A stretch of DNA of 64,000 nucleotides from Bombella apis (lineage in GTDB: Bacteria; Pseudomonadota; Alphaproteobacteria; Acetobacterales; Acetobacteraceae), in assembly GCF_018221685.1 (NCBI RefSeq), contig NZ_JAGJTM010000002.1, forward strand, positions 2,501 through 66,500, read 5' to 3'. A program made the translations under genes and the position numbers. Of the stretch, positions 1 to 64,000 are shown one piece after another. The notes under the pieces are model-generated. The model was not told the origin of the DNA and searched no databases. It worked only from the letters and a program-made list of their open reading frames with translations. Position 1 is the first letter of the stretch, and each line of letters starts with the position of its first letter.

Positions 1-2460
<2,460 letters not shown>

Positions 2461-2552
2461 TCTCACACACCAGAACACATGCACAGTAGTCAGTCACACT
2501 CCAGAAAACACCAACCAAAACACCCCCAAACACCCACATGGGTGAGCGGGAA

Positions 2553-2670
2553 GACCTGGTGGCCATGGCGGAGGATCCATACCCGATCCCATCCCGAACT
2601 CGGCCGTTAAAGCCTCCAGCGCCTATGATACTGCTCCTTAAGGAGCGGAAAAGTCGGTCGCCGCCAGGTC
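2553..2670 (+). rRNA. rrf: 5S ribosomal RNA
   Basis: Starts GACCTGGTGGCCATGGCGG, contains CCCATCCCGAACTCGG and GTTAAAGCC, and ends CGCCGCCAGGTC, so the first and last bases pair as the 5S terminal helix. It lies about 90 nt behind the 23S gene, as in a normal rRNA operon. The flanking GGTGAGCGGG / CCCTCGCTCACCC extends the terminal pairing and probably forms the processing stalk. Ends are accurate to a few bases. Confidence 0.95.
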
Positions 2671-2707
2671 CCCTCGCTCACCCACCCCCATAAAAACCAC
2701 CCACCAA

Positions 2708-2784
<77 letters not shown>

Positions 2785-3141
2785 TACCCACAAAATCAGA
2801 AATAACCAGATAGCCATGGTCCTCCCGTGGGTCCACACGTTCCCCAACCATCTGTCACGAATAAAGGGAACAGACTCCACGAGGGGATATGACCATCCTC
2901 ATGTGAGAATCGATATCTTGTGTGCTGTGAATGCAAAGAACCACAGCATCTTGTGTTTCTGAAACCTGATTCTCTGGCTTATAGAAAACTTTAATAACGT
3001 CAATAACTGGCTGTTTTTGTAGCTCTTTACGTATTTTTGCCGGGAGAGAGGGGATTCAGGTCGCATCTTTCTGTTGAAAGTGAGAAGAGTTCTCATCTAA
3101 CGTTATTCATGAAGCAACTCGCAGAGAGAGGGAGAGGCCTC
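2785..3141. other. intergenic region between the rRNA operon and the first protein gene
   Basis: About 350 nt with no convincing gene. Open frames here are short and lack ribosome binding sites. No strong GC-rich hairpin followed by a T-run was found for the rRNA operon terminator. The second half, from about 2970, is AT-richer and probably holds the promoter of the gene at 3142. Confidence 0.5.
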
Positions 3142-3606
3142 ATGAACATCATTCAGATTGCCGAACGGCGTGACACCATCCATGACGCTTCCATGAAGAC
3201 ACTGGCGCGGGAGGAGCAGACGGCCCTGTGGGCCCTGCGGTATCTGCTGGGGCCGAGCTGCTGGCGGCGCTCCATGTCTCTGTCTGGGCTCCTGGGGCAG
3301 GAGGCAGAGCGCCTTCAGGAGCGGTTCAAGGCGCTTTTTCTTCATGCTGTCTGTGCAACCGCAGCCTTGGAATATTCGGCCACGGAGGAACATCTTCTGA
3401 ACATTCTGTCAGATATGCAGAATGCCCCGGAGGAGCAGACTCTACATTCTGAGCTGGGCGAAGCGCTGATGCATCTTGGGCAGGCTCTGGCTGCTTATGG
3501 GTACTGGCTCCCCGTGCGCAAGAGGATGCAGTCTGTGGCCGAGAGGATGCCAATGCCGGCCTTGGCTCAGGATAACTATCCGGAAATGCTGGAAGCAGCG
3601 GAATAA
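3142..3606 (+). CDS. hypothetical protein, 154 aa, mostly alpha-helical
   Basis: No family recognised. The start at 3142 is chosen because GGAGAG lies 6 nt upstream. The open frame extends 35 codons further up to 3037, but that extension looks like leader sequence. The product begins MNIIQIAERRDTIHD, has no signal peptide or membrane segment, and is rich in Ala, Glu, Leu and Gln, in line with a helical bundle. A central stretch near residues 45-60 (LGPSCWRRSMSLSGLLG) is the most distinctive part. It stands alone, about 100 nt before metX, and there is no context that suggests a role. Confidence 0.6.
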   Translation: MNIIQIAERRDTIHDASMKTLAREEQTALWALRYLLGPSCWRRSMSLSGLLGQEAERLQERFKALFLHAVCATAALEYSATEEHLLNILSDMQNAPEEQTLHSELGEALMHLGQALAAYGYWLPVRKRMQSVAERMPMPALAQDNYPEMLEAAE

Positions 3607-3710
3607 GCAGTTTTCGGAACGATGCCGTGGGCTCCGTGCTTATTCTGTCTTGAAACCATGAGTATGGCAGTGTTTTTATACGGGTTTCTCGTTACAGACA
3701 GCCGGAGCCG

Positions 3711-4874
3711 ATGTTGGAAGTACAGTCTATCACTTTCCCTGAGGGGATGACCCTTCAGTGTGGGGAGAAGATCGCTCCGCTGGATATTGCCTATCAGACA
3801 TATGGTGAGCTTTCTCCCACAAGGGATAATGCCATCGTCATATGTCATGCTTTTACCGGCGACCAGTATGTGGCCAGCCCGCATCCCGTTACGGGGAAGC
3901 CGGGCTGGTGGTCCCGTATGGTCGGTCCCGGTTTGCCTATCGATACGGACCGTTTCTTTGTCATCTGTGCCAACGTGCTGGGTGGCTGTATGGGGACCAC
4001 CGGCCCCACAACGGTACGGGCCGGGACAGAGCGGCCATGGGGGAAGGATTTTCCTCCAATCACCATGCACGATATTGTGGCCGCTCAGGTAAAGCTGGTG
4101 GACCATTTTGGCATTGACAGGCTTTTTGCTGTCATTGGTGGCTCCATGGGTGGGATGCAGACATTGACATGGGCCACGGATTATCCAGATCGTGTCTTTG
4201 CTGCCATGCCGATTGCAACATCGCCGTTTCAGTCAGCCCAGAACATTGCGTTCAACGAGGTCAGTCGTCAGGCCATTTATGGTGATCCGGACTGGCACGA
4301 GGGGGATTATCAGGCCCATGGCGTCATCCCGGCCCGTGGTCTGGCCGTGGCCAGAATGGTTGGCCATATCACCTATCTTTCGGAAGAAGCCCTGACCAGG
4401 AAGTTCGGGCGGGAAATCCGTCCCGGCACCATGCCGGCCCCCCATGATCCACTGGCTGCCCTCCCTTTTGGGGGCATGTTCCAGGTGGAAAGTTACCTGC
4501 GCTACCAAGGGTCCAACTTTACGCGCCGCTTTGATGCTCATTCGTATCTGAGTATTTCGAGGGCCATGGATTTTTTCGATCTGGGCAGCGAGCATGGAGG
4601 CAGTCTTTCGGAGGCGTTCCGAGGCGTGAAAACCCGTTTCTGTGTTGTGTCTTTCAGTTCTGACTGGCTGTTTCCGACATCCCGTTCCCGGACACTGGTT
4701 CGGGCCATCACCCAGGCAGGAGGGCATGTGTCTTTCGTAGAAATAGACAGTGACCGGGGGCATGATGCGTTTCTTCTGGAAGAGCCGGATTTTGACAGAA
4801 CGGTTCGTGGGTTTCTAAATGGAATGGCCCGTCAGGCCGGTCTGGCTGAGGGAGACCATCATCATGCGCTTTGA
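3711..4874 (+). CDS. metX: homoserine O-acetyltransferase MetX
   Basis: Transfers an acetyl group (in some relatives succinyl) to homoserine, the committed step of methionine synthesis in the cytosol. At 387 aa it has normal length for the alpha/beta-hydrolase MetX family. The nucleophile elbow GGSMGGMQ gives Ser145. Asp318 (in SSDWLFP) and His351 (in DRGHDAF) complete the triad, and the family signature GGCMGTTGP is at residues 91-99. The start has GGAG closely upstream (GCCGGAGCCG). Its last 11 nt overlap metW, an arrangement conserved in proteobacteria. I looked upstream for a SAM riboswitch and recognised none. Acyl-donor choice cannot be read with certainty. Confidence 0.96.
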
Positions 4875-5475
4875 TCAGGAGTTGATTGCCGCCATGGTGG
4901 CCCCCCATAGCCGGGTGCTGGATATCGGGTGTGGCGACGGAAGCCTGATTGGCCACCTGTCCAGGGAGAAGAATTGCGACGCCCAAGGGCTGGAGCTGGA
5001 CATGAAAGCGGTCACGCAGTCGGTAGCCCATGGTCTGCCCGTCATGCATGGTGATGCCGATGTGGTGCTGGCTGATTATCCTGATGGAACGTTTGATTAC
5101 GTCGTTCTGCAAAGGACGCTTCAGGCAGTGGACTGTCCACGGGATGTCCTGAGGCACATGCTGAGGATAGGTCGGCTGGCGCTGGTCTCTTTTCCCAATT
5201 TTGGACATTGGCGGCTGCGCTGGCATCTGTTGCGGACGGGACGGATGCCGATGACATCCGTCTGGCCTACCCCTTGGTATGAAACGCCGAATATCCATCC
5301 CTGTACGATTTATGATTTCTTTGCATTGTGTGAGGAAGACGGGTACGAGGTCTGTCAGTGGATGGTCGTGAACGGAAACCGTCAGTCCCGTCTGGCAGGG
5401 TGTTCGCCCCATCTGGCCAATCTGTTCGGGGAGCAGGGACTGTTTCTTCTTCGCCGCAAGAGTGGACAGAAATAG
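4864..5475 (+). CDS. metW: methionine biosynthesis protein MetW
   Basis: MetW is a small methyltransferase-fold protein that works with MetX. In the family it is thought to be needed for full homoserine acylation. Start chosen at 4864 (MRFDQELI), where GAGGGAG lies upstream and metX is overlapped by 11 nt. A longer frame from 4819 would sit inside metX. The SAM-fold motif [11 protein letters not shown] is at residues 18-28, and [14 protein letters not shown] with [13 protein letters not shown], typical MetW blocks, follow. Length is 203 aa. metX and metW form a two-gene operon that ends at the terminator at 5503. Confidence 0.94.
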
Positions 5476-5502
5476 AATTCACGGAGACGTTATAAGGCAG
5501 TT

Positions 5503-5564
5503 GGCAGGCCATAACGATCTGTTTTCATTGTTTTTTATGGAAACAGAGGTGGCCTGCCTTTTTT
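5503..5564 (+). terminator. intrinsic terminator of metX-metW
   Basis: Outer stem GGCAGGCCA (5503-5511) pairs with TGGCCTGCC (5550-5558) and is followed by six T. The large loop itself can fold, since CTGTTT and AAACAG pair inside it. It sits 27 nt after the metW stop. Confidence 0.8.
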
Positions 5565-5579
5565 GCGAAATAAGGTCAT

Positions 5580-5598
5580 AAAAAGACATCGTCTTTTT
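5580..5598 (+). promoter_or_regulatory. AT-rich perfect inverted repeat in the helicase leader
   Basis: AAAAAGAC-ATC-GTCTTTTT, an 8-bp perfect stem, lies about 140 nt before the helicase start. A few bases downstream, TTGTTATAAG (around 5602-5611) resembles an extended -10 element. It could be an operator, or a second weak terminator behind metW; the sequence does not decide between them. Confidence 0.35.
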
Positions 5599-5737
5599 CC
5601 TCTTGTTATAAGACAAATAGAGTCCTATTTTTGGGCGAGACGAGCGGAACACCTCAGGAAAGAGGGGTTCAGGCGTTTATTTTATGCGGTGTTGCCAGAT
5701 CAGAGTGCTGGAGTAACGCCGGTTTTGAGGAAGAATC

Positions 5738-7048
5738 ATGAGCAGTTTCAAAGCGCTCGGTCTGGCGGCCCCGATTTTGCAGGCGCTGGACGGAGAGGGC
5801 TACACCACGCCAACCCCCATTCAGGCTGGGGCAATTCCCCATCTCATGGAGGGACGGGATCTTCTCGGTCTGGCGCAGACAGGAACGGGCAAAACAGCTG
5901 CATTTGCTCTGCCCATCCTCCATTATCTTCTGGAACATCCCCACAAGGCGGCCCCCCGTAGTGCGCGTGTTCTGGTGCTGGCCCCGACGCGGGAGCTTGT
6001 GGCGCAGATTGCCGACAATTTTGCCGCCTATGCCCGGCACATGAAATTCTCCCATGCGGTGATCTTCGGTGGCGTGGGGCAGAACCGGCAGGTGGAAGCC
6101 ATGAAGCGTGGCGTTGATGTCATGGTGGCGGCCCCCGGCCGTCTGCTGGACCTCGTCGGGCAGGGGCATATCGATCTTTCCACGCTGGAGATTGTCGTGC
6201 TGGATGAGGCAGACCGCATGCTGGACATGGGGTTTGTTCATGACATCCGTCGCATTGTGGCCCGTCTCCCGGAGAAGCGACAGACATTGCTGTTCTCGGC
6301 GACCATGCCGCCATCCATCCGTGAGCTGGCCCATTCCCTGCTGAATGACCCTGAAACTGTTCAGGTCACGCCGGAATCCAGTACGGTGGATCGCATCCGG
6401 CAGGCTGTCCTGTTCGTGGATTCCACAGCGAAGAAAGAAGCCTTGATGATGCTGGTCAATAATGACCGTGTCGTGCGGGCCGTTGTTTTTACGCTGATGA
6501 AGCATGAAGCCAACAAGGTGGCGGAATATCTCAGCAAGAATGGGATCCCGGCAGCCGCCATTCATGGGAACAAGTCGCAGGGGGCCCGGGAGCGTGCCAT
6601 GCAGGGCTTCCGCGATGGCAGTGTCCGCGTGCTGGTCGCTACGGACATTGCCGCCCGTGGCATTGATGTGGATGAGGTCTCTCACGTCTTCAATTATGAC
6701 CTGCCAAATGTGCCGGAAGCCTACGTCCACCGTATCGGTCGGACGGCCCGTGCTGGTCGGGATGGCTGGGCCGTGTCCCTTTGTGATGCCGAACAGCGTG
6801 CCTGGTTGCGGGATATTGAGAAGCGTATCGGCAAGAACGTGCCGGTGATTACGGATCACCCATACCATTCCACAGAGGCCCAGAACTCGACCCTGCCACC
6901 GCCTGTGCTGGGTGGTGGACGTGGCGGCCGGGGAGGGCGTGGCGGTAGCGGCGGTGGACGTGGTCGTTCCTCACGGCCGCAGACGTCCTCCCGCCCTGCT
7001 GCTGGTGGGCGGGCAGCCCCCGGAGCCAGAAGGCGGCGTTCCTCCTGA
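5738..7048 (+). CDS. rhlE: DEAD-box ATP-dependent RNA helicase, RhlE type
   Basis: ATP-dependent RNA unwinding, probably in ribosome assembly or RNA decay. All core motifs are present: the Q motif around TPTPIQ (24-29), Walker A AQTGTGKT (46-53), PTREL, the DEAD box in VLDEADRMLDMGF, SAT, ARGID and HRIGRTARAG. The core ends near residue 375. A tail of about 50 residues rich in Gly-Gly-Arg and ending in ARRRRSS is probably an unstructured RNA-binding segment, as in many RhlE/DeaD proteins. Length is 436 aa. The start ATG has a GAGGAAG site upstream. It is monocistronic, bounded by terminators on both sides. RhlE rather than DeaD/DbpA is inferred from the short tail without a DbpA domain. Confidence 0.9.
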   Translation: MSSFKALGLAAPILQALDGEGYTTPTPIQAGAIPHLMEGRDLLGLAQTGTGKTAAFALPILHYLLEHPHKAAPRSARVLVLAPTRELVAQIADNFAAYARHMKFSHAVIFGGVGQNRQVEAMKRGVDVMVAAPGRLLDLVGQGHIDLSTLEIVVLDEADRMLDMGFVHDIRRIVARLPEKRQTLLFSATMPPSIRELAHSLLNDPETVQVTPESSTVDRIRQAVLFVDSTAKKEALMMLVNNDRVVRAVVFTLMKHEANKVAEYLSKNGIPAAAIHGNKSQGARERAMQGFRDGSVRVLVATDIAARGIDVDEVSHVFNYDLPNVPEAYVHRIGRTARAGRDGWAVSLCDAEQRAWLRDIEKRIGKNVPVITDHPYHSTEAQNSTLPPPVLGGGRGGRGGRGGSGGGRGRSSRPQTSSRPAAGGRAAPGARRRRSS

Positions 7049-7075
7049 TTCTTCTGTCAGTCATGTTCCAGATGA

Positions 7076-7106
7076 GAAACAGCCCCGTGTCATGCGGGGC
7101 TGTTTC
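7076..7106 (+). terminator. intrinsic terminator after the helicase gene
   Basis: GAAACAGCCCCG and CGGGGCTGTTTC form a perfect 12-bp stem with a 7-nt loop. There is no long T-run behind it beyond the TTTC inside the stem, so it could also act as a 3'-end stabiliser. Confidence 0.65.
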
Positions 7107-7165
7107 TGTATGGAGTGCAGGATAAAGTGCAGGGCAGATTCGTCAGTCCGGCAGAAGGAGACGTC

Positions 7166-7723
7166 ATGATGGTTGAAAAAACAGGAAAGCCGGTTGATCT
7201 GGTCTGGGGCCATGGAGCCCGGAAGATTGAGGTCTTTCTGGAACCAACCTGTCCTTTCTGTGTGCGTGCTTCCAGAAAGCTCATGCCGCTTCTGGAGCAT
7301 GTGGGGGAGGACAGGCTGACGCTTCAGGTGCATCTTCATTCCCAGCCGTGGCATCTGTTTTCGGGTATTCTGGTCCGGTGCATTCTTGCTGCGGCGACCC
7401 TGCCTGATGGCCGGGATACGGCCTGGCAGACAGTGCGGACGATCGGTGATCACAGGGAAGAGTTCGAGTTTTCCCATCATTGTGAAGGGCCGAACATGCA
7501 GACCACGCCCGACGATCTGATCAGCCGGCTTGAGGGTCATACCCGTCTCAATCTGGCGGCGCCTTTTCGCCTTCCCGGCGTGACGGATGCCATGAAAGCC
7601 CATGCCCGCTACGCACGGCAGCACGGCATTCATGTTTCACCAACTGTCATGCTGGATGGAAAGGTGGATGACCGTTTTCAGAGCGGGCAGTCCGTCGAGG
7701 AATGGGTGGCCCTTCTGAAGTGA
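7166..7723 (+). CDS. DsbA-family thioredoxin-fold protein with CPFC active site
   Basis: A thioredoxin-fold protein of the DsbA/FrnE-like group. Start at 7166 is preferred because GAAGGAG lies 5 nt upstream. The frame opens at 7115 without a site. The redox motif CPFC is at residues 29-32 and the cis-proline loop HVSPTVML lies near the C-terminus, with the long helical insertion of DsbA proteins between them. No signal peptide or membrane anchor is visible, so it probably acts in the cytosol, unlike classical DsbA. Length is 185 aa. The substrate is unknown, and it could be an oxidoreductase or a glutathione-linked isomerase. Confidence 0.8.
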   Translation: MMVEKTGKPVDLVWGHGARKIEVFLEPTCPFCVRASRKLMPLLEHVGEDRLTLQVHLHSQPWHLFSGILVRCILAAATLPDGRDTAWQTVRTIGDHREEFEFSHHCEGPNMQTTPDDLISRLEGHTRLNLAAPFRLPGVTDAMKAHARYARQHGIHVSPTVMLDGKVDDRFQSGQSVEEWVALLK

Positions 7724-7839
7724 GATGGGGCTGCCGGAGGCTGTATGGTCATTACGCAGTCTTCATGGGGCAGCAACATGGGCCACATGCGGCGTAGTGT
7801 AATGACGGGGAACGGGTGATCTGTTCAGGGAGACATGGA

Positions 7840-8322
7840 ATGAAACGTGTGGGTATTTTGCTGGTCATGGGATGGCTGGGGGTTGTTGGCCCGGTGAGTT
7901 CTGCCGGGGCGCAGATGTTTTCCGGCCATGTGCAGCAGATCAGTGATGTGCGGGACCGGAACGGGTCTTACGTGGGGAGCATCGACGGGGACGGTACACT
8001 GCGGGACCGTAATGGTTCTTCCATTGGCAGCCTTGAGCAGGATGGCCTCATCCGTGACCGGAACGGTGCGTCTTTCGGCAGTCTGGATGATGATGGAACC
8101 GTGCGGGACCGGAACGGCTCGTCTGTCGGCAGTCTGGATGATGATGGAACCGTGCGGGACCGGAACGGGTCTTACGTGGGGAGTATCGACAGGGACGGTA
8201 CCCTGCGTGACCGTAATGGTTCGTCCGTTGGCAGTATTGATAAGGATCGTCTGGGGGAACAGCTCTCCAGGGAAGACCGGACGACGGGTGCTCTGATCCT
8301 GCTGCACCGTCTGCCCCGGTAA
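7840..8322 (+). CDS. secreted protein built of six 17-residue RDRNGSxxGSxDxDG repeats
   Basis: Start at 7840 (MKRVGILLVMGW) has GGGAGA upstream and gives a clear Sec signal peptide, with probable cleavage after SSAGA near residue 24. The mature part is six tandem 17-residue units (51 nt each, 7948-8253) of pattern xRDRNGSxxGSxDxDGT, then a short polar tail ending LILLHRLPR. Length is 160 aa. The spacing of one DRNG turn and one hydrophobic-Gly-Ser strand per unit suggests a closed ring of short beta hairpins, like the beta-flower type repeat proteins. That is inference from pattern. Units 3 to 5 are almost identical at DNA level, which points to recent repeat duplication. Function is unknown. 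Confidence 0.8.
   Translation: MKRVGILLVMGWLGVVGPVSSAGAQMFSGHVQQISDVRDRNGSYVGSIDGDGTLRDRNGSSIGSLEQDGLIRDRNGASFGSLDDDGTVRDRNGSSVGSLDDDGTVRDRNGSYVGSIDRDGTLRDRNGSSVGSIDKDRLGEQLSREDRTTGALILLHRLPR
7948..8253 (+). repeat. six tandem 51-bp coding repeats
   Basis: In-frame direct repeats within the secreted repeat protein. The block GTGCGGGACCGGAACGG recurs at 7948, 8101 and 8152, and the other units differ mainly at third codon positions. Copy number could vary between strains by slippage or recombination. Confidence 0.9.
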
Positions 8323-8438
8323 GCCGTGTCACACCATCAGCAGGCCAGCCCTGCATGAAGTGCACTTGTTGTCCGGTTGGCAAACTTTCACCGTGAAGAC
8401 GGGGCGGTGACGCCCCTCTCCAACAGGGGATAACAGAC

Positions 8439-8458
8439 CCTGTCCCGGCAGGGTCTTC
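8439..8458 (+). promoter_or_regulatory. hairpin in the leader of the gene at 8478
   Basis: AGACCCTG and CAGGGTCT flank a short CCGG-containing loop, ending about 20 nt before the start codon. A second hairpin, GGGGCG-GTGA-CGCCCC, lies just upstream around 8400-8416. They may terminate the upstream transcript or structure the leader. No long T-run follows. Confidence 0.4.
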
Positions 8459-8477
8459 ATAATGAAAGGCTGGAAAC

Positions 8478-8741
8478 ATGCCGACAACAGCATCTCATGA
8501 GCACAAGGCACCTCATGCCAGCAGCTCTCTGCATGAGCTGGCCCGCAAGGCCATCCATACACCGAAGCTGCTGACAAAGGATGAGATCATCCGACTGGCA
8601 GATCATGTTCTGAAGAGTGGTGAGCACGCCACGGACGCAGAACGTGACATCGCCCGGAAGGCTCACCACAATCCCGAAGGGCTGGAAGCCTCCCACATCA
8701 CGGCTCTGGGCAGACGGGCCGAACACGATCACCGGGGCTGA
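8478..8741 (+). CDS. small His-rich hypothetical protein, 87 aa
   Basis: Not a recognised family. It starts at ATG 8478 with GAAAGG about 9 nt upstream and ends just before a strong terminator, so it is a self-contained unit. The product is soluble, with 13 His residues spread throughout and two helical stretches (LHELARKAIHT, KDEIIRLADHVLKSG). The His residues might bind metal, but they are not arranged in a known site. Codon use matches neighbouring genes, and this supports it being real. Confidence 0.65.
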   Translation: MPTTASHEHKAPHASSSLHELARKAIHTPKLLTKDEIIRLADHVLKSGEHATDAERDIARKAHHNPEGLEASHITALGRRAEHDHRG

Positions 8742-8769
8742 CTGGTTCCATACGTGAAGACTGTCACGG

Positions 8770-8804
8770 GCCTGCCATTCCCTGAGGGAGGGCAGGCTTT
8801 TTTT
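8770..8804 (+). terminator. intrinsic terminator
   Basis: GCCTGCC (8770-8776) pairs with GGCAGGC (8791-8797), the loop TTCCCTGAGGGA can pair internally, and seven T follow. It ends the small gene at 8478. Confidence 0.88.
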
Positions 8805-8954
8805 GATGCTTTCAAGGGGCAGTCGAGGCCCCCGGCTGAGCCCCCGTAGTGCCTGCCTGACCGGCCTCAAAGAGGAGGTCAGCACGAAAGACACGCCCCA
8901 ACGGACCGGTTTCCATCAGGCGTTGAAAGATGATCTTGTGAGAAGTCTGCCTTA

Positions 8955-9045
8955 TGGCGGATGGGGTGGGATTCGAACCCACGGTACGCTTCCACGCACG
9001 CTGGTTTTCAAGACCAGTTCCTTAAACCGCTCGGACACCCATCCG
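8955..9045 (-). tRNA. tRNA-Ser (TGA)
   Basis: On the minus strand the sequence begins CGGATGGGTGTCCGAGCGG and ends CCCATCCGCCA, with CCA encoded. The anticodon loop CTTGAAA gives TGA on stem CTGGT/ACCAG. The long variable arm (about 91 nt in total) is the class II form expected of tRNA-Ser. Confidence 0.97.
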
Positions 9046-9149
9046 TTCTGCCTTCCCATGGAGAAGGCAGGCACGGCCCCTGATACTGATTCACCCGTTG
9101 GGCGTCAAGCTGTGAAGCTGCGCCCGTTTCAAAAGGATGGGGCCAGACA

Positions 9150-10466
9150 TTACTCTCCATCTTCTCTCAGTGTTGCGAATTTCGCTTTCATGGTCGCATT
9201 CCCCCGTGTGAGCCGCTTGATCGTGACGTCCTGCGCCTTGTCGTTGGCCAGACGCAGGTTGTTGTCTGACTTCAGGAGATTGTCCTTGATCTTCTGAAGA
9301 TGGGAGATGGATTTGTCTATCTCTTCAACGGCTGTGTTGAACTGTTTGTGTGCGAGGTCATAGTTGCGGGCGAAGCCGGTCTTGAACGTCTCCAGCTTCT
9401 CCTCAAAGTTGGTCACGTCGATATTCTGCTGGCGTGTCAGTTCCAGCTCCCGCTTGTAGGTCAGCGCATTGGTGGAGGCATTGCGGAGCAGGGAGATGAT
9501 CTGAAGGAAGAACTGCGGGCGGATGACGTACATCTTCGGGTAGCGGTGGGACACGTCCACGATGCCCGTATTGTACAGTTCGCTCTCGGGTTCCAGCAGG
9601 GAGACAAGCACGGCATATTCGCATTTCTTCTCCGTGCGGTCCTTGTCCAGTTCTTTCAGGAAGTCTTCATTCTTCTTTTTGGTGGCGGTGCTGTCAGCCT
9701 CGTTCTTCATCTCGAACATGATGGAGATGATTTCCGTTCCGCCTTCATCCGCATCCCGGAAGATGTAGTCCCCCTTGCTGCCGGAGCGGGCGTCATTGTC
9801 CTTCTCGAAATAGGCCCGCGGGAAAGCCATCGCCCGTGCCCGGTTGAACTCCACCTCGCAATGCTGCTCCAGTGTTTCACCAACCATCTTGGTGGAGAGG
9901 CGGGCCTTCATGTCTTTCAGCCGTTCGATGTGCTCATTACGGTCCTTCAGCTGAAGTTCGTAATGCTCCTTCAGCCGGGAGGTGGCGAGAGTATTTTTCA
10001 GCTCCGCCTCTTTCAGCGTGTTTTGCAGGGTGTCCCGCTCCTTCTGGACAGCCTCAACCGCTTTGGTGACGGCCAGTTCCTTTTCCGCCGTACCGGCCGC
10101 CAGCCGGGCCTGAAGCTGATGGATCTCCGTCTCCTTGGCCTGCATGGCTTCCTGTAGCTGGGCTTTCCTTTCAGCGTCGGCGAGGCGGGCGGCGGCCTGC
10201 CGGTCCGCCTCGTGCCGCTCGACCTGACTTTTCAGGGCCTGTATTTCAGCGTCACGGGCATGGAGGGCCTGATGCATTTCCTGCTCATGGGCAAATTTTG
10301 CCCGTTCTGCGGCAAGCTGCTCTTCCCGTGCCGCCGCTTCCAGTTTTTCCTGTACCTGCCGGGCAAACTCCTTGTCCCGTACCTGTTTGACGATGTCGGC
10401 ATAGCCTGCATTGTCGAGTGAAAATGATTTATGGCAGTGGGGGCAGGTGATGTCGTGTGTGGCCAT
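9150..10466 (-). CDS. DUF2130 domain protein with zinc-ribbon-like start and coiled coil
   Basis: 438 aa. The N-terminus ITCPHCHKSFSLDNAGYADIV has a single CPHC pair and is the typical opening of DUF2130 proteins. Residues about 30-180 are a long Ala/Glu/Gln/Lys/Arg coiled coil, and the conserved DUF2130 core follows (GETLEQHCEVEFN, SKGDYIFR, IMFEMKNEADST, KYAVLVSLLE-like blocks). The core has a restriction-endonuclease-like look (an acidic residue, then FEMKNE), which fits proposals that DUF2130 is nuclease-related. This is inference. The gene is monocistronic, with tRNA-Ser behind it. Its 5' side holds a CRISPR-like mini-array about 100 nt upstream on the same strand, so it could be read from that promoter. 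Confidence 0.88.
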   Translation of the reverse strand: MATHDITCPHCHKSFSLDNAGYADIVKQVRDKEFARQVQEKLEAAAREEQLAAERAKFAHEQEMHQALHARDAEIQALKSQVERHEADRQAAARLADAERKAQLQEAMQAKETEIHQLQARLAAGTAEKELAVTKAVEAVQKERDTLQNTLKEAELKNTLATSRLKEHYELQLKDRNEHIERLKDMKARLSTKMVGETLEQHCEVEFNRARAMAFPRAYFEKDNDARSGSKGDYIFRDADEGGTEIISIMFEMKNEADSTATKKKNEDFLKELDKDRTEKKCEYAVLVSLLEPESELYNTGIVDVSHRYPKMYVIRPQFFLQIISLLRNASTNALTYKRELELTRQQNIDVTNFEEKLETFKTGFARNYDLAHKQFNTAVEEIDKSISHLQKIKDNLLKSDNNLRLANDKAQDVTIKRLTRGNATMKAKFATLREDGE

Positions 10467-10562
10467 GATGGAAACTCTTTCAGGATTGTGGAAGGTAGTT
10501 GGGAGACAGTTTTCTGATAGTTGGAGAGAAGGGAAGCAGGCCGGCTCATTACGGAGTGGCCT

Positions 10563-10653
10563 TGCTTGATCCCCGCAAGGGCGGGGAACACATTTTTAAT
10601 GGAACCAATAAGGTGATCGGCTATCGGTTCATCCCCGCAAGGGCGAGGATTGG
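10563..10653 (-). CRISPR. type I-E-like mini-CRISPR: two half-degenerate 29-nt repeats, one 33-nt spacer
   Basis: Repeat copies at 10563-10591 and 10625-10653 (21 of 29 identical) enclose a spacer of exactly 33 nt (10592-10624). Read on the minus strand they match the well-known E. coli type I-E repeat architecture: GTGTT, CCCCGC stem, 4-nt loop CCTT, GCGGGG stem, ATGAACCG handle. The upstream copy has lost GTGTT (it reads CCAAT) and has a C-to-T change that keeps a G-U pair. The downstream copy has lost only its last eight bases (ATCAAGCA). The parts that a mature crRNA would keep are therefore intact: the ATGAACCG handle, the spacer, and GTGTT plus hairpin. No cas gene is in the window and no third repeat was seen. 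Confidence 0.82.
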
Positions 10654-10657
10654 ATTG

Positions 10658-10685
10658 TTTGTAATCTAATTTTGCTGGATGACAA
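10658..10685 (-). promoter_or_regulatory. predicted promoter of the mini-CRISPR
   Basis: On the minus strand TTGTCA (10685-10680, 5 of 6 to TTGACA), a 16-nt gap and TACAAA (10663-10658, 4 of 6 to TATAAT). Transcription would begin near 10651, at the outer edge of the first repeat, and run through the array towards the DUF2130 gene. Predicted by eye only. Confidence 0.45.
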
Positions 10686-10700
10686 GAGATTCTTTATAAA
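10672..10700 (+). promoter_or_regulatory. possible divergent promoter within the self-protospacer
   Basis: TTGCTG (10672-10677), a 17-nt gap and TATAAA (10695-10700). The -10 is good and the -35 weak. A start near 10707 would transcribe towards ffh through AAAGGAGG (10731-10738) and a tiny frame at 10724-10759. A second candidate, TTGATC (10701) to TATGGA (10723), overlaps it. Low confidence without transcript data. Confidence 0.35.
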
Positions 10701-10715
10701 TTGATCAGCTATCTT
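10680..10715 (-). promoter_or_regulatory. partial self-protospacer with AAG PAM
   Basis: On the minus strand the AAG at 10715-10713 is followed by a sequence that matches the spacer of the mini-CRISPR at positions 1-5, 7-11 and 14-17. Among the first 17 positions only 6, 12 and 13 differ, and the remainder does not match. Positions 6 and 12 are the flipped-out bases that type I-E Cascade does not read. The 33-bp site covers the -35 of the predicted array promoter and the -10 of a divergent plus-strand promoter-like sequence. Confidence 0.6.
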
Positions 10716-10914
10716 GTTATTTTATGGATAAAAGGAGGCAGGTGGAAACGGCGGGGTAAAAAAGTGAGCTGAGGGCAGTTATCCTGCCTTCTGCCGAGAC
10801 GGGAAAAGCTTGACGGAACTCCAGAGAGGCCGTAAAGGCGTAGGAAGTTTACGGACACGTCACTCCGCGAGGGTTCGCGCAGTGGCGCGTTTGTCATGGA
10901 ATTAAGGATAGCCC

Positions 10915-12336
10915 GTGTTCGAGCAGCTCTCTGGCAGAATGTCGAAAGTTTTCGAAGGTCTTTCCCGCGGGGAGAGGCTTTCGGAGGGTGACGTCACCGA
11001 GGCCATGCGCGAGGTCCGTCTGGCCATGCTGGAGGCCGACGTGGCCCTGCCGGTGGTGCGTAGCTTCGTCAGCAAGGTGAAGGAACGTGCTGTCGGCGGT
11101 GAGGTGCTGGATGGCGTCTCGCCCGGTCAGGCCGTGGCGAAGATCGTCAATGATGCGCTGATCGAGGCTCTGGGTGGTGCTGGTGCGGTGCCGTTGAACC
11201 TGTCGGCTCCGGCTCCAATTCCTTATCTTCTGGTCGGCCTTCAGGGGGCGGGCAAGACCACGACTGCCGGCAAGCTGGCCCTCCGTCTCGCCAGCCGTGA
11301 GCGGAAGAAGGTGCTGCTCGCCAGTCTGGACGTGCAGCGTCCGGCGGCCCAGCTCCAGCTCCAGCAGATCGCCGAGCAGGTGGGCGGACGCACGGATGGG
11401 CTGGTCACCTCCCTGCCGATCGAACAGGGGCAGGGGCCTGTCGAGATCGCCCGCCGTGCGCTGGATGCAGGGCGCCGTGAAGGCTTCGACATCGTCATTC
11501 TCGACACCGCAGGGCGTCTGGCCATTGACGAGGCCCTGATGGATGAGGTCCGTCAGGTCCGTGACGTGGCGAAGCCTGTGGAGACGCTGCTGGTCGTCGA
11601 TGCCATGACCGGGCAGGACGCCGTCAATACCGCACAGTCCTTCAAGGACCAGATCGGCCTGACCGGTGTCATCATGAGCCGCATGGATGGTGATGCCCGT
11701 GGTGGTGCCGCCCTCTCCATGAAGGCCGTGACAGGAGAGCCCATCAAGTTCACCGGGTCCGGTGAGAAGATGGAGGCTCTCGAAGAGTTTCATCCCGAGC
11801 GTGTTGCCGGGCGCATTCTGGGGCTGGGCGATGTCGCCGGGCTGGTGGAAAAGGCGTCCGAGCAGCTCGATCAGGAAGAAGGTGAGCGTGTTGCCAAGCG
11901 GATGCTCGCCGGCAAGTTTGATCTGAATGACTATGTCTCGCAGATCAATCAGATCAATCGCCTTGGCTCCATTTCCGGCATTCTTGGTATGCTGCCGGGC
12001 ATGGGCAAGCTGAAGGATAAGCTGGCGGGGAAGGATCTGGACACGTCCATCTTCAACCGTCACAAGGCGATCATTTCCTCCATGACAGCGCAGGAGCGCA
12101 GCGCACCGGAGATCATCAAGGCGTCACGCAAGAAGCGTATCGCCCTTGGGTCTGGCACGAGCGTTCCGGAGGTCAACCGGCTGCTCAAGCAGTTCAGTGA
12201 GATGTCCACCATGATGAAGCGGCTCAACAAGATGGGCGGCCTGTCTGGTCTGATGCGTGGCATGGGGGGGGCCGGTGGTCTGGGCGATATGTTCAAGGGG
12301 ATGGGAGGTCCGGGAGGCCGTCCACCTTTTGGCTGA
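10915..12336 (+). CDS. ffh: signal recognition particle protein Ffh (SRP54)
   Basis: GTPase that binds 4.5S RNA and the signal sequence of nascent membrane proteins and delivers ribosomes to FtsY. GTG start with AAGGA 6 nt upstream. The N domain is residues 1-95 and the G1 motif GLQGAGKTTTAGK spans 108-120. The DVQRPAA block (about 137-143) and DTAGR follow. The G4 block reads SRMDGDARGG, where TKxD is common. The Met-rich M domain from about 330 has KRIALGSGTSVPEVNRLLKQF and a Gly/Met-rich tail. 473 aa is normal. It leads the operon ffh-rpsP-rimM-trmD-rplS. Confidence 0.97.
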   Translation: MFEQLSGRMSKVFEGLSRGERLSEGDVTEAMREVRLAMLEADVALPVVRSFVSKVKERAVGGEVLDGVSPGQAVAKIVNDALIEALGGAGAVPLNLSAPAPIPYLLVGLQGAGKTTTAGKLALRLASRERKKVLLASLDVQRPAAQLQLQQIAEQVGGRTDGLVTSLPIEQGQGPVEIARRALDAGRREGFDIVILDTAGRLAIDEALMDEVRQVRDVAKPVETLLVVDAMTGQDAVNTAQSFKDQIGLTGVIMSRMDGDARGGAALSMKAVTGEPIKFTGSGEKMEALEEFHPERVAGRILGLGDVAGLVEKASEQLDQEEGERVAKRMLAGKFDLNDYVSQINQINRLGSISGILGMLPGMGKLKDKLAGKDLDTSIFNRHKAIISSMTAQERSAPEIIKASRKKRIALGSGTSVPEVNRLLKQFSEMSTMMKRLNKMGGLSGLMRGMGGAGGLGDMFKGMGGPGGRPPFG

Positions 12337-12390
12337 GTGTCCTCTTGGCTGTCTGTCTTTTTGTAATGTTCTGATGATGCAGGAGTTGTT

Positions 12391-12744
12391 ATGAGCCTGA
12401 AGATCCGTCTGTCCCGCGCAGGTGCGAAGAAGCGTCCGTATTACCACATCGTGGTTGCCGACAGCCGCAGCCCGCGCGATGGCCGTTTTGTTGAGAAGGT
12501 GGGTGCCTACAACCCGATGCTGCCGTCCGACCACGCCGACCGCGTGCGCCTGAATGACGAGCGCATCAAGCACTGGCTGGAGCAGGGTGCCCAGGCAACC
12601 GACCGTGTGGCCCGTTTCCTCGGCCATGCCGGTCTGGCACCGAAGCCGGCCTTCCGTGAGCAGCCCAAGAAGTCCGCTCCGAAGAAGAAGGCCCAGGAGC
12701 GTGCTGCCAAGGCTGCTGAAGCCGCCAAGGCAGCCGAGGCCTGA
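12391..12744 (+). CDS. rpsP: 30S ribosomal protein S16
   Basis: Small-subunit assembly protein. The first 80 residues are typical S16 ([48 protein letters not shown]). The last 35 residues are a Lys/Ala extension ([20 protein letters not shown]) common in alphaproteobacteria. AGGAG is 6-8 nt upstream of the ATG. Length is 117 aa. It lies 54 nt behind ffh in the same operon. Confidence 0.97.
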
Positions 12745-12769
12745 TCAGGCCTGAGCGGGAGATTTCTTC

Positions 12770-13312
12770 TTGTCACACCGTCCTTCACATCAGGATGTTC
12801 TGGTCGCCACGATAGGGCGTCCGCATGGCGTGCGGGGGCTCGTGCGCCTGCACCCGGCAACGGAGCATCCCGAGACGCTCGAGGAACTCGGGCCTCTTCA
12901 TGATGAGACGGGCAGCGTGTGGCAGATACGCTGGAAGGCACCGGGCATTGCTGCCGTCCTGGGACAGGACGGACAGCCCCTGCCGGACCGGACGGCGGCA
13001 GAAAAGCTGGTGAACCGTAAGCTCTATGTTGCCCGTGAGGCTCTGCCGGAGGTGGAAGAGGACGAGTTCTATCATATCGACCTGATCGGTATGGAAGCCG
13101 TTCTTGCTTCCGGGGAGACCGTGGGGCGTGTTGTCAGTGTCCATGACTATGGGGCTGGCACCAGTCTGGAGCTGGAAGCGGGGCAGCTGATTCCTTTCAC
13201 CATGGCCTGCGTGCCGGAGGTGGACATGAAGGCGAAACGCCTCGTGGTCGTCCCGCCGGAAGCCGTGGAAGTGGAAGGGGATCTGGCTGGTGAGGTGGAA
13301 GTCCGCTCATGA
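12770..13312 (+). CDS. rimM: 16S rRNA processing protein RimM
   Basis: RimM binds S19 and helps maturation of the 30S head. Residues 12-25 ([14 protein letters not shown]) begin the RimM beta-barrel, and the C-terminal PRC-barrel contains [12 protein letters not shown] and [12 protein letters not shown]. The start used is TTG at 12770, with GCGGGAGA upstream, because no ATG or GTG fits in front of the conserved block. Length is 180 aa. The last 4 nt overlap trmD, so the two are translationally coupled. Confidence 0.93.
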
Positions 13313-14013
13313 CATGGCAGGCTGACATCCTGACCCTCTTCCCGGAGATGTTCCCCGGTCCGCTGGGCTGCTCCCTTGCAGGGCGTGCCCTGGAGCGGAA
13401 CCTGTGGGCCTGTAGAACGCATGACCTCCGTCCGTTCGGGCGGGGTGTGCACAAGGCCCTGGATGATGCGCCATTTGGCGGGGGCGCAGGGATGGTCATG
13501 CGGCCGGACGTGCTGGATGACGCCCTGACCAGCGTGAGGCAGACAGATGATGGCCGCTCGGTGATCTATCCGACACCACGGGGCCATCGTCTGGGACAGA
13601 AGGACATTGCACGGTACGTTCAGGGAGAGGGCGTCGTCATTCTCTGTGGACGGTTTGAGGGGGTTGATGAGCGGGTGCTGGAGAAACATGCGGTCGAACA
13701 GGTCTGCATGGGGGATTTTGTCCTCTCCGGGGGAGAAATACCGGCACTGGCACTCCTTGATGGCTGTGTGAGACTTCTGCCGGGTGTGATGGGGTCAGCC
13801 CTGAGCGGGGAGGAGGAAAGCTTCTCTGCCGGACTGCTGGAATACCCCCAGTACACGCGGCCTGCCACATGGGAGGGGAGGGATGTCCCGCCCGTCCTGC
13901 TTTCTGGCAATCATGGGGAGATCGCCCGCTGGCGAGATGAGAAATCCATCGCTGTGACCCGTACACGTCGCCCGGACCTCTGGGCCATGTACGAACAGCA
14001 GCAACAGAGTTGA
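13309..14013 (+). CDS. trmD: tRNA (guanine-37-N1)-methyltransferase TrmD
   Basis: SPOUT-class methyltransferase that makes m1G37 in tRNAs and so prevents frameshifting. Conserved blocks: [15 protein letters not shown] at the start, [25 protein letters not shown], the trefoil-knot SAM site [21 protein letters not shown], and [13 protein letters not shown]. Length is 234 aa, usual for the family. It overlaps rimM by 4 nt and is followed by rplS after 22 nt, the standard order of this operon. Confidence 0.97.
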
Positions 14014-14035
14014 GTTTTTTTCGGGAGTTTGAAGC

Positions 14036-14413
14036 ATGAACATCATTCAGCAGTACGAGGCGCGCGAAATGGAGCGTCTTTCCGCCATTCGCAGCGTTCC
14101 TGAATTCGCCGCCGGTGATACCGTGCGTGTTGGCGTGCGCGTTGTTGAAGGTACACGCGAACGTGTACAGGTCTTCGAGGGTGTGGTGATTGCCCGCTCA
14201 AACCGTGGTCTGGGCAGCAGCTTCACGGTGCGCAAGGTCTCCAACGGTGAGGGTGTGGAGCGTGTTTTCCCGCTTTTCTCCCCGACGATTGCTGATATTA
14301 CGGTTGTTCGCCGTGGTAAGGTCCGTCGTGCGAAGCTATACTACCTCCGTGGCCGCTCCGGTAAGTCCGCCCGTATTGCCGAGCGTCCGCGTGATGTCAA
14401 AAAGGAGGGCTGA
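14036..14413 (+). CDS. rplS: 50S ribosomal protein L19
   Basis: Located at the 30S-50S interface. It shows the L19 signature blocks [57 protein letters not shown] and [18 protein letters not shown]. Length is 125 aa, with a clear GGGAG site upstream. It is the last translation gene of the operon; leuC follows after 30 nt. Confidence 0.97.
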
Positions 14414-14443
14414 TTTTCAGCTCTCATAAGGAGATGAGAGAGA

Positions 14444-15886
14444 ATGCAGAATCCGGTTACCCCTAGAACTTTGTATGACAAGATCTGGGACGATCATGTG
14501 GTGAAAGCCCTTGAGGACGGAACGAGCCTTCTCTACATCGACCGCCACCTCCTCCATGAGGTGACCAGCCCGCAGGCCTTCGAGAGTCTGCGGGCCGCAG
14601 GGCGCCCGGTGCGGCGTCCTGATGCCACGATGGCCGTGGCAGACCACAACGTCCCGACCTCCGACCGCTCCCAGCCGGTGGAAGACCCGCAGAGCCGCCT
14701 CCAGATCGAAACGCTGGAAGCGAACGTCAAGGAGTTCGGCGTTCCCTATTTCCCATTGCGGTCCCGCCAGCAGGGCATCGTGCATGTTGTCGGACCGGAG
14801 CAGGGCGTCTCCCTGCCGGGCATGACGATCGTCTGTGGAGACAGTCATACTTCCACGCATGGGGCCTTTGGCTCGCTGGCGTTCGGCATTGGCACGTCCG
14901 AGGTGGAACATGTCCTGGCCACCCAGACCCTGCTCCAGAAGCGCAGCAAGAACATGCGCGTGCGAGTCGAGGGTGAGATTGCTCCCGGCGTGACAGCCAA
15001 GGACATCATGCTCAGCATCATCGGCCGTATCGGTACGGCAGGCGGCACCGGTCATGTGATCGAGTTTGCCGGCTCGGCCATTCGCAAGCTGGACATGGCC
15101 GGACGCATGACGCTCTGCAACATGTCCATCGAGGCTGGTGCCCGTGCCGGTATGGTGGCCCCGGATGAGACGACGTTTGAGTATGTCAGGGGGCGTCCTT
15201 TTGCGCCGCAGGGTGAGGCTTTCGAGCAGGCCGTGGCGTACTGGAAGACCCTCGCCACGGATGAAGGTGCCCACTTTGATGAGGAAGTGGTGCTGGATGC
15301 TGCCGAGATCAGCCCGTCCGTCACATGGGGCACCAGCCCCGAGGATGTCCTGCCCATTACCGGCACCGTGCCTCGTCCCGAAGATTTTGCCGATCCGGCC
15401 AAGGCCGAGCGCATCCGCCGCACACTGGCCTATATGGGGCTGGAAGCGGGTCAGAAGATTGCCGGTACGCCGGTGGATGTCGTTTTCATCGGGTCCTGCA
15501 CGAACAGCCGCATTGAGGACCTCCGGGCTGCTGCGGCCGTGCTGAAAGGCCGCAAGGTGGCAGACGGCGTACGGGCCATGGTCGTGCCGGGTTCCGGTCT
15601 GGTCCGTCATGCGGCGGAGCAGGAAGGGCTGGACAGGATTTTCCGTGATGCCGGTTTTGAATGGCGTGAGGCGGGCTGCTCCATGTGTCTGGGCATGAAT
15701 CCCGACAGGTTGAGTGCCGGGCAGCGTTCTGCTTCCACTTCCAACCGTAATTTTGAGGGGCGTCAGGGGCCTGATGGCCGCACCCATCTCTGTTCTCCGA
15801 CAATGGCTGCTGCGGCTGCCGTGACGGGGACACTGTGCGATGCACGGGACCTGCTGGAGCCGACAATGGCAGAAGGAGCCGCCTGA
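14444..15886 (+). CDS. leuC: 3-isopropylmalate dehydratase large subunit LeuC
   Basis: With LeuD it isomerises 2-isopropylmalate to 3-isopropylmalate in leucine synthesis. It belongs to the aconitase superfamily. Iron-sulfur ligands are visible: the Cys in [11 protein letters not shown] or FIGSCTNSR region and the pair in [21 protein letters not shown] opens the protein and [10 protein letters not shown] lies near the end. Length is 480 aa. AAGGAG is upstream. It follows rplS after 30 nt and lies 2 nt before leuD, so the leucine genes are probably read through from the ribosomal operon. No leader peptide with Leu codons was seen in that gap. Confidence 0.97.
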
Positions 15887-15888
15887 TC

Positions 15889-16551
15889 ATGGAAAAATTC
15901 ACCCGTCTGACAAGCGTTGCTGCCGCCCTGCCACAGGAGAACGTGGATACGGACCAGATCATCCCGGCCCGTTTCCTCAAGACCATCCGCCGAACAGGCC
16001 TGGGCGAGCATCTTTTTGCAGGCCAGCGTTACGATGCTGATGGCCGGGAAAATCCGGACTTCGTGCTCAACAAGCCGGCCTATCGCAAGGCCGGCATCCT
16101 GATCACGCTGGATAATCTTGGCTGCGGGTCATCCCGTGAGCACGCCCCTTGGGCCTTGCTGGATTTCGGCATACGCTGCGTGATCGCTCCCAGCTTTGCG
16201 GACATTTTTTACAACAACTGTTTCAAGAACGGCATCCTCCCGATCCGTCTTCCCCGTGAGCAGTGTCTTGCCCTGATGGAGGATGCCAGCCACGGCGAGA
16301 ATGCCCGCCTGACGGTTGATCTGGAAAAGCAGGAAATCCATCGCCCGGATGGTGAGGTCGTGTCTTTCGAGATGGACCCGTTCCGTCGCCAGGTTCTTCT
16401 GGAAGGGCTGGATGATGTGGCCCAGACACTGAAGAACCATGAGCAGGCCATCCGTGAGTTCGAGGCCCGTCCATCCCGTGCCTGGGTGCCGTCCACGAAA
16501 CAGCCGGGTCGCCCGCAGAGTGTCATTGGTAGCAAGGGAGAGCAGGCATGA
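15889..16551 (+). CDS. leuD: 3-isopropylmalate dehydratase small subunit LeuD
   Basis: Swivel subunit of isopropylmalate isomerase. Start at 15889 ([10 protein letters not shown]), 2 nt behind the leuC stop. The upstream in-frame extension would sit inside leuC. Family blocks: [46 protein letters not shown]. Length is 220 aa. AGAAGGAG sits about 12 nt upstream, inside leuC. The stop overlaps the leuB start by 4 nt (ATGA), implying coupled translation. Confidence 0.96.
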
Positions 16552-17657
16552 GCGCAAGACAGAAAATCCTGCTGCTGCCGGGTGATGGCATCGGCCCGGA
16601 GATCATGGAGCAGGCCGTCAGGATCATCGACTGGTTGAAGGCCGAACGTGGCCTCGATGTTGACCTGTCGGAAGACCTCGTCGGTGGGGCCTCATTGGCG
16701 AAGCATGATGTGCCCATCCGGGATGAGGTGATCGCCAAGGCCAAGGCTGCTGATGCCGTACTGTTCGGCTCTGTCGGTGATCCTGCGTGGAAGGACGTGC
16801 CGTTTGACCGTCGGCCGGAGGTGGCCATCCTGCGCCTCCGCAAGGAGCTGAACCTGTACGCCAACCTGCGTCCGGCCAAGCTGTTCGACCCGCTGCTTTC
16901 CGCCTCTGCGCTGAAGCCGGACGTTGTGCGTGGGCTGGACCTGATGATCGTGCGGGAGACGGTCGGTGGCGTCTATTTCGGGGAGCCTCGTGGAATCGAG
17001 ACCCTGCCGGATGGCACGAAGCGTGGCGTGAATACGGAAGTCTATACGACCGCCGAGATCGAACGTGTGGCCCGTGTGGCTTTCGACCTCGCCCGTCTGC
17101 GCAGTGGCCGTGTCTGCTCCGTGGAGAAAGGCAACGTCATGGAGAGCGGCCTGCTCTGGCGTGAGGTGGTCACGGACCTGCACAAGCGTGAGTATTCCGA
17201 TGTGACGCTGACGCACATGCTGGCGGATAACTGCGCCATGCAGCTCGTGCGTGATCCTCGCCAGTTTGACGTGATGGTCACGGGCAACCTCTTTGGCGAT
17301 CTTCTGTCAGACCTCGCCTCCATGCTGACCGGGTCTCTGGGGATGCTGCCTTCTGCCACGCTGGGCACGCCGGAAGGGTCGGACAGGCAGGCCGCCCTGT
17401 ATGAGCCGATTCATGGCAGTGCGCCAGATATTGCCGGGAAGGGCATTGCCAATCCGCTGGCGCAGATCCTGTCTCTGGCCATGATGCTGCGTTACTCGCT
17501 GGATCGTGGTGCGGATTCCGAGCTGATCGAGCAGGCCGTTTCCAACGTTCTGGCTTCCGGGCTGCGGACGGCGGACATCGCTGCTGCTGGTGAGAGCCGT
17601 GTTAGCACGGCGGAGATGGGAGAAGCCGTGCTGAAGGAACTTCAGAAACTCGCCTGA
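16548..17657 (+). CDS. leuB: 3-isopropylmalate dehydrogenase LeuB
   Basis: NAD-dependent oxidative decarboxylation of 3-isopropylmalate to 2-oxoisocaproate. Conserved blocks: [12 protein letters not shown] at the N-terminus, [27 protein letters not shown], the NAD/metal loop [25 protein letters not shown], and [21 protein letters not shown]. Length is 369 aa. It completes leuCDB and is followed by a strong terminator at 17689. Confidence 0.97.
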
Positions 17658-17688
17658 TCTCCGGGTGATTGTGCTATGAACTGCCATG

Positions 17689-17722
17689 CGCCCGCCTGTG
17701 TCTCACGGGCGGGCGTTTTTTT
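17689..17722 (+). terminator. intrinsic terminator of the ffh-leuB operon
   Basis: CGCCCGCC (17689-17696) pairs with GGCGGGCG (17708-17715), followed by seven T. It is the first strong terminator seen after ffh, in line with a single long transcriptional unit. Confidence 0.92.
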
Positions 17723-17724
17723 GA

Positions 17725-18944
<1,220 letters not shown>

Positions 18945-18945
<1 letters not shown>

Positions 18946-20150
18946 TGTTCAGACCGTCCCGGCGTCTCGCCACATTGCCCACGCCAGCGACGATCGCCAT
19001 GGCGGCCCGTGCCCGTGAACTGAAAGCGCAGGGCAAACCGGTCATTTCTCTGGCTCTGGGGCAGCCTGATTTTCCATCTCCTGCGGCAGCTCTTGATGGA
19101 GCCGTGGCGGAAGTGAAGGCTGGCCATACCGGCTATCCGCCCATTCCGGGGCAGAAGCCGCTGCTGGAGGCCGTTGCCGGGAAGTTCCGGCGGGATAACG
19201 GGCTGGACGTCTCGCTGGACCAGCTCATGGTCTGTAATGGTGGCAAGCAGGCCATTTTCAATGCGTTCATGGCCTCGCTTGATGATGGGGATGAGGTCAT
19301 CGTTCCAGCACCATACTGGGTCAGCTATCCGCTCATTGCCCGGATGTTCGGTGGCGTGCCGGTGGAGATTGCCTGCCGGGAGGAAGACGGTTTCCGGCCC
19401 CAGGCCGAGGCCATCCGCAAGGCCATCACGCCTCGGACCCGCTGGCTCGTGCTGAATTTCCCCAACAATCCGACCGGTGCCATTCTGGAGCGGGACGATC
19501 TGGAGGCCATTGCCGCCGTCCTGCGGGAAGCTCCGCATGTCATGGTAATGAGCGACGAGATTTATGAGCACCTGACCTTTGATGGCAGGCATCATCTCTC
19601 CCTGCTCAATGTCGCTCCGGACCTTGCCGACCGTATCCTCATCATCAATGGCATGAGCAAGGCTTATGCCATGACAGGCTGGCGGGTCGGGTTTGCCTGC
19701 GGCCCGGTGCCTCTCATCAGGGCGATGATCAAGGTGCAGGGCAATACGACATCAGGCATCTGCACGCTGGCGCAGGGTGGTTCCGTGGCAGCCCTGAAAG
19801 AGGATATTGCCGGGGTTCAGGCCATGCGTGAGACCTACGAACGGCGGCGTGGGCTTGTGGTTGATGCCTTGCGGCGAATCGAGGGGCTGAGCTGTGCCCT
19901 GCCGCAGGGTGCTTTTTATGCCTATCCGGGGCTGTCTGCCCTGATCGGGCGGAAATCTGCCGGGGGGCGTCTGCTGAGTGATGACGTGGCCTTTGCGGAG
20001 GCCCTGCTGGAGGAGGCTCACGTGGCAACCGTGCCGGGTTCAGCCTTCGGCTATGGGCCGCATCTGCGCCTGTCCTTTGCGGCGTCTGACGAGGAACTGG
20101 AAGAAGCCTGCCGGCGGTTGGCAGGCTTCGTGCAGGGAATCACGGACTGA
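18945..20150 (+). CDS. pyridoxal-phosphate aminotransferase, aspartate aminotransferase type (copy 2)
   Basis: Paralogue of the preceding gene, aligned over its whole length: LALGQPDFPSP, VCNGGKQAIFNAFMASLDDGDEV, NFPNNPTGAILE, SDEIYEHLTFDG and [15 protein letters not shown] with the PLP lysine. Length is 401 aa. It starts within the stop of copy 1 (TGATG), so translation is coupled. The two differ in substrate-binding positions (GEPDFDTP against GQPDFPSP), which suggests different substrates after a tandem duplication. Specificity cannot be assigned. Confidence 0.9.
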
Positions 20151-20157
20151 CAGAGAC

Positions 20158-20193
20158 GGGGGCCATGTCTGCTGCTGGCAAAGAATGGCCCCC
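20158..20193. terminator. hairpin between convergent genes
   Basis: GGGGGCCAT (20158-20166) pairs with ATGGCCCCC (20185-20193) across an 18-nt loop, between the aminotransferase stop and the stop of the minus-strand gene at 20203. There is no T-run, so bidirectional termination is only probable. Confidence 0.5.
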
Positions 20194-20202
20194 CCTCCGT
20201 TT

Positions 20203-20736
20203 TCAGGGACGCTGGTTCCACTCATTCAGCAGGGTGATGACGGATTGCGGAGCCATCTGGCGGGCCGAACCGAGGGCGAGGGTGCCATCAGGGTTCAGCA
20301 GGCGGCCCTGGGGTGTGAGGATCAGGACCGTCGGGACGGCCTTGATGGTCACGCCATACTGCTGGGCCAGCTCCATGTTGGTATCAAGATGCCCGACATT
20401 GACGGGGACGATCACGAAGTGCTCGTCCAGCCACTGGCTGACGGAGGGAACGGCGAAGATGCCTGCAAGAATGCGGCAGTCCGGGCACCAGTTCCCTCCG
20501 AAATCCAGAAGGACACGCCGGTTGGTTCTGGCGGCGGTCAGGAAGGCTTCATGAACCTGTCTGGCGGCCAGGTCAGCTGGCGGGTAAGGCTCATGGGCGG
20601 GAGTGATGGTGGTCATTCTGCTGATGTCTGGCAGGGGAGCGGGTGCTGTTGGGGCTGGGCTGGCACCCTGCGCGACACCGGAGGAGAGGAGAAGGCCCAT
20701 ACCGGCAAGAGCCAGGGCGGAGTGGTAAAAACGCAT
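20203..20736 (-). CDS. periplasmic thioredoxin-like protein (WCPDC)
   Basis: Start at 20736 is preferred. AGGAGA lies 5 nt upstream, and the product begins with a Sec signal peptide (MRFYHSALALAGMGLLLSSGVAQGA, cleavage near residue 25), then a Pro/Ala-rich linker. The frame is open further upstream but without a signal. The thioredoxin domain has RVLLDFGGNWCPDCR with the redox pair CPDC, VNVGHLDTN, and the cis-Pro loop KAVPTVLIL. Length is 177 aa. The CPDC sequence and the export signal suggest a disulfide reductase or isomerase in the periplasm; the partner is unknown. Confidence 0.85.
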   Translation of the reverse strand: MRFYHSALALAGMGLLLSSGVAQGASPAPTAPAPLPDISRMTTITPAHEPYPPADLAARQVHEAFLTAARTNRRVLLDFGGNWCPDCRILAGIFAVPSVSQWLDEHFVIVPVNVGHLDTNMELAQQYGVTIKAVPTVLILTPQGRLLNPDGTLALGSARQMAPQSVITLLNEWNQRP

Positions 20737-20894
20737 GATCTCTCCTGAGACAGTGGGTTTGTGAAGAATTCGTTCCCTATTGTTAGCGGCAAGGTAACAA
20801 CAGGACGTTAAACAGGCGGTGGACGCCGAGCTTTTCTTGATAAGCCATGAGGTCATGAATTAGGGTAGAATCTTGGGTTTGATAAGGCGATGGT

Positions 20895-21224
20895 GTGCTT
20901 GTGGTGAGACGGAAACGGCCAATTTTTTATACTGCTTCCCGCAAGGAGGTTTCAGTCCTTTCGACATTGGGGCGGATGGTCGTTCTGCTTGGGCTTACCT
21001 GTGGCCTGCTGCTGGTGGTCAGGTTCTACCAGCCTGCAACCCGTCTCATGCAACATGCTGTCAGCACGGCATTGTGGCAGCGGCTTTATGGTCTGTTTCA
21101 TGTCGAAACGGCCTTGGGGCGTGAGCAGCTGATCCTGATCGGAATCGTCCTTTCCTGTTTCCTGCTTGCCCTGCTGATACAGCTTCTGGCCCTGTGGCTC
21201 ATGAATCGGGTCCGCCGTCGTTAG
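20895..21224 (+). CDS. small membrane protein with two transmembrane segments
   Basis: No family recognised. The frame contains two hydrophobic stretches, about residues 28-43 (MVVLLGLTCGLLLVV) and 77-100 (QLILIGIVLSCFLLALLIQLLALWL), and ends NRVRRR, a positive cytosolic end. The start is uncertain: GTG at 20895 gives 109 aa, while an AAGGAGG at 20943-20949 and ATG at 20976 would give a shorter protein beginning MVVLLGLT. It is divergent from the thioredoxin-like gene and convergent with the DUF423 gene, overlapping its stop by 4 nt. Confidence 0.6.
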   Translation: MLVVRRKRPIFYTASRKEVSVLSTLGRMVVLLGLTCGLLLVVRFYQPATRLMQHAVSTALWQRLYGLFHVETALGREQLILIGIVLSCFLLALLIQLLALWLMNRVRRR

Positions 21225-21649
21225 GAGCCTTTCAGTGGGGAACGGATGAAGGCGGCCGAAGCGACGCAGAGCCACGAGAGGATAAGTAGCGTCCCCCCTG
21301 TCGGAGCCAGCCGTGCCGGGAACAGGATCCCGAAGCCATGCAGCGTGACAGGGATGCTGAACAGGCTGGTCCCCAGTGCCAGACCCGTGCAGCCGAAGGC
21401 GAGGCGTTGCGGGTGGAGGTAGCGGCTGGCCGGTGTCAGGGCACAGAGGGCGATGCCGTGCCAGAGGGCAATATCAGCAGCCATGTGCATCATGCTTCTG
21501 CCATTGGGGACAGGAAAGACCGTATCTGGCAGATGCGTGGCCGCAGCCTGACAGGCAACGGCCAGACTGGCATAGAGGGCTCCGAGACTGAACAGGCCTC
21601 TCAGCAGGAAGGCAGTTCGGGAAGAAATTGCCCTGTCATGATTCTGCAT
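21221..21649 (-). CDS. DUF423 family membrane protein
   Basis: 142 aa with four hydrophobic segments in the layout of DUF423/YgdD proteins: LFSLGALYASLAVA near the start, MHMAADIALWHGIALCAL, the GCTGLALGTSLFSIPVTLHGF block, and APTGGTLLILSWLCVASAAFI at the end. Function of the family is unknown. A TATAAT at 21654-21659 ends only 4 nt before the start codon, so the mRNA may be leaderless; no Shine-Dalgarno sequence is visible. It faces the lipoprotein gene at 21727 across 77 nt. Confidence 0.78.
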   Translation of the reverse strand: MQNHDRAISSRTAFLLRGLFSLGALYASLAVACQAAATHLPDTVFPVPNGRSMMHMAADIALWHGIALCALTPASRYLHPQRLAFGCTGLALGTSLFSIPVTLHGFGILFPARLAPTGGTLLILSWLCVASAAFIRSPLKGS

Positions 21650-21726
21650 ATTGATTATAACCCGGCTGAAAAGGAGATGCGGGCATTGTCTCAGCTGCCC
21701 GAGAGGATGAGAAGGGGGAACGTCGT

Positions 21727-22278
21727 ATGAAATTTCGTTTTGTGGTTTGTGCAGGGCTGCTGTCTCTGGGGGGGTGTGGTCTCACGCCGCCTTCAGCTCC
21801 GCGGGTTCCGCCTTTGCCAAAGGGGCCTGTCACGCCCGTACCGAAGCTGGCTGCCGATGATGCCGTGCTGTTGCAGCAGATCAACCTGCGTGCTGCCTAT
21901 ATGAAGGCTGCGACCGATCTGGCTGCGTTGCATAGTGGTGATGAGCTCATCAAGGGGTTTGCGGCCCAACAGTCCAAGGATTACGACAAACTGCATGCTG
22001 ATGCCCAGAAGGTGGCAACAGCCCATACGCTTTTATTGGTCGAGACGCAGTCTGGCATACAGCAGAAGCGTCTGGCCACGCTGGGCCGGTCATACGGGCG
22101 GCCTTTTGACAGGGCTCTGCTTTATGCGTTGACCCATGCTTCCACGGCACGGGAGAGGGCTGCGCTGGCACAGGCTAAAAAAAGTGGCAGCACGGCAGAC
22201 ATGAAAAGTCTGGCAGGAACAGCGCTGGACCTTCTAAACCGCAGCCAGGAACAGGGCCTGGGTCTGATTCGCCGGTGA
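21727..22278 (+). CDS. lipoprotein, DUF4142-like
   Basis: Lipoprotein signal MKFRFVVCAGLLSLGGCG, with lipobox LGGC putting the acylated Cys at residue 17. The mature protein has a Pro-rich linker (PPSAPRVPPLPKGPVTPVPK) and then a helical domain with AAYMKAATDLAALHS, IKGFAAQQSKDYDKLH and THASTARERAALAQ, which resembles the four-helix DUF4142 proteins. The assignment is by pattern only. Length is 183 aa. GGGGGAA precedes the ATG. The residue after Cys is Gly, so outer-membrane sorting is expected. Confidence 0.78.
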   Translation: MKFRFVVCAGLLSLGGCGLTPPSAPRVPPLPKGPVTPVPKLAADDAVLLQQINLRAAYMKAATDLAALHSGDELIKGFAAQQSKDYDKLHADAQKVATAHTLLLVETQSGIQQKRLATLGRSYGRPFDRALLYALTHASTARERAALAQAKKSGSTADMKSLAGTALDLLNRSQEQGLGLIRR

Positions 22279-22525
22279 CGCACTTTGGCGTCATGGGGGC
22301 TGATGCGACCTCCTGTAATATGGCAGAAATTTGTCATATTTTTGACGTTTTATTGATGGTGTGTTAAAGGGCTAGTATTGAGAGTAGAAGACCTATCCTG
22401 ATATCTTTCTGTACAAATGCCGTACCGGTTCTTGTCTTCCTGAGAGCAGGTGATGCTCCTGATGTACAGGAAAAAGGAAGAGGTTTTTCTGTTGTGACAT
22501 ATCATCAGGATCGACGAACCAGGAC

Positions 22526-23107
22526 ATGCAGAACGATTCGCCTTTGACTGAGAATTCTCTTCGCAAGGCTCTGGAAAAAATGGGGGGCGGGCCAGCTGCC
22601 GTAGAGGCCGGAGATGGGGCACCGGGCCATGGTTACAGGGGCCATTCTGCGCCCCGTGGCCGATCTGCTCAGCAGGTGGGGCGCCGCCGTCGTTTTTCCG
22701 GGGATGATACGGTTGTTGTGGAGCATCAGTCACTGGGGCGCCCTACGCAGAAGAGGGCTGCGAATCGTGTGATGGCTGCCTCAGAGGCCGGGCAGGAGCA
22801 GGAAAGGCTGAAGCAGAGCCTGCAAAGGGAAAGGCGTCGGGTTCATGATGTAGAGGCTGAGCTTGCTACGTTGAACAAGCGGATTCAGGCCGTGAATACC
22901 CAGATGACACATCTGCGCCTCCAGGTGGAGGAAGGCAGGAAGGCTCTCCAGCAGCGTGATGAGAGCATCCTGCGCCTGCGGGCCGAGCTGCATCAGGCCC
23001 GGGAGCATCAGGCACGTCGTGCTGCCAGCCCGACCAGGGCAAAGCCAGCCGCCCCTGCGGAGGTGGATGACGAGGGCCAGAAACCTGTGCAATGGTGGGT
23101 GGACTGA
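22526..23107 (+). CDS. coiled-coil protein of unknown function at the head of a glycosyltransferase cluster
   Basis: 193 aa, start ATG 22526 with AGGA 5 nt upstream. Residues 1-85 are low-complexity, Gly- and Arg-rich and probably disordered. Residues about 88-165 form a clear coiled coil (QEQERLKQSLQRERRRVHDVEAELATL and further heptads). The tail has a Pro/Ala linker and ends KPVQWWVD. No signal or membrane segment is seen. The last 16 nt overlap the frame of the next gene, so they are probably co-transcribed. A scaffold or polymer-length function is possible but unsupported. Confidence 0.68.
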   Translation: MQNDSPLTENSLRKALEKMGGGPAAVEAGDGAPGHGYRGHSAPRGRSAQQVGRRRRFSGDDTVVVEHQSLGRPTQKRAANRVMAASEAGQEQERLKQSLQRERRRVHDVEAELATLNKRIQAVNTQMTHLRLQVEEGRKALQQRDESILRLRAELHQAREHQARRAASPTRAKPAAPAEVDDEGQKPVQWWVD

Positions 23108-24282
23108 TCAACCATGCCATGATGACTGCACGTTCTTCTGCCATGGCTGGGTTTCCGGCAGCCGGGATGGGGGCAGCGATGGTCGACAGGATATGGCACG
23201 GGGGGGAATGGCAGACGGCACATCCCCTCAAGATCGTTCATGTTGGGGACTTTTTTTTCAGCCTGAAGAAAAAGGCGCCGACCCAGTTCAGTGTGGGGGG
23301 GAAACTCTCCAATGGCCTGATACGGAATGGCCATCACGTCATCAATTTTCCTTACAGGGATGTTGCACGCTCCGGTGGCTGGTTTGGCAGCCGCAAGATG
23401 GGCCGCCATCATCTTTTCCGGGCGCTGAAGGAATTCGTGGCGTTCAGTGCGCCTGACATTCTTCTGCTGGGGCATGGGTACATGATTCCCCCTTTCGTCA
23501 TTGAGGAGCTGCGTCAGCAGCAGCCCGGCATGACAGTGGTGCAGTGGAATGTTGATGCCCTGTTCGTGGAGAGCAATGCCAAAGACTTTGCGGCCCGGCA
23601 TCAGGTGGTGGATGCCAGTTTCATCTCCACGGCGGGGCCGGTTGTCCGGCAGGTGGTAGGGGAGAAGGGGCATGTTGGGTATCTTCCCAACCCGGTGGAT
23701 CGCAGTGTCGAACGGGGACAGGCTTTTGCGCTGTCATATCCGGAAGCGGATGTTTTCTATTCCTGCGGGAATCCAGCCCGGTTGCGGACCATTTGTGGAC
23801 GGGACTGGAATATGGAGGAATTTTGCGAGACGCTGGAGGAGCGTCTGCCTCCATCGGTGCGTTTTGCCTATGCGGGGGTCCGTCGGCAGCCTTATGTCAG
23901 TGGAGCTGCTTATTCCCTTTTGCTGGAGCAGACAGCGATGGGGCTGAATATCAGCCGCAGGGCAGATTATTATCTCTACAGTTCAGACCGTCTTGCACAG
24001 ATGATCGGCAACGGCCAGCTTGTCTTCATGGAGCGGCAGACAGGCTTCGACCGTATCTTCTCTGATCAGGAGATGGCCTTCTTCAGCAGTCTTGATGAAC
24101 TGGTGGAGCTTGTCAGCCAGTACCACAAGGCGCCGACCCTTCGTAAGGATGCCGCCCGGGCGGGATGGCAGCGCTATCATGCTCTTTTCAATGAGTGCGC
24201 CGTGGCCGATTATATCATCGGCCAGACGCTGGGCACCCTGCCGGAAGAAGCCCATGCGTGGCGTCATTTGACCAACCTGTGA
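23092..24282 (+). CDS. glycosyltransferase, CgeB-like
   Basis: Resembles CgeB-type GT-B glycosyltransferases (glycosyl transferases group 1 fold). KIVHVGDFFFSLKKKAPTQ opens the N-terminal Rossmann domain, LLLGHGY and VVQWNVDALF follow, and the C-terminal half has ADVFYSCGNPARLR, LLLEQTAMGLNISRRADYYLYSSDRLAQMIGNGQLVF and a helical end. The block with QTAMGLNIS...SDRLAQMIGNG is typical of CgeB proteins. The frame gives 396 aa. The start is uncertain, since 23092 overlaps the upstream gene and ATGs at 23119, 23143 and 23179 are possible, the last with GGGGG upstream. Donor and acceptor are unknown. Confidence 0.8.
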   Translation: MVGGLINHAMMTARSSAMAGFPAAGMGAAMVDRIWHGGEWQTAHPLKIVHVGDFFFSLKKKAPTQFSVGGKLSNGLIRNGHHVINFPYRDVARSGGWFGSRKMGRHHLFRALKEFVAFSAPDILLLGHGYMIPPFVIEELRQQQPGMTVVQWNVDALFVESNAKDFAARHQVVDASFISTAGPVVRQVVGEKGHVGYLPNPVDRSVERGQAFALSYPEADVFYSCGNPARLRTICGRDWNMEEFCETLEERLPPSVRFAYAGVRRQPYVSGAAYSLLLEQTAMGLNISRRADYYLYSSDRLAQMIGNGQLVFMERQTGFDRIFSDQEMAFFSSLDELVELVSQYHKAPTLRKDAARAGWQRYHALFNECAVADYIIGQTLGTLPEEAHAWRHLTNL

Positions 24283-24299
24283 GGGAGAGGATTCCGGTT

Positions 24300-25736
24300 T
24301 CAGGAACTTTGTGTGATCCTGAAATCGGAGAACAGGGTCGTCCATCCGGCCAGCTCTTCTTCTTTTGAGCAGGTGTCCGGTGTTTTTGTGTTGGCGAAGA
24401 TCATGCGCTGATCGGCGGTGGCAGCATCACCGAAATTGACGAACATGACCTTGAAGTCCAGCGCAGGATAGCGGGCAGCCAAGGCCTCTACCAGAGCTGT
24501 GAAATTGGCAGTGGCTGTATGGGCAGGACGATGCTGTCCGCCATAAAGATGACCATCCCGCCAGCTGCGGATGAACAGCACACGCCGGGACTGCCGGCAG
24601 AGCGCGTCAATTTCCTGGATCATGCCATGGAAACGGTGCCGTAAAAGAGGCAGCTGCTCATGGAATTTTTCTACGCTGGCCGGTTCTTCTTCCGGCTTGT
24701 CCAAACAGTTGTGGTAGGTGATCAGCGTATCCCGGCAGCGCAGGGCCTTGTGATGGCCATAGAGGCAGTTGGTGGAAAGCAGCCCGGCAAAACTGTTCTG
24801 GAAGAGTGAGACCAGAGTGTGGAATGGCACAAGAAACTGGTCGAAAAGACCAGGGCCAGGGCGGCCGAAGTATCTGTTGAGGGCCTGATTGACTGTCTCA
24901 TCCCCACCCAGAGAGATGATGCTGTCAAACTGCAGGCTTTCTCCGCCCGGTTCGGGAGAGGGGCGTGAAAGGGCTGCGGCGATTTCTTCACGGAACTCGA
25001 ACATCTGCTCGTCGGTCCGCCAAGGGTGGCGGTAGAGCGGTTCATAGCGGATGGCATCATGGATGGCCTGGTTCCTCATGGCCAGCTCATGATTACCGTG
25101 GCTGTGGGAGGGAAGGGTGTTCAACCCGCCTCTCAGATAGAAGAGCTGGCCACGTTCCGGGCTGAGGTGCTGTGCCAGGCCGCCATAGCCTGCCCGGAGA
25201 AAACGCTGGGTGTGTTCAACATGCTCTTCCCCGTATTTCTCGAACCGGACATCCAGATACCCAACGTGGGACAGGGCCTTTGCGTGATAGCCAACGCAGA
25301 AGGCCTGATGCATGGGGGCAATGAAAGGATCCTCTGGCGTGCCGCTGCCGGAGGAAATGTCATTGTCGATCTCTATGGTGATTTCCGGCATGAAATTGAT
25401 GTGGCCATAGCGTTCGATGGCCTCAATCCAGGGCAGCTCCCAGCCGAAGACGGTAGGGAAGCAGTCATCCTCCAGGATAAGGATCCAGTCGCACCGTTTT
25501 TCTTCCTTGAGGTACCAGAGGACACGGTTGCGGTTCCACGAGATGCCCTTGTTGCGCCCGGTGACACAGGGAACATTCAGCTCCTTCAGCATGTCGGGCG
25601 TACCATCGGTGGAGCCATCATCCGCAACGACAAATTCGAATGTCGTGCGGGTATGACGGCGGATGCTGGCGATGACCTCCTTCAGGATGTCCTTGCGGTT
25701 ATAGGTAATGATGCCGATGCCCAGTTTCCCGGCCAT
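24300..25736 (-). CDS. fusion of a GT2 glycosyltransferase and a DUF1796-like domain
   Basis: 478 aa in two parts. Residues 1-235 are a GT-A family 2 transferase: GIGIITYNRKDILKEVI, VVADDGSTDGTPDML, RNKGISWNRNRVLW and the DxD-like ILEDDCFP. Residues about 268-478 resemble DUF1796, described as papain-like: FDSIISLGGDETVNQAL, FDQFLVPFHTLVSLFQNSFAGLLSTNCLYGHH, RHRFHGMIQEIDAL and VLFIRSWRDG. Family members usually have Asn-Cys-Glu after ISLGG/S, and here it is GGDET, so the Cys is missing. GCGAGG precedes the ATG. It follows the GT8-like gene after 61 nt on the same strand and probably belongs to its operon. Confidence 0.8.
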   Translation of the reverse strand: MAGKLGIGIITYNRKDILKEVIASIRRHTRTTFEFVVADDGSTDGTPDMLKELNVPCVTGRNKGISWNRNRVLWYLKEEKRCDWILILEDDCFPTVFGWELPWIEAIERYGHINFMPEITIEIDNDISSGSGTPEDPFIAPMHQAFCVGYHAKALSHVGYLDVRFEKYGEEHVEHTQRFLRAGYGGLAQHLSPERGQLFYLRGGLNTLPSHSHGNHELAMRNQAIHDAIRYEPLYRHPWRTDEQMFEFREEIAAALSRPSPEPGGESLQFDSIISLGGDETVNQALNRYFGRPGPGLFDQFLVPFHTLVSLFQNSFAGLLSTNCLYGHHKALRCRDTLITYHNCLDKPEEEPASVEKFHEQLPLLRHRFHGMIQEIDALCRQSRRVLFIRSWRDGHLYGGQHRPAHTATANFTALVEALAARYPALDFKVMFVNFGDAATADQRMIFANTKTPDTCSKEEELAGWTTLFSDFRITQSS

Positions 25737-25797
25737 GAAATGCCTCGCCAGTCTGTCATTGAGTGAAAGGGAAGATGAAACCTGCTGTACCGGGGCC

Positions 25798-26694
25798 CTA
25801 GGGAAAGGCCCTCAGCACATCCCCGAGCAGCCGCCGGAAATCTTCTGCGTATGGGCCATCCCATCCTGTCCATGGCTTGGGGAAGCCGGAGAAATGCACG
25901 GCAAAGGGATTGGCCAGCCCGTCATCGTAAATTTTCTTCCACTCTGCCGGGAGGGTCTCACTGGCCTCGACACAGCCTGGCCCCCAGCAGACATTCCAGT
26001 TCTGGTGGATGAAATGGACCTTGCCATAGAAGATGCGGTTGAGGATGTCCTGGTCGCTCATCCAGAACAGAGTGCTGCACAGGTGGCCACATTCTTCCGC
26101 CTGCGCCTGGCTGATCTCGGCAATGTTGAAGACAAGAACGCCATTCTGGAAGTAATTGTTCGAGTCCAGCACACCAAGGGCCCCGCAGTGATAGTCCACC
26201 AGCGGGGGGCCCCCAGCAATGGCCTGCGGCAGGCGGAAACCGTTGGTCTGGGCCGGGATGAGGAGCAGGTCCCGCGTTGCACCGATCTGCGCCGTGGCGG
26301 GGATGCTGTAATAAAGCAGGCTGGGGCAGGCCCGCAGCAGTATGTCATCGCTCAGATAGACAATGCGGGAAAAGTTGGCGAACAGGGTTGGCACAGCAAG
26401 GCTGTAGAATGTCGTGCGGTCTGTCGTGTCGAGATAGGCCGGGTTGTATGTCTGCATCCATTCGGAGACATCCACGAAGTGGATCTGGGAGCGTCTGCCA
26501 TCAAAAAGACGCCGGCCTGCTGTCATGGTTTCCTCCGGCAGGCCCTCATGCAGCATGTAGAGGGCAAGCCTCACTCCTGGCAGAAGGTTGTTGATCCCGG
26601 AGAGGATGGTAGCATACGCATTGGGTGCACTGTGCTCTGTCAGAGGCAAAGCGACAGGAATGAATTCTGCAGGTGGTGGAAGAACGGTTTGCAT
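25798..26694 (-). CDS. glycosyltransferase family 8-like protein
   Basis: 298 aa, GT8 fold. FIPVALPLTEHSAPNAYATILSGINN opens the nucleotide-binding region. RIVYLSDDILLR sits where GT8 proteins have a DxD (here Ser-Asp-Asp, so the first Asp is missing). QNGVLVFN matches the N-S/N-G-V-x-F-N block, SDQDILNRIF the DQD motif, and VHFSGFPKPW the metal-binding His block (HFxGxxKPW). The transferred sugar is unknown. It is divergent from the gene at 26758 with only 63 nt between, so the two units share a control region. Confidence 0.85.
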   Translation of the reverse strand: MQTVLPPPAEFIPVALPLTEHSAPNAYATILSGINNLLPGVRLALYMLHEGLPEETMTAGRRLFDGRRSQIHFVDVSEWMQTYNPAYLDTTDRTTFYSLAVPTLFANFSRIVYLSDDILLRACPSLLYYSIPATAQIGATRDLLLIPAQTNGFRLPQAIAGGPPLVDYHCGALGVLDSNNYFQNGVLVFNIAEISQAQAEECGHLCSTLFWMSDQDILNRIFYGKVHFIHQNWNVCWGPGCVEASETLPAEWKKIYDDGLANPFAVHFSGFPKPWTGWDGPYAEDFRRLLGDVLRAFP

Positions 26695-26718
26695 AAACAG
26701 GCCAGATTATTTAACAGA

Positions 26719-26737
26719 CTCCTGTAGATAATAGGAG
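26719..26737. promoter_or_regulatory. inverted repeat in the 63-nt divergent control region
   Basis: CTCCT (26719-26723) and AGGAG (26733-26737) flank GTAGATAAT, midway between two divergent glycosyltransferase genes. It is short but centrally placed, so it could be an operator for both directions. Confidence 0.3.
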
Positions 26738-26757
26738 CATCCTGAAGGGTAGGCAAC

Positions 26758-28692
26758 ATGATGCTGGAAGGGCATGGGGTGGTAAAGGTGGCTTTTCATT
26801 ATCTGGAGACAGCACATCAGGGTTGGCTGGCTGTCCGGCGCAAGGATCATGGAATCTGCCATGTCCGTTCCGACGAGATGACACGCCGGGATGAGGATGG
26901 TGAACCTCTTTATGTTCCCCTGCTGGCGATGACGCTCTCCGACCAGCCAGATTACGTCTTTCTTGTCATGGGCCCGGAAGGTGGGGAGCCTCCGCTCCTC
27001 TGGATCAGGCATTTCTCTTACAGGGGGGCCGTGCTGCCCTTCCGCCGTGTCGATATCGTGGGGCATGAGGGGCGCATAGGACTGCGGAACCTCCTGCGGT
27101 CCAGCCTGTGCTGTACAGCCCAGCCCTGGAACAGTCAGGGAGGTGTCAATGAGTTTCTTGGGGACTGCAGCCATCTGATGGGCTGGGAGCAGTTCCAGCT
27201 GCATGAGGTTGCGGCAACAGAGGAACTGCAACGCCTGGGCGAGGACATGGCTGCCCATTTCAGGATGTTCCCTTCAGCGGATGATCTGGAGCAGCTGATA
27301 GACACATATGAGGGGAGCCATCTGGTCTGGCTGCTGGATGCCATGATGCCGGTGGCGGCCTGGTCTGCTGTCCGTGAGGTGGGGCAGAGGCTGCTGGAGC
27401 GGCCTTCCCTGCGTGAGGCCCTGCTCCGTCAGGCGGGGAGCAGTCCGTGGAGGGATGGTTGGCAGTGTCTTGCCCGTTGGCTTGAGGACAGGGAGAGTTA
27501 TCCTGCAGCCGAACGGGGCTGCCCGCTGGGGGATGACGTGCTGACATGGGGGCAGGCGGACGCACCGGCTGGCTTCATCCATGCGACCCTGCATGCGGCC
27601 CGGGCCAGCGTGAAGCCACGCAAGCGGGTCTGCATGATGTCCACGATCCGTAATGAAGGTATCTATGTTCTGGAATGGATCGCCTATCATCGGAGCATAG
27701 GGGTCGAGCATTTCTTCGTTTACAGCAACGACAACAATGATCGCTCGGACCTGCTTCTGAAGGCCCTGCATGATGAGGGGGTCATCACCTTCATCGAGAA
27801 TCCCGTCCAGCCAGGGATGTCCGCCCAGACGAAGGCTTACGGGCACGGGTTGAACGTGCTGCCGAACATTCTGGATTATGAGTGGTGCTTCATTCTGGAT
27901 GGAGATGAGTTCATCACGCTGGCACCATCCTACCGGACGGTGGGTGAGTATCTTCAGGGCTTCTCCCGCTGGGAGAGTGATGCCATCGCCCTGAACTGGA
28001 AGTTCGTGGCTTCCGAGGTCAACCGGGATGGGCTGGCGGACCTGGTCCGGCCGTTGACACAGCGGAATCGTGACATTGTCTCCCGTGGTGGGATCGGTGA
28101 GGGCTGGCGGCTGGTCAAATCTGCCGTGCGGCCCGGTCGGGCCATACAGTCCCGGCCGCATCATCCGGTCTGGCTGCAGGCAGACAGATTCACATACAGG
28201 CTGTCAGATGGGTCCATTCACAGTTACCGCAATCCGCCCCCCGGCATCGGAGCGGACCCTGCTTTTGCTGACGGCGGTCATTACGAAGATATTTACATCT
28301 CCCATTACTACTACAAGTCGATCATTGAATGGGTCTGGAAATATGCCCGGAACAGCGGGCTGGACGGTGCCATGTCCTTCGGTGTGGAGCGGTACGCCGA
28401 CTATTGGGCCAATGCCTTCATCTGCCAGATGAATGACCCGCATGAGGGGCAGAATGAAAATGTCCTCAACCGTGCTGATGGACTGCTGGAAGAAATGGTG
28501 AAGCTGCGGAGCATCACCGCCATTGCACAGGCCGAGAACATCGTGCGCGAAACCTGGCAGGAGCGGCTCCTAGCCCTGCTGGACATGGTGGAGGAAGCTG
28601 ACGTGGCCTCCCGCCTGAAGGAGGAGTGGCGTTATGTCCTTGATCCTCTGGTGGAGGAGCGGCTTGGCAGCATTCCGCTGCATCAGGTGTAA
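26758..28692 (+). CDS. large glycosyltransferase, GT2-like (Glyco_tranf_2_4 type), with long N-terminal extension
   Basis: 644 aa. Residues 1-285 match no family I recognise; they look like a beta-rich then helical region. From about 292 the transferase begins: RVCMMSTIRNEGIYVLEWIAYHRSIGVEHFFVYSNDNNDRS is the hallmark of the GT2_4/GT92-like group, followed by WCFILDGDEFITL (DxD-like DGDE) and ALNWKFVASEVNRDG. HSYRNPP and YISHYYYKS are typical later blocks. AAGGGTAGG precedes the ATG. It ends 5 nt before a strong terminator. The extension may bind an acceptor protein or polymer, but this is speculative. Confidence 0.83.
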   Translation: MMLEGHGVVKVAFHYLETAHQGWLAVRRKDHGICHVRSDEMTRRDEDGEPLYVPLLAMTLSDQPDYVFLVMGPEGGEPPLLWIRHFSYRGAVLPFRRVDIVGHEGRIGLRNLLRSSLCCTAQPWNSQGGVNEFLGDCSHLMGWEQFQLHEVAATEELQRLGEDMAAHFRMFPSADDLEQLIDTYEGSHLVWLLDAMMPVAAWSAVREVGQRLLERPSLREALLRQAGSSPWRDGWQCLARWLEDRESYPAAERGCPLGDDVLTWGQADAPAGFIHATLHAARASVKPRKRVCMMSTIRNEGIYVLEWIAYHRSIGVEHFFVYSNDNNDRSDLLLKALHDEGVITFIENPVQPGMSAQTKAYGHGLNVLPNILDYEWCFILDGDEFITLAPSYRTVGEYLQGFSRWESDAIALNWKFVASEVNRDGLADLVRPLTQRNRDIVSRGGIGEGWRLVKSAVRPGRAIQSRPHHPVWLQADRFTYRLSDGSIHSYRNPPPGIGADPAFADGGHYEDIYISHYYYKSIIEWVWKYARNSGLDGAMSFGVERYADYWANAFICQMNDPHEGQNENVLNRADGLLEEMVKLRSITAIAQAENIVRETWQERLLALLDMVEEADVASRLKEEWRYVLDPLVEERLGSIPLHQV

Positions 28693-28697
28693 CAGGG

Positions 28698-28730
28698 AAG
28701 GGCCCTCCAGGACTTGGAGGGCCCTTTGTT
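28698..28730. terminator. terminator between convergent genes
   Basis: AAGGGCCCTCC (28698-28708) pairs with GGAGGGCCCTT (28716-28726), an 11-bp perfect stem with a 7-nt loop, then TGTT. It lies between the glycosyltransferase stop and the stop of the minus-strand lipoprotein gene, and may serve both. Confidence 0.8.
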
Positions 28731-28766
28731 CATGGGGCGTGCAGGTGGCTGCCTGTCTGGTGCCAG

Positions 28767-29369
28767 TTACTGCACATGTTCGTGGAATTGCGCTGCACGC
28801 AGGTGGCTGCGGTTATAGTCCAGTTCGCTGTGATTCAGCTGAAGGCCGATCTCCATGGAGTAGGGGCTGATCTGCGGATTGTTGCCTGTCGGCACATCAA
28901 TGAACCGCAGTGGCGTGCTGCTGTGGCTGACAGAGACGGTTGGAGGCAGCTTCACTGTTTCGGTAAAGACTTTTTTGTCCACGATGGCCCCATCCTGAAG
29001 GATGGCCACGAAATAGGGAACCGTCACACTGTCGCTGCTGGTGGCAGGGCCACGTTCCAGCTGGAGGTTCAGGCTGACACGAACACGGGTCATGGGCCGT
29101 TTCTGTGCATCCTGCGGGCCAGTACGGCAGTCTCCCTGAACACCCAGAATGTGGGTGGAGGTCAGGCGGTGGGCGGCATCAAGCCCTTTTCCATCATAAG
29201 TGATGCGGTCCGCCACCTGGCCGGGAACATCGAACCTGGGGCAGGCCGGAGCGAAGGTATGGGTGGTATCCGCCTCCTCGCACCCGCTGAGAAAACCAGC
29301 CAGCATGAGGGAGCCGAGGCCCGCTGCAAGGCGGGGAAAGATGCGGGATGAGGGGGAGAATGCAGGCAT
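28767..29369 (-). CDS. lipoprotein of unknown function
   Basis: Start at 29369 gives [34 protein letters not shown], a good lipoprotein signal with lipobox LSGC at about residues 27-30. The frame is open 33 codons further up, but that extension would bury the signal. The mature protein (about 170 aa) is beta-rich, with [38 protein letters not shown] and a C-terminal His-rich end. The signal residue after Cys is Glu. No family is recognised. It is divergent from ispH across 165 nt. Confidence 0.72.
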
Positions 29370-29534
29370 CGGACTCAGAAAACTCCACAAGAAAATGGCG
29401 CAGGACATTGCAGCAGACGGCAATACGGACGATATAGAGGCCCAGAATGGTGGTGCAGGATAGCCCATGACCTTGCATGGAGCACCACCGGACCGTTCAA
29501 TATCGTATCGTTCATCGCCTGCCTGGGGAAGATT

Positions 29535-30557
29535 ATGTCAGAACAGACGACGCCTGTAACCTCCAACTCTGCCGTCCCCGGAGCAGATTCGGCCACTGGC
29601 AAGCCGCCACTGAAGATTCTGCTGGCTGGACCACGCGGTTTCTGTGCCGGGGTGGATCGTGCCATTCGGGTGGTCGAGGAGGCTCTGCGCCGTTATGGGG
29701 CACCCGTCTATGTCCGCCATGAGATCGTGCATAATCGCACTGTCGTGGAAGGGCTGGAAGCCAAAGGTGCCATCTTTGTCGAGGAGCTGGATGAGGTGCC
29801 AGAGGATGGTCACGTCGTGTTTTCAGCCCACGGCGTGCCCAAATCCGTTCCGGCAGAGGCGCAGCGCCGCAATCTGCTGTACTTGGATGCGACATGCCCG
29901 CTTGTCTCCAAAGTGCATCGTGAGGCTGAGCGTCATTTCGCCGGGGGTGGCCCGGAGCAGCGCCATATCCTGATGATCGGTCATGCCGGGCATCCTGAGG
30001 TGGTCGGCACCATGGGGCAGCTGCCGCCAGGGGCTGTTACGCTGATCAATGATGCGAAAGAAGCGGCCGAGGTCCAGCCGAAGGACGTGGACCGTCTGGC
30101 CTTCATCACGCAGACGACCCTGTCCGTCGATGACACGGCAGAAATCGTGGACATCCTGCGGTCCCGTTTTCCCAACATCGTGGGGCCCCGCCGGGAGGAC
30201 ATCTGCTACGCCACGACAAACCGTCAGATGGCCGTGAAGGAACTGGCTGCGGAGTGTGATCTGGTCATCGTCATCGGCTCACCGAATTCTTCCAACTCAC
30301 AGCGTCTGCGGGAGGTGGCCGAGCGGTCTCTGGCCAAGCGGGCCCTGCTGGTGCCAAAGGTTTCCGACATGGACTGGAATGAGCTGGAGGGTGTCAGGAC
30401 GCTGGGCATGAGTGCCGGTGCGTCCGCTCCGGAGAGCCTTGTGCAGGAAATGATAGAGCAGCTTTCTGCCCGTTATGACGTGACAATCGAGGAGCGTATC
30501 GTGAAGGAGGAAAACATCAATTTCCGCCTTCCCCATCCGCTTTCGGATGCGGTCTGA
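29535..30557 (+). CDS. ispH: 4-hydroxy-3-methylbut-2-enyl diphosphate reductase IspH
   Basis: Last step of the MEP isoprenoid pathway, making IPP and DMAPP with a 4Fe-4S enzyme. The three cluster cysteines are visible in [24 protein letters not shown] and [12 protein letters not shown]. Other family blocks are [32 protein letters not shown] and [11 protein letters not shown]. 340 aa, with a 20-residue Ser/Thr/Pro-rich N-terminus before the core. GGGGAAG is upstream of the ATG. It is followed by thrB after 6 nt, an order common in alphaproteobacteria. Confidence 0.97.
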
Positions 30558-30563
30558 TCGCTC

Positions 30564-31514
30564 ATGGCGGTTTATACGGACCTCCAGGAAGGGGATTTGC
30601 GGGGCTTCCTGTCACTTTATGACATAGGGGAGCTTCGCTCTTTCACCGGGATTGCGGAAGGAATAGAGAACAGCAATTTTCTGGTGAAAACCACTCAGGG
30701 GCGCTTCATCCTGACGCTGTTTGAAAAACGCATGAAACCGGAGGAGCTCCCGTGGTTTCTTGGGCTGATGGCGCACCTGGCGGGAGAGGGGATAGCCTGT
30801 CCGCAGCCTGTCGTGGCGAAAGACGGGGTGGCTCTGCGCCAGCTGGCAGGTCGGCCTGCCATTCTGGTCAGTTTTCTGGAGGGGCAGTCTCTGGAGGTGG
30901 TAACCCCGCAGGCCTGTGAGCAGGTCGGGCGGAGTCTGGCACGTCTGCATGAAGCCGGGCTGGGTTACAGGGCCGAGAGGGCCAATGCTCTGGCACCGGA
31001 AGGTTGGGTTGAGCTGTTCTCCCGGTGTACGGATGGTGGTGATGAGGCGGTGAAAGCCCTGATGGCGGAGGTCCGCACAGCTCTTTCAGCGCTTGTGGCA
31101 GCGTGGCCGGAGGCCGGGTCTCTGCCTCGTGGGCAGATTCATGCTGACCTGTTCATGGATAATGTCTTTTTCCAGAATGGTCATCTCTCTGGCATCATTG
31201 ATTTCTATTTCGCCTGTACGGACTTTCTTGCTTATGACCTGGCCATCTGTCTGAATGCCTGGTGTTTTGAGGACGAACGTCATTACCGGGAGGACAGGGC
31301 TGAGGCACTTTTGCGCGGGTATGAACAGGTTCGCCCGCTGAATGCTGCCGAACATCAGGCCCTGCCGATTCTGTGCCAGGGAGCGGCCATGCGGTTTCTG
31401 CTTACACGTCTGTATGATTGGGTGCATACGCCAGAGGGGGCTTTGGTAACCAAAAAAGACCCTTGGGCCTATCAGAGACGGCTGCATCATTTCCGGAAGG
31501 CAGGCCATGTCTGA
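30564..31514 (+). CDS. thrB: homoserine kinase, ThrB choline-kinase-like type
   Basis: Phosphorylates homoserine for threonine synthesis, and thus competes with metX for the same substrate. It belongs to the APH/choline-kinase fold form of ThrB, not the GHMP form. GIAEGIENSNFLVKTTQGRFILTLFEKR contains the ATP-binding region, GQIHADLFMDNVFF the catalytic HxDxxxxN loop and GIIDFYFACTDFLAYDLAI the metal Asp. Length is 316 aa. Its last 8 nt overlap rnhA. Confidence 0.95.
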   Translation: MAVYTDLQEGDLRGFLSLYDIGELRSFTGIAEGIENSNFLVKTTQGRFILTLFEKRMKPEELPWFLGLMAHLAGEGIACPQPVVAKDGVALRQLAGRPAILVSFLEGQSLEVVTPQACEQVGRSLARLHEAGLGYRAERANALAPEGWVELFSRCTDGGDEAVKALMAEVRTALSALVAAWPEAGSLPRGQIHADLFMDNVFFQNGHLSGIIDFYFACTDFLAYDLAICLNAWCFEDERHYREDRAEALLRGYEQVRPLNAAEHQALPILCQGAAMRFLLTRLYDWVHTPEGALVTKKDPWAYQRRLHHFRKAGHV

Positions 31515-31998
31515 CAGGGCGGAGAAAGGGGACGCAGCTCCCAGCACGCAGGTGGATATCTGGACGGATGGAGGCTGCAAGCCCAATCCTGGGCCAGGTG
31601 GCTGGGGTATCCTGTTCCGTTGTCAGGGTCATGAGCGCACCATGAAAGGCGGGGCGGCGGAAACGACCAACAACCGCATGGAGCTTACGGCGGCTGCCGT
31701 TGCTCTGGAAACGCTGACACGCCCCTGTGTGGTCAATCTTTACACGGACAGTGAGTATCTGCGGAATGGCATCACCCGGTGGCATACGGGCTGGGTACGG
31801 CGCAACTGGCGCAATGCATCGGGAGACCCTGTGGCCAACATGGATTTGTGGCGGCGTATCCTGGAGGCAGCCAAGCGGCATCAGGTGGACTGGCACTGGG
31901 TAAAAGGTCATTCCGGGCATGCAGAAAATGATCTGGTCGATCAGCTGGCGACTGAAGGGCGGGAAGAGCTGGAAGCCGGTTCTGCTGCCGGGGATTGA
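31507..31998 (+). CDS. rnhA: ribonuclease HI
   Basis: Degrades the RNA strand of RNA-DNA hybrids. All four catalytic acids are present: Asp in IWTDGGCKPNPGPGGWG, Glu in NNRMELTAA, Asp in LYTDSEYL and Asp in ENDLVDQLA. HWVKGHSGHAEND supplies the flexible-loop His. Length is 163 aa, with a 16-residue polar N-terminus. It overlaps thrB by 8 nt, so it is the third gene of ispH-thrB-rnhA. Confidence 0.97.
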   Translation: MSDRAEKGDAAPSTQVDIWTDGGCKPNPGPGGWGILFRCQGHERTMKGGAAETTNNRMELTAAAVALETLTRPCVVNLYTDSEYLRNGITRWHTGWVRRNWRNASGDPVANMDLWRRILEAAKRHQVDWHWVKGHSGHAENDLVDQLATEGREELEAGSAAGD

Positions 31999-32080
31999 CG
32001 GTATTTGGAAGATTCTTGCCGAGAAATCTTTTCTGGGGCTTTACCTGTCGGGGGAGATTGGCTAGACAGGCTCCAGCTGA

Positions 32081-32156
32081 TCCCGAATAGCTCAGTTGGT
32101 AGAGCAAGCGACTGTTAATCGCTGGGTCGTAGGTTCGAGTCCTACTTCGGGAGCCA
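32081..32156 (+). tRNA. tRNA-Asn (GTT), copy 1
   Basis: TCCCGAATAGCTCAGTTGGT at the 5' side, anticodon loop CTGTTAA on stem GCGA/TCGC, T-arm GTAGG TTCGAGT CCTAC and acceptor TTCGGGA with encoded GCCA. First of three identical genes at a 214-nt period. Its upstream flank differs slightly from that of the other two copies. Confidence 0.97.
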
Positions 32157-32294
32157 GCCTTTCATTCAGGTCCGGGCCATATGGCTGCGGGCCTTTTCTG
32201 TATCCGGAGCGGATACGGGTGAAATTATTTTCTAATTTGCTGAAAAAAGGGGCTTTACCTGCCGGAGGAGATTGGCTAGATAGGCTCCAGCTGA

Positions 32295-32370
32295 TCCCGA
32301 ATAGCTCAGTTGGTAGAGCAAGCGACTGTTAATCGCTGGGTCGTAGGTTCGAGTCCTACTTCGGGAGCCA
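32295..32370 (+). tRNA. tRNA-Asn (GTT), copy 2
   Basis: Identical to copy 1. The 138 nt before it hold a terminator-like hairpin (GTCCGGGCC...GCGGGCC and T-run) and a promoter-like TTTACC-17 nt-TAGATA, so it can be transcribed on its own. Confidence 0.97.
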
Positions 32371-32508
32371 GCCTTTCATTCAGGTCCGGGCCATATGGCT
32401 GCGGGCCTTTTCTGTATCCGGAGCGGATACGGGTGAAATTATTTTCTAATTTGCTGAAAAAAGGGGCTTTACCTGCCGGAGGAGATTGGCTAGATAGGCT
32501 CCAGCTGA

Positions 32509-32584
32509 TCCCGAATAGCTCAGTTGGTAGAGCAAGCGACTGTTAATCGCTGGGTCGTAGGTTCGAGTCCTACTTCGGGAGCCA
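32509..32584 (+). tRNA. tRNA-Asn (GTT), copy 3
   Basis: Identical to copies 1 and 2. Its upstream 138 nt match those before copy 2, which indicates a recent tandem duplication. It is followed by the GTCCGGGCC...GCGGGCC hairpin with five T. Confidence 0.97.
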
Positions 32585-32707
32585 GCCTTTCATTCAGGTC
32601 CGGGCCGTATGGCTGCGGGCCTTTTTCATGCTTCCCATAAAATAAAACAGCATGTTGTGGTTCTGCCAGTTTCTGTCTTATCGTATGATAAGGGTGTGGA
32701 ATAATGC

Positions 32708-33247
32708 ATGATTGAAGGGCACGAACAGAGCATGACAGGCACCGTACAGACGCAGGGTTCGCAGAGCATCAATTATGCGACGGTGACGTGGGACCAGCTG
32801 CATCGGGATGCCCGCCTTCTGGCCACGGAGCTGATGCGCAAATATCGTCCGTTTCGTGGCATTGTGGCCATCACGAGGGGAGGGCTGATTCCAGCGGCCA
32901 TTCTGGGGCGGGAGCTGGGATGCCGTCTGATCGAGAGCGTGTCTGTCGTCAGTTATGCAGGTGAGGAAGGAACCCAGCAGGAACCAAAGCTGCTGAAAGC
33001 CCCGGAAGCCGCAGGTGATGGGGAAGGGTTTCTGATCGTGGATGATCTTGTGGATTCGGGGGTGACGGCCCGTTATGTGCGGGAGATGCTACCTAAAGCT
33101 GTTTTTGCCTGTTTGTATGCCAAGCCGGATGGGCGGCCCTGTACCGATCATTTCGTGACAGAAGTGCCGCAGGATACGTGGGTTCTCTTCCCATGGGACA
33201 TGGCGCCGCAGTTTGTTGCGCCGCTGAACCGCAGTCACAAGGCGTAA
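32708..33247 (+). CDS. gpt: xanthine-guanine phosphoribosyltransferase
   Basis: Salvages xanthine and guanine with PRPP. VTWDQLHRDARLLATELM aligns with the E. coli Gpt N-terminus, VAITRGGLIPAAILGRELG is the pyrophosphate loop, FLIVDDLVDSGVTARYV the PRPP-binding motif, and WVLFPWDM the base-binding end. Length is 179 aa from 32708. ATG at 32732 (MTGTVQTQG) is an equally weak alternative, since neither has a good ribosome site. An AT-rich hairpin TGAAAAAA-CAC-TTTTTTCA follows the stop. Confidence 0.92.
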   Translation: MIEGHEQSMTGTVQTQGSQSINYATVTWDQLHRDARLLATELMRKYRPFRGIVAITRGGLIPAAILGRELGCRLIESVSVVSYAGEEGTQQEPKLLKAPEAAGDGEGFLIVDDLVDSGVTARYVREMLPKAVFACLYAKPDGRPCTDHFVTEVPQDTWVLFPWDMAPQFVAPLNRSHKA

Positions 33248-33327
33248 TTTTTTGAAAAAACACTTTTTTCATACAAGAAAGTCCCTTGCCTGTACGGTGA
33301 AGTCCCTTTAAGAAGGCATCACGTCGT

Positions 33328-33404
33328 CGGGGCGTGGCGCAGCCTGGTAGCGCGCCTGTTTTGGGTACAGGAGGCCCCCGGTTCGAGTCCGGGCGCCCCG
33401 ACCA
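33328..33404 (+). tRNA. tRNA-Pro (TGG)
   Basis: CGGGGCG acceptor arm, anticodon loop TTTGGGT on stem CCTGT/ACAGG, T-arm CCCGG TTCGAGT CCGGG and encoded ACCA. 77 nt, 20 nt before tRNA-Arg. Confidence 0.97.
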
Positions 33405-33424
33405 CGTCATGCAGCAAGGCAGGA

Positions 33425-33501
33425 GCGCCCTTAGCTCAGCTGGATAGAGCAACAGCCTTCTAAGCTGTGGGTCGCTGGTTCGAATCCAGCAGGGCGCACC
33501 A
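33425..33501 (+). tRNA. tRNA-Arg (TCT)
   Basis: GCGCCCT acceptor arm, anticodon loop CTTCTAA on stem CAGC/GCTG, T-arm GCTGG TTCGAAT CCAGC and encoded ACCA. It decodes the rare AGA/AGG codons. Confidence 0.97.
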
Positions 33502-33891
33502 TTATGCCGCCTTGTAGTGTCGCTCCGTTGCAGAGTAGTCTCCCTATAAAATATCCGTTGGGCTCATGTAGTTCTGGCCTGTCGCCTGCATGCAGGTGCG
33601 GGTGGTGGATGTGCGTTACATAGTAAAATCTGTCCATAATGTGCTTCTGGCTGCCCTGAAGAGGAAGCGGGACGTGATGGTGCGTAAGCATATTGTTATC
33701 TGGATAAGAGATGGAGGTGCGAAGGAAGGTTGAAGCAGGGACGTGGTGGTCTATTATCATTATGTTTTTTTTATTTAGTACATTATTCTTTACTGTTTTT
33801 TGTTAACAAATTTCTTTCATGAAAGGGGATGTTTACATTTTTTCTGCCCTGTTATAACTTGCTTCATAACCTGATGTAATGAGGTGTTACC
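33502..33891. other. AT-rich intergenic region before the trefoil-like pair
   Basis: 390 nt without a convincing gene. GC falls towards the right, with runs of T and A at 33750-33840. A promoter for the next gene is probable at 33850-33858, where TGTTATAAC fits an extended -10 (TGnTATAAT type), preceded by TTTACA at 33832 with a spacing of only 15. Confidence 0.5.
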
Positions 33892-34521
33892 ATGAGTGAG
33901 AATCGTTTGCAGCGTCTTTGGGTCATGGACTGGTTCGGTCATGTGATCGATCAGCCTTCAGAGGGTGGTCCACTGATCCGCGATTATCTTTCTCCGGGGG
34001 CTTATCCGGACACGTTTGTATTGTCTTCCTGGCCGCTGAAAACGCCGGCCCGTGTCATGTTCCGCCATACGTCGAGCGTTGCCCAGAACCTGCCGGATGC
34101 CCAGTTCGTGGCTGCAGGTGAGAATCTGGTCGCTCTTGAAGACCAGGATTCCGGCACGTTCTTCTCGATCAATCCGCGCAATAACGATACACACTGGAAT
34201 TCTCCGGCTGTTTATGACTGGGAGCGCTTCATCCTTCTGACCAAGGAGATGCTGGATGGCTTTGCCGTCCTCCAGGATCGTTCTTATGGTGAGGTGCAGA
34301 TGAGCGGGCATCCGGTTCCTGCTCTGGTATGGCCTTCCGTTGCTGAGAATATCGGCAATTTCGCCTGGCTGGGTGGGTTTGCCTTCTCCATCACGCGCAA
34401 TCTGGAGAATCTGGCCAAGATTGGTGCGACTGCGCCGGGTAAATCTGTGGATGTGACCCTGGTCAGCCCGCATGGTGATATTGCCAAGCTGTCCATTGTT
34501 CGTTCAGAGAAAGAACTGTAA
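33892..34521 (+). CDS. unknown protein with a fascin/beta-trefoil-like motif (copy 1)
   Basis: 209 aa, start ATG 33892 with GAGGTG upstream. No signal peptide. The N-terminus RLWVMDWFGHVIDQP is shared with the next gene. Residues about 83-118 read NLVALEDQDSGTFFSINPRNN and then DWERFILL, a pattern seen in fascin-like and other beta-trefoil repeats (hydrophobic-Ala-Leu, Gly-x-aromatic-x-Ser, then Trp-Glu-x-Phe). The trefoil assignment is inference from this motif only. The C-terminal 100 residues are beta-rich. It has its own terminator at 34531. A lectin-like, sugar-binding role would fit the GT32 gene nearby but is not shown. Confidence 0.72.
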   Translation: MSENRLQRLWVMDWFGHVIDQPSEGGPLIRDYLSPGAYPDTFVLSSWPLKTPARVMFRHTSSVAQNLPDAQFVAAGENLVALEDQDSGTFFSINPRNNDTHWNSPAVYDWERFILLTKEMLDGFAVLQDRSYGEVQMSGHPVPALVWPSVAENIGNFAWLGGFAFSITRNLENLAKIGATAPGKSVDVTLVSPHGDIAKLSIVRSEKEL

Positions 34522-34530
34522 GAAATTTCG

Positions 34531-34562
34531 TCCCATCCCTCCTGCGAGGGATGGGATTTTTT
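34531..34562 (+). terminator. intrinsic terminator
   Basis: TCCCATCCCTC (34531-34541) pairs perfectly with GAGGGATGGGA (34546-34556), followed by six T. It separates the two paralogous genes. Confidence 0.93.
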
Positions 34563-34651
34563 ACGTTAGACAGAACTGTCATTTGCGAGCCAGAGAGTTT
34601 CAGGCGAAGAAATTTCAAGTGGATTTGATGCTGTTTTTGGGGAAATGAGTG

Positions 34652-35299
34652 ATGTCCGGGGACGTTTTGCCTTACTCATTTGATAAAGTCTGGTTCATGG
34701 ACTGTTTCGGGCACGTTTTGTGCTATGCGCCGTATCGTAAGGTGCTGGCGCGGGTTCCGTTACAGGGTTCTTTTCTGAGTGGGTTCGTGGCAGGTCCCTG
34801 TCCTTTTCCTAATAATTTCATACCGCAGTGGCGTAATATTTTTAACAGCCTGGTTGAGTTGCCTCCGTTCAGGATATGCCCACAGGATGGGGGGCTGGTA
34901 GCCTTACATAATGAAAAGACAGGTCATTACCTCAGCATAAATCCGTCGAACAACAAGACCGCTTTTTCTCCGGTTATCGCCGACTGGGAGCTGTTCTGCC
35001 CTCTTCGGTATGATGTTTATGTGGGGCTGCTCGTTGTTACGGACCCCGGCATGGCCGAGATTTTCTGTGAAAATGACGAACGGGAGGTTTCGGGGCTTTA
35101 TTTTCTGGGGCCGGGTGACAATAAGCCGTTTGTTGCCAGTTTTGATAGAAAACGCATTGGTTTTCTGGAGAACCTTTCTACATTTGCGAGAATAGGTCGC
35201 CTGAAAAAGGGAGAGACTGCAAAGTTTCTTTTCAGGGGATTTATATCCGGGAAAGAGTACATCATGCGCATCACGCGCCTTAAAGAGATAGCGTTCTGA
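34652..35299 (+). CDS. unknown protein with a fascin/beta-trefoil-like motif (copy 2)
   Basis: 215 aa from ATG 34652, with GGGGA about 10 nt upstream. A GTG lies directly before it. It is a diverged paralogue of the gene at 33892: VWFMDCFGHVLCY against LWVMDWFGHVIDQ, GLVALHNEKTGHYLSINPSNN against NLVALEDQDSGTFFSINPRNN, then DWELFCPL. The rest has little visible identity. No signal peptide. AT content is higher than in copy 1. It lies 9 nt before the GT32-like gene, so the two are co-transcribed. Confidence 0.72.
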   Translation: MSGDVLPYSFDKVWFMDCFGHVLCYAPYRKVLARVPLQGSFLSGFVAGPCPFPNNFIPQWRNIFNSLVELPPFRICPQDGGLVALHNEKTGHYLSINPSNNKTAFSPVIADWELFCPLRYDVYVGLLVVTDPGMAEIFCENDEREVSGLYFLGPGDNKPFVASFDRKRIGFLENLSTFARIGRLKKGETAKFLFRGFISGKEYIMRITRLKEIAF

Positions 35300-35307
35300 G
35301 GGGCATC

Positions 35308-36357
35308 ATGTTTGTTTCCCGCTACAATACTTATCTGGCCGTTATCGATCGTGAGATCGTACAGAAATTTTTATGCACCTATTACGAGGATGATGCCCCA
35401 CCGGCTGCAACAGAAGACGATATTGAGGCTGCGGGGTTTGAGGTTCATCGGCAGGTTGTTACGCGCGTTGGATTTTACAGGAAGGGGCAGGGCTACCTTT
35501 CTGCCAGACCGGATCTGTCCAACGGGTACAGCAATGTCATGCAGGATCGTGAGACGTTTCGCCTGATTGATCCTTCAATCCTGCCACCTCCTGTGCCGGA
35601 AATGCCAGAAGAAGCCCACATTGCTCACAAAATCCACCAGATCGGCATTTTCCCCAAAGAACCGGGCGTCTATCCGGAAGCATTCATAGAGAACAGAAAT
35701 AACATTGTCGCCCTGAATCAGAATTATACATTCTATTTCTGGTCGGAAGGTGGCTATTATGACATCGAGGAATTCATACAGAAGCACTATGGTGAGGAAA
35801 TACTGAAATATTACAGGGCGATAAGTCCTGATTATCTGGCTGCCAGAGCTGACTTTTTCCGCTACCTGTGCCTGTACGCCATCGGTGGCGTGTATCTCGA
35901 TCTAAAAACCGCCATGTCATATCCTTTGGACTTGGTCGTGAGGCCGGAAGACCGGTTTCTGCTGTCATTCTGGTGCCATGGTGCCCGTCCGCATACGGAA
36001 ATCGAGCACATCCCGTATGGCGAGTACGAACAGTATTACATCATCTGTGCCGCGGGTCATCCGCTGATGCGCCGTATCATACAGCAGGTCCTGTGCAGTA
36101 TTGCCCTCTACAAACGTCCCATTCATGGGACAGGGGCTTATGGCATCCTGCGGGTTACAGGGCCTCTGCTTTATTCAATGATCGTGCATGAATACCGTGA
36201 CCGGTATGAAGATATTGTGAGGCAGATTCACAGTTTCTCCAACGGGATCGAATATACCATCTTTGATGATAACATGGCCCATCATGAACATGTGGGGAAG
36301 GATACGCATTACAGCCGGAGGGAGTCGAACATCATCAACTCCGAGATGCTGATCTGA
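35308..36357 (+). CDS. glycosyltransferase, GT32 type (DXD sugar-binding region)
   Basis: 349 aa. The core resembles OCH1-like GT32 enzymes: AHKIHQIGIFPKEP, NYTFYFWSEGGYYDIEEFI, then SPDYLAARADFFRYLCLYAIGGVYLDLKTAMSYPLD. The LDLK stands where the D-x-D lies; many bacterial members have D-I/L-K here. HGTGAYGILRVTGP and the metal or substrate His block MAHHEHVGKDTHYSRRE follow. Residues 1-105 are a less conserved extension. GAGGGG precedes the ATG. It is co-transcribed with the trefoil-like gene. Confidence 0.83.
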   Translation: MFVSRYNTYLAVIDREIVQKFLCTYYEDDAPPAATEDDIEAAGFEVHRQVVTRVGFYRKGQGYLSARPDLSNGYSNVMQDRETFRLIDPSILPPPVPEMPEEAHIAHKIHQIGIFPKEPGVYPEAFIENRNNIVALNQNYTFYFWSEGGYYDIEEFIQKHYGEEILKYYRAISPDYLAARADFFRYLCLYAIGGVYLDLKTAMSYPLDLVVRPEDRFLLSFWCHGARPHTEIEHIPYGEYEQYYIICAAGHPLMRRIIQQVLCSIALYKRPIHGTGAYGILRVTGPLLYSMIVHEYRDRYEDIVRQIHSFSNGIEYTIFDDNMAHHEHVGKDTHYSRRESNIINSEMLI

Positions 36358-36386
36358 TCCCTGTGTGACGATGTGATGTAGAGGAG

Positions 36387-37817
36387 ATGGTGCCCGTGAC
36401 GATGATTCAACCTGTGCGCCGTATTTCCAGAGGCCTGCGGATGCTGCTGGCCGGGATTGGCCTTTCTCTTTCATTTTGCGGTGGCGTGACGGGCGCCAGA
36501 GCCGATGATTACTCCCTGTCATCTCAGGACAGCATTTTCTTGAGTGATCTGGAGCATCGAACCTTCAACTGGTTCTGGGAGACGGCCAATCCCAGGAATG
36601 GTCTGGTGCCGGACCGTGCTCCCCTGCCACATGGGGCTGCCAGTATTGCCAGTGTAGGATTTGGTCTGACAGCTTATGGTATCGGGGTGGAGCGGGGTTA
36701 TATCACACGGCAGCAGGCCGTGGAGCGGACCCTCCTGACCTTGCGGTTTCTGGCGGCGTTGCCACAGGGTGATGAGGCCAGCGGTACGGCAGGAACCCAC
36801 GGCTTCTTCTATCATTTTCTGGACCCGGAGACGGGGCTGCGGGTGGCAGACTGGTCGGAGCTATCCAGCATAGATACGGCACTGCTGATGGGCGGTGTTC
36901 TGTTTGCACAGTCCTATTATGACAGGTCCGACAGGCAGGAAGCTGAAATCCGGACACTGGCCGAGACATTATACGGTCGGGTGGACTGGCAGTGGATGAC
37001 CGGTGGCAAAAGCCCTTGGCTGAGCATGGGGTGGATGCCGCCGGGTCATTTCCTGTCTTCACAGTGGACAGGATATAATGAAGGGCTGATGCTGTACCTG
37101 CTGGCTCTTGGGTCTCCGACACATGCCCTGCCTGCTGAAACATGGGATCGCTGGACGGAAACTCACAAGGGGCAGCAGGGGAGTTTTTATGGGCGTGACC
37201 TGCTCAATTTTGCTCCCCTGTTTGGGCATCAGTATAGTGAATGTTGGGTAGATTTCCGCGATATTCTGGATAAGGCAAGTCGGCAGCGTGGTTATAACTA
37301 CTTCCAGAACAGCCAGAGAGCGGTCTACGCACAGCGGGAGTATGCCCGCCAGAATCCGGGACATTGGAAGGATTATGGTTCAGACATCTGGGGGTTGACG
37401 GCTTCGGATGGACCGGGGGATGCCTACAGGGATGTTGATGGTCAGCGGCGTCATTTTCTGGCGTACAGCGCCCGTGGGGCCGGACGGGATTATGTGTTGG
37501 ATGACGGCACGATTGCGCCTACGGCAGCAGGTGGGTCTGTAGCTTTTGCGCCAGAAATTGCCTTGCCGGCACTTCAGGCCATGAAGGCCCGATACGGTAG
37601 TCGGGTTTATAACCAGTACGGTTTTCTTGATGCATTCAATCCCAGTTTTTCTGATGGGAAGGACGGTTTCTGGGTTGATGGCCAGCAGCTCGGGATTGAC
37701 CAGGGGCCCATCCTGCTGATGACCGAAAACCTTCGTAGCGGGCTGGTCTGGAATGTCATGAAGAAGAACCCGTTCCTGCAAAGGGGGCTTCAGCAGGCAG
37801 GATTTGAAAAACGTTAG
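36387..37817 (+). CDS. secreted glycoamylase-family protein
   Basis: 476 aa with a signal peptide (RRISRGLRMLLAGIGLSLSFCGGVTGARA; the start may be ATG 36387, GTG 36396 or ATG 36402, the first being directly behind GAGGAG). The mature part fits the glycoamylase-like (DUF2329) family related to GH144 and to the hydrolase domain of cyclic beta-glucan synthases. Blocks: FLSDLEHRTFNWFWETANPRNGLVPDRAP, ASVGFGLTAYGIGVERGYI, SSIDTALLMGGVLFAQ, LSSQWTGYNEGLMLYLLALGSP, YGSDIWGLTASDGPGDAY, and LDAFNPSF...GIDQGPILLM. Probably a periplasmic glucan hydrolase. The substrate is unknown; beta-1,2-glucan is one option. Confidence 0.88.
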   Translation: MVPVTMIQPVRRISRGLRMLLAGIGLSLSFCGGVTGARADDYSLSSQDSIFLSDLEHRTFNWFWETANPRNGLVPDRAPLPHGAASIASVGFGLTAYGIGVERGYITRQQAVERTLLTLRFLAALPQGDEASGTAGTHGFFYHFLDPETGLRVADWSELSSIDTALLMGGVLFAQSYYDRSDRQEAEIRTLAETLYGRVDWQWMTGGKSPWLSMGWMPPGHFLSSQWTGYNEGLMLYLLALGSPTHALPAETWDRWTETHKGQQGSFYGRDLLNFAPLFGHQYSECWVDFRDILDKASRQRGYNYFQNSQRAVYAQREYARQNPGHWKDYGSDIWGLTASDGPGDAYRDVDGQRRHFLAYSARGAGRDYVLDDGTIAPTAAGGSVAFAPEIALPALQAMKARYGSRVYNQYGFLDAFNPSFSDGKDGFWVDGQQLGIDQGPILLMTENLRSGLVWNVMKKNPFLQRGLQQAGFEKR

Positions 37818-37826
37818 TCTGCCCTG

Positions 37827-38396
37827 TCAGACGAGTTTTATGGACTCTTCCAGCAGGGAGGAGGCTGATGGTGGCCTGATCCCTGCTGAGGCCTGCTGTA
37901 TGATGAAGGTTTCAAATCCAGCCCGTACAGCATGACGGGCTGAGGCCAGAACGCAGACATCCAGCGCTACGCCGCACAGAAAAACCCGTGTGACGCCAAG
38001 GCCGTTCAGCAGGTCTGTCAGGCCAGTGCTGCGTCCGCTATCGTCATGAAAAGCAGAGTTTGAGTCCGCATCGGTTGCTGTTCCTTTGCGGATGATATGG
38101 GTAATGCGTCGCTGGTCCAACCCCCCTACCAGAGCAGCGCCGTCTGTCCCGGCAATGCAATGGGCAGGCCATGGGCCGTTCTGCTCTTTGAAGGAACAAT
38201 GGCCCATGGGGTGCCAATCCTGGGAAGCGACGACGGCCCTGAAATTCAGATGGCTGAGGCCATTGATGGCGTGCAGAAGGTCATGCCCGCCGGGAACGGG
38301 GAGGGCGCCGCCGGGCATGAAGTCATTCTGCATGTCGATGATCAGCAGTGCATCTTGGGCGCTTATGCCATGAGGCAGCAGGATGTGGCTGTTCAT
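37827..38396 (-). CDS. pncA: nicotinamidase
   Basis: Deamidates nicotinamide to nicotinate in NAD salvage. LLIIDMQNDFMPGGALPVPGG contains the catalytic Asp, ITHIIRKGT the Lys, and RVFLCGVALDVCVLASA the nucleophile Cys. ASQDWHPMGHCSFKEQ supplies metal ligands. Length is 189 aa. Start ATG at 38396 overlaps the stop of the upstream CNNM gene by 4 nt, so it is the second gene of that unit. It converges with the glycoamylase gene across 9 nt. Confidence 0.93.
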   Translation of the reverse strand: MNSHILLPHGISAQDALLIIDMQNDFMPGGALPVPGGHDLLHAINGLSHLNFRAVVASQDWHPMGHCSFKEQNGPWPAHCIAGTDGAALVGGLDQRRITHIIRKGTATDADSNSAFHDDSGRSTGLTDLLNGLGVTRVFLCGVALDVCVLASARHAVRAGFETFIIQQASAGIRPPSASSLLEESIKLV

Positions 38397-39757
38397 GCTT
38401 TGCCAGAGGGTTTCATACGGGTGACCAGAAGCTGGTTGATGCGGAAACGTTCGACATCCACCACCTCAAAACGGAAACCGGCCACCTCGACACGGTCTGC
38501 CTTGCGGGCCATACGGCGCAGACGATGGGTGATGAAACCGGCAATGGTGTCAAACTCGGAATTGTCATGGAAGAGGGGGATATCCAGCTCCCGGATAACA
38601 TCCAGAATGGGAGCGGCTCCGTCGATGAGCCATGAATCAGCATCACGGCGGACGATGGCCTGCTCTTCAAAAGGATTGGCCAGTCCATCCATCAGGGCAC
38701 CCATGATGTCTTTGTACGTGATCAGTCCGACAACCAGCCCATATTCATTGAAGATGAGTGCAAAACCGGCGCCATGCGTATCAAATTGGGCCAGTGTCTC
38801 CCACAGGTTCAGCGTATCGGGCAGGGAGAGGACATCCCGGCGCATGTTGAATATCTGTTTGGGAGGGGCCTTCTGCGGGTCGGTCAGTGTGGTGGGTTCA
38901 TCAACAACAGCGACCAACACATCTTCCGCACGGATGGAGCCGACAACCCTGTCCAGCGATCCATCGCAGAACGGGTAACGGGAATAGGGGCGGACCCGCA
39001 CCTTGTCGCGCTGGCTCTCCAGACTTTCATTGACATCCAGATAAACGATTTCGTCCCGAGGTGTCATGGCAGATGTCACGGAACGGTTTTGCAGGGCCAT
39101 GACATTCTGGATCATCTGATGTTCCTGCTCCAGAAGAACGCCGGAGGCCGTGCCTGCGGCAAGAATGGCCCGGAGATCTTCTGGCGTGACGGCCTCTACC
39201 GTGGCCGTGGCCGGGATGCGCAGCAACCTCAGGATCAGGTCGGCAATATGGGAGAAAAGCCATACGGCTGGATAGAGGAGCTTGAGGATGAGGGCAGGGA
39301 ACCAGCCTACGGCCAGAGCAATCCTGTCCGGTGCGTTCATGGCCGTGCGCTTTGGCAGAAGGTCAGCAAAGAGAACGAACAGCCCGGTGACAAGGATGAA
39401 GGAGCTGAAAGAGCCGACCTTGTCTGCCAGAGGTGCCGACAGGCCCAGATGGTGCAGGCCCTCGGCGAAAGGTTCACTCAGCAGGGCATCTCCCACCACA
39501 CCGCCCAGAATACCGACGGCATTGAGGCAGATCTGTATGGCTGTCATGACCTGCCCGCTATTGCGTCGGAGGCGCAGAAAAGCACGGGCCCTTTTGTCGC
39601 CTTCTTCAGCCAGGGCACGCATGCGGGTTTCCCGTGCTGCGGCGAATGAGATTTCAGACAGGGAGATGAGAATGGAGACACCGATGAGTACGACCGTAAC
39701 GAGGAGGCCGACAATCAGCATGATGAAGGGATGATGACTGGATGATGTGGTGGGCAT
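38393..39757 (-). CDS. CNNM/CorC-type membrane protein (hemolysin family)
   Basis: 454 aa in the standard order: DUF21 membrane domain with about four hydrophobic segments (residues 8-180, beginning PFIMLIVGLLVTVVLIGVSILISLSEISFAAAR), two CBS domains (about 205-330; MTPRDEIVYLDVNESLES and the second CBS) and a CorC_HlyC domain (residues about 365-450). Such proteins act in Mg2+/Co2+ export or other ion control at the inner membrane. The label hemolysin is historical. No clear ribosome site was seen. pncA follows with a 4-nt overlap. Confidence 0.92.
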   Translation of the reverse strand: MPTTSSSHHPFIMLIVGLLVTVVLIGVSILISLSEISFAAARETRMRALAEEGDKRARAFLRLRRNSGQVMTAIQICLNAVGILGGVVGDALLSEPFAEGLHHLGLSAPLADKVGSFSSFILVTGLFVLFADLLPKRTAMNAPDRIALAVGWFPALILKLLYPAVWLFSHIADLILRLLRIPATATVEAVTPEDLRAILAAGTASGVLLEQEHQMIQNVMALQNRSVTSAMTPRDEIVYLDVNESLESQRDKVRVRPYSRYPFCDGSLDRVVGSIRAEDVLVAVVDEPTTLTDPQKAPPKQIFNMRRDVLSLPDTLNLWETLAQFDTHGAGFALIFNEYGLVVGLITYKDIMGALMDGLANPFEEQAIVRRDADSWLIDGAAPILDVIRELDIPLFHDNSEFDTIAGFITHRLRRMARKADRVEVAGFRFEVVDVERFRINQLLVTRMKPSGKA

Positions 39758-39998
39758 GCGTTCTCTCTATGGCCACCCCGCCAGGGCCAAGGCGGCAATT
39801 ATCGGCGGCATGATAATGCAGTTGGGGCAGGTTTCAATTGCTTTGTGTGAGGAGGATGGAAAATAAATTTATCATGCCGGGTTAGTAACGTTCAAAAATC
39901 CTGTCTCTTCTGCAGGGGGCAGACCATTTTGAGGAAGCATCTTGGAAATTATTACGAAACCCTTTATAAGATCGAAGGTTTGATTCAATGAGGTTGTG

Positions 39999-40907
39999 AT
40001 GAGTACCTTTCCAATAGTTGTTTCATTTGACAAAAAATATTTGATACCGGCTCTTGTCACAATCAAGTCCATACTTGACCATTGCTCAGATACCAGCAGG
40101 ATCGAGTTTTTTGTTTTATATCGGAATCTCGATACGACACTCATACGGCTCACAGAACAGGTTGTTGCCTCTTTTGGAAGCGTCATATCATTCATTGACT
40201 GTTCGTCTTTCATGGAAAGCCTGAATTTTGCCAATAATGAAAATCGGCCACTGGAGACTTATGTTCCTTTATTCATCCCGACGATTTTCAAGGGATATGA
40301 GAAGGTTCTGAGCATTGATGTTGACATGCTGGTGCGGGATGATGTGTTGAAAATCATCAACGAGATCCCTCAGAATAAAAAATTGGGAGGGGTTCGCTGT
40401 CTGATCCGTAATCATAGAAAATATGAAGATTTTGGAGATTTCAATAAATTCAGCCGTAACATGCTGGGAATAAACAACCCTTATTTTTATGTGAATAGCG
40501 GTCTCATTCTCTTCAATATGGACGCCATAACAGATGCAGATGCAGCCTACTGCATAGAGTGCATCAAGAAGAAATGGCTTTTTTATGATGAGTCAATACT
40601 CAATCATGTCTTTAAAGATTCTCTTCATCATTTCAGCCAGAGCTGGAACCTTTATGCAGAATATCTTCATACAAATTATCTTGAGTTTGAATATAGTATG
40701 CAGGAGCAGGTGAAGAAGGCGCAGGAGGATGCGTCAATTATCCATTATGTCGCTGATACCAAGCCCTGGGATCATCCGGCTCCTGACACGACTGATAAAT
40801 ACAGGCTGGAATATCGTGCCCTGGTGGCGGCGGTGAAGGATGAAATCAGGAATATCTTGCCCAGGACCATCTGTGGCGTCATGTGGAACAGGGTTGACAG
40901 AGCCTGA
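39999..40907 (+). CDS. glycosyltransferase family 8 protein, AT-rich
   Basis: 302 aa from ATG 39999 with GAGG upstream; a GTG lies directly before. Complete GT8 motifs: PIVVSFDKKYLIPALVTIKSIL, the DxD in VLSIDVDMLVRDD, YVNSGLILFNMD, and the C-terminal HYVADTKPWDHPA. Base and codon use are clearly more AT-rich than in neighbours (many AAT, TTT, ATA), a sign of acquisition. It ends at the terminator at 40972. Donor and acceptor are unknown. Confidence 0.87.
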   Translation: MSTFPIVVSFDKKYLIPALVTIKSILDHCSDTSRIEFFVLYRNLDTTLIRLTEQVVASFGSVISFIDCSSFMESLNFANNENRPLETYVPLFIPTIFKGYEKVLSIDVDMLVRDDVLKIINEIPQNKKLGGVRCLIRNHRKYEDFGDFNKFSRNMLGINNPYFYVNSGLILFNMDAITDADAAYCIECIKKKWLFYDESILNHVFKDSLHHFSQSWNLYAEYLHTNYLEFEYSMQEQVKKAQEDASIIHYVADTKPWDHPAPDTTDKYRLEYRALVAAVKDEIRNILPRTICGVMWNRVDRA

Positions 40908-40971
40908 CGGATGAATCCGGGGCTTATGTGAAGGGGAAAATTGGGGCGGTCCGGTCCGCAGGTATCTGTCA

Positions 40972-41008
40972 GTGTCCCGCCCCTCAGGGGGGGGCGGGAC
41001 ACGGTTTT
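40972..41008 (+). terminator. intrinsic terminator between convergent genes
   Basis: GTGTCCCGCCCC (40972-40983) pairs perfectly with GGGGCGGGACAC (40991-41002), and TTTT follows at 41005. It ends the GT8 gene and lies 2 nt from the stop of the minus-strand gene. Confidence 0.85.
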
Positions 41009-41010
41009 AT

Positions 41011-42342
41011 TCAGGGCTGGCAGCCTAGCGTATCCATGTATTCTTTCATCCGTTCTACTTTCTCTTCTGAAGAGAAGCCCCAGAAATGAACGAGGCCCAG
41101 ACGCCTGTTATGTGCAGGGCCCTGATAGGCGGTGAATGACGTCAGGGCATTGGAATTGACTCCGTTCGTCTTGATGGCCAGATAGTTATAGGCCTCCTGG
41201 TCGGCCCAGCCATTGAATGAGCGCCCGAATTTGAAGACCAGATTGGTAACCAGATGGCGGATCTCATTGATGAAACGGCGGATTGTATCACTTTCCGTAT
41301 TGGGGAAAAGGATTGTTCCCCCGTTGATGCCTGGTGTGAAGCGCCCCGGAATATCATCCATCGAGAACAGGGAGGATCCCACTGGAATGTGGGATTGTAT
41401 CGGATGGAATTCTTCAGCCGGCGAACATATCTTGCCGCTTGAAAGACCACGGATCAGCAGGGGTTCCAGAGGATTGTCTATGATGATGTCCGGGTCCAGA
41501 TACAGGAGCGGCTGATAACCTGCAAAAGTTTCCTTGTCCGTTATTTCGTATTTGGAGCAGACAAAGGAAAGGAAGTCCTGTGGGTACAGGTTGTGAATGA
41601 TGAGGTTATCCGTATATTCTTTTTTCCCTTTAAAAAGATTGTCTATGTAGGCTTGGTCCTTGTCTGTCATGAGGATGATCGGCCCGGTGAATTTCCCCAT
41701 TTTCCGCAGTGAGACAACGCACATCTTGCATTGCTGCATGACGGATTCTTTATTGTAAGCCGTGATATAGACGGCAGGATTGTAGAAATAGAGCGTTTCA
41801 CGCTTCCATCCGTCAAAATAGAGCGTGATGTTGTATTTGTTCCAGTATCTGAAAAGCTGATACCGCATGTCGACATCAAAATGGTTGATCTTCAGTTTGA
41901 AGACGTCAACGGCTTCGATGTCTTTCCCATCAATGATTGTCTGTGTTTTGGGAATGACCCACCTGTTGGTGAGGAGGTGCCTCAGTATGTCAATTTCTCT
42001 CTGCGAAAGCAGCAGGAAGCCTTCCCAGAAGGAGGGATGTTCCCTGGAAAAAGAAAGTGTATGACAGTCAAAGCACAGGAAAAGCCCGTTCTTGTCCCGC
42101 AGGTTCCAGACACGGACGTCAGAATTGAAGGTTATTTCGATATCATCGACATGATAGGGGGCAATCTCTTCGCCCTGTGGGATGAATGTATAATTTGCGC
42201 CGACATCATCTTCGTGAAGTTCAAGAGCGAAAGCGTCGGTAGGGAAGTGGTCCTCCAGTTTGGAGCAATAAAGGGCTTTACTTGTGGCATCCTGTCGAAC
42301 GATCTGGAAATCCCATGTTAGAAAATACCTTTTTTCACCCAC
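41011..42342 (-). CDS. putative glycosyltransferase with unknown N-terminal domain, AT-rich
   Basis: 443 aa. The C-terminal part, about 200-440, has a GT-A/GT8-like order: AVYITAYNKESVMQQCKMCVVSLRKMGKFTGPIILMTDKDQAYIDNL, PLLYLDPDIIIDNPLEPLL (D-x-D), GINGGTILFPN, GWADQEAYNYLAIK and GLVHFWGFSS. Residues 1-190 (MGEKRYFLTWDFQIVRQDATS...) match nothing I know and contain FNSDVRVWNLRDKNGLFLCFD, which might be a sugar-binding or beta-sandwich unit. The gene is AT-richer than the core genome. No signal peptide. Its promoter must lie in the AT-rich block upstream (42343-42653). Confidence 0.75.
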   Translation of the reverse strand: MGEKRYFLTWDFQIVRQDATSKALYCSKLEDHFPTDAFALELHEDDVGANYTFIPQGEEIAPYHVDDIEITFNSDVRVWNLRDKNGLFLCFDCHTLSFSREHPSFWEGFLLLSQREIDILRHLLTNRWVIPKTQTIIDGKDIEAVDVFKLKINHFDVDMRYQLFRYWNKYNITLYFDGWKRETLYFYNPAVYITAYNKESVMQQCKMCVVSLRKMGKFTGPIILMTDKDQAYIDNLFKGKKEYTDNLIIHNLYPQDFLSFVCSKYEITDKETFAGYQPLLYLDPDIIIDNPLEPLLIRGLSSGKICSPAEEFHPIQSHIPVGSSLFSMDDIPGRFTPGINGGTILFPNTESDTIRRFINEIRHLVTNLVFKFGRSFNGWADQEAYNYLAIKTNGVNSNALTSFTAYQGPAHNRRLGLVHFWGFSSEEKVERMKEYMDTLGCQP

Positions 42343-42653
42343 TGTGTTAACCTCCGGAAACTCTTGGCGAAATTCCGTATAGAAGGGACCTGTAGGAAAG
42401 TCTATCCATTTGATGTTATTTTAAATAAGTATTAGGCATAAATCATAAATAAGAAAATAACTTTTTCTTGAGTAAATAAAATACAAGAAATTGTCATGTA
42501 AGGCATTTTTCGCAATTTGATGAAAATGAAATAGATTTATAATAAAATAATTAATAGTTTAATAAAAATTTTAACTTTTTTCACTTCATATTCCACCATT
42601 GTGGCAGGCTTTATTTTTATTGTACTTTGCAAGCCTGCCACTTGATGTCTGCT
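42343..42653. other. AT-rich intergenic block between ligA and the glycosyltransferase gene
   Basis: 311 nt with no gene. The segment 42420-42590 is almost entirely A and T, with repeated AATAAATTA-like runs. It holds the promoter of the minus-strand gene at 42342, and presumably also the 3' end of the ligA transcript. No hairpin with T-run stands out. Such AT-rich stretches often bind nucleoid silencers. Confidence 0.5.
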
Positions 42654-46465
<3,812 letters not shown>

Positions 46466-46550
46466 GGGTGCAGCCTCCAGAACCGGCAGAAGCAGTCGGA
46501 TTGGGCTTCTGTTGTGGTTTGCAGAAAATGCGGTGTCCGATAGTCAGAAA

Positions 46551-46583
46551 GAAACAGGCCCAGTGCAAGAGGCTGCACGGGCC
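46551..46583 (-). terminator. intrinsic terminator after bamD
   Basis: On the minus strand GGCCCGTGCA pairs with TGCACTGGGCC (one bulge) across a CCTCT-type loop, then TGTTTCTTTC. It lies in the gap between bamD and recN, so recN-ligA probably has its own promoter in 46466-46550. Confidence 0.65.
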
Positions 46584-46680
46584 GGACAAGGGCAAACGAT
46601 GTGAAGTCGGAAGATTCCGGCTCCACATGCTGCTTTTCAGTAATGGTTACGGCATGCAGGTCACAATATCCCAGAGGGAG

Positions 46681-47730
46681 CTACCGTGTTTTCTTTCCGC
46701 CAGCCTGCTGGTTGGCGCCTGGGGCTGCCGTTGATGGTACCGGGGGAATCTCGACGGAGGCCACCGGCGCCGACTGTGTTGTGGACACAGGCTGCACGAT
46801 GACGGAATCCGGGGAGACAGGTGCCTTGGCCTGCACAGGCGGTGCCGCACCGTCACGGTGTTTTCTTGAGCGCCTCTCATGCTTTTTCTGGGCATGGGAC
46901 GGCTTGGGCAGCTGCGGCGTGAGCTGATGGTTGTATTTCAGCTTGTTGTAGGCGAGGCGGTACCAGCGGCTGTCAGGCGCATTATAGCCGAGGACAGCTG
47001 CTGCCTGACGGGCTTCATCAGGCAATCCCAGGGCCAGATTGACCTCAACCAGACGTTCCAGCGCTTCCGGCACATGGTTGGTGGTCTGGAAGTCCTGGAT
47101 GACCCGCTGGTAACGGCCATAAGCTGCCTGATAGTCTTTTTCCCGCTGATAGTAACGGCCCACATACATCTCCTTGCCGGCCAGATGGTCACGGCAGAGG
47201 TCGATCTTCAGCTGGGCATCCCGGGCGTAAGAGGTCTGGGGGAAGCGGGTGATGACTTCCTGAAGAGCATCCATGGCTTCCAGCGTGCCGAGCTGGTCAC
47301 GGGACACATCACCGATCTGCTCATAATAGCACAGGCCCCGCAGATAGTAGGCGTAGGCAGCATCCGGACTTGTGGGGTGGAGCTGGAGATAGCGCTCCAG
47401 CTGCTGGACGGACAGCGCATACTCACCCTGAAGGTAGTAAGCGTAGCCTTCCATCAGTTCGGCACTGCCCGTATAGCCGGAATAGGGGAAATTCTGCTGG
47501 AGAAGCTCGAATTCACTGCTGGCCAGCTTGTAATGCCCGCCATGAAGAGCGTCGATCCCGTAGTTGTAGAGGGTCTCGGCATCCGCCGTGCGTGGCAGCT
47601 TTGCCTGTATGTCGGCGTCGGAGCTGGAGCAGCCCGAAAGAAGGGCAAGTCCGAGCAATGCCGGGGCCCCAAGGGCAGGGAGACGGAAACGGGATGGGAT
47701 CATGTGGAATTTCAGGATGCTGCTGACCAT
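46681..47730 (-). CDS. bamD: outer membrane assembly lipoprotein BamD
   Basis: Essential TPR lipoprotein of the BAM complex that folds outer membrane proteins. The lipoprotein signal ends LLGLALLSGCSSSDAD. TPR-like blocks include ADAETLYNYGIDALHGGHYKLASSEFELLQQNFPYSG, YLQGEYALSVQQLERYLQLHPTSPDAAYAYYLRGLCYYEQI and RFPQTSYARDAQLKIDLCRDHLAGKEMYVGRYYQREKDY. Length is 349 aa, about 100 more than E. coli BamD. The extra C-terminal part (KKHERRSRKHRDGAAPPVQ and Pro/Val/Thr-rich) looks disordered. ATG 47703 is an alternative start. Confidence 0.94.
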   Translation of the reverse strand: MVSSILKFHMIPSRFRLPALGAPALLGLALLSGCSSSDADIQAKLPRTADAETLYNYGIDALHGGHYKLASSEFELLQQNFPYSGYTGSAELMEGYAYYLQGEYALSVQQLERYLQLHPTSPDAAYAYYLRGLCYYEQIGDVSRDQLGTLEAMDALQEVITRFPQTSYARDAQLKIDLCRDHLAGKEMYVGRYYQREKDYQAAYGRYQRVIQDFQTTNHVPEALERLVEVNLALGLPDEARQAAAVLGYNAPDSRWYRLAYNKLKYNHQLTPQLPKPSHAQKKHERRSRKHRDGAAPPVQAKAPVSPDSVIVQPVSTTQSAPVASVEIPPVPSTAAPGANQQAGGKKTR

Positions 47731-47793
47731 GATTTTCTTATAGCATGGGAGTGTTCAGGGGAAAGGGGGTTCTTGCTCTCTGGTCTGATATTC

Positions 47794-48756
47794 TCAGCCG
47801 GGAGAGGGCATGACAGGCGGGCTGCCATCGGAGAACCGCCAGTTTTCGGTGGACGCAAAAAGAGCATGCAGAAGCTGGTTGTTCAGCGCATGGCCTGTCC
47901 TGTGTCCCTCAAAACGGGCTGAAAGCCGGAACCCGGTACAGTACAGGTCGCCTACCGTATCCAGCATCTTGTGGCGGACACATTCATTATCGAACCGTAG
48001 TCCGTCGGGGTTCAGGACACGATCATGCTGGATGACCAGCGCATTGTCGAGTGATCCGCCTAATGCCAGTCCCTGCGCCTGGAGGGCGTCAATATCCTGA
48101 TGGTTTACGAAGGTCCGGCAGGGGGCGATTTCTTGGGCGAATGTCTCTTGGGACAAGACCATCTGGAACGACTGCTGCCCGATGGCAGGGGCGGGGAAGT
48201 CGATGTTGACGGAGAGGTCGAGTGTGTCGGGCTGATGGGCGGGGAGAAGGCTGGCATGAGCACCGTGTCGCCCTTCCACATGAACTGGGCGAAGCACTTC
48301 AATGCTGCGGCGGGGGGGCGCCTGGCCACTGCGGCCAGCTTCCTCAAGAAGAGACATGAATCTTCTGGAGCATCCATCCAGAATGGGTAGTTCCGGCCCA
48401 TCCAGCTGGATCAGAAGGTTGTCCACTTCGCAGGCATGAAGAGCAGCCATGAGATGCTCTATGGTAGCGACTGTCAGCCCCGGTGTAAGGGGAGAAGCAG
48501 CCACCGTGGCCAGAGGGCTGGAAATGATGCAGTCATGCGTCAGGCGGAAGGCGGGGGTGTCTGCCATATCCAGCCGCTGGAGCCTGATGCCTGTATCCGG
48601 CGCTGCCGGGACAAGGCGGACCGTGGCAGGCCTGCCACTGTGGAGGCCCCACCCCTGGCAATGGACGGCCTGCTCCAGTGTGGTCTGTGCCTGCTGTAGG
48701 TGGGCTGTATTCTGGAGGGGCGGCTGATGAGGCCGACAGCATGTGGTCTCTGGCAT
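47794..48756 (-). CDS. lpxC: UDP-3-O-acyl-N-acetylglucosamine deacetylase LpxC
   Basis: Committed, zinc-dependent step of lipid A synthesis. QTTLEQAVHCQGWGLHSGRPATVRLVP begins the fold. VATIEHLMAALHACEVDN, MLDTVGDLYCTG and HRTGHALNNQLLHAL carry zinc ligands and active-site residues, and FVNHQDIDALQAQGLALGGSLDNALV is a further family block. 320 aa with a 20-residue N-terminal extension. It lies between ftsZ and bamD, as in other alphaproteobacteria. Confidence 0.97.
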   Translation of the reverse strand: MPETTCCRPHQPPLQNTAHLQQAQTTLEQAVHCQGWGLHSGRPATVRLVPAAPDTGIRLQRLDMADTPAFRLTHDCIISSPLATVAASPLTPGLTVATIEHLMAALHACEVDNLLIQLDGPELPILDGCSRRFMSLLEEAGRSGQAPPRRSIEVLRPVHVEGRHGAHASLLPAHQPDTLDLSVNIDFPAPAIGQQSFQMVLSQETFAQEIAPCRTFVNHQDIDALQAQGLALGGSLDNALVIQHDRVLNPDGLRFDNECVRHKMLDTVGDLYCTGFRLSARFEGHRTGHALNNQLLHALFASTENWRFSDGSPPVMPSPG

Positions 48757-48829
48757 GAGGGCAGGTGCTCGGGCATGGGCGACCTTACCCGGTGAGGCAG
48801 GACGCTTTCCCCCATGGGGGAGGTGGATG

Positions 48830-48862
48830 AAGCCCCCTGCCCGCAGAGGAACCGGGGGCTTT
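48830..48862 (-). terminator. hairpin behind ftsZ
   Basis: AAGCCCCC (48830-48837) pairs with GGGGGCTT (48854-48861) in the 118-nt gap between ftsZ and lpxC. On the minus strand it follows the ftsZ stop by 12 nt. The T-run behind it is weak, so partial readthrough to lpxC is likely. Confidence 0.6.
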
Positions 48863-48874
48863 AATCAGACCCGG

Positions 48875-50332
48875 TTACTTCGGGCCACGGCGCAGATAGG
48901 TGGGAATGCTCAGCTCGTCATCCTCGGCAGGTGGGGTGACGCTGTCATGCTGCGGTTTCCGCTCATCAGTCGCAGCGTGTGTATCCCGGCGCTCCTGTTC
49001 TGGCGAAGGACGGGTACGGAAGAAGCGGCTGAACAGCCCACCGCCCGTTTGCCCGGTCTCCTCCCGTGGGCGGATCGGCCCCGATACCGTGGGGGCAGAA
49101 GCCTGCTGGTTCGGGCCGAGATGAGGGTCGTAATTGGGAAGAGGCGATGCCTCCTTGGCTGGCTGGCCTGCTCCTTCGGGGGCAGGGTCGTGTTCCGGGG
49201 CTTCTTCGTTCTGCCCGGTGTCTCCCGCGGAGGCGGCTGGATTCTCCGTTGCCTGGCCCGTGTCCGGTGTGTGAGCCACGGTTTCAGCGGGGGCATGAGG
49301 CTGGACTTCGACCGGTTCCTCCTCGGAGGCTTCATGGCGTCTCCGGCCATTCAGCCCCGTGGCGATCACGGAAACCTGCACCTTGCCTTTCATGTTCTCA
49401 TTGACGACGAAACCGCTGTTGATTTCTTCGTCTTCGCAGTTTGCCGTCTCACGGATGAGATTCATGATCTGGTTATAGGCCAGCAGGCTCATGTCCGGAC
49501 CGAGCGTGACGTTGACAAGAAGCGCCCGTGCCCCGGCAATGGTGGTTTCCTCCAGCAGCGGGTTGGAAATGGCCCGCTCGGCGGCGGTGATGGCCCAGTC
49601 TTCACCATCTTCCTCGGCCGATGCCATGCCAATGCCCATCATGGCCTTGCCCATGCCACTCATGACGGTACGGACATCGGCAAAGTCAAGATTCTGATAC
49701 CCGGCTTCCACCATCAGGTCCGTCACGCTGCGGACACCACTGTACAGGACGTCATCCGCCATGGCGAAGGCTTCGACCAGCGAGGTTGTCAGCGAGGCGC
49801 TGCCGAAGAGGTTCTGGTTGGGGATGACCAGCAGCGTGTCCACGTATTTTTCCAGCTCGGCAATACCGGCTGCGGCAGCCCGGCTACGGCGGGAGCCTTC
49901 AAAATCGAAGGGTTTGGAGACGACGCCGATTGTCAGGGCACCGACTTCATGGGCGATCCGTGCCACGACGGGGGCTGCCCCCGTGCCGGTGCCGCCACCC
50001 ATTCCGGCCGTGACGAATACGAGATCAACCCCTTCCAGATGCTGGCGGATTTCATCTTCTACTTCTTCGGCTGACTGGCGGCCGACTTCCGGCTTGGCTC
50101 CGGCCCCCAGACCACGCGTGAGGGTCGGGCCGAGCTGGAGGCGCGTTTCAGCCTTGGAGAGAGCCAGCTGCTGGGCATCGGTGTTGGCGGCGATGAAAGT
50201 CACACCACGCAGCTTGCCGTCGATCATGTTGTTGACGGCGTTGACCCCGCCACCACCAACCCCGATGACAGTGATGCGCGGGGGACTGACAGCACTAACA
50301 CCAGGGGTCGTTGGGGTCAGGTTCAGTGACAT
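48875..50332 (-). CDS. ftsZ: cell division protein FtsZ
   Basis: Tubulin-like GTPase that forms the division ring. ITVIGVGGGGVNAVNNMID starts the GTP-binding domain, GMGGGTGTGAAPVVARIAHE is the tubulin signature, and NLDFADVRTVMSGMGKAMMG follows. From about 330 comes a long, acidic, Pro/Glu/Gln/Ala-rich disordered linker, and the protein ends ELSIPTYLRRGPK, the conserved tail peptide that binds FtsA. 485 aa, long because of the linker. A perfect TATAAT at 50360-50365 lies just upstream. Confidence 0.98.
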   Translation of the reverse strand: MSLNLTPTTPGVSAVSPPRITVIGVGGGGVNAVNNMIDGKLRGVTFIAANTDAQQLALSKAETRLQLGPTLTRGLGAGAKPEVGRQSAEEVEDEIRQHLEGVDLVFVTAGMGGGTGTGAAPVVARIAHEVGALTIGVVSKPFDFEGSRRSRAAAAGIAELEKYVDTLLVIPNQNLFGSASLTTSLVEAFAMADDVLYSGVRSVTDLMVEAGYQNLDFADVRTVMSGMGKAMMGIGMASAEEDGEDWAITAAERAISNPLLEETTIAGARALLVNVTLGPDMSLLAYNQIMNLIRETANCEDEEINSGFVVNENMKGKVQVSVIATGLNGRRRHEASEEEPVEVQPHAPAETVAHTPDTGQATENPAASAGDTGQNEEAPEHDPAPEGAGQPAKEASPLPNYDPHLGPNQQASAPTVSGPIRPREETGQTGGGLFSRFFRTRPSPEQERRDTHAATDERKPQHDSVTPPAEDDELSIPTYLRRGPK

Positions 50333-50359
50333 AACGGTCTCGCTTCGGCCAGGGTGGAC

Positions 50360-50365
50360 ATTATA
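50360..50365 (-). promoter_or_regulatory. -10 element of a probable ftsZ promoter
   Basis: Exact TATAAT on the minus strand, 28 nt before the ftsZ start in the 117-nt ftsA-ftsZ gap. No good -35 is seen at 16-18 nt, so an activator or an extended element may be used. It would give ftsZ transcription apart from the upstream cluster. Confidence 0.45.
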
Positions 50366-50449
50366 GATTGGTCTTGGGAAGACAGATTTACGGGCAGGGT
50401 AGCATCTGGAGAGAAATATGTAATGCTAAATATCGGGTATTGTGCCTGT

Positions 50450-51781
50450 TTATGACTTCCGGCGCAGGAAATTGGCAAAGCGCCAGGCAATGCCTCGTGG
50501 GGCTGCTTCATGTTCCGCAAGGCAGAAGCGGTCTCTGGCCCCGGCTGCCCAGGCGAGAAGACCGGCGGCGGTGGAGAATCCCGCCCATATGGAGGGATGA
50601 TCCGATTCCGGCAGTCCCCGTATGGTGGCTGGAGACCGGACCTGCACAGGCCGGTTCAGGATCTCGGCAGCCACGGCATCAATGCCGTTCAGCAGGGCGC
50701 CGCCGCCCGTCAGGATGACACGTCCTTCCGCCGGGCGCCCGAGGCCGGCACCGTCCAGCTCGTAGCGGAGCATTTCCAGCGTTTCCTCGACACGGGGGGC
50801 GATGGCCCGGACCAGATCGGCCCGGGTGATCTGCCGGACAATGTTGCGATGTGAGACAGGCAGGGCGATGGGAATGGATGTGTCATCAGCCGAGGCATAG
50901 GCGACCCCGTAAAGGGTTTTGAGCCGTTCTGCTGTTTCAAGCTGGATGGACAGGGATTGAGCAATGTCCCGGGTGATGTGATCGCCGCCGACCCTGATAT
51001 GCCGTGTATAGAGCACCCGCCCACGGGCGAAGACGGCAAGGGTCGTCGTGCCCGCTCCCATGTCGACGACGGTCACCCCGAGGTCACGCTCATCATGGTC
51101 CAGCACAGCAAGGCCGGAGGCAATGGGGTTGGACAGCAGGTCCACGGCCCGCAGCTCGGCCTTGCGCAGGACAGCATCCAGCGTGTGGAGGGCACTCGTC
51201 TGGGCATCCACGATGTGGAACTTGCCCACCAGTCTCTCGCAGCGCTGCCCGCAGGGGTTGAGGACAGTGAGGGTCTCATCGATATTGAAACCCAGCGGCA
51301 TGGCCTGGACGATCCTGCGGTCATGCTCGGTTGCCTCGTGGCGGGCCTGCCCATAGAGGTGGAGAATGTCGTCCTCGGTCACCTCACGCCCGTTGGAGGC
51401 CAGAAAGGTATCCACGTGATAGCTGCGGGGGGTTCCGCAGGCGAGATTGACGGTCACATCCCTGATGCGGCGGCTGATTTTCCGTTCGGCATCGCCCACT
51501 GTCGCCCGGATGACACGCTCCAGCTGGATGGTGTCCACGATGGCCCCGGAATTCACTCCTTCGGAGCGTCGCCAGCCCCAGCTCAGGACACGCAGACCAC
51601 CATTTTTCAGTCCCTGGCCAATCAGGCAGGTGGTTTTGGTGGAGCCAATGTCCAGAACGGCCTTGAGCCCCGGCGTCCAGACAAAGCCCTGCTGTTCTTC
51701 TGACGGGAGAATGGGAAGAACGGCCCGCTTCTGCTGGGGAGCGGGCGGATAATGCCGGGACGGTGAAACGGAACGGGACAT
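50450..51781 (-). CDS. ftsA: cell division protein FtsA
   Basis: Actin-like ATPase that ties FtsZ to the inner membrane. GLKAVLDIGSTKTTCLIG is the phosphate-1 motif, SGAIVDTIQLERVIRATVGDAE the 1C-type region, LGVTVVDMGAGTTTLAVF the phosphate-2 motif and GRVILTGGGALLNGIDAVA the adenosine motif. The C-terminus ends with RFANFLRRKS, a short amphipathic helix as in membrane-targeting FtsA tails. Length is 443 aa. It starts 5 nt after ftsQ. Confidence 0.97.
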   Translation of the reverse strand: MSRSVSPSRHYPPAPQQKRAVLPILPSEEQQGFVWTPGLKAVLDIGSTKTTCLIGQGLKNGGLRVLSWGWRRSEGVNSGAIVDTIQLERVIRATVGDAERKISRRIRDVTVNLACGTPRSYHVDTFLASNGREVTEDDILHLYGQARHEATEHDRRIVQAMPLGFNIDETLTVLNPCGQRCERLVGKFHIVDAQTSALHTLDAVLRKAELRAVDLLSNPIASGLAVLDHDERDLGVTVVDMGAGTTTLAVFARGRVLYTRHIRVGGDHITRDIAQSLSIQLETAERLKTLYGVAYASADDTSIPIALPVSHRNIVRQITRADLVRAIAPRVEETLEMLRYELDGAGLGRPAEGRVILTGGGALLNGIDAVAAEILNRPVQVRSPATIRGLPESDHPSIWAGFSTAAGLLAWAAGARDRFCLAEHEAAPRGIAWRFANFLRRKS

Positions 51782-51786
51782 AGGGA

Positions 51787-52674
51787 TCAGTTTTCAGATG
51801 GCGGCGTTGCAGGCGGAGCCTCCTGATCGGCTCCCTGAGGCGTGGCAGGGTGAATGACCATACGGTCGGATAGCCGCATGTCAATGGTTTTCAGGGGGCG
51901 GTCCAGGAGCTGGTAATCGTTCTGGTAATCATGCAGACGGGAGAGAGCGGCGCTTTCTGCTCCCTCCGGGAGCATGAGGGTCGTACCGTTCTGCATGAGG
52001 ATGTTCCAGCGCCGCTGCCCGATGCGGATGAGGGCCAGCGTATGGCTGTTGATATCGGGAAACTGGTCGAGCAGGGTGATGATGGTATTTGCCTCCAGGT
52101 TGGCACCTGCGCCGACAACAAGGGGAAGCTTGCGGAAGACCGAACTGTTTTTGGCTGTCAGTTCCTGACGTGAGACAGTGTCTCCTTTCTGGTTGATAAG
52201 GACGAAATGGCCTTCCATCTGCCAGATGGCGATGGGATTTTTTTCCTCCACGGTGATGTTGATCGTGTCCGGCAGGTGGCGCTCGACCGTGGAATGCTCG
52301 ATGAAAGGCAGCTCATCAATGCGCTGGCGTGCCGCCTCCACGGAGAAGCTGAAAAGCGAGTGGTTCAGGCCTGTCCCCAGCGCCTCCATGATGTCGCTCT
52401 CATCCGTCAGGCGCCGCCCCGTGATGACGATGTGCTGGATCTTCAGCGGGTCCAGCGCAGACAGGCGGGTGCGCAGGCTGTCTGCCAGTCTGTGTCCCCC
52501 CTGGCTGCTCCAGGCCAGCCAGCCAGCTCCAGCCATCAGGAAACAGACGAGCCCCAGAATGCTGAGCCGCCGCAGGATGGCCTTCTGCCGCTGCCAGAAG
52601 AGGGACATGCTGGAGGGGCGGTCCCCGTAAGGGTCCACGGGGGCCTGGGGGCGTTTCCTGAAGAAGGACATCAT
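51787..52674 (-). CDS. ftsQ: cell division protein FtsQ
   Basis: Bitopic divisome protein. Residues 1-32 are cytosolic and basic, and RRLSILGLVCFLMAGAGWLAW (about 34-54) is the single membrane span. A POTRA domain follows (IQHIVITGRRLTDESDIMEALG, FSFSVEAARQRIDELPFIEHSTVERHLPDTINI) and then the FtsQ beta domain (LPLVVGAGANLEANTIITLLDQFP). The tail is Pro/Ala-rich. Length is 295 aa. It overlaps ddl by 4 nt. Confidence 0.95.
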   Translation of the reverse strand: MMSFFRKRPQAPVDPYGDRPSSMSLFWQRQKAILRRLSILGLVCFLMAGAGWLAWSSQGGHRLADSLRTRLSALDPLKIQHIVITGRRLTDESDIMEALGTGLNHSLFSFSVEAARQRIDELPFIEHSTVERHLPDTINITVEEKNPIAIWQMEGHFVLINQKGDTVSRQELTAKNSSVFRKLPLVVGAGANLEANTIITLLDQFPDINSHTLALIRIGQRRWNILMQNGTTLMLPEGAESAALSRLHDYQNDYQLLDRPLKTIDMRLSDRMVIHPATPQGADQEAPPATPPSEN

Positions 52675-53675
52675 GGGCCGTCAGCGGGCTCAGGCTGGGG
52701 CACTGGATGGAGGGAGAGGGGCTCCGCCCGCCCCAGGGCATCCATCACCAGCCAGTGGCAGAGCAGGGGATAGCTTACGCCACGGGCGGCGGCCTGTTCT
52801 GGCAGCAGGGATGTGGCCGTCATGCCCGGCTGGGTGTTGACCTCCAGAATGACGAGTTCGCCCTTATCACCATCATAGCGGTAGTCGGTCCGGCTGGCGC
52901 CCCGGCATCCCAGTGCCTGATGGGCCCTCCGGGCCAGTGTGAGGGCCTGGTCCGTGATGTCTGCTGGCAGGGGAGCGGGGATGACATGGCGGGAGCCATT
53001 GGCCTGATATTTGGCCGCAAAATCGTAGAAACCACCGCTCTCTGGCGTGAGGATTTCCGTAACGGCGAGGGCCTCGTCGCCCAGTACCGCAACGGTCAGC
53101 TCACGCCCGGGGATGAAACGCTCGGCCAGAATCTGGGGGCCGAAGGTCCATGATCCGGCAATGGCATGGCGTTTTGCGGCATCATCTTCATGGAGAATAT
53201 GGACACCGACGGATGAGCCTTCCGCCACGGGCTTCAGAACGTAGGGGGCCGGCAGGGGGGCCCGTTCCTTCAGTTCGTCTGGCGTGATGAGGCAGCCTTC
53301 TGCAACGGGGAGACCGGCGGCCTGAAGGGCCATGCGGGTGCTGGCCTTGTTCATGGCGATGGCAGAAGCCAGAATCCCGGAATGGGTATAGGGCAGGCCC
53401 AGCCATTCCAGAACGCCCTGAATGGCCCCGTCTTCCCCGCCAGGACCGTGCAGGGCATTGAAGACGGCATCCGGTTTGCAGGCTTTCAGGGCCTCGATGG
53501 TGGCGGTGATGTCCGGCCCGGCATCAATGGCATGGACATGGTGCCCGGCCTGCTTCAGGGCCTCCATGACGGCCCTGCCGCTGGACAGGCTGACGCTGCG
53601 CTCGCTGGAGGTTCCTCCCATCAGAACGGCGATGGAAAGAGGTGTGGGTGTGGGAAGAATGGTCTTGTCTGTCAT
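52671..53675 (-). CDS. ddl: D-alanine-D-alanine ligase
   Basis: ATP-grasp enzyme that makes the D-Ala-D-Ala dipeptide used by MurF. Start at 53675 (MTDKTILPTP), preceded by AAGGAAA; the longer frame to 53894 would lie in murB. Blocks: SIAVLMGGTSSERSVSLSSGRAVMEAL, FNALHGPGGEDGAIQGVLEWLGLPYTHSG, PYVLKPVAEGSSVGVHIL, and ILEVNTQPGMTATSLLPEQA. Length is 334 aa. It ends in the ftsQ start. Confidence 0.96.
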   Translation of the reverse strand: MTDKTILPTPTPLSIAVLMGGTSSERSVSLSSGRAVMEALKQAGHHVHAIDAGPDITATIEALKACKPDAVFNALHGPGGEDGAIQGVLEWLGLPYTHSGILASAIAMNKASTRMALQAAGLPVAEGCLITPDELKERAPLPAPYVLKPVAEGSSVGVHILHEDDAAKRHAIAGSWTFGPQILAERFIPGRELTVAVLGDEALAVTEILTPESGGFYDFAAKYQANGSRHVIPAPLPADITDQALTLARRAHQALGCRGASRTDYRYDGDKGELVILEVNTQPGMTATSLLPEQAAARGVSYPLLCHWLVMDALGRAEPLSLHPVPQPEPADGP

Positions 53676-53692
53676 GCCCGGATGTTTCCTTG

Positions 53693-54610
53693 TCAGGAAG
53701 GGGAGGCGGGAGAAAGGGAACGGCCCAGCCGTCTGATCTCCCAGTGCAGGGTGATGCCGCTGCTGTCCAGCACACGGGCACGGACCATCTCGCCCAGCTC
53801 TTCCAGCTCCGTGCTGGTGGCGTCGCCCGTATTGAGCATGAAATTGCAGTGCTTCTCGCTGATCTGTGCGCCACCGTGCCGCAGCCCCCGGCATCCGGCG
53901 GCATCGATCAGCTCCCAGGCCCTGTGTCCTTCGGGGTTGCGGAAGGTGGAGCCGCCTGTCCGGGCCCGCAGGGGCTGGCTGGCTTCACGGCTGGCCCGCA
54001 TTTCCTGCATTGTCTGCTGGATGGTGGCGGGGTTTTCCGCACCGTGGGCTTTCAGGCGGGCACGCAGCACGATGCTGCCTTCCGGCAGGGAGCTGTGACG
54101 GTACCGCATCTCCAGTGCCGGGGCGGGCAGACGCTGGATGGTGCCCTCACGGGTGAGGATTTCCACCCAGTCGAGCAGGGTGGAGAGGTCACCCCCATAG
54201 GCTCCGGCATTCATGCAGACGGCTCCACCAATGGAGCCGGGAATGGTGGAGAGGAAGGCGAAACCGGCCATGCCTGCCTGCGCCGCCGTTTCTGCCACGC
54301 TGCTGTCCAGTGCGGCGGCTCCGGCGATCAGCCCGTCTCCATCCGTTTCAATGTTGGCAAAGCCACCGGCCAGACGGATGGTCAGCCCGGGCAGCCCTCC
54401 ATCACGGATGATGACGTTTGAGCAGGCTCCAAGGACCGTCACGGGCAGGTCGGACGGGCACTGGCGCAGGGCCGTGGCGAGGTCTTCGGCATCCTGCGGC
54501 ACGAAGAGCCAGTCGGCGGCCCCGCCCGTGCGGAACCAGCTGCGGGCGGCCAGCGGGGCCTGTTCCTTCAGCCGTCCCCGTGCCTGCTGGAAAGGTGCAG
54601 CCGTGGTCAT
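53693..54610 (-). CDS. murB: UDP-N-acetylenolpyruvoylglucosamine reductase MurB
   Basis: FAD enzyme that reduces the enolpyruvyl group to form UDP-MurNAc. [16 protein letters not shown] opens the FAD domain, [25 protein letters not shown] and [25 protein letters not shown] are FAD-binding loops, and [39 protein letters not shown] carry catalytic residues. Length is 305 aa, type I/II assignment open. It overlaps murC by 4 nt. Confidence 0.96.
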
Positions 54611-56025
54611 GGTGCGTCCTTTCTGAGGCTGTCCAGCTGCTCGGGGAGAGCCTGTGCCCAGTGGGTGATGGACCCCGCCCCCAGACAGAGGACATAGTCA
54701 CCCGGCACGGCCACGTCGGCGATGACGCTGGCCAGATCATCCGGCGAGGCGAGGGACAGGACATGGCGGTGCCCACGGTCCCGCAGCCCTTCGACGAGCT
54801 GATCCCGTCCGATGCCCTTGATCGGGTTTTCCCCGGCGGCATAAACGTCCGCCACGATGACGGTGTCCGCATCATTCATGCAGGTGCAGAAATCATTGAA
54901 CAGCGCACTGAGGCGGGAATAACGGTGCGGCTGGATGACGGCAATGACATGCCCGGCACCGGCCTGCCGGGCCGCTTTCAGCACGGCAGCGATCTCGACG
55001 GGATGATGGCCGTAATCATCAATGATCTTCACGTCATTCCATGTGCCGGTCAGGGTGAAGCGACGCTGCACGCCCCGGAAGCCGCCAAGCGCATCGGCGA
55101 TGACATGATCGGGGATTTCCATTTCCTGCGCCACGGCGATGGCCGCCACGGCATTGAGGACATTGTGGTGCCCGAACATGGGCAGATGGAACGGTCCGGC
55201 CAGACGCTGGCTGCTGGTTGTCCGGTCCGTGATGGTGACGTTGAAGGTCACGCCCTGGCTGTCCGTGCCGGTGATTTCCGCCCGGACATCCGCCTGCGGG
55301 CTGAAACCATAGGTGACGACGCGGTGATCGGAGAGCTGGGGGATCATCTGCTGCACCCGGGGATGATCCACGCAAAGGACGGCGAAGCCGTAGAAGGGGA
55401 TGTTGGAGACGAACTGCCGGTATCCGGCCTCCATCGCCTCATCGGAGCCCCAGTGATCCAGATGCTCGGGGTCCATGTTGGTGACAACGGCAATGATGGC
55501 AGGGAGACGGAGGAAGGAGCCATCGCTTTCATCCGCTTCCACGACCATCCAGTCGCCGGACCCCATGCGGGTATTCGTGCCGTAGGCCTCGATGATGCCA
55601 CCATTGATGACGGTCGGGTCCAGCTTGGCCTGTTCCAGCACGCAGGCCACGAGGCTGGTCGTGGTGGTCTTGCCGTGTGTCCCCCCGATGGCCACGGCCC
55701 AGCGCAGGCGCATCAGCTCTGCCAGCATCTCCGCCCGCCGGACGACGGGGATGAGCCGGGCACGGGCGGCCATGACCTCCGGATTGTCCCGTTTTACGGC
55801 GGTGGAGATGACGACGACCCGTGCTTCCCCCAGATTGGCCTCATCATGGCCGATATGAACGTGGATGCCTGATTTCCGCAGACGCTTCACGTTGGCATTC
55901 TCGGCAATGTCGGACCCCTGAACCTTGTAGCCGAGCATGTGCAGCACCTCGGCAATGCCGGACATGCCGATGCCGCCAATGCCAACGAAGTGGATCAGAC
56001 CAAGGTTGAGAGGTAATGCACGCAT
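54607..56025 (-). CDS. murC: UDP-N-acetylmuramate-L-alanine ligase MurC
   Basis: First peptide ligase of peptidoglycan synthesis. Start at 56025 ([29 protein letters not shown]) is chosen because GGAG lies just upstream and the Mur N-terminal Rossmann loop GIGGIGMSG follows directly. The frame continues through a 12-C tract to 56118. ATP loop [48 protein letters not shown], and [20 protein letters not shown] are typical. Length is 472 aa. Confidence 0.96.
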
Positions 56026-56037
56026 CAGGGGAACTCC

Positions 56038-56049
56038 GGGGGGGGGGGG
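56038..56049 (-). repeat. 12-nt homopolymer (C on the coding strand) before murC
   Basis: Twelve consecutive G on the plus strand, 13-24 nt upstream of the murC start and within the 43-nt murG-murC gap. Such tracts slip readily and would alter the spacing between ribosome site and stop, or be mis-called in assembly. Confidence 0.85.
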
Positions 56050-56068
56050 ATGAAGGGAGGGCAGATAA

Positions 56069-57178
56069 TCAGGCTTTGATGGTCGTTTCAACCAGATCAG
56101 CCAGTTTTTCGGCAGCACGGCGCTGCTGGAGATTGCGGGCGCCTTCCGCAGCCCGTGCCAGCTCGTCAGGATGGCTGAAGAGGTGGGTCAGGTGCGTGCA
56201 GAGTGCTGATGAGGAGAAGTCACGCTGCCGGACCATCCAGCCACCACCGGCCCGTTCCATTGCCTGTGCGTTGACACCCTGCTCATCAGAGGCGGCAATG
56301 GGCAGCGGGACAAGGATGGAAGGGCGGCCTGCCATGGCCAGCTCCGCAATGGATGACCCACCGGCCCGCCCGATGACGAGATGGGCTTTCTTCAGTTCAG
56401 CTGCCACATCCTCGATGAAAGGCGTGACCGTGGCCTTTATGCCGACTTGCGCATAGATGCCGGACAGGGCAGGGACCATCTCCTCATGGGCCTGCTGGGT
56501 CACATGCAGCCGGGTCCGCAGCCCAGGGGGCAGGTTGCACAGGGCCTGCGGCACGATGGAGCTGAAAATCTGTGCCCCCAGTGATCCACCCCAGACAAGC
56601 AGATGGATCGGCTCCTCGCTGAACAGGCTTGGGCTGACATAGGGTTCATCAGCCAGAGCTTCGATGGCAGGGCGGACTGGCATCCCTGTCTGCATGACCT
56701 TCCGGCCTGCGGGCAGACGGGCCACCCGGGGGTAGGATGTGGCAATGGCATCGCTGAACCGGGCGAGGAGGGCATTGGCCTGTCCGAGGATGGCATTGCC
56801 TTCATGGATGATGAGGGCAGGGCGTTTACCCAGACGCAGGCGACTGCCGAGAAGGGGAGGAATGGAAGGATAGCCGCCAAAGCCGACTACGGCGGCGGGC
56901 CGGTATCTGGCAACAATCTGGCGCCCGCCAAGGCAGCTCCAGAGAAGCTGGCCGATCCCCCTGAGTTTGTCGATGGGCTTTTTACCAGCCACGCCACTGC
57001 TTTTGAGGACATGGCGGGGGCTGTCCGCAAATACGCTCAGTCCGGCCCTGCTGTTGCGGGCATCCGTTACGAGGATGGTCTGGTGACCACGGCGCTGGAG
57101 TTCTGCCCCCAGTGCCTCAGCCGGGAAGAAGTGCCCCCCGGTACCGCCGGCGGCAATGAGAATTGGTGCTTGTTTCAT
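56069..57178 (-). CDS. murG: UDP-GlcNAc transferase MurG
   Basis: Adds GlcNAc to lipid I at the inner face of the membrane to form lipid [29 protein letters not shown] is the N-terminal glycine loop, [17 protein letters not shown] and [18 protein letters not shown] follow, and [54 protein letters not shown] is the GT28 donor site. Length is 369 aa. Start overlaps the ftsW stop by 1 nt. Confidence 0.97.
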
Positions 57179-58380
57179 CAGATGTGATCCTTCCGGGATG
57201 ACATGGTCAGACGTGGGGCTGTTTCAGCAGGGGATGGCGGCGGCGTAAAGGGGCCTTCCTCTACACGGTGGCGGGTCAGTGCCAGGGCCATGCCGATGGT
57301 CAGGGCAACGGAAAGGGCCGAGCTGCCCCCGTAGGAGATGAAAGGCAGTGTCATGCCCTTTGTGGGGATCAGATGCAGGGAGGAGCCCATGTTGACGAAG
57401 GCCTGAAGGCCGAAGCCGGTGATCAGGCCGCTGGCAGAGAGAATGATGTAGGGTTTCTTTTCTTCCAGCAGGCGGTTGAGAGTGGAGAAAACCAGCATGG
57501 TGAAAACGGCAATGATGAACAGGCACATCACGAAGCCATATTCCTCTCCGGCAACGGAGAAGACGAAGTCGGCATGGGCATCGGGCAGCAGGTCCTTCAC
57601 CCGGCCTTCACCCGGTCCCCGGCCCAGCAGTCCCCCATTGCCAAAAGCCCGCATGGAGGTATCGATCTGGTAATGGTCCCCCACATCAGGATGCAGGAAG
57701 CGCTGCACGCGGGAATGGACGTGCTCGAACACCATATAGGCTATCCCGAACGCTCCAAGCGCTGCCGAGACCAGCATGCCGAATACGATGATGGGCAGGC
57801 CGTCGATGAAGAGCTGGGTGATGAAGACCATGCTGATGACCGAGAGCATCCCGATATCCGGCTGGGCCTGAAGCAGGGCTGCAATGACGAGATAGACCCC
57901 GCATGCCACCAGTCGCCCCGGGAACCGCCAGCCATTGGAAAGTCTCAGCGTATGACGGAGGCTCAGCAGCAGGCCGGTCACGACGGCAAAGCAGGGTTTC
58001 AGGAATTCAGAAGGCTGGACGGACATGAGGGGCAGGGCGATCCAGCGTCTGGCCCCCTTGATCTCCATGCCGTGAACAAGCGTCATGAATGTGGCGCCCA
58101 GTGCCACGATCCCCCCCATGACGGCAATCCGCCCGATCGTGCGGGGGGTCAGCCGGGATGTCACGACGACGACGGCACTGGCAAGGGCCAGAAAGACCAC
58201 CTGCTTGAGGATGAACATGTTCCGGGAGGCCCCGATGCGGTGAGCCACGGCGGGACTGGCAGCCAGCATGAGGATGTACCCCAGGGCGACCAGTATTCCG
58301 ACGCAGCTCAGGCTGACATGATCAAGGCTACGCCACCACTGGGCCTTCCGGGAGCTGTCTGACCTGTCGGAGAGTGCCAT
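57178..58380 (-). CDS. ftsW: peptidoglycan polymerase FtsW (SEDS family)
   Basis: SEDS membrane protein that polymerises glycan strands at the septum with FtsI. About ten hydrophobic segments. Family blocks: GARRWIALPLMSVQPSEFLKP, AALLQAQPDIGMLSVISMVF, the loop with GNGGLLGRGPGEGRVKDLLPDAHADFVFSVAGEEYGF, and GMTLPFISYGGSSALSVALTIGMAL. Length is 400 aa. It lies between murD and murG. Confidence 0.97.
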   Translation of the reverse strand: MALSDRSDSSRKAQWWRSLDHVSLSCVGILVALGYILMLAASPAVAHRIGASRNMFILKQVVFLALASAVVVVTSRLTPRTIGRIAVMGGIVALGATFMTLVHGMEIKGARRWIALPLMSVQPSEFLKPCFAVVTGLLLSLRHTLRLSNGWRFPGRLVACGVYLVIAALLQAQPDIGMLSVISMVFITQLFIDGLPIIVFGMLVSAALGAFGIAYMVFEHVHSRVQRFLHPDVGDHYQIDTSMRAFGNGGLLGRGPGEGRVKDLLPDAHADFVFSVAGEEYGFVMCLFIIAVFTMLVFSTLNRLLEEKKPYIILSASGLITGFGLQAFVNMGSSLHLIPTKGMTLPFISYGGSSALSVALTIGMALALTRHRVEEGPFTPPPSPAETAPRLTMSSRKDHI

Positions 58381-58386
58381 GATGTT

Positions 58387-59736
58387 TCAGTCCTCCCCGC
58401 AGAGGCTGCGGGCCAGTGTGGCAAAGGCCGTTCCCCGTTCCTCGAAATTGCGGAACTGGTCAAAACTGGCACAGGCCGGGGACAGGAGTATGGGCATGGC
58501 CTCGTGTGTCCGGGCATGGTCCCAGGCGGCCCGTGTTGCCTGCTCCAGCGTTCCGCTGATCTCGAAAGGAACATCATGGGCTGTCAGGGTTCTGGCCAGC
58601 AATGGGGCATCCTGCCCGATGAGGAAGGCACGGCGCACATGGCCGAACAGTGGTGCCAGACTCTCGATTCCTCCTTCTTTGGCCATGCCTCCGGCAATCC
58701 AGAGGCTTTCGGGGAAGGCTTTTAGTGCATGGTAGCTGGCTTCCGCATTTGTGGCCTTGCTGTCGTTGATGAAGCTGATTCCATCAGCCTGCGCCACGAG
58801 CTGGAGGCGGTGGTCCAGCCCGGTGAAGCTTCTGATGCCCTCGGCAATCTGTTCCTCGGAGAGGCCAAGATGGTGGGCGATGGCCCGGCAGGTCTCTATG
58901 TTCTGGGCATTGTGCTGTCCAGGCAGAAAGGGGGCGTCTGTTTCTGGAACAGGCTGGGTGATCGAGAGTGTCCGTACCGTCACGCCCTGCCGCTCAAGCC
59001 GCTGGTGCAGTCCGTCCGCCCAGGAGGCCTTTTCGCCCAGAATGGCAAGATCGCCTGCGGTCATGTTGTCAAAGACATGCGCCTTGGCATCCAGATAGCC
59101 CTGCATGGAGCCGTGCCTGTCCAGATGGTCCGGTGTCAGGTTGAGCAGGGCAGCGGCACAGGCGTGATAGTCCTTCAGCCGTTCCAGCATGTAGGACGAC
59201 ATTTCAATGACATAGACGCCGTCATCCCCCAGAGCGGGCAGGGCGAGAGAGGCCGTGCCAAAATTGCCGCCACAGCAGGCCGGGATGCCGGCCTGTGTGA
59301 GAATGTGGGTCAGCAGGGCCGTGGTCGTGGATTTGCCATTTGTACCCGTGATGGAGACGAACCGCGCGCGTGATCCTGCCTTGCGAGCCACCTGCCAGAG
59401 CAGTTCTGCATCGGAGAGGATCGGCACATGCTGCTCCCGTGCCAGCAGGGCAGCAGGGTGTGGCCGGGGCAGATGGTGCGGGATGCCCGGCGAGAGGATC
59501 AGGGCATCCATGCCGGTGAGGTCAGTCAGGGGCGCCAGTGTCAGGCGGGGATGTGAGGACAGGGGAGCTGGGAGCTCCGGCCTGCTGTCATCCCAGGCCT
59601 GTACGGTTGCTCCCATGTCCAGCAGGGCCTGCACGACGGCAGCACCGTTGCGGCCCAGCCCGCAGACAGCATGATGCTGCCCGGTCAGGAGCGTTGCAGG
59701 CCATTTCTGGGGGGGAGGAAAGGGCAGGACAGTCAT
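58387..59736 (-). CDS. murD: UDP-N-acetylmuramoylalanine-D-glutamate ligase MurD
   Basis: Adds D-Glu to UDP-MurNAc-L-Ala. Start at 59736 ([17 protein letters not shown]) overlaps the mraY stop by 1 nt; the frame runs 10 codons further into mra[79 protein letters not shown] and [20 protein letters not shown] match the family. Length is 449 aa. Confidence 0.96.
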
Positions 59737-60827
59737 CAGCGCAGCTTCAGTGTGGCCAGACCACACAGCCCCAGAATGATGGCAATGATCCAGAAACGGA
59801 CGACAATTTTCGGCTCCTGCCAGCCTTTCTTCTCAAAATGATGGTGCAGCGGTGCCATGAGGAAGATGCGCTTCCCCGTGCGGCGGAACCAGAAGACCTG
59901 GATGATGACGGAGATCGTTTCCACCACGAACAGGCCCCCCACGAGGCAGAGCACCAGCTCATGCTTCACAGCCACGGCCACGGCCCCCAGGGCACCGCCC
60001 AGTGCCAGAGACCCGGTATCTCCCATGAAGACCTCTGCCGGTGGAGCATTGAACCAGAGAAAACCCAGTCCGGCTCCGATCAGGGCGGCGCAGAAGATGC
60101 TCAGCTCCCCCGTGCCGGGAACATGATGGAGCTGGAGATAGTCGGCAAAGACATGGTTGCCGACCAGATAGGCGATCAGGGCGAAGACGAGGGCGGCGAT
60201 GATGGAGGGCACCGTGGCCAGCCCGTCCAGCCCGTCCGTCAGGTTCACGGCATTGCCGAAACCCGTGATCGTCACCATGGCGAAGAGCGGGAAAATGTAG
60301 CCCAGATGCAGTACGAAGGTCTTGGCGAAAGGAAAGGCCACAGCATTGCGCAGGTCCGGTGGTGTCAGGGCTTCCATGGCAATCCCGGCAAGGCATGAGA
60401 TCAGGAATTCCCCGCCCAGCCGTATTTTTTTGGAGACCCCTTTGCTGTTGCCCTTGGCCAGTTTGAGATAGTCATCCGCAAAGCCTATGGCGCCAAACCC
60501 CAGGGTCGTGAGGAGAACAGCCCAGACAAACCCGTCAAACAGGTCCGCCCAGAGCAGGGTGGAGCAGGTCAGGGAAAACAGGATGAGACCACCGCCCATG
60601 GTGGGGGTACCGGCTTTCTCCAGTATATGCCGTTCCGGCCCGAGGGTCCGTATGGGCTGCCCTTGCCGCTGGATGCGTTTGAGCTGGGCAATGAAGGGCT
60701 TGCCGAGCAGCAGGGAGATCACCAGTGCCGTCAGGCAGGCGCATCCGGCCCGGAAGGTCATGTAATGCAGCAGGTTGAGAAGGCCGCCATGGGAGGAAGA
60801 AGGTGCAGCAAGAAGGTTGAAGAGCAT
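59736..60827 (-). CDS. mraY: phospho-N-acetylmuramoyl-pentapeptide transferase MraY
   Basis: Transfers phospho-MurNAc-pentapeptide to undecaprenyl phosphate to form lipid I. Ten membrane segments. [24 protein letters not shown], the DDxxK in [57 protein letters not shown] and [25 protein letters not shown] are hallmarks. Length is 363 aa. Confidence 0.97.
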
Positions 60828-62242
60828 CAGGCGGACTCTGGGGCGTGTGTGGTGGTGGACATGGGCTGCTCCAGCAGCGCAATGAGGGCACGCATGTTAC
60901 TGCCCAGGCTTCCCTTCACGAGCAGCACATCCCCTTTTTGCAGGGCAGGGTGCAGCAGGGAGGCAAGCTGGACTGAATTTTCAGCATATCCTCCCTGTAG
61001 GGAAGGAGGAAGGGCCTCGTAAAGGGATTTCATGTGCGGGCCGCAACAGAATGTCAGAATGTCATGCTTCATTAATGGTTCAGCCAGAGCCCGGTGTTCG
61101 GCTTCGGCAAACTGGCCCAGCTCCCTGATGTCGCCCAGGGCGGCCAGATGGCGTCTGGCGGGCATGAGGGCGAGCGTGTCCAGGGCTGCACGGACACTGG
61201 GGCCGGAGGCATTGTAGCTCTCATCCAGCAGGGTGATGCCGCCGGGCAACAGGCGCTGCTGGCCCCGTCCGGCTTCCGGCTGGAAATGGCGCAGGGCCTC
61301 GGCTCCGGCTTTCGGGTCCAGCCCCAGCGCAGCGATGGCCCCAAGAGCCAATGCGGCATTGCGGGCCAGATGGGGGCCGGGGGCCGCCAGCCTCACGTCG
61401 GTGTCGCCCCGTGGTGTGGTCAGATGGAACTGGCTGCCGTCTGCCGTGCAGGTGAGGTCTGTTATCCGGATGGTGGCGCTGGGTGTCACGCCTGCCTGCC
61501 AGAGCGAAACACCTGTCGGCAGGGCCTGCTTCAGGCGGGCAAGCCCCTGTGAGGCCTCCGGGCAGAGGGCCGTGCCGGATGACGGAAGGGCGGCAAAAAG
61601 GGCCGCCTTTTCGTCCGCAATGGCGTCGATGCTGCCCATATGCCCCAGATGGGCGCTGCCAATGGTGGTTATGAGGCCAATATCCGGGCGTATCTGGGCG
61701 GCGAGCGGGGCGATCTCGCCGGGGTGGTTCATGCCCACCTCGCTGATGCAGAAGGCGGCTTCTTCTGGCAGGCGGGCGAGTGTCAGAGGCACGCCCCAGT
61801 GGTTGTTGAAGGACGCCACGGAAGCATGGACCTGCCCGTAAGGTGCAAGAGCCGTGGCCAGCATGTTCTTGGTGGTTGTTTTTCCCACGCTGCCTGTAAC
61901 GGCGATGACCCTGCCGCTGAACTGTGCCCGCCTGTAGCGGCCCAGAGCCTCCAGCCCTTGCATGGTGTCATCGACCTTCAACAGGCGGGGATCATCCGTC
62001 AGACCGGCCGTGCTGATGGCGGCCTCATCATGGGCCATCACGCAGCTGGCTCCAGCCTCCAGGGCCTGCCTCAGATAGCGGTGTCCGTCTGAATTATGGC
62101 CGATCAGGGCGATGAAGAGGTCACCGTGTTTCAGGGTGCGGGTATCGATGCAGACGCCGTGGACCTTCACGTTACCGGCAAGCTGTCCTCCCGTGGCGGC
62201 CTGAAGGTCCTTGCGGGTCCAGAGGATGGTTGTATCGGGCAT
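60827..62242 (-). CDS. murF: UDP-MurNAc-tripeptide-D-Ala-D-Ala ligase MurF
   Basis: Joins D-Ala-D-Ala (from Ddl) to the tripeptide. [20 protein letters not shown] opens the substrate domain, [21 protein letters not shown] is the P-loop, [34 protein letters not shown] and [21 protein letters not shown] are family blocks. Length is 471 aa. It overlaps murE and mraY by single bases at its ends. Confidence 0.96.
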
Positions 62243-63729
62243 CAGGCAAGCTCCCTGGCGAGTGCGGCCGTGATGGTACGGTCATCGAACGGATGTATTT
62301 CCCCCTTGATGATCTGGCCTGTTTCATGCCCTTTCCCGGCGATGAGCAGGACATCGCCTTTCTTCAGACCTTCCAGAGCGGTACGGATGGCCTGCCGACG
62401 GTCGCCAATTTCTTGTGCCTGCGGGGCTGTGGCGAGAATTTCGGCCCGGATGGTGGCCGGGTCCTCGCTGCGGGGGTTGTCATCCGTGATGATGACTTCA
62501 TCGGCCAGATGGGCGGCGATCTGTCCCATGAGAGGGCGCTTGCCCCTGTCACGGTCCCCGCCCGCACCGAAGACCACGACCAGCCGCCCGCTGGTGTGGG
62601 GACGCAGGCTGAGCAGGACGTGCTCCAGCGCATCCGGCGTGTGAGCATAATCCACGTAGGCGCAGGCTCCATTTGGCAGGTGGGCGACCGGCTCACAACG
62701 GCCGGGCACGCCCTTCAGGTGCGGCAGGAGGGCAATGATGGATTCAGCTTCTTCATCCCGTTCCCAGCAGAGGGCGGCAGCCAGCAGGGCATTTTCTGCC
62801 TGAAAACGTCCCGGGAGTGGAAAGTGGAGTGCTGGCAGGGTACGGCCATGCAGCTGGAGTGTCAGGTCCATGCCCTGCGGGGTGGGTGTGGCCTCAAGAA
62901 TTCGGATGGTCTCGCCTGTTGTGCCAATCGTGCGGAGGTCCAGTTTCCGGCGGGTGGCAATGTCACGGAGGGCCTCTCTGCTTTCGGCATCCATTTCGCT
63001 GTTGATGACGGCCCGGCCCCCTTCGGGCAGCAGCGTTTCAAAGAGATGCAGCTTGGCCTGCCGGTAGGCTTCCAGCGTGTGGTGATAGTCCAGATGGTCT
63101 CGGGTCAGGTTGGAAAAAGCGGCGGCCGTGATGGCAACGCCGTCCAGCCGGTGCTGCTGGAGGCCATGGGATGAGGCCTCCAGCGCTACATGGGTGATGC
63201 CATGCACCTGCAGGGCTGCCAGAGTGTTGGCAAGGGTGACGGCATCCGGTGTGGTCAGGGGGGGGAGTGATGGCAATGCCACGTCACTGATGAGCCCCAG
63301 AGTACCGAGGCTTGCAGCCTTCTGGTGACGCAGCTGGCAGAGCTGACGGAAGAAATCTGCCGTGCTGCTTTTGCCGTTTGTTCCCGTGATGGCGGCAATA
63401 TGGTCAGGCTGGGCCCCTGCCAGCAGTGCAGCAGACCGGGCCAGGAAACGGGCCGGGTCGGGCAGGGTGATGATGAGGGCCGTGTGGCCGTTTTCCGTCT
63501 GCTCTGGCAGATGATGCTGGCCTGGGGAAGCGGCGAGGACGATTGCGGCTGCCCCTTCTGCGATGGCCAGAGGAATGAAGGTCCGTCCGTCCTGTTTCGT
63601 GCCCTTCAGCGCCACGAAGAGGCAGCCGGGGCGAGCTTCCCGGCTATCGGCGGTGATGCTGGAAATGTCCGGGTCTCTGGTGAGGTCTCTGGCAAGACCA
63701 TGATGGCGGAGCAGGGAGGACAGTTTCAT
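62242..63729 (-). CDS. murE: UDP-MurNAc-L-Ala-D-Glu-meso-diaminopimelate ligase MurE
   Basis: Adds meso-diaminopimelate. [39 protein letters not shown] (P-loop), VALEASSHGLQQHRLDGV and LTRDHLDYHHTLEAYRQAK match the family. The specificity motif DNPR occurs in ITDDNPRSEDPATI, which marks the diaminopimelate rather than the lysine enzyme. Length is 495 aa. It begins 32 nt behind ftsI. Confidence 0.97.
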   Translation of the reverse strand: MKLSSLLRHHGLARDLTRDPDISSITADSREARPGCLFVALKGTKQDGRTFIPLAIAEGAAAIVLAASPGQHHLPEQTENGHTALIITLPDPARFLARSAALLAGAQPDHIAAITGTNGKSSTADFFRQLCQLRHQKAASLGTLGLISDVALPSLPPLTTPDAVTLANTLAALQVHGITHVALEASSHGLQQHRLDGVAITAAAFSNLTRDHLDYHHTLEAYRQAKLHLFETLLPEGGRAVINSEMDAESREALRDIATRRKLDLRTIGTTGETIRILEATPTPQGMDLTLQLHGRTLPALHFPLPGRFQAENALLAAALCWERDEEAESIIALLPHLKGVPGRCEPVAHLPNGACAYVDYAHTPDALEHVLLSLRPHTSGRLVVVFGAGGDRDRGKRPLMGQIAAHLADEVIITDDNPRSEDPATIRAEILATAPQAQEIGDRRQAIRTALEGLKKGDVLLIAGKGHETGQIIKGEIHPFDDRTITAALARELA

Positions 63730-63761
63730 GACGGAGACCTTTGAGAAGGGGCGGTGAGGGT

Positions 63762-64000
63762 TCAGTGGCTGTGATGGGCCCCGTGTTTGGTGGCCAGTCG
63801 GTTGACGGTGACAGCCCCGGGGTCATTGCCCGGGCCGAGTGGATGGCGGACACCGGGGGGGACGGGCGGAGAGAGAGACAGGGCGAGCTGGTCGTCAACC
63901 TGCTGGGCTTTGGTTGGCTCCAGCGGGAAGAGGCCCAGCATGGGGGCGGTGCGTGTCACGATTCTGGAAAATGTCGGAGCAGCAATCCAGCCAGCAGTCG
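63762..64000 (-). CDS. ftsI: penicillin-binding protein FtsI, C-terminal end only
   Basis: The minus-strand frame enters from the right edge and stops at 63762. The visible 78 residues begin TAGWIAAPTFSRIVTRTAPMLGL, the conserved end of class B transpeptidases (GWxAAPxFxRIV), followed by a 50-residue Pro-rich tail ending HGAHHSH. The transpeptidase active site is outside the window. It sits in the usual place before murE. Confidence 0.88.
   Translation of the reverse strand, partial: TAGWIAAPTFSRIVTRTAPMLGLFPLEPTKAQQVDDQLALSLSPPVPPGVRHPLGPGNDPGAVTVNRLATKHGAHHSH

What the first reader, a model, noticed from the sequence alone, without database searches (positions are those of the whole stretch)
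10563..10653. Orphan two-repeat mini-CRISPR of type I-E character whose decay spares exactly the mature crRNA
Two 29-nt repeats flank one spacer of exactly 33 nt. On the minus strand the shared pattern is GTGTT, CCCCGC, CCTT, GCGGGG, ATGAACCG, the type I-E layout. The copies differ at eight positions. All eight fall in parts that Cas6e cuts off: four in the GTGTT end of the leading copy, one stem base there that stays paired as G-U, and three in the last eight bases of the trailing copy. What would remain is an intact 8-nt handle, the spacer and an intact 3' hairpin (62 nt). Random decay would not be expected to respect those borders, so the element looks kept as a single crRNA-like RNA, as in CreR/CreA elements.
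Basis: partly seen in the sequence, partly recalled or inferred. Interest (0 to 1): 0.93.

Follow-up and report, generated by a model that had tools for sequence, protein, structure and literature searches.

The report
CRISPR antitoxin guide without its toxin
A bacterium of a likely bee-associated genus carries a tiny two-repeat CRISPR whose critical guide bases match a site right beside itself; in sister species the same pair flanks a predicted small hydrophobic-peptide gene, so it is likely a CRISPR-guided toxin switch that here lost its toxin and would now repress only itself.

Summary
The element is real, not a decayed array. On the minus strand it reads 29-nt repeat, 33-nt spacer, 29-nt repeat, in a genome with a full type I-E cas operon and a 27-repeat array. 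Spacer nt 1-5 and 7-11, the published CreA seed, match a site 26 nt upstream behind an AAG PAM, the only seed-complete site with a canonical PAM in the genome. Seven of the ten other genus genomes carry the orthologous element near tRNA-Ser(TGA). Guides differ, yet all eight match 9-10 of 10 seed positions of their own upstream site (4-8 in other genomes, sister pair apart). In the relatives an ORF of 48-73 codons, hydrophobic and with a 5'UTR hairpin, lies between site and element; here it is absent. So this is a CreA-type antitoxin guide, predicted to repress only itself after toxin loss. The one genome without cse1 keeps the ORF but lacks first repeat and spacer. In all 7 distinct guides the 5' handle is predicted to pair with the spacer, at one register in 5 of 5 full-length guides versus 2 of 346 array spacers. 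No RNA or toxicity data exist; a divergent mini-ORF is a rival.

The parts
10625..10653 (-). leading degenerate repeat (psiR1); its last 8 nt (10632-10625, ATGAACCG) form the 5' handle
   Evidence: 14/21 + 8/8 identity to the genome's array repeat
10592..10624 (-). spacer-like guide (psiS), 33 nt, seed ATAGCCGATCA
   Evidence: no match in the phage collection and only a 19-nt match at E 0.9 in two plasmid records
10563..10591 (-). trailing degenerate repeat (psiR2); first 21 nt give the 3' hairpin
   Evidence: 17/21 + 5/8 identity to the array repeat
10571..10632 (-). predicted mature CreA-like RNA, 62 nt (handle + spacer + 3' hairpin)
   Evidence: inferred from the I-E Cas6e cleavage rule (established knowledge); folds
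10680..10712 (-). target (protospacer) of the element's own spacer; nt 1-5 and 7-11 identical, nt 6 and 12 mismatched
10713..10715 (-). AAG PAM of that target
10658..10685 (-). candidate promoter TTGTCA-16-TACAAA leading into psiR1; its -35 lies inside the target; the stretch aligns best with the creT promoter region of G001
   Evidence: weak, and not listed by the consensus scan
10719..10748 (-). second candidate promoter TTTCCA-18-TAAAAT just upstream of the target
   Evidence: 1 found, 0.4 expected from shuffles
10534..10567 (-). stem resembling the terminator that follows psiR2 in relatives; no T run here
10724..10759 (+). divergent 11-codon mini-ORF with tandem AGG-AGG codons and no Shine-Dalgarno in front (rival toxin candidate)
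9150..10466 (-). DUF2130-type protein gene between the element and tRNA-Ser here; upstream of the module in relatives except G008 (family label recalled, not scanned)
8955..9044 (-). tRNA-Ser(TGA), the conserved neighbour of the module
10915..12336 (+). ffh-like gene on the other side (label recalled)

Best explanation
The element is the orthologue of the guide gene (creA) of a likely CRISPR-regulated toxin-antitoxin family found near tRNA-Ser in this genus, and it is predicted to make a 62-nt crRNA-like RNA that would lead type I-E Cascade to the seed-matching site 26 nt upstream of itself, where relatives carry a likely toxin gene that is absent here. Mechanism (inferred): transcription reads through psiR1-spacer-psiR2; Cas6e cuts both repeat hairpins; the RNA loads Cascade; partial pairing (nt 1-5 and 7-11, AAG PAM) binds without cutting and blocks the promoter. 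In relatives that would silence a small hydrophobic-peptide gene, so losing Cascade would release it (CRISPR addiction). Here the target runs almost straight into creA, so the guide would repress only itself: an autoregulated antitoxin left after toxin loss. Predicted in all seven distinct CreAs: the 5' handle pairs with the spacer's second half, which I infer makes CreA a weak competitor for Cascade and the switch sensitive to Cascade shortage. Shown: sequence matches, synteny, ORFs, cas genes. Inferred: transcription, processing, repression, toxicity, the role of the stem.
For: Operon cas3-cse1-cse2-cas7-cas5-cas6e-cas1-cas2 in the genome. Seed-complete sites in the genome: 8, one being the spacer itself; of the other 7 only the adjacent one has a canonical PAM. 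Eight of 11 genus genomes have the two-repeat element (G002, G006, G007 lack it). All 8 have a same-strand upstream site with AAG (6) or ATG (2) PAM and 9-10 of 10 seed matches; cross-genome values are 4-8 except the sister pair G005/G009; 0-2 of 2000 shuffles reach the observed value. Toxin-like ORF at the module in 7 of those 8 and in G007, not in G000, G002, G006. The psiR skew of published creA genes (PMC8501985). No leader like that of the two arrays before the element (by eye). Stem after psiR2 resembles the relatives' terminator. Handle nt 3-8 all paired to RNA nt 24-34 in 5 of 5 full-length CreAs versus 2 of 346 array spacers (register chosen after seeing the folds), with compensatory pairs at handle nt 4, 5 and 8.
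Against: No toxin ORF at the G000 module, so the defining partner is missing. Candidate promoters are weak, and the resemblance to a relative's creT promoter region is modest: best of eight comparisons, 4 of 500 shuffles as good. The terminator stem has lost its T run. G002 and G006 have cse1 but no module, so the module is dispensable. Guides of G001, G004 and G009 have one seed mismatch. With the seed kept, 9-32% of shuffled spacers pair as many handle bases, and the guides are related to each other, so the stem rests on the register and the compensatory changes. No transcripts or toxicity data. One genome only shows the toxin-less state, so recent decay cannot be told from retention.
Confidence: 0.66

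Rival explanations
1. The toxin is not lost but replaced: a minimal divergent CreT lies on the plus strand, a mini-ORF ATG-GAT-AAA-AGG-AGG... just past the target, whose promoter (TTGCTG-17-TATAAA) the target covers; two tandem minor arginine codons would act as in archaeal CreT.
For: Divergent mini-ORFs just past the CreA target are published for type I-F CreTA in Acinetobacter (33-bp ORF; PMC10097628, passages). Tandem minor arginine codons are published for archaeal CreT (PMC8501985). AGG is uncommon here, 10 of 2436 codons in six genes. Position fits.
Against: No Shine-Dalgarno before the ATG; AAAAGGAGG is itself a Shine-Dalgarno-like string; seen in no relative's locus read here; the -35 is poor (3 of 6) and the consensus scan does not list the promoter. 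In relatives the toxin-like ORF is between target and creA, on creA's strand.
Confidence: 0.18
2. A CreR-type cas regulator: a crRNA-like RNA that represses the cas operon promoter.
For: Same RNA architecture; not coupled to a toxin, as described for CreR (review PMC12737573, passages).
Against: No seed-complete site with a canonical PAM in the genome except beside the element; best run in the 19.5-kb cas region is 8 nt, without PAM.
Confidence: 0.04
3. A dead relic: the toxin was deleted, the guide is no longer expressed, and the target match is a recent leftover.
For: Terminator T run lost, weak promoters, toxin absent; G002 has lost the module and keeps only a terminator-like stem.
Against: All ten seed positions, the PAM, the handle and the handle-spacer stem are intact, and both repeat stems still pair (one G-U), while the outer repeat ends have changed.
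Confidence: 0.1
4. An ordinary short CRISPR array acquired from phage or plasmid DNA.
For: Repeat family and spacing resemble I-E arrays.
Against: No leader, unlike the two real arrays (by eye); no phage match and only a 19-nt plasmid match at E 0.9; diverged repeats; orthologous element in seven relatives with a target beside it.
Confidence: 0.02

Closest known systems
CreTA of Haloarcula hubeiense, type I-B (two-psiR creA; PMC8501985)
   Same: Two divergent degenerate repeats; handle kept in psiR1, 3' handle kept in psiR2; seed nt 1-5 and 7-11 pair with an upstream promoter next to a PAM; one operon with CreA repressing its own promoter
   Different: Type I-E; not at the cas locus (module and cse1 1.14 Mb apart on one contig in G001); relatives encode a 48-73-aa hydrophobic peptide rather than a six-codon ORF; here the toxin is missing
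CreTA of Citrobacter rodentium, type I-E (PMC12055562, passages)
   Same: Type I-E Cascade; ATG PAM; toxin is a translated small ORF; partial match at the promoter
   Different: There it sits between cas3 and casA with creA on the opposite strand; here near tRNA-Ser, same strand; no sequence comparison with that ORF was made
CreTA of Acinetobacter, type I-F (PMC10097628, passages)
   Same: Two psiRs with hairpins, partial target near the toxin
   Different: 33-bp divergent ORF, toxic as RNA; found in cas3-csy1 intergenic regions
CrePA (protein toxin under CreA; review PMC12737573, one section)
   Same: A protein-coding gene under a CreA-type guide
   Different: CreP typically carries a KilA-N domain; the peptides here match no Pfam family at E 1
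CreR cas-regulating RNA (review PMC12737573, passages)
   Same: crRNA-like regulator without toxin
   Different: No seed match with PAM in the cas region here

Membership tests
CreA / CreTA | one or two degenerate repeats outside the arrays, psiR1 keeping the handle and psiR2 keeping the 3' hairpin | tested here: met
   psiR1 14/21 + 8/8, psiR2 17/21 + 5/8
CreA / CreTA | seed nt 1-5 and 7-11 matching a nearby site with PAM | tested here: met
   10 of 10, AAG, the only one with canonical PAM in the genome; 9-10 of 10 in all 8 elements
CreA / CreTA | toxin gene (creT) driven by the targeted promoter | tested here: not met
   no toxin-like ORF at the module in G000 (its one hit, E 0.689, lies elsewhere); the ORF is present in the 7 other genomes with creA and in G007. 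Hence 'creA orthologue', not 'complete CreTA'. A divergent mini-ORF is not excluded
CreA / CreTA | cognate type I effector in the genome | tested here: met
   eight I-E cas genes, each over the cut-off of at least one NCBIfam model (cas3 by its core and HD models; the full-length model was below its cut-off)
CreA / CreTA | no CRISPR leader | tested here: met
   leader motif of the two true arrays not in front of the element (by eye)
CreA / CreTA | Cas6 processing, Cascade-dependent repression, toxicity of creT | not testable with these tools
   needs RNA and cells
CreR | seed match in a cas promoter | tested here: not met
CrePA | CreP with KilA-N domain | tested here: not met
   7 peptides of relatives, 0 Pfam families at E 1
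CRISPR array | leader, near-identical repeats, foreign spacer | tested here: not met

The most novel reading that the evidence does not exclude
A CRISPR antitoxin that outlived its toxin: deletion of the toxin fused its promoter to the guide, leaving a self-silencing crRNA-like RNA; and CreAs of this genus carry a built-in stem in which the 5' handle is masked by the guide's own second half, a tuned weak-competitor design that lets the switch read free Cascade.
Probability: 0.4. Interest if true: 0.82.

Novelty: new variant of a known kind. Interest (0 to 1): 0.74.

Why it matters
CreTA modules evolve so fast that they are hard to find by sequence. Here one genus shows a whole range of states among 11 genomes: seven with target, ORF and guide, six distinct guide-target pairs among them; one with guide but no toxin-like ORF; one with the ORF but neither cse1 nor an intact guide; one with only a terminator-like stem; one without a trace at this place. 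That makes the addiction idea testable by comparison and experiment in a bee symbiont, and it shows that such modules need not sit in the cas locus. The covarying handle-spacer stem is, as far as the texts seen here go, an undescribed trait of CreA and suggests how a regulatory guide could be set to lose against immune crRNAs.

Tried and rejected
CreR (cas promoter as target): no seed-complete site with canonical PAM outside the neighbourhood; canonical means AAG, ATG, AGG, GAG, TAG, recalled for E. coli. Phage or plasmid spacer: none convincing. Known toxin family for the peptides: Pfam none at E 1, NCBIfam two matches far below cut-off. Toxin family outside the genus: of 200 family genomes drawn evenly, 16 had a hit at E 0.1 or better, two of them genus members; the other 14 were weak, best E 0.0028 in a 693-aa frame, and I take them as chance without looking further. 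The protein database gave 5 relatives at E 1, one named Parasaccharibacter apium. The genome-contig scan with the DUF2130-type protein returned 80 distant bacteria and no member of the genus, so it gave no names. Codon-position counts favour coding only mildly (G001/G007: 13, 7, 14 differences at positions 1, 2, 3; four other pairs nearer even), so translation of the ORF is likely, not proven. The G000 target-to-repeat stretch aligned with eight relatives' stretches: 4 of 500 shuffles as good for G001, 28 G003, 35 G005, 78 G008, 91 G007, 148 G010, 200 G009, 453 G004. Free energy of handle plus spacer is not unusual in CreAs (22 to 201 of 346 array spacers as low); only the handle pairing and its register stand out. 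The consensus scan also lists a plus-strand terminator-like site inside the trailing repeat, 10570-10587, which I take as the repeat's own hairpin.

Full report
Observation. The minus strand 10653-10563 reads 29-nt repeat, 33-nt spacer, 29-nt repeat, with eight differences between the copies, as reported. The genome (G000, 2,041,954 bases in 6 contigs) has a 27-repeat I-E array with repeat CTGTTCCCCGCCTACGCGGGGATGAACCG and a short three-repeat array just after the cas operon, both preceded by a similar leader-like stretch (leader judged by eye). Against that repeat, seven of the eight differences are changes in the parts Cas6e would discard and one, the first base of the trailing copy, is in the kept part. 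A type I-E operon of eight genes is present.

Where it comes from. All 11 genomes held for the genus have tRNA-Ser(TGA). Seven of the ten other than G000 carry a two-repeat element some 0.1-0.3 kb upstream of it on the same strand (the first repeat pattern missed the elements of G008 and, in part, G010). The genus is likely Bombella/Parasaccharibacter: a protein of G005 is listed as Parasaccharibacter apium on a contig of 215,939 bases, the length of G005 contig 4 (the link of the two genus names is recalled). In G000 the element lies on the far side of the DUF2130-type gene, about 1.5 kb from the tRNA; in G008 the module directly follows the ffh-side sequence. The stem after psiR2 resembles the terminator after psiR2 in relatives. 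G002 keeps only such a stem, and in G006 the place is different and shows no trace; both have cse1. G007 is the only genome without cse1 and lacks psiR1 and spacer; other cas genes were not searched in the relatives.

Guide and target. For each of the 8 elements I took the first 17 nt after the handle and searched 586 nt upstream, same strand, for sites with PAM AAG, ATG, AGG, GAG or TAG. Every element has a site with 9 or 10 of 10 matches at positions 1-5 and 7-11: G000, G003, G005, G008 and G010 have 10; G001, G004 and G009 have 9. PAMs are AAG in six and ATG in two. With other genomes' regions the values are 4-8, except for the sister pair G005/G009, whose guides are the same; 0 to 2 of 2000 mononucleotide shuffles reach the observed value. 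In G000 the match is 1-5 and 7-11 with mismatches at 6 and 12, the rule shown by mutation for CreA in Haloarcula (PMC8501985, section on promoter repression read). In the whole genome AAGATAGCNGATCA occurs once without mismatch. The seed alone occurs 8 times, once in the spacer itself, and of the other 7 only this site has a canonical PAM.

What the target controls. In the 7 module-bearing relatives and in G007 the target is followed by candidate promoter hexamers (good in G001, G004, G005 and G009, weaker in G003, G007, G008 and G010), a 5'UTR stem-loop of varying sequence, a Shine-Dalgarno-like string and an ORF of 48-73 codons with a hydrophobic stretch. The ORFs are alignable but match no Pfam family at E 1. 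In the genus the family profile finds them with E below 1e-15 in 8 of 11 genomes, each at this locus; all other hits have E above 0.2. Hydrophobic short peptides are typical of type I toxins (PMC12737573, passage); toxicity here is untested. In G007 the ORF is intact but the promoter hexamers upstream score lower than in its nearest counterpart G001, as expected if the ORF is harmful when unguarded; this is one case.

G000 in particular. Only 26 nt separate target and psiR1, with no room for such a gene on that strand. A weak promoter (TTGTCA-16-TACAAA) starts inside the target and points at psiR1, and a second candidate lies just upstream. Cascade bound at the target would be expected to hinder either, so the guide would repress its own transcription. 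In H. hubeiense CreA likewise represses the promoter of its own operon (PMC8501985). The difference is that the toxin is gone. An 11-codon plus-strand ORF with AGG-AGG just past the target is the main rival; divergent mini-ORFs are published for type I-F CreTA.

A stem inside the guide. Folding handle plus spacer, all 7 distinct CreAs (the G009 guide equals that of G005) have at least 6 of 8 handle bases paired with the spacer; 35 of 346 array spacers do, these being the distinct spacers held in the fetched loci of nine genomes. Of the five full-length guides, 5 of 5 pair all of handle bases 3-8 with RNA positions 24-34; 2 of 346 array spacers do, 12 if five pairs suffice (the register was chosen after seeing the folds, and the two guides with about 20-nt spacers, G004 and G010, were left out). 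Handles differ between species (ATGAACCG, ATGGCCCG, ATGACCCG, ATGGCCCA) and partners change with them: handle base 5 is A-U in four and C-G in three, base 4 A-U, G-U or G-C, base 8 G-C, G-U or A-U; one unpaired cell in 42. With fully shuffled spacers the per-guide chance of 6 or more is 11-18%, with the seed kept 9-32%. When handles are exchanged, the G003 and G010 spacers lose much of their pairing with the common handle; the G008 spacer pairs more bases but less stably; the G001 spacer folds slightly more stably with two of the other handles. The guides are related, so these are not seven independent cases. I read the stem as selected and propose that it weakens CreA in competition for Cascade; that role is conjecture.

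Prior art. Two-psiR creA, its seed rule and self-repression are known (PMC8501985: outline, first part of results, promoter section, discussion, passages). A translated toxin under I-E CreTA is known in Citrobacter rodentium (PMC12055562: passages). CreR and CrePA are summarised in PMC12737573 (passages, one section). Type I-F CreTA: PMC10097628 (passages); repeat degeneration: PMC9458426 (passages). The 2025 paper on Bombella apis CRISPR (PMC12282179: outline, abstract, passages) has zero occurrences of 'toxin' and 'CreT' in its main text; its orphan arrays average 30.9 spacers. The searches listed no title or abstract on a toxin-less creA or a handle-spacer stem in CreA; subscription papers, including the original Science report, were not available.

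Verdict. A real creA orthologue, new for this genus as far as searched, with its target beside it and its toxin missing.

Noticed in passing
L195 (G000:C4:253500-258500), repeat at G000:C4:256112-256135 minus strand: A second ectopic repeat (handle ATGGCCCG) divergent from a small ORF that begins like an exported peptide; related repeat and ORF sequence occur in G007, which lacks cse1 (L199). Best same-side target 8 of 10 seed matches with TAG in G000, none with a PAM in G007, so its role is open.
   Followed up: partly
L196 (G000:C4, just after cas2, about 26292): Short three-repeat I-E array with decaying repeats and a leader-like stretch similar to that of the 27-repeat array on contig 1.
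   Followed up: no
L060 (G007 contig 1 module): The one genus genome without cse1 keeps the toxin-like ORF but lacks psiR1 and spacer: a natural test of the addiction idea.
   Followed up: partly
L056 and L061 (G010 and G004 modules): CreA guides with spacers of about 20 nt instead of 32, yet with 10 and 9 of 10 seed matches and a handle-spacer stem.
   Followed up: partly
window 7816-8322 plus strand: ORF made largely of DRNGS-type repeats behind a hydrophobic start.
   Followed up: no
window 32081-32584: Three tRNA-Asn genes in tandem at a constant spacing of 214 bases.
   Followed up: no
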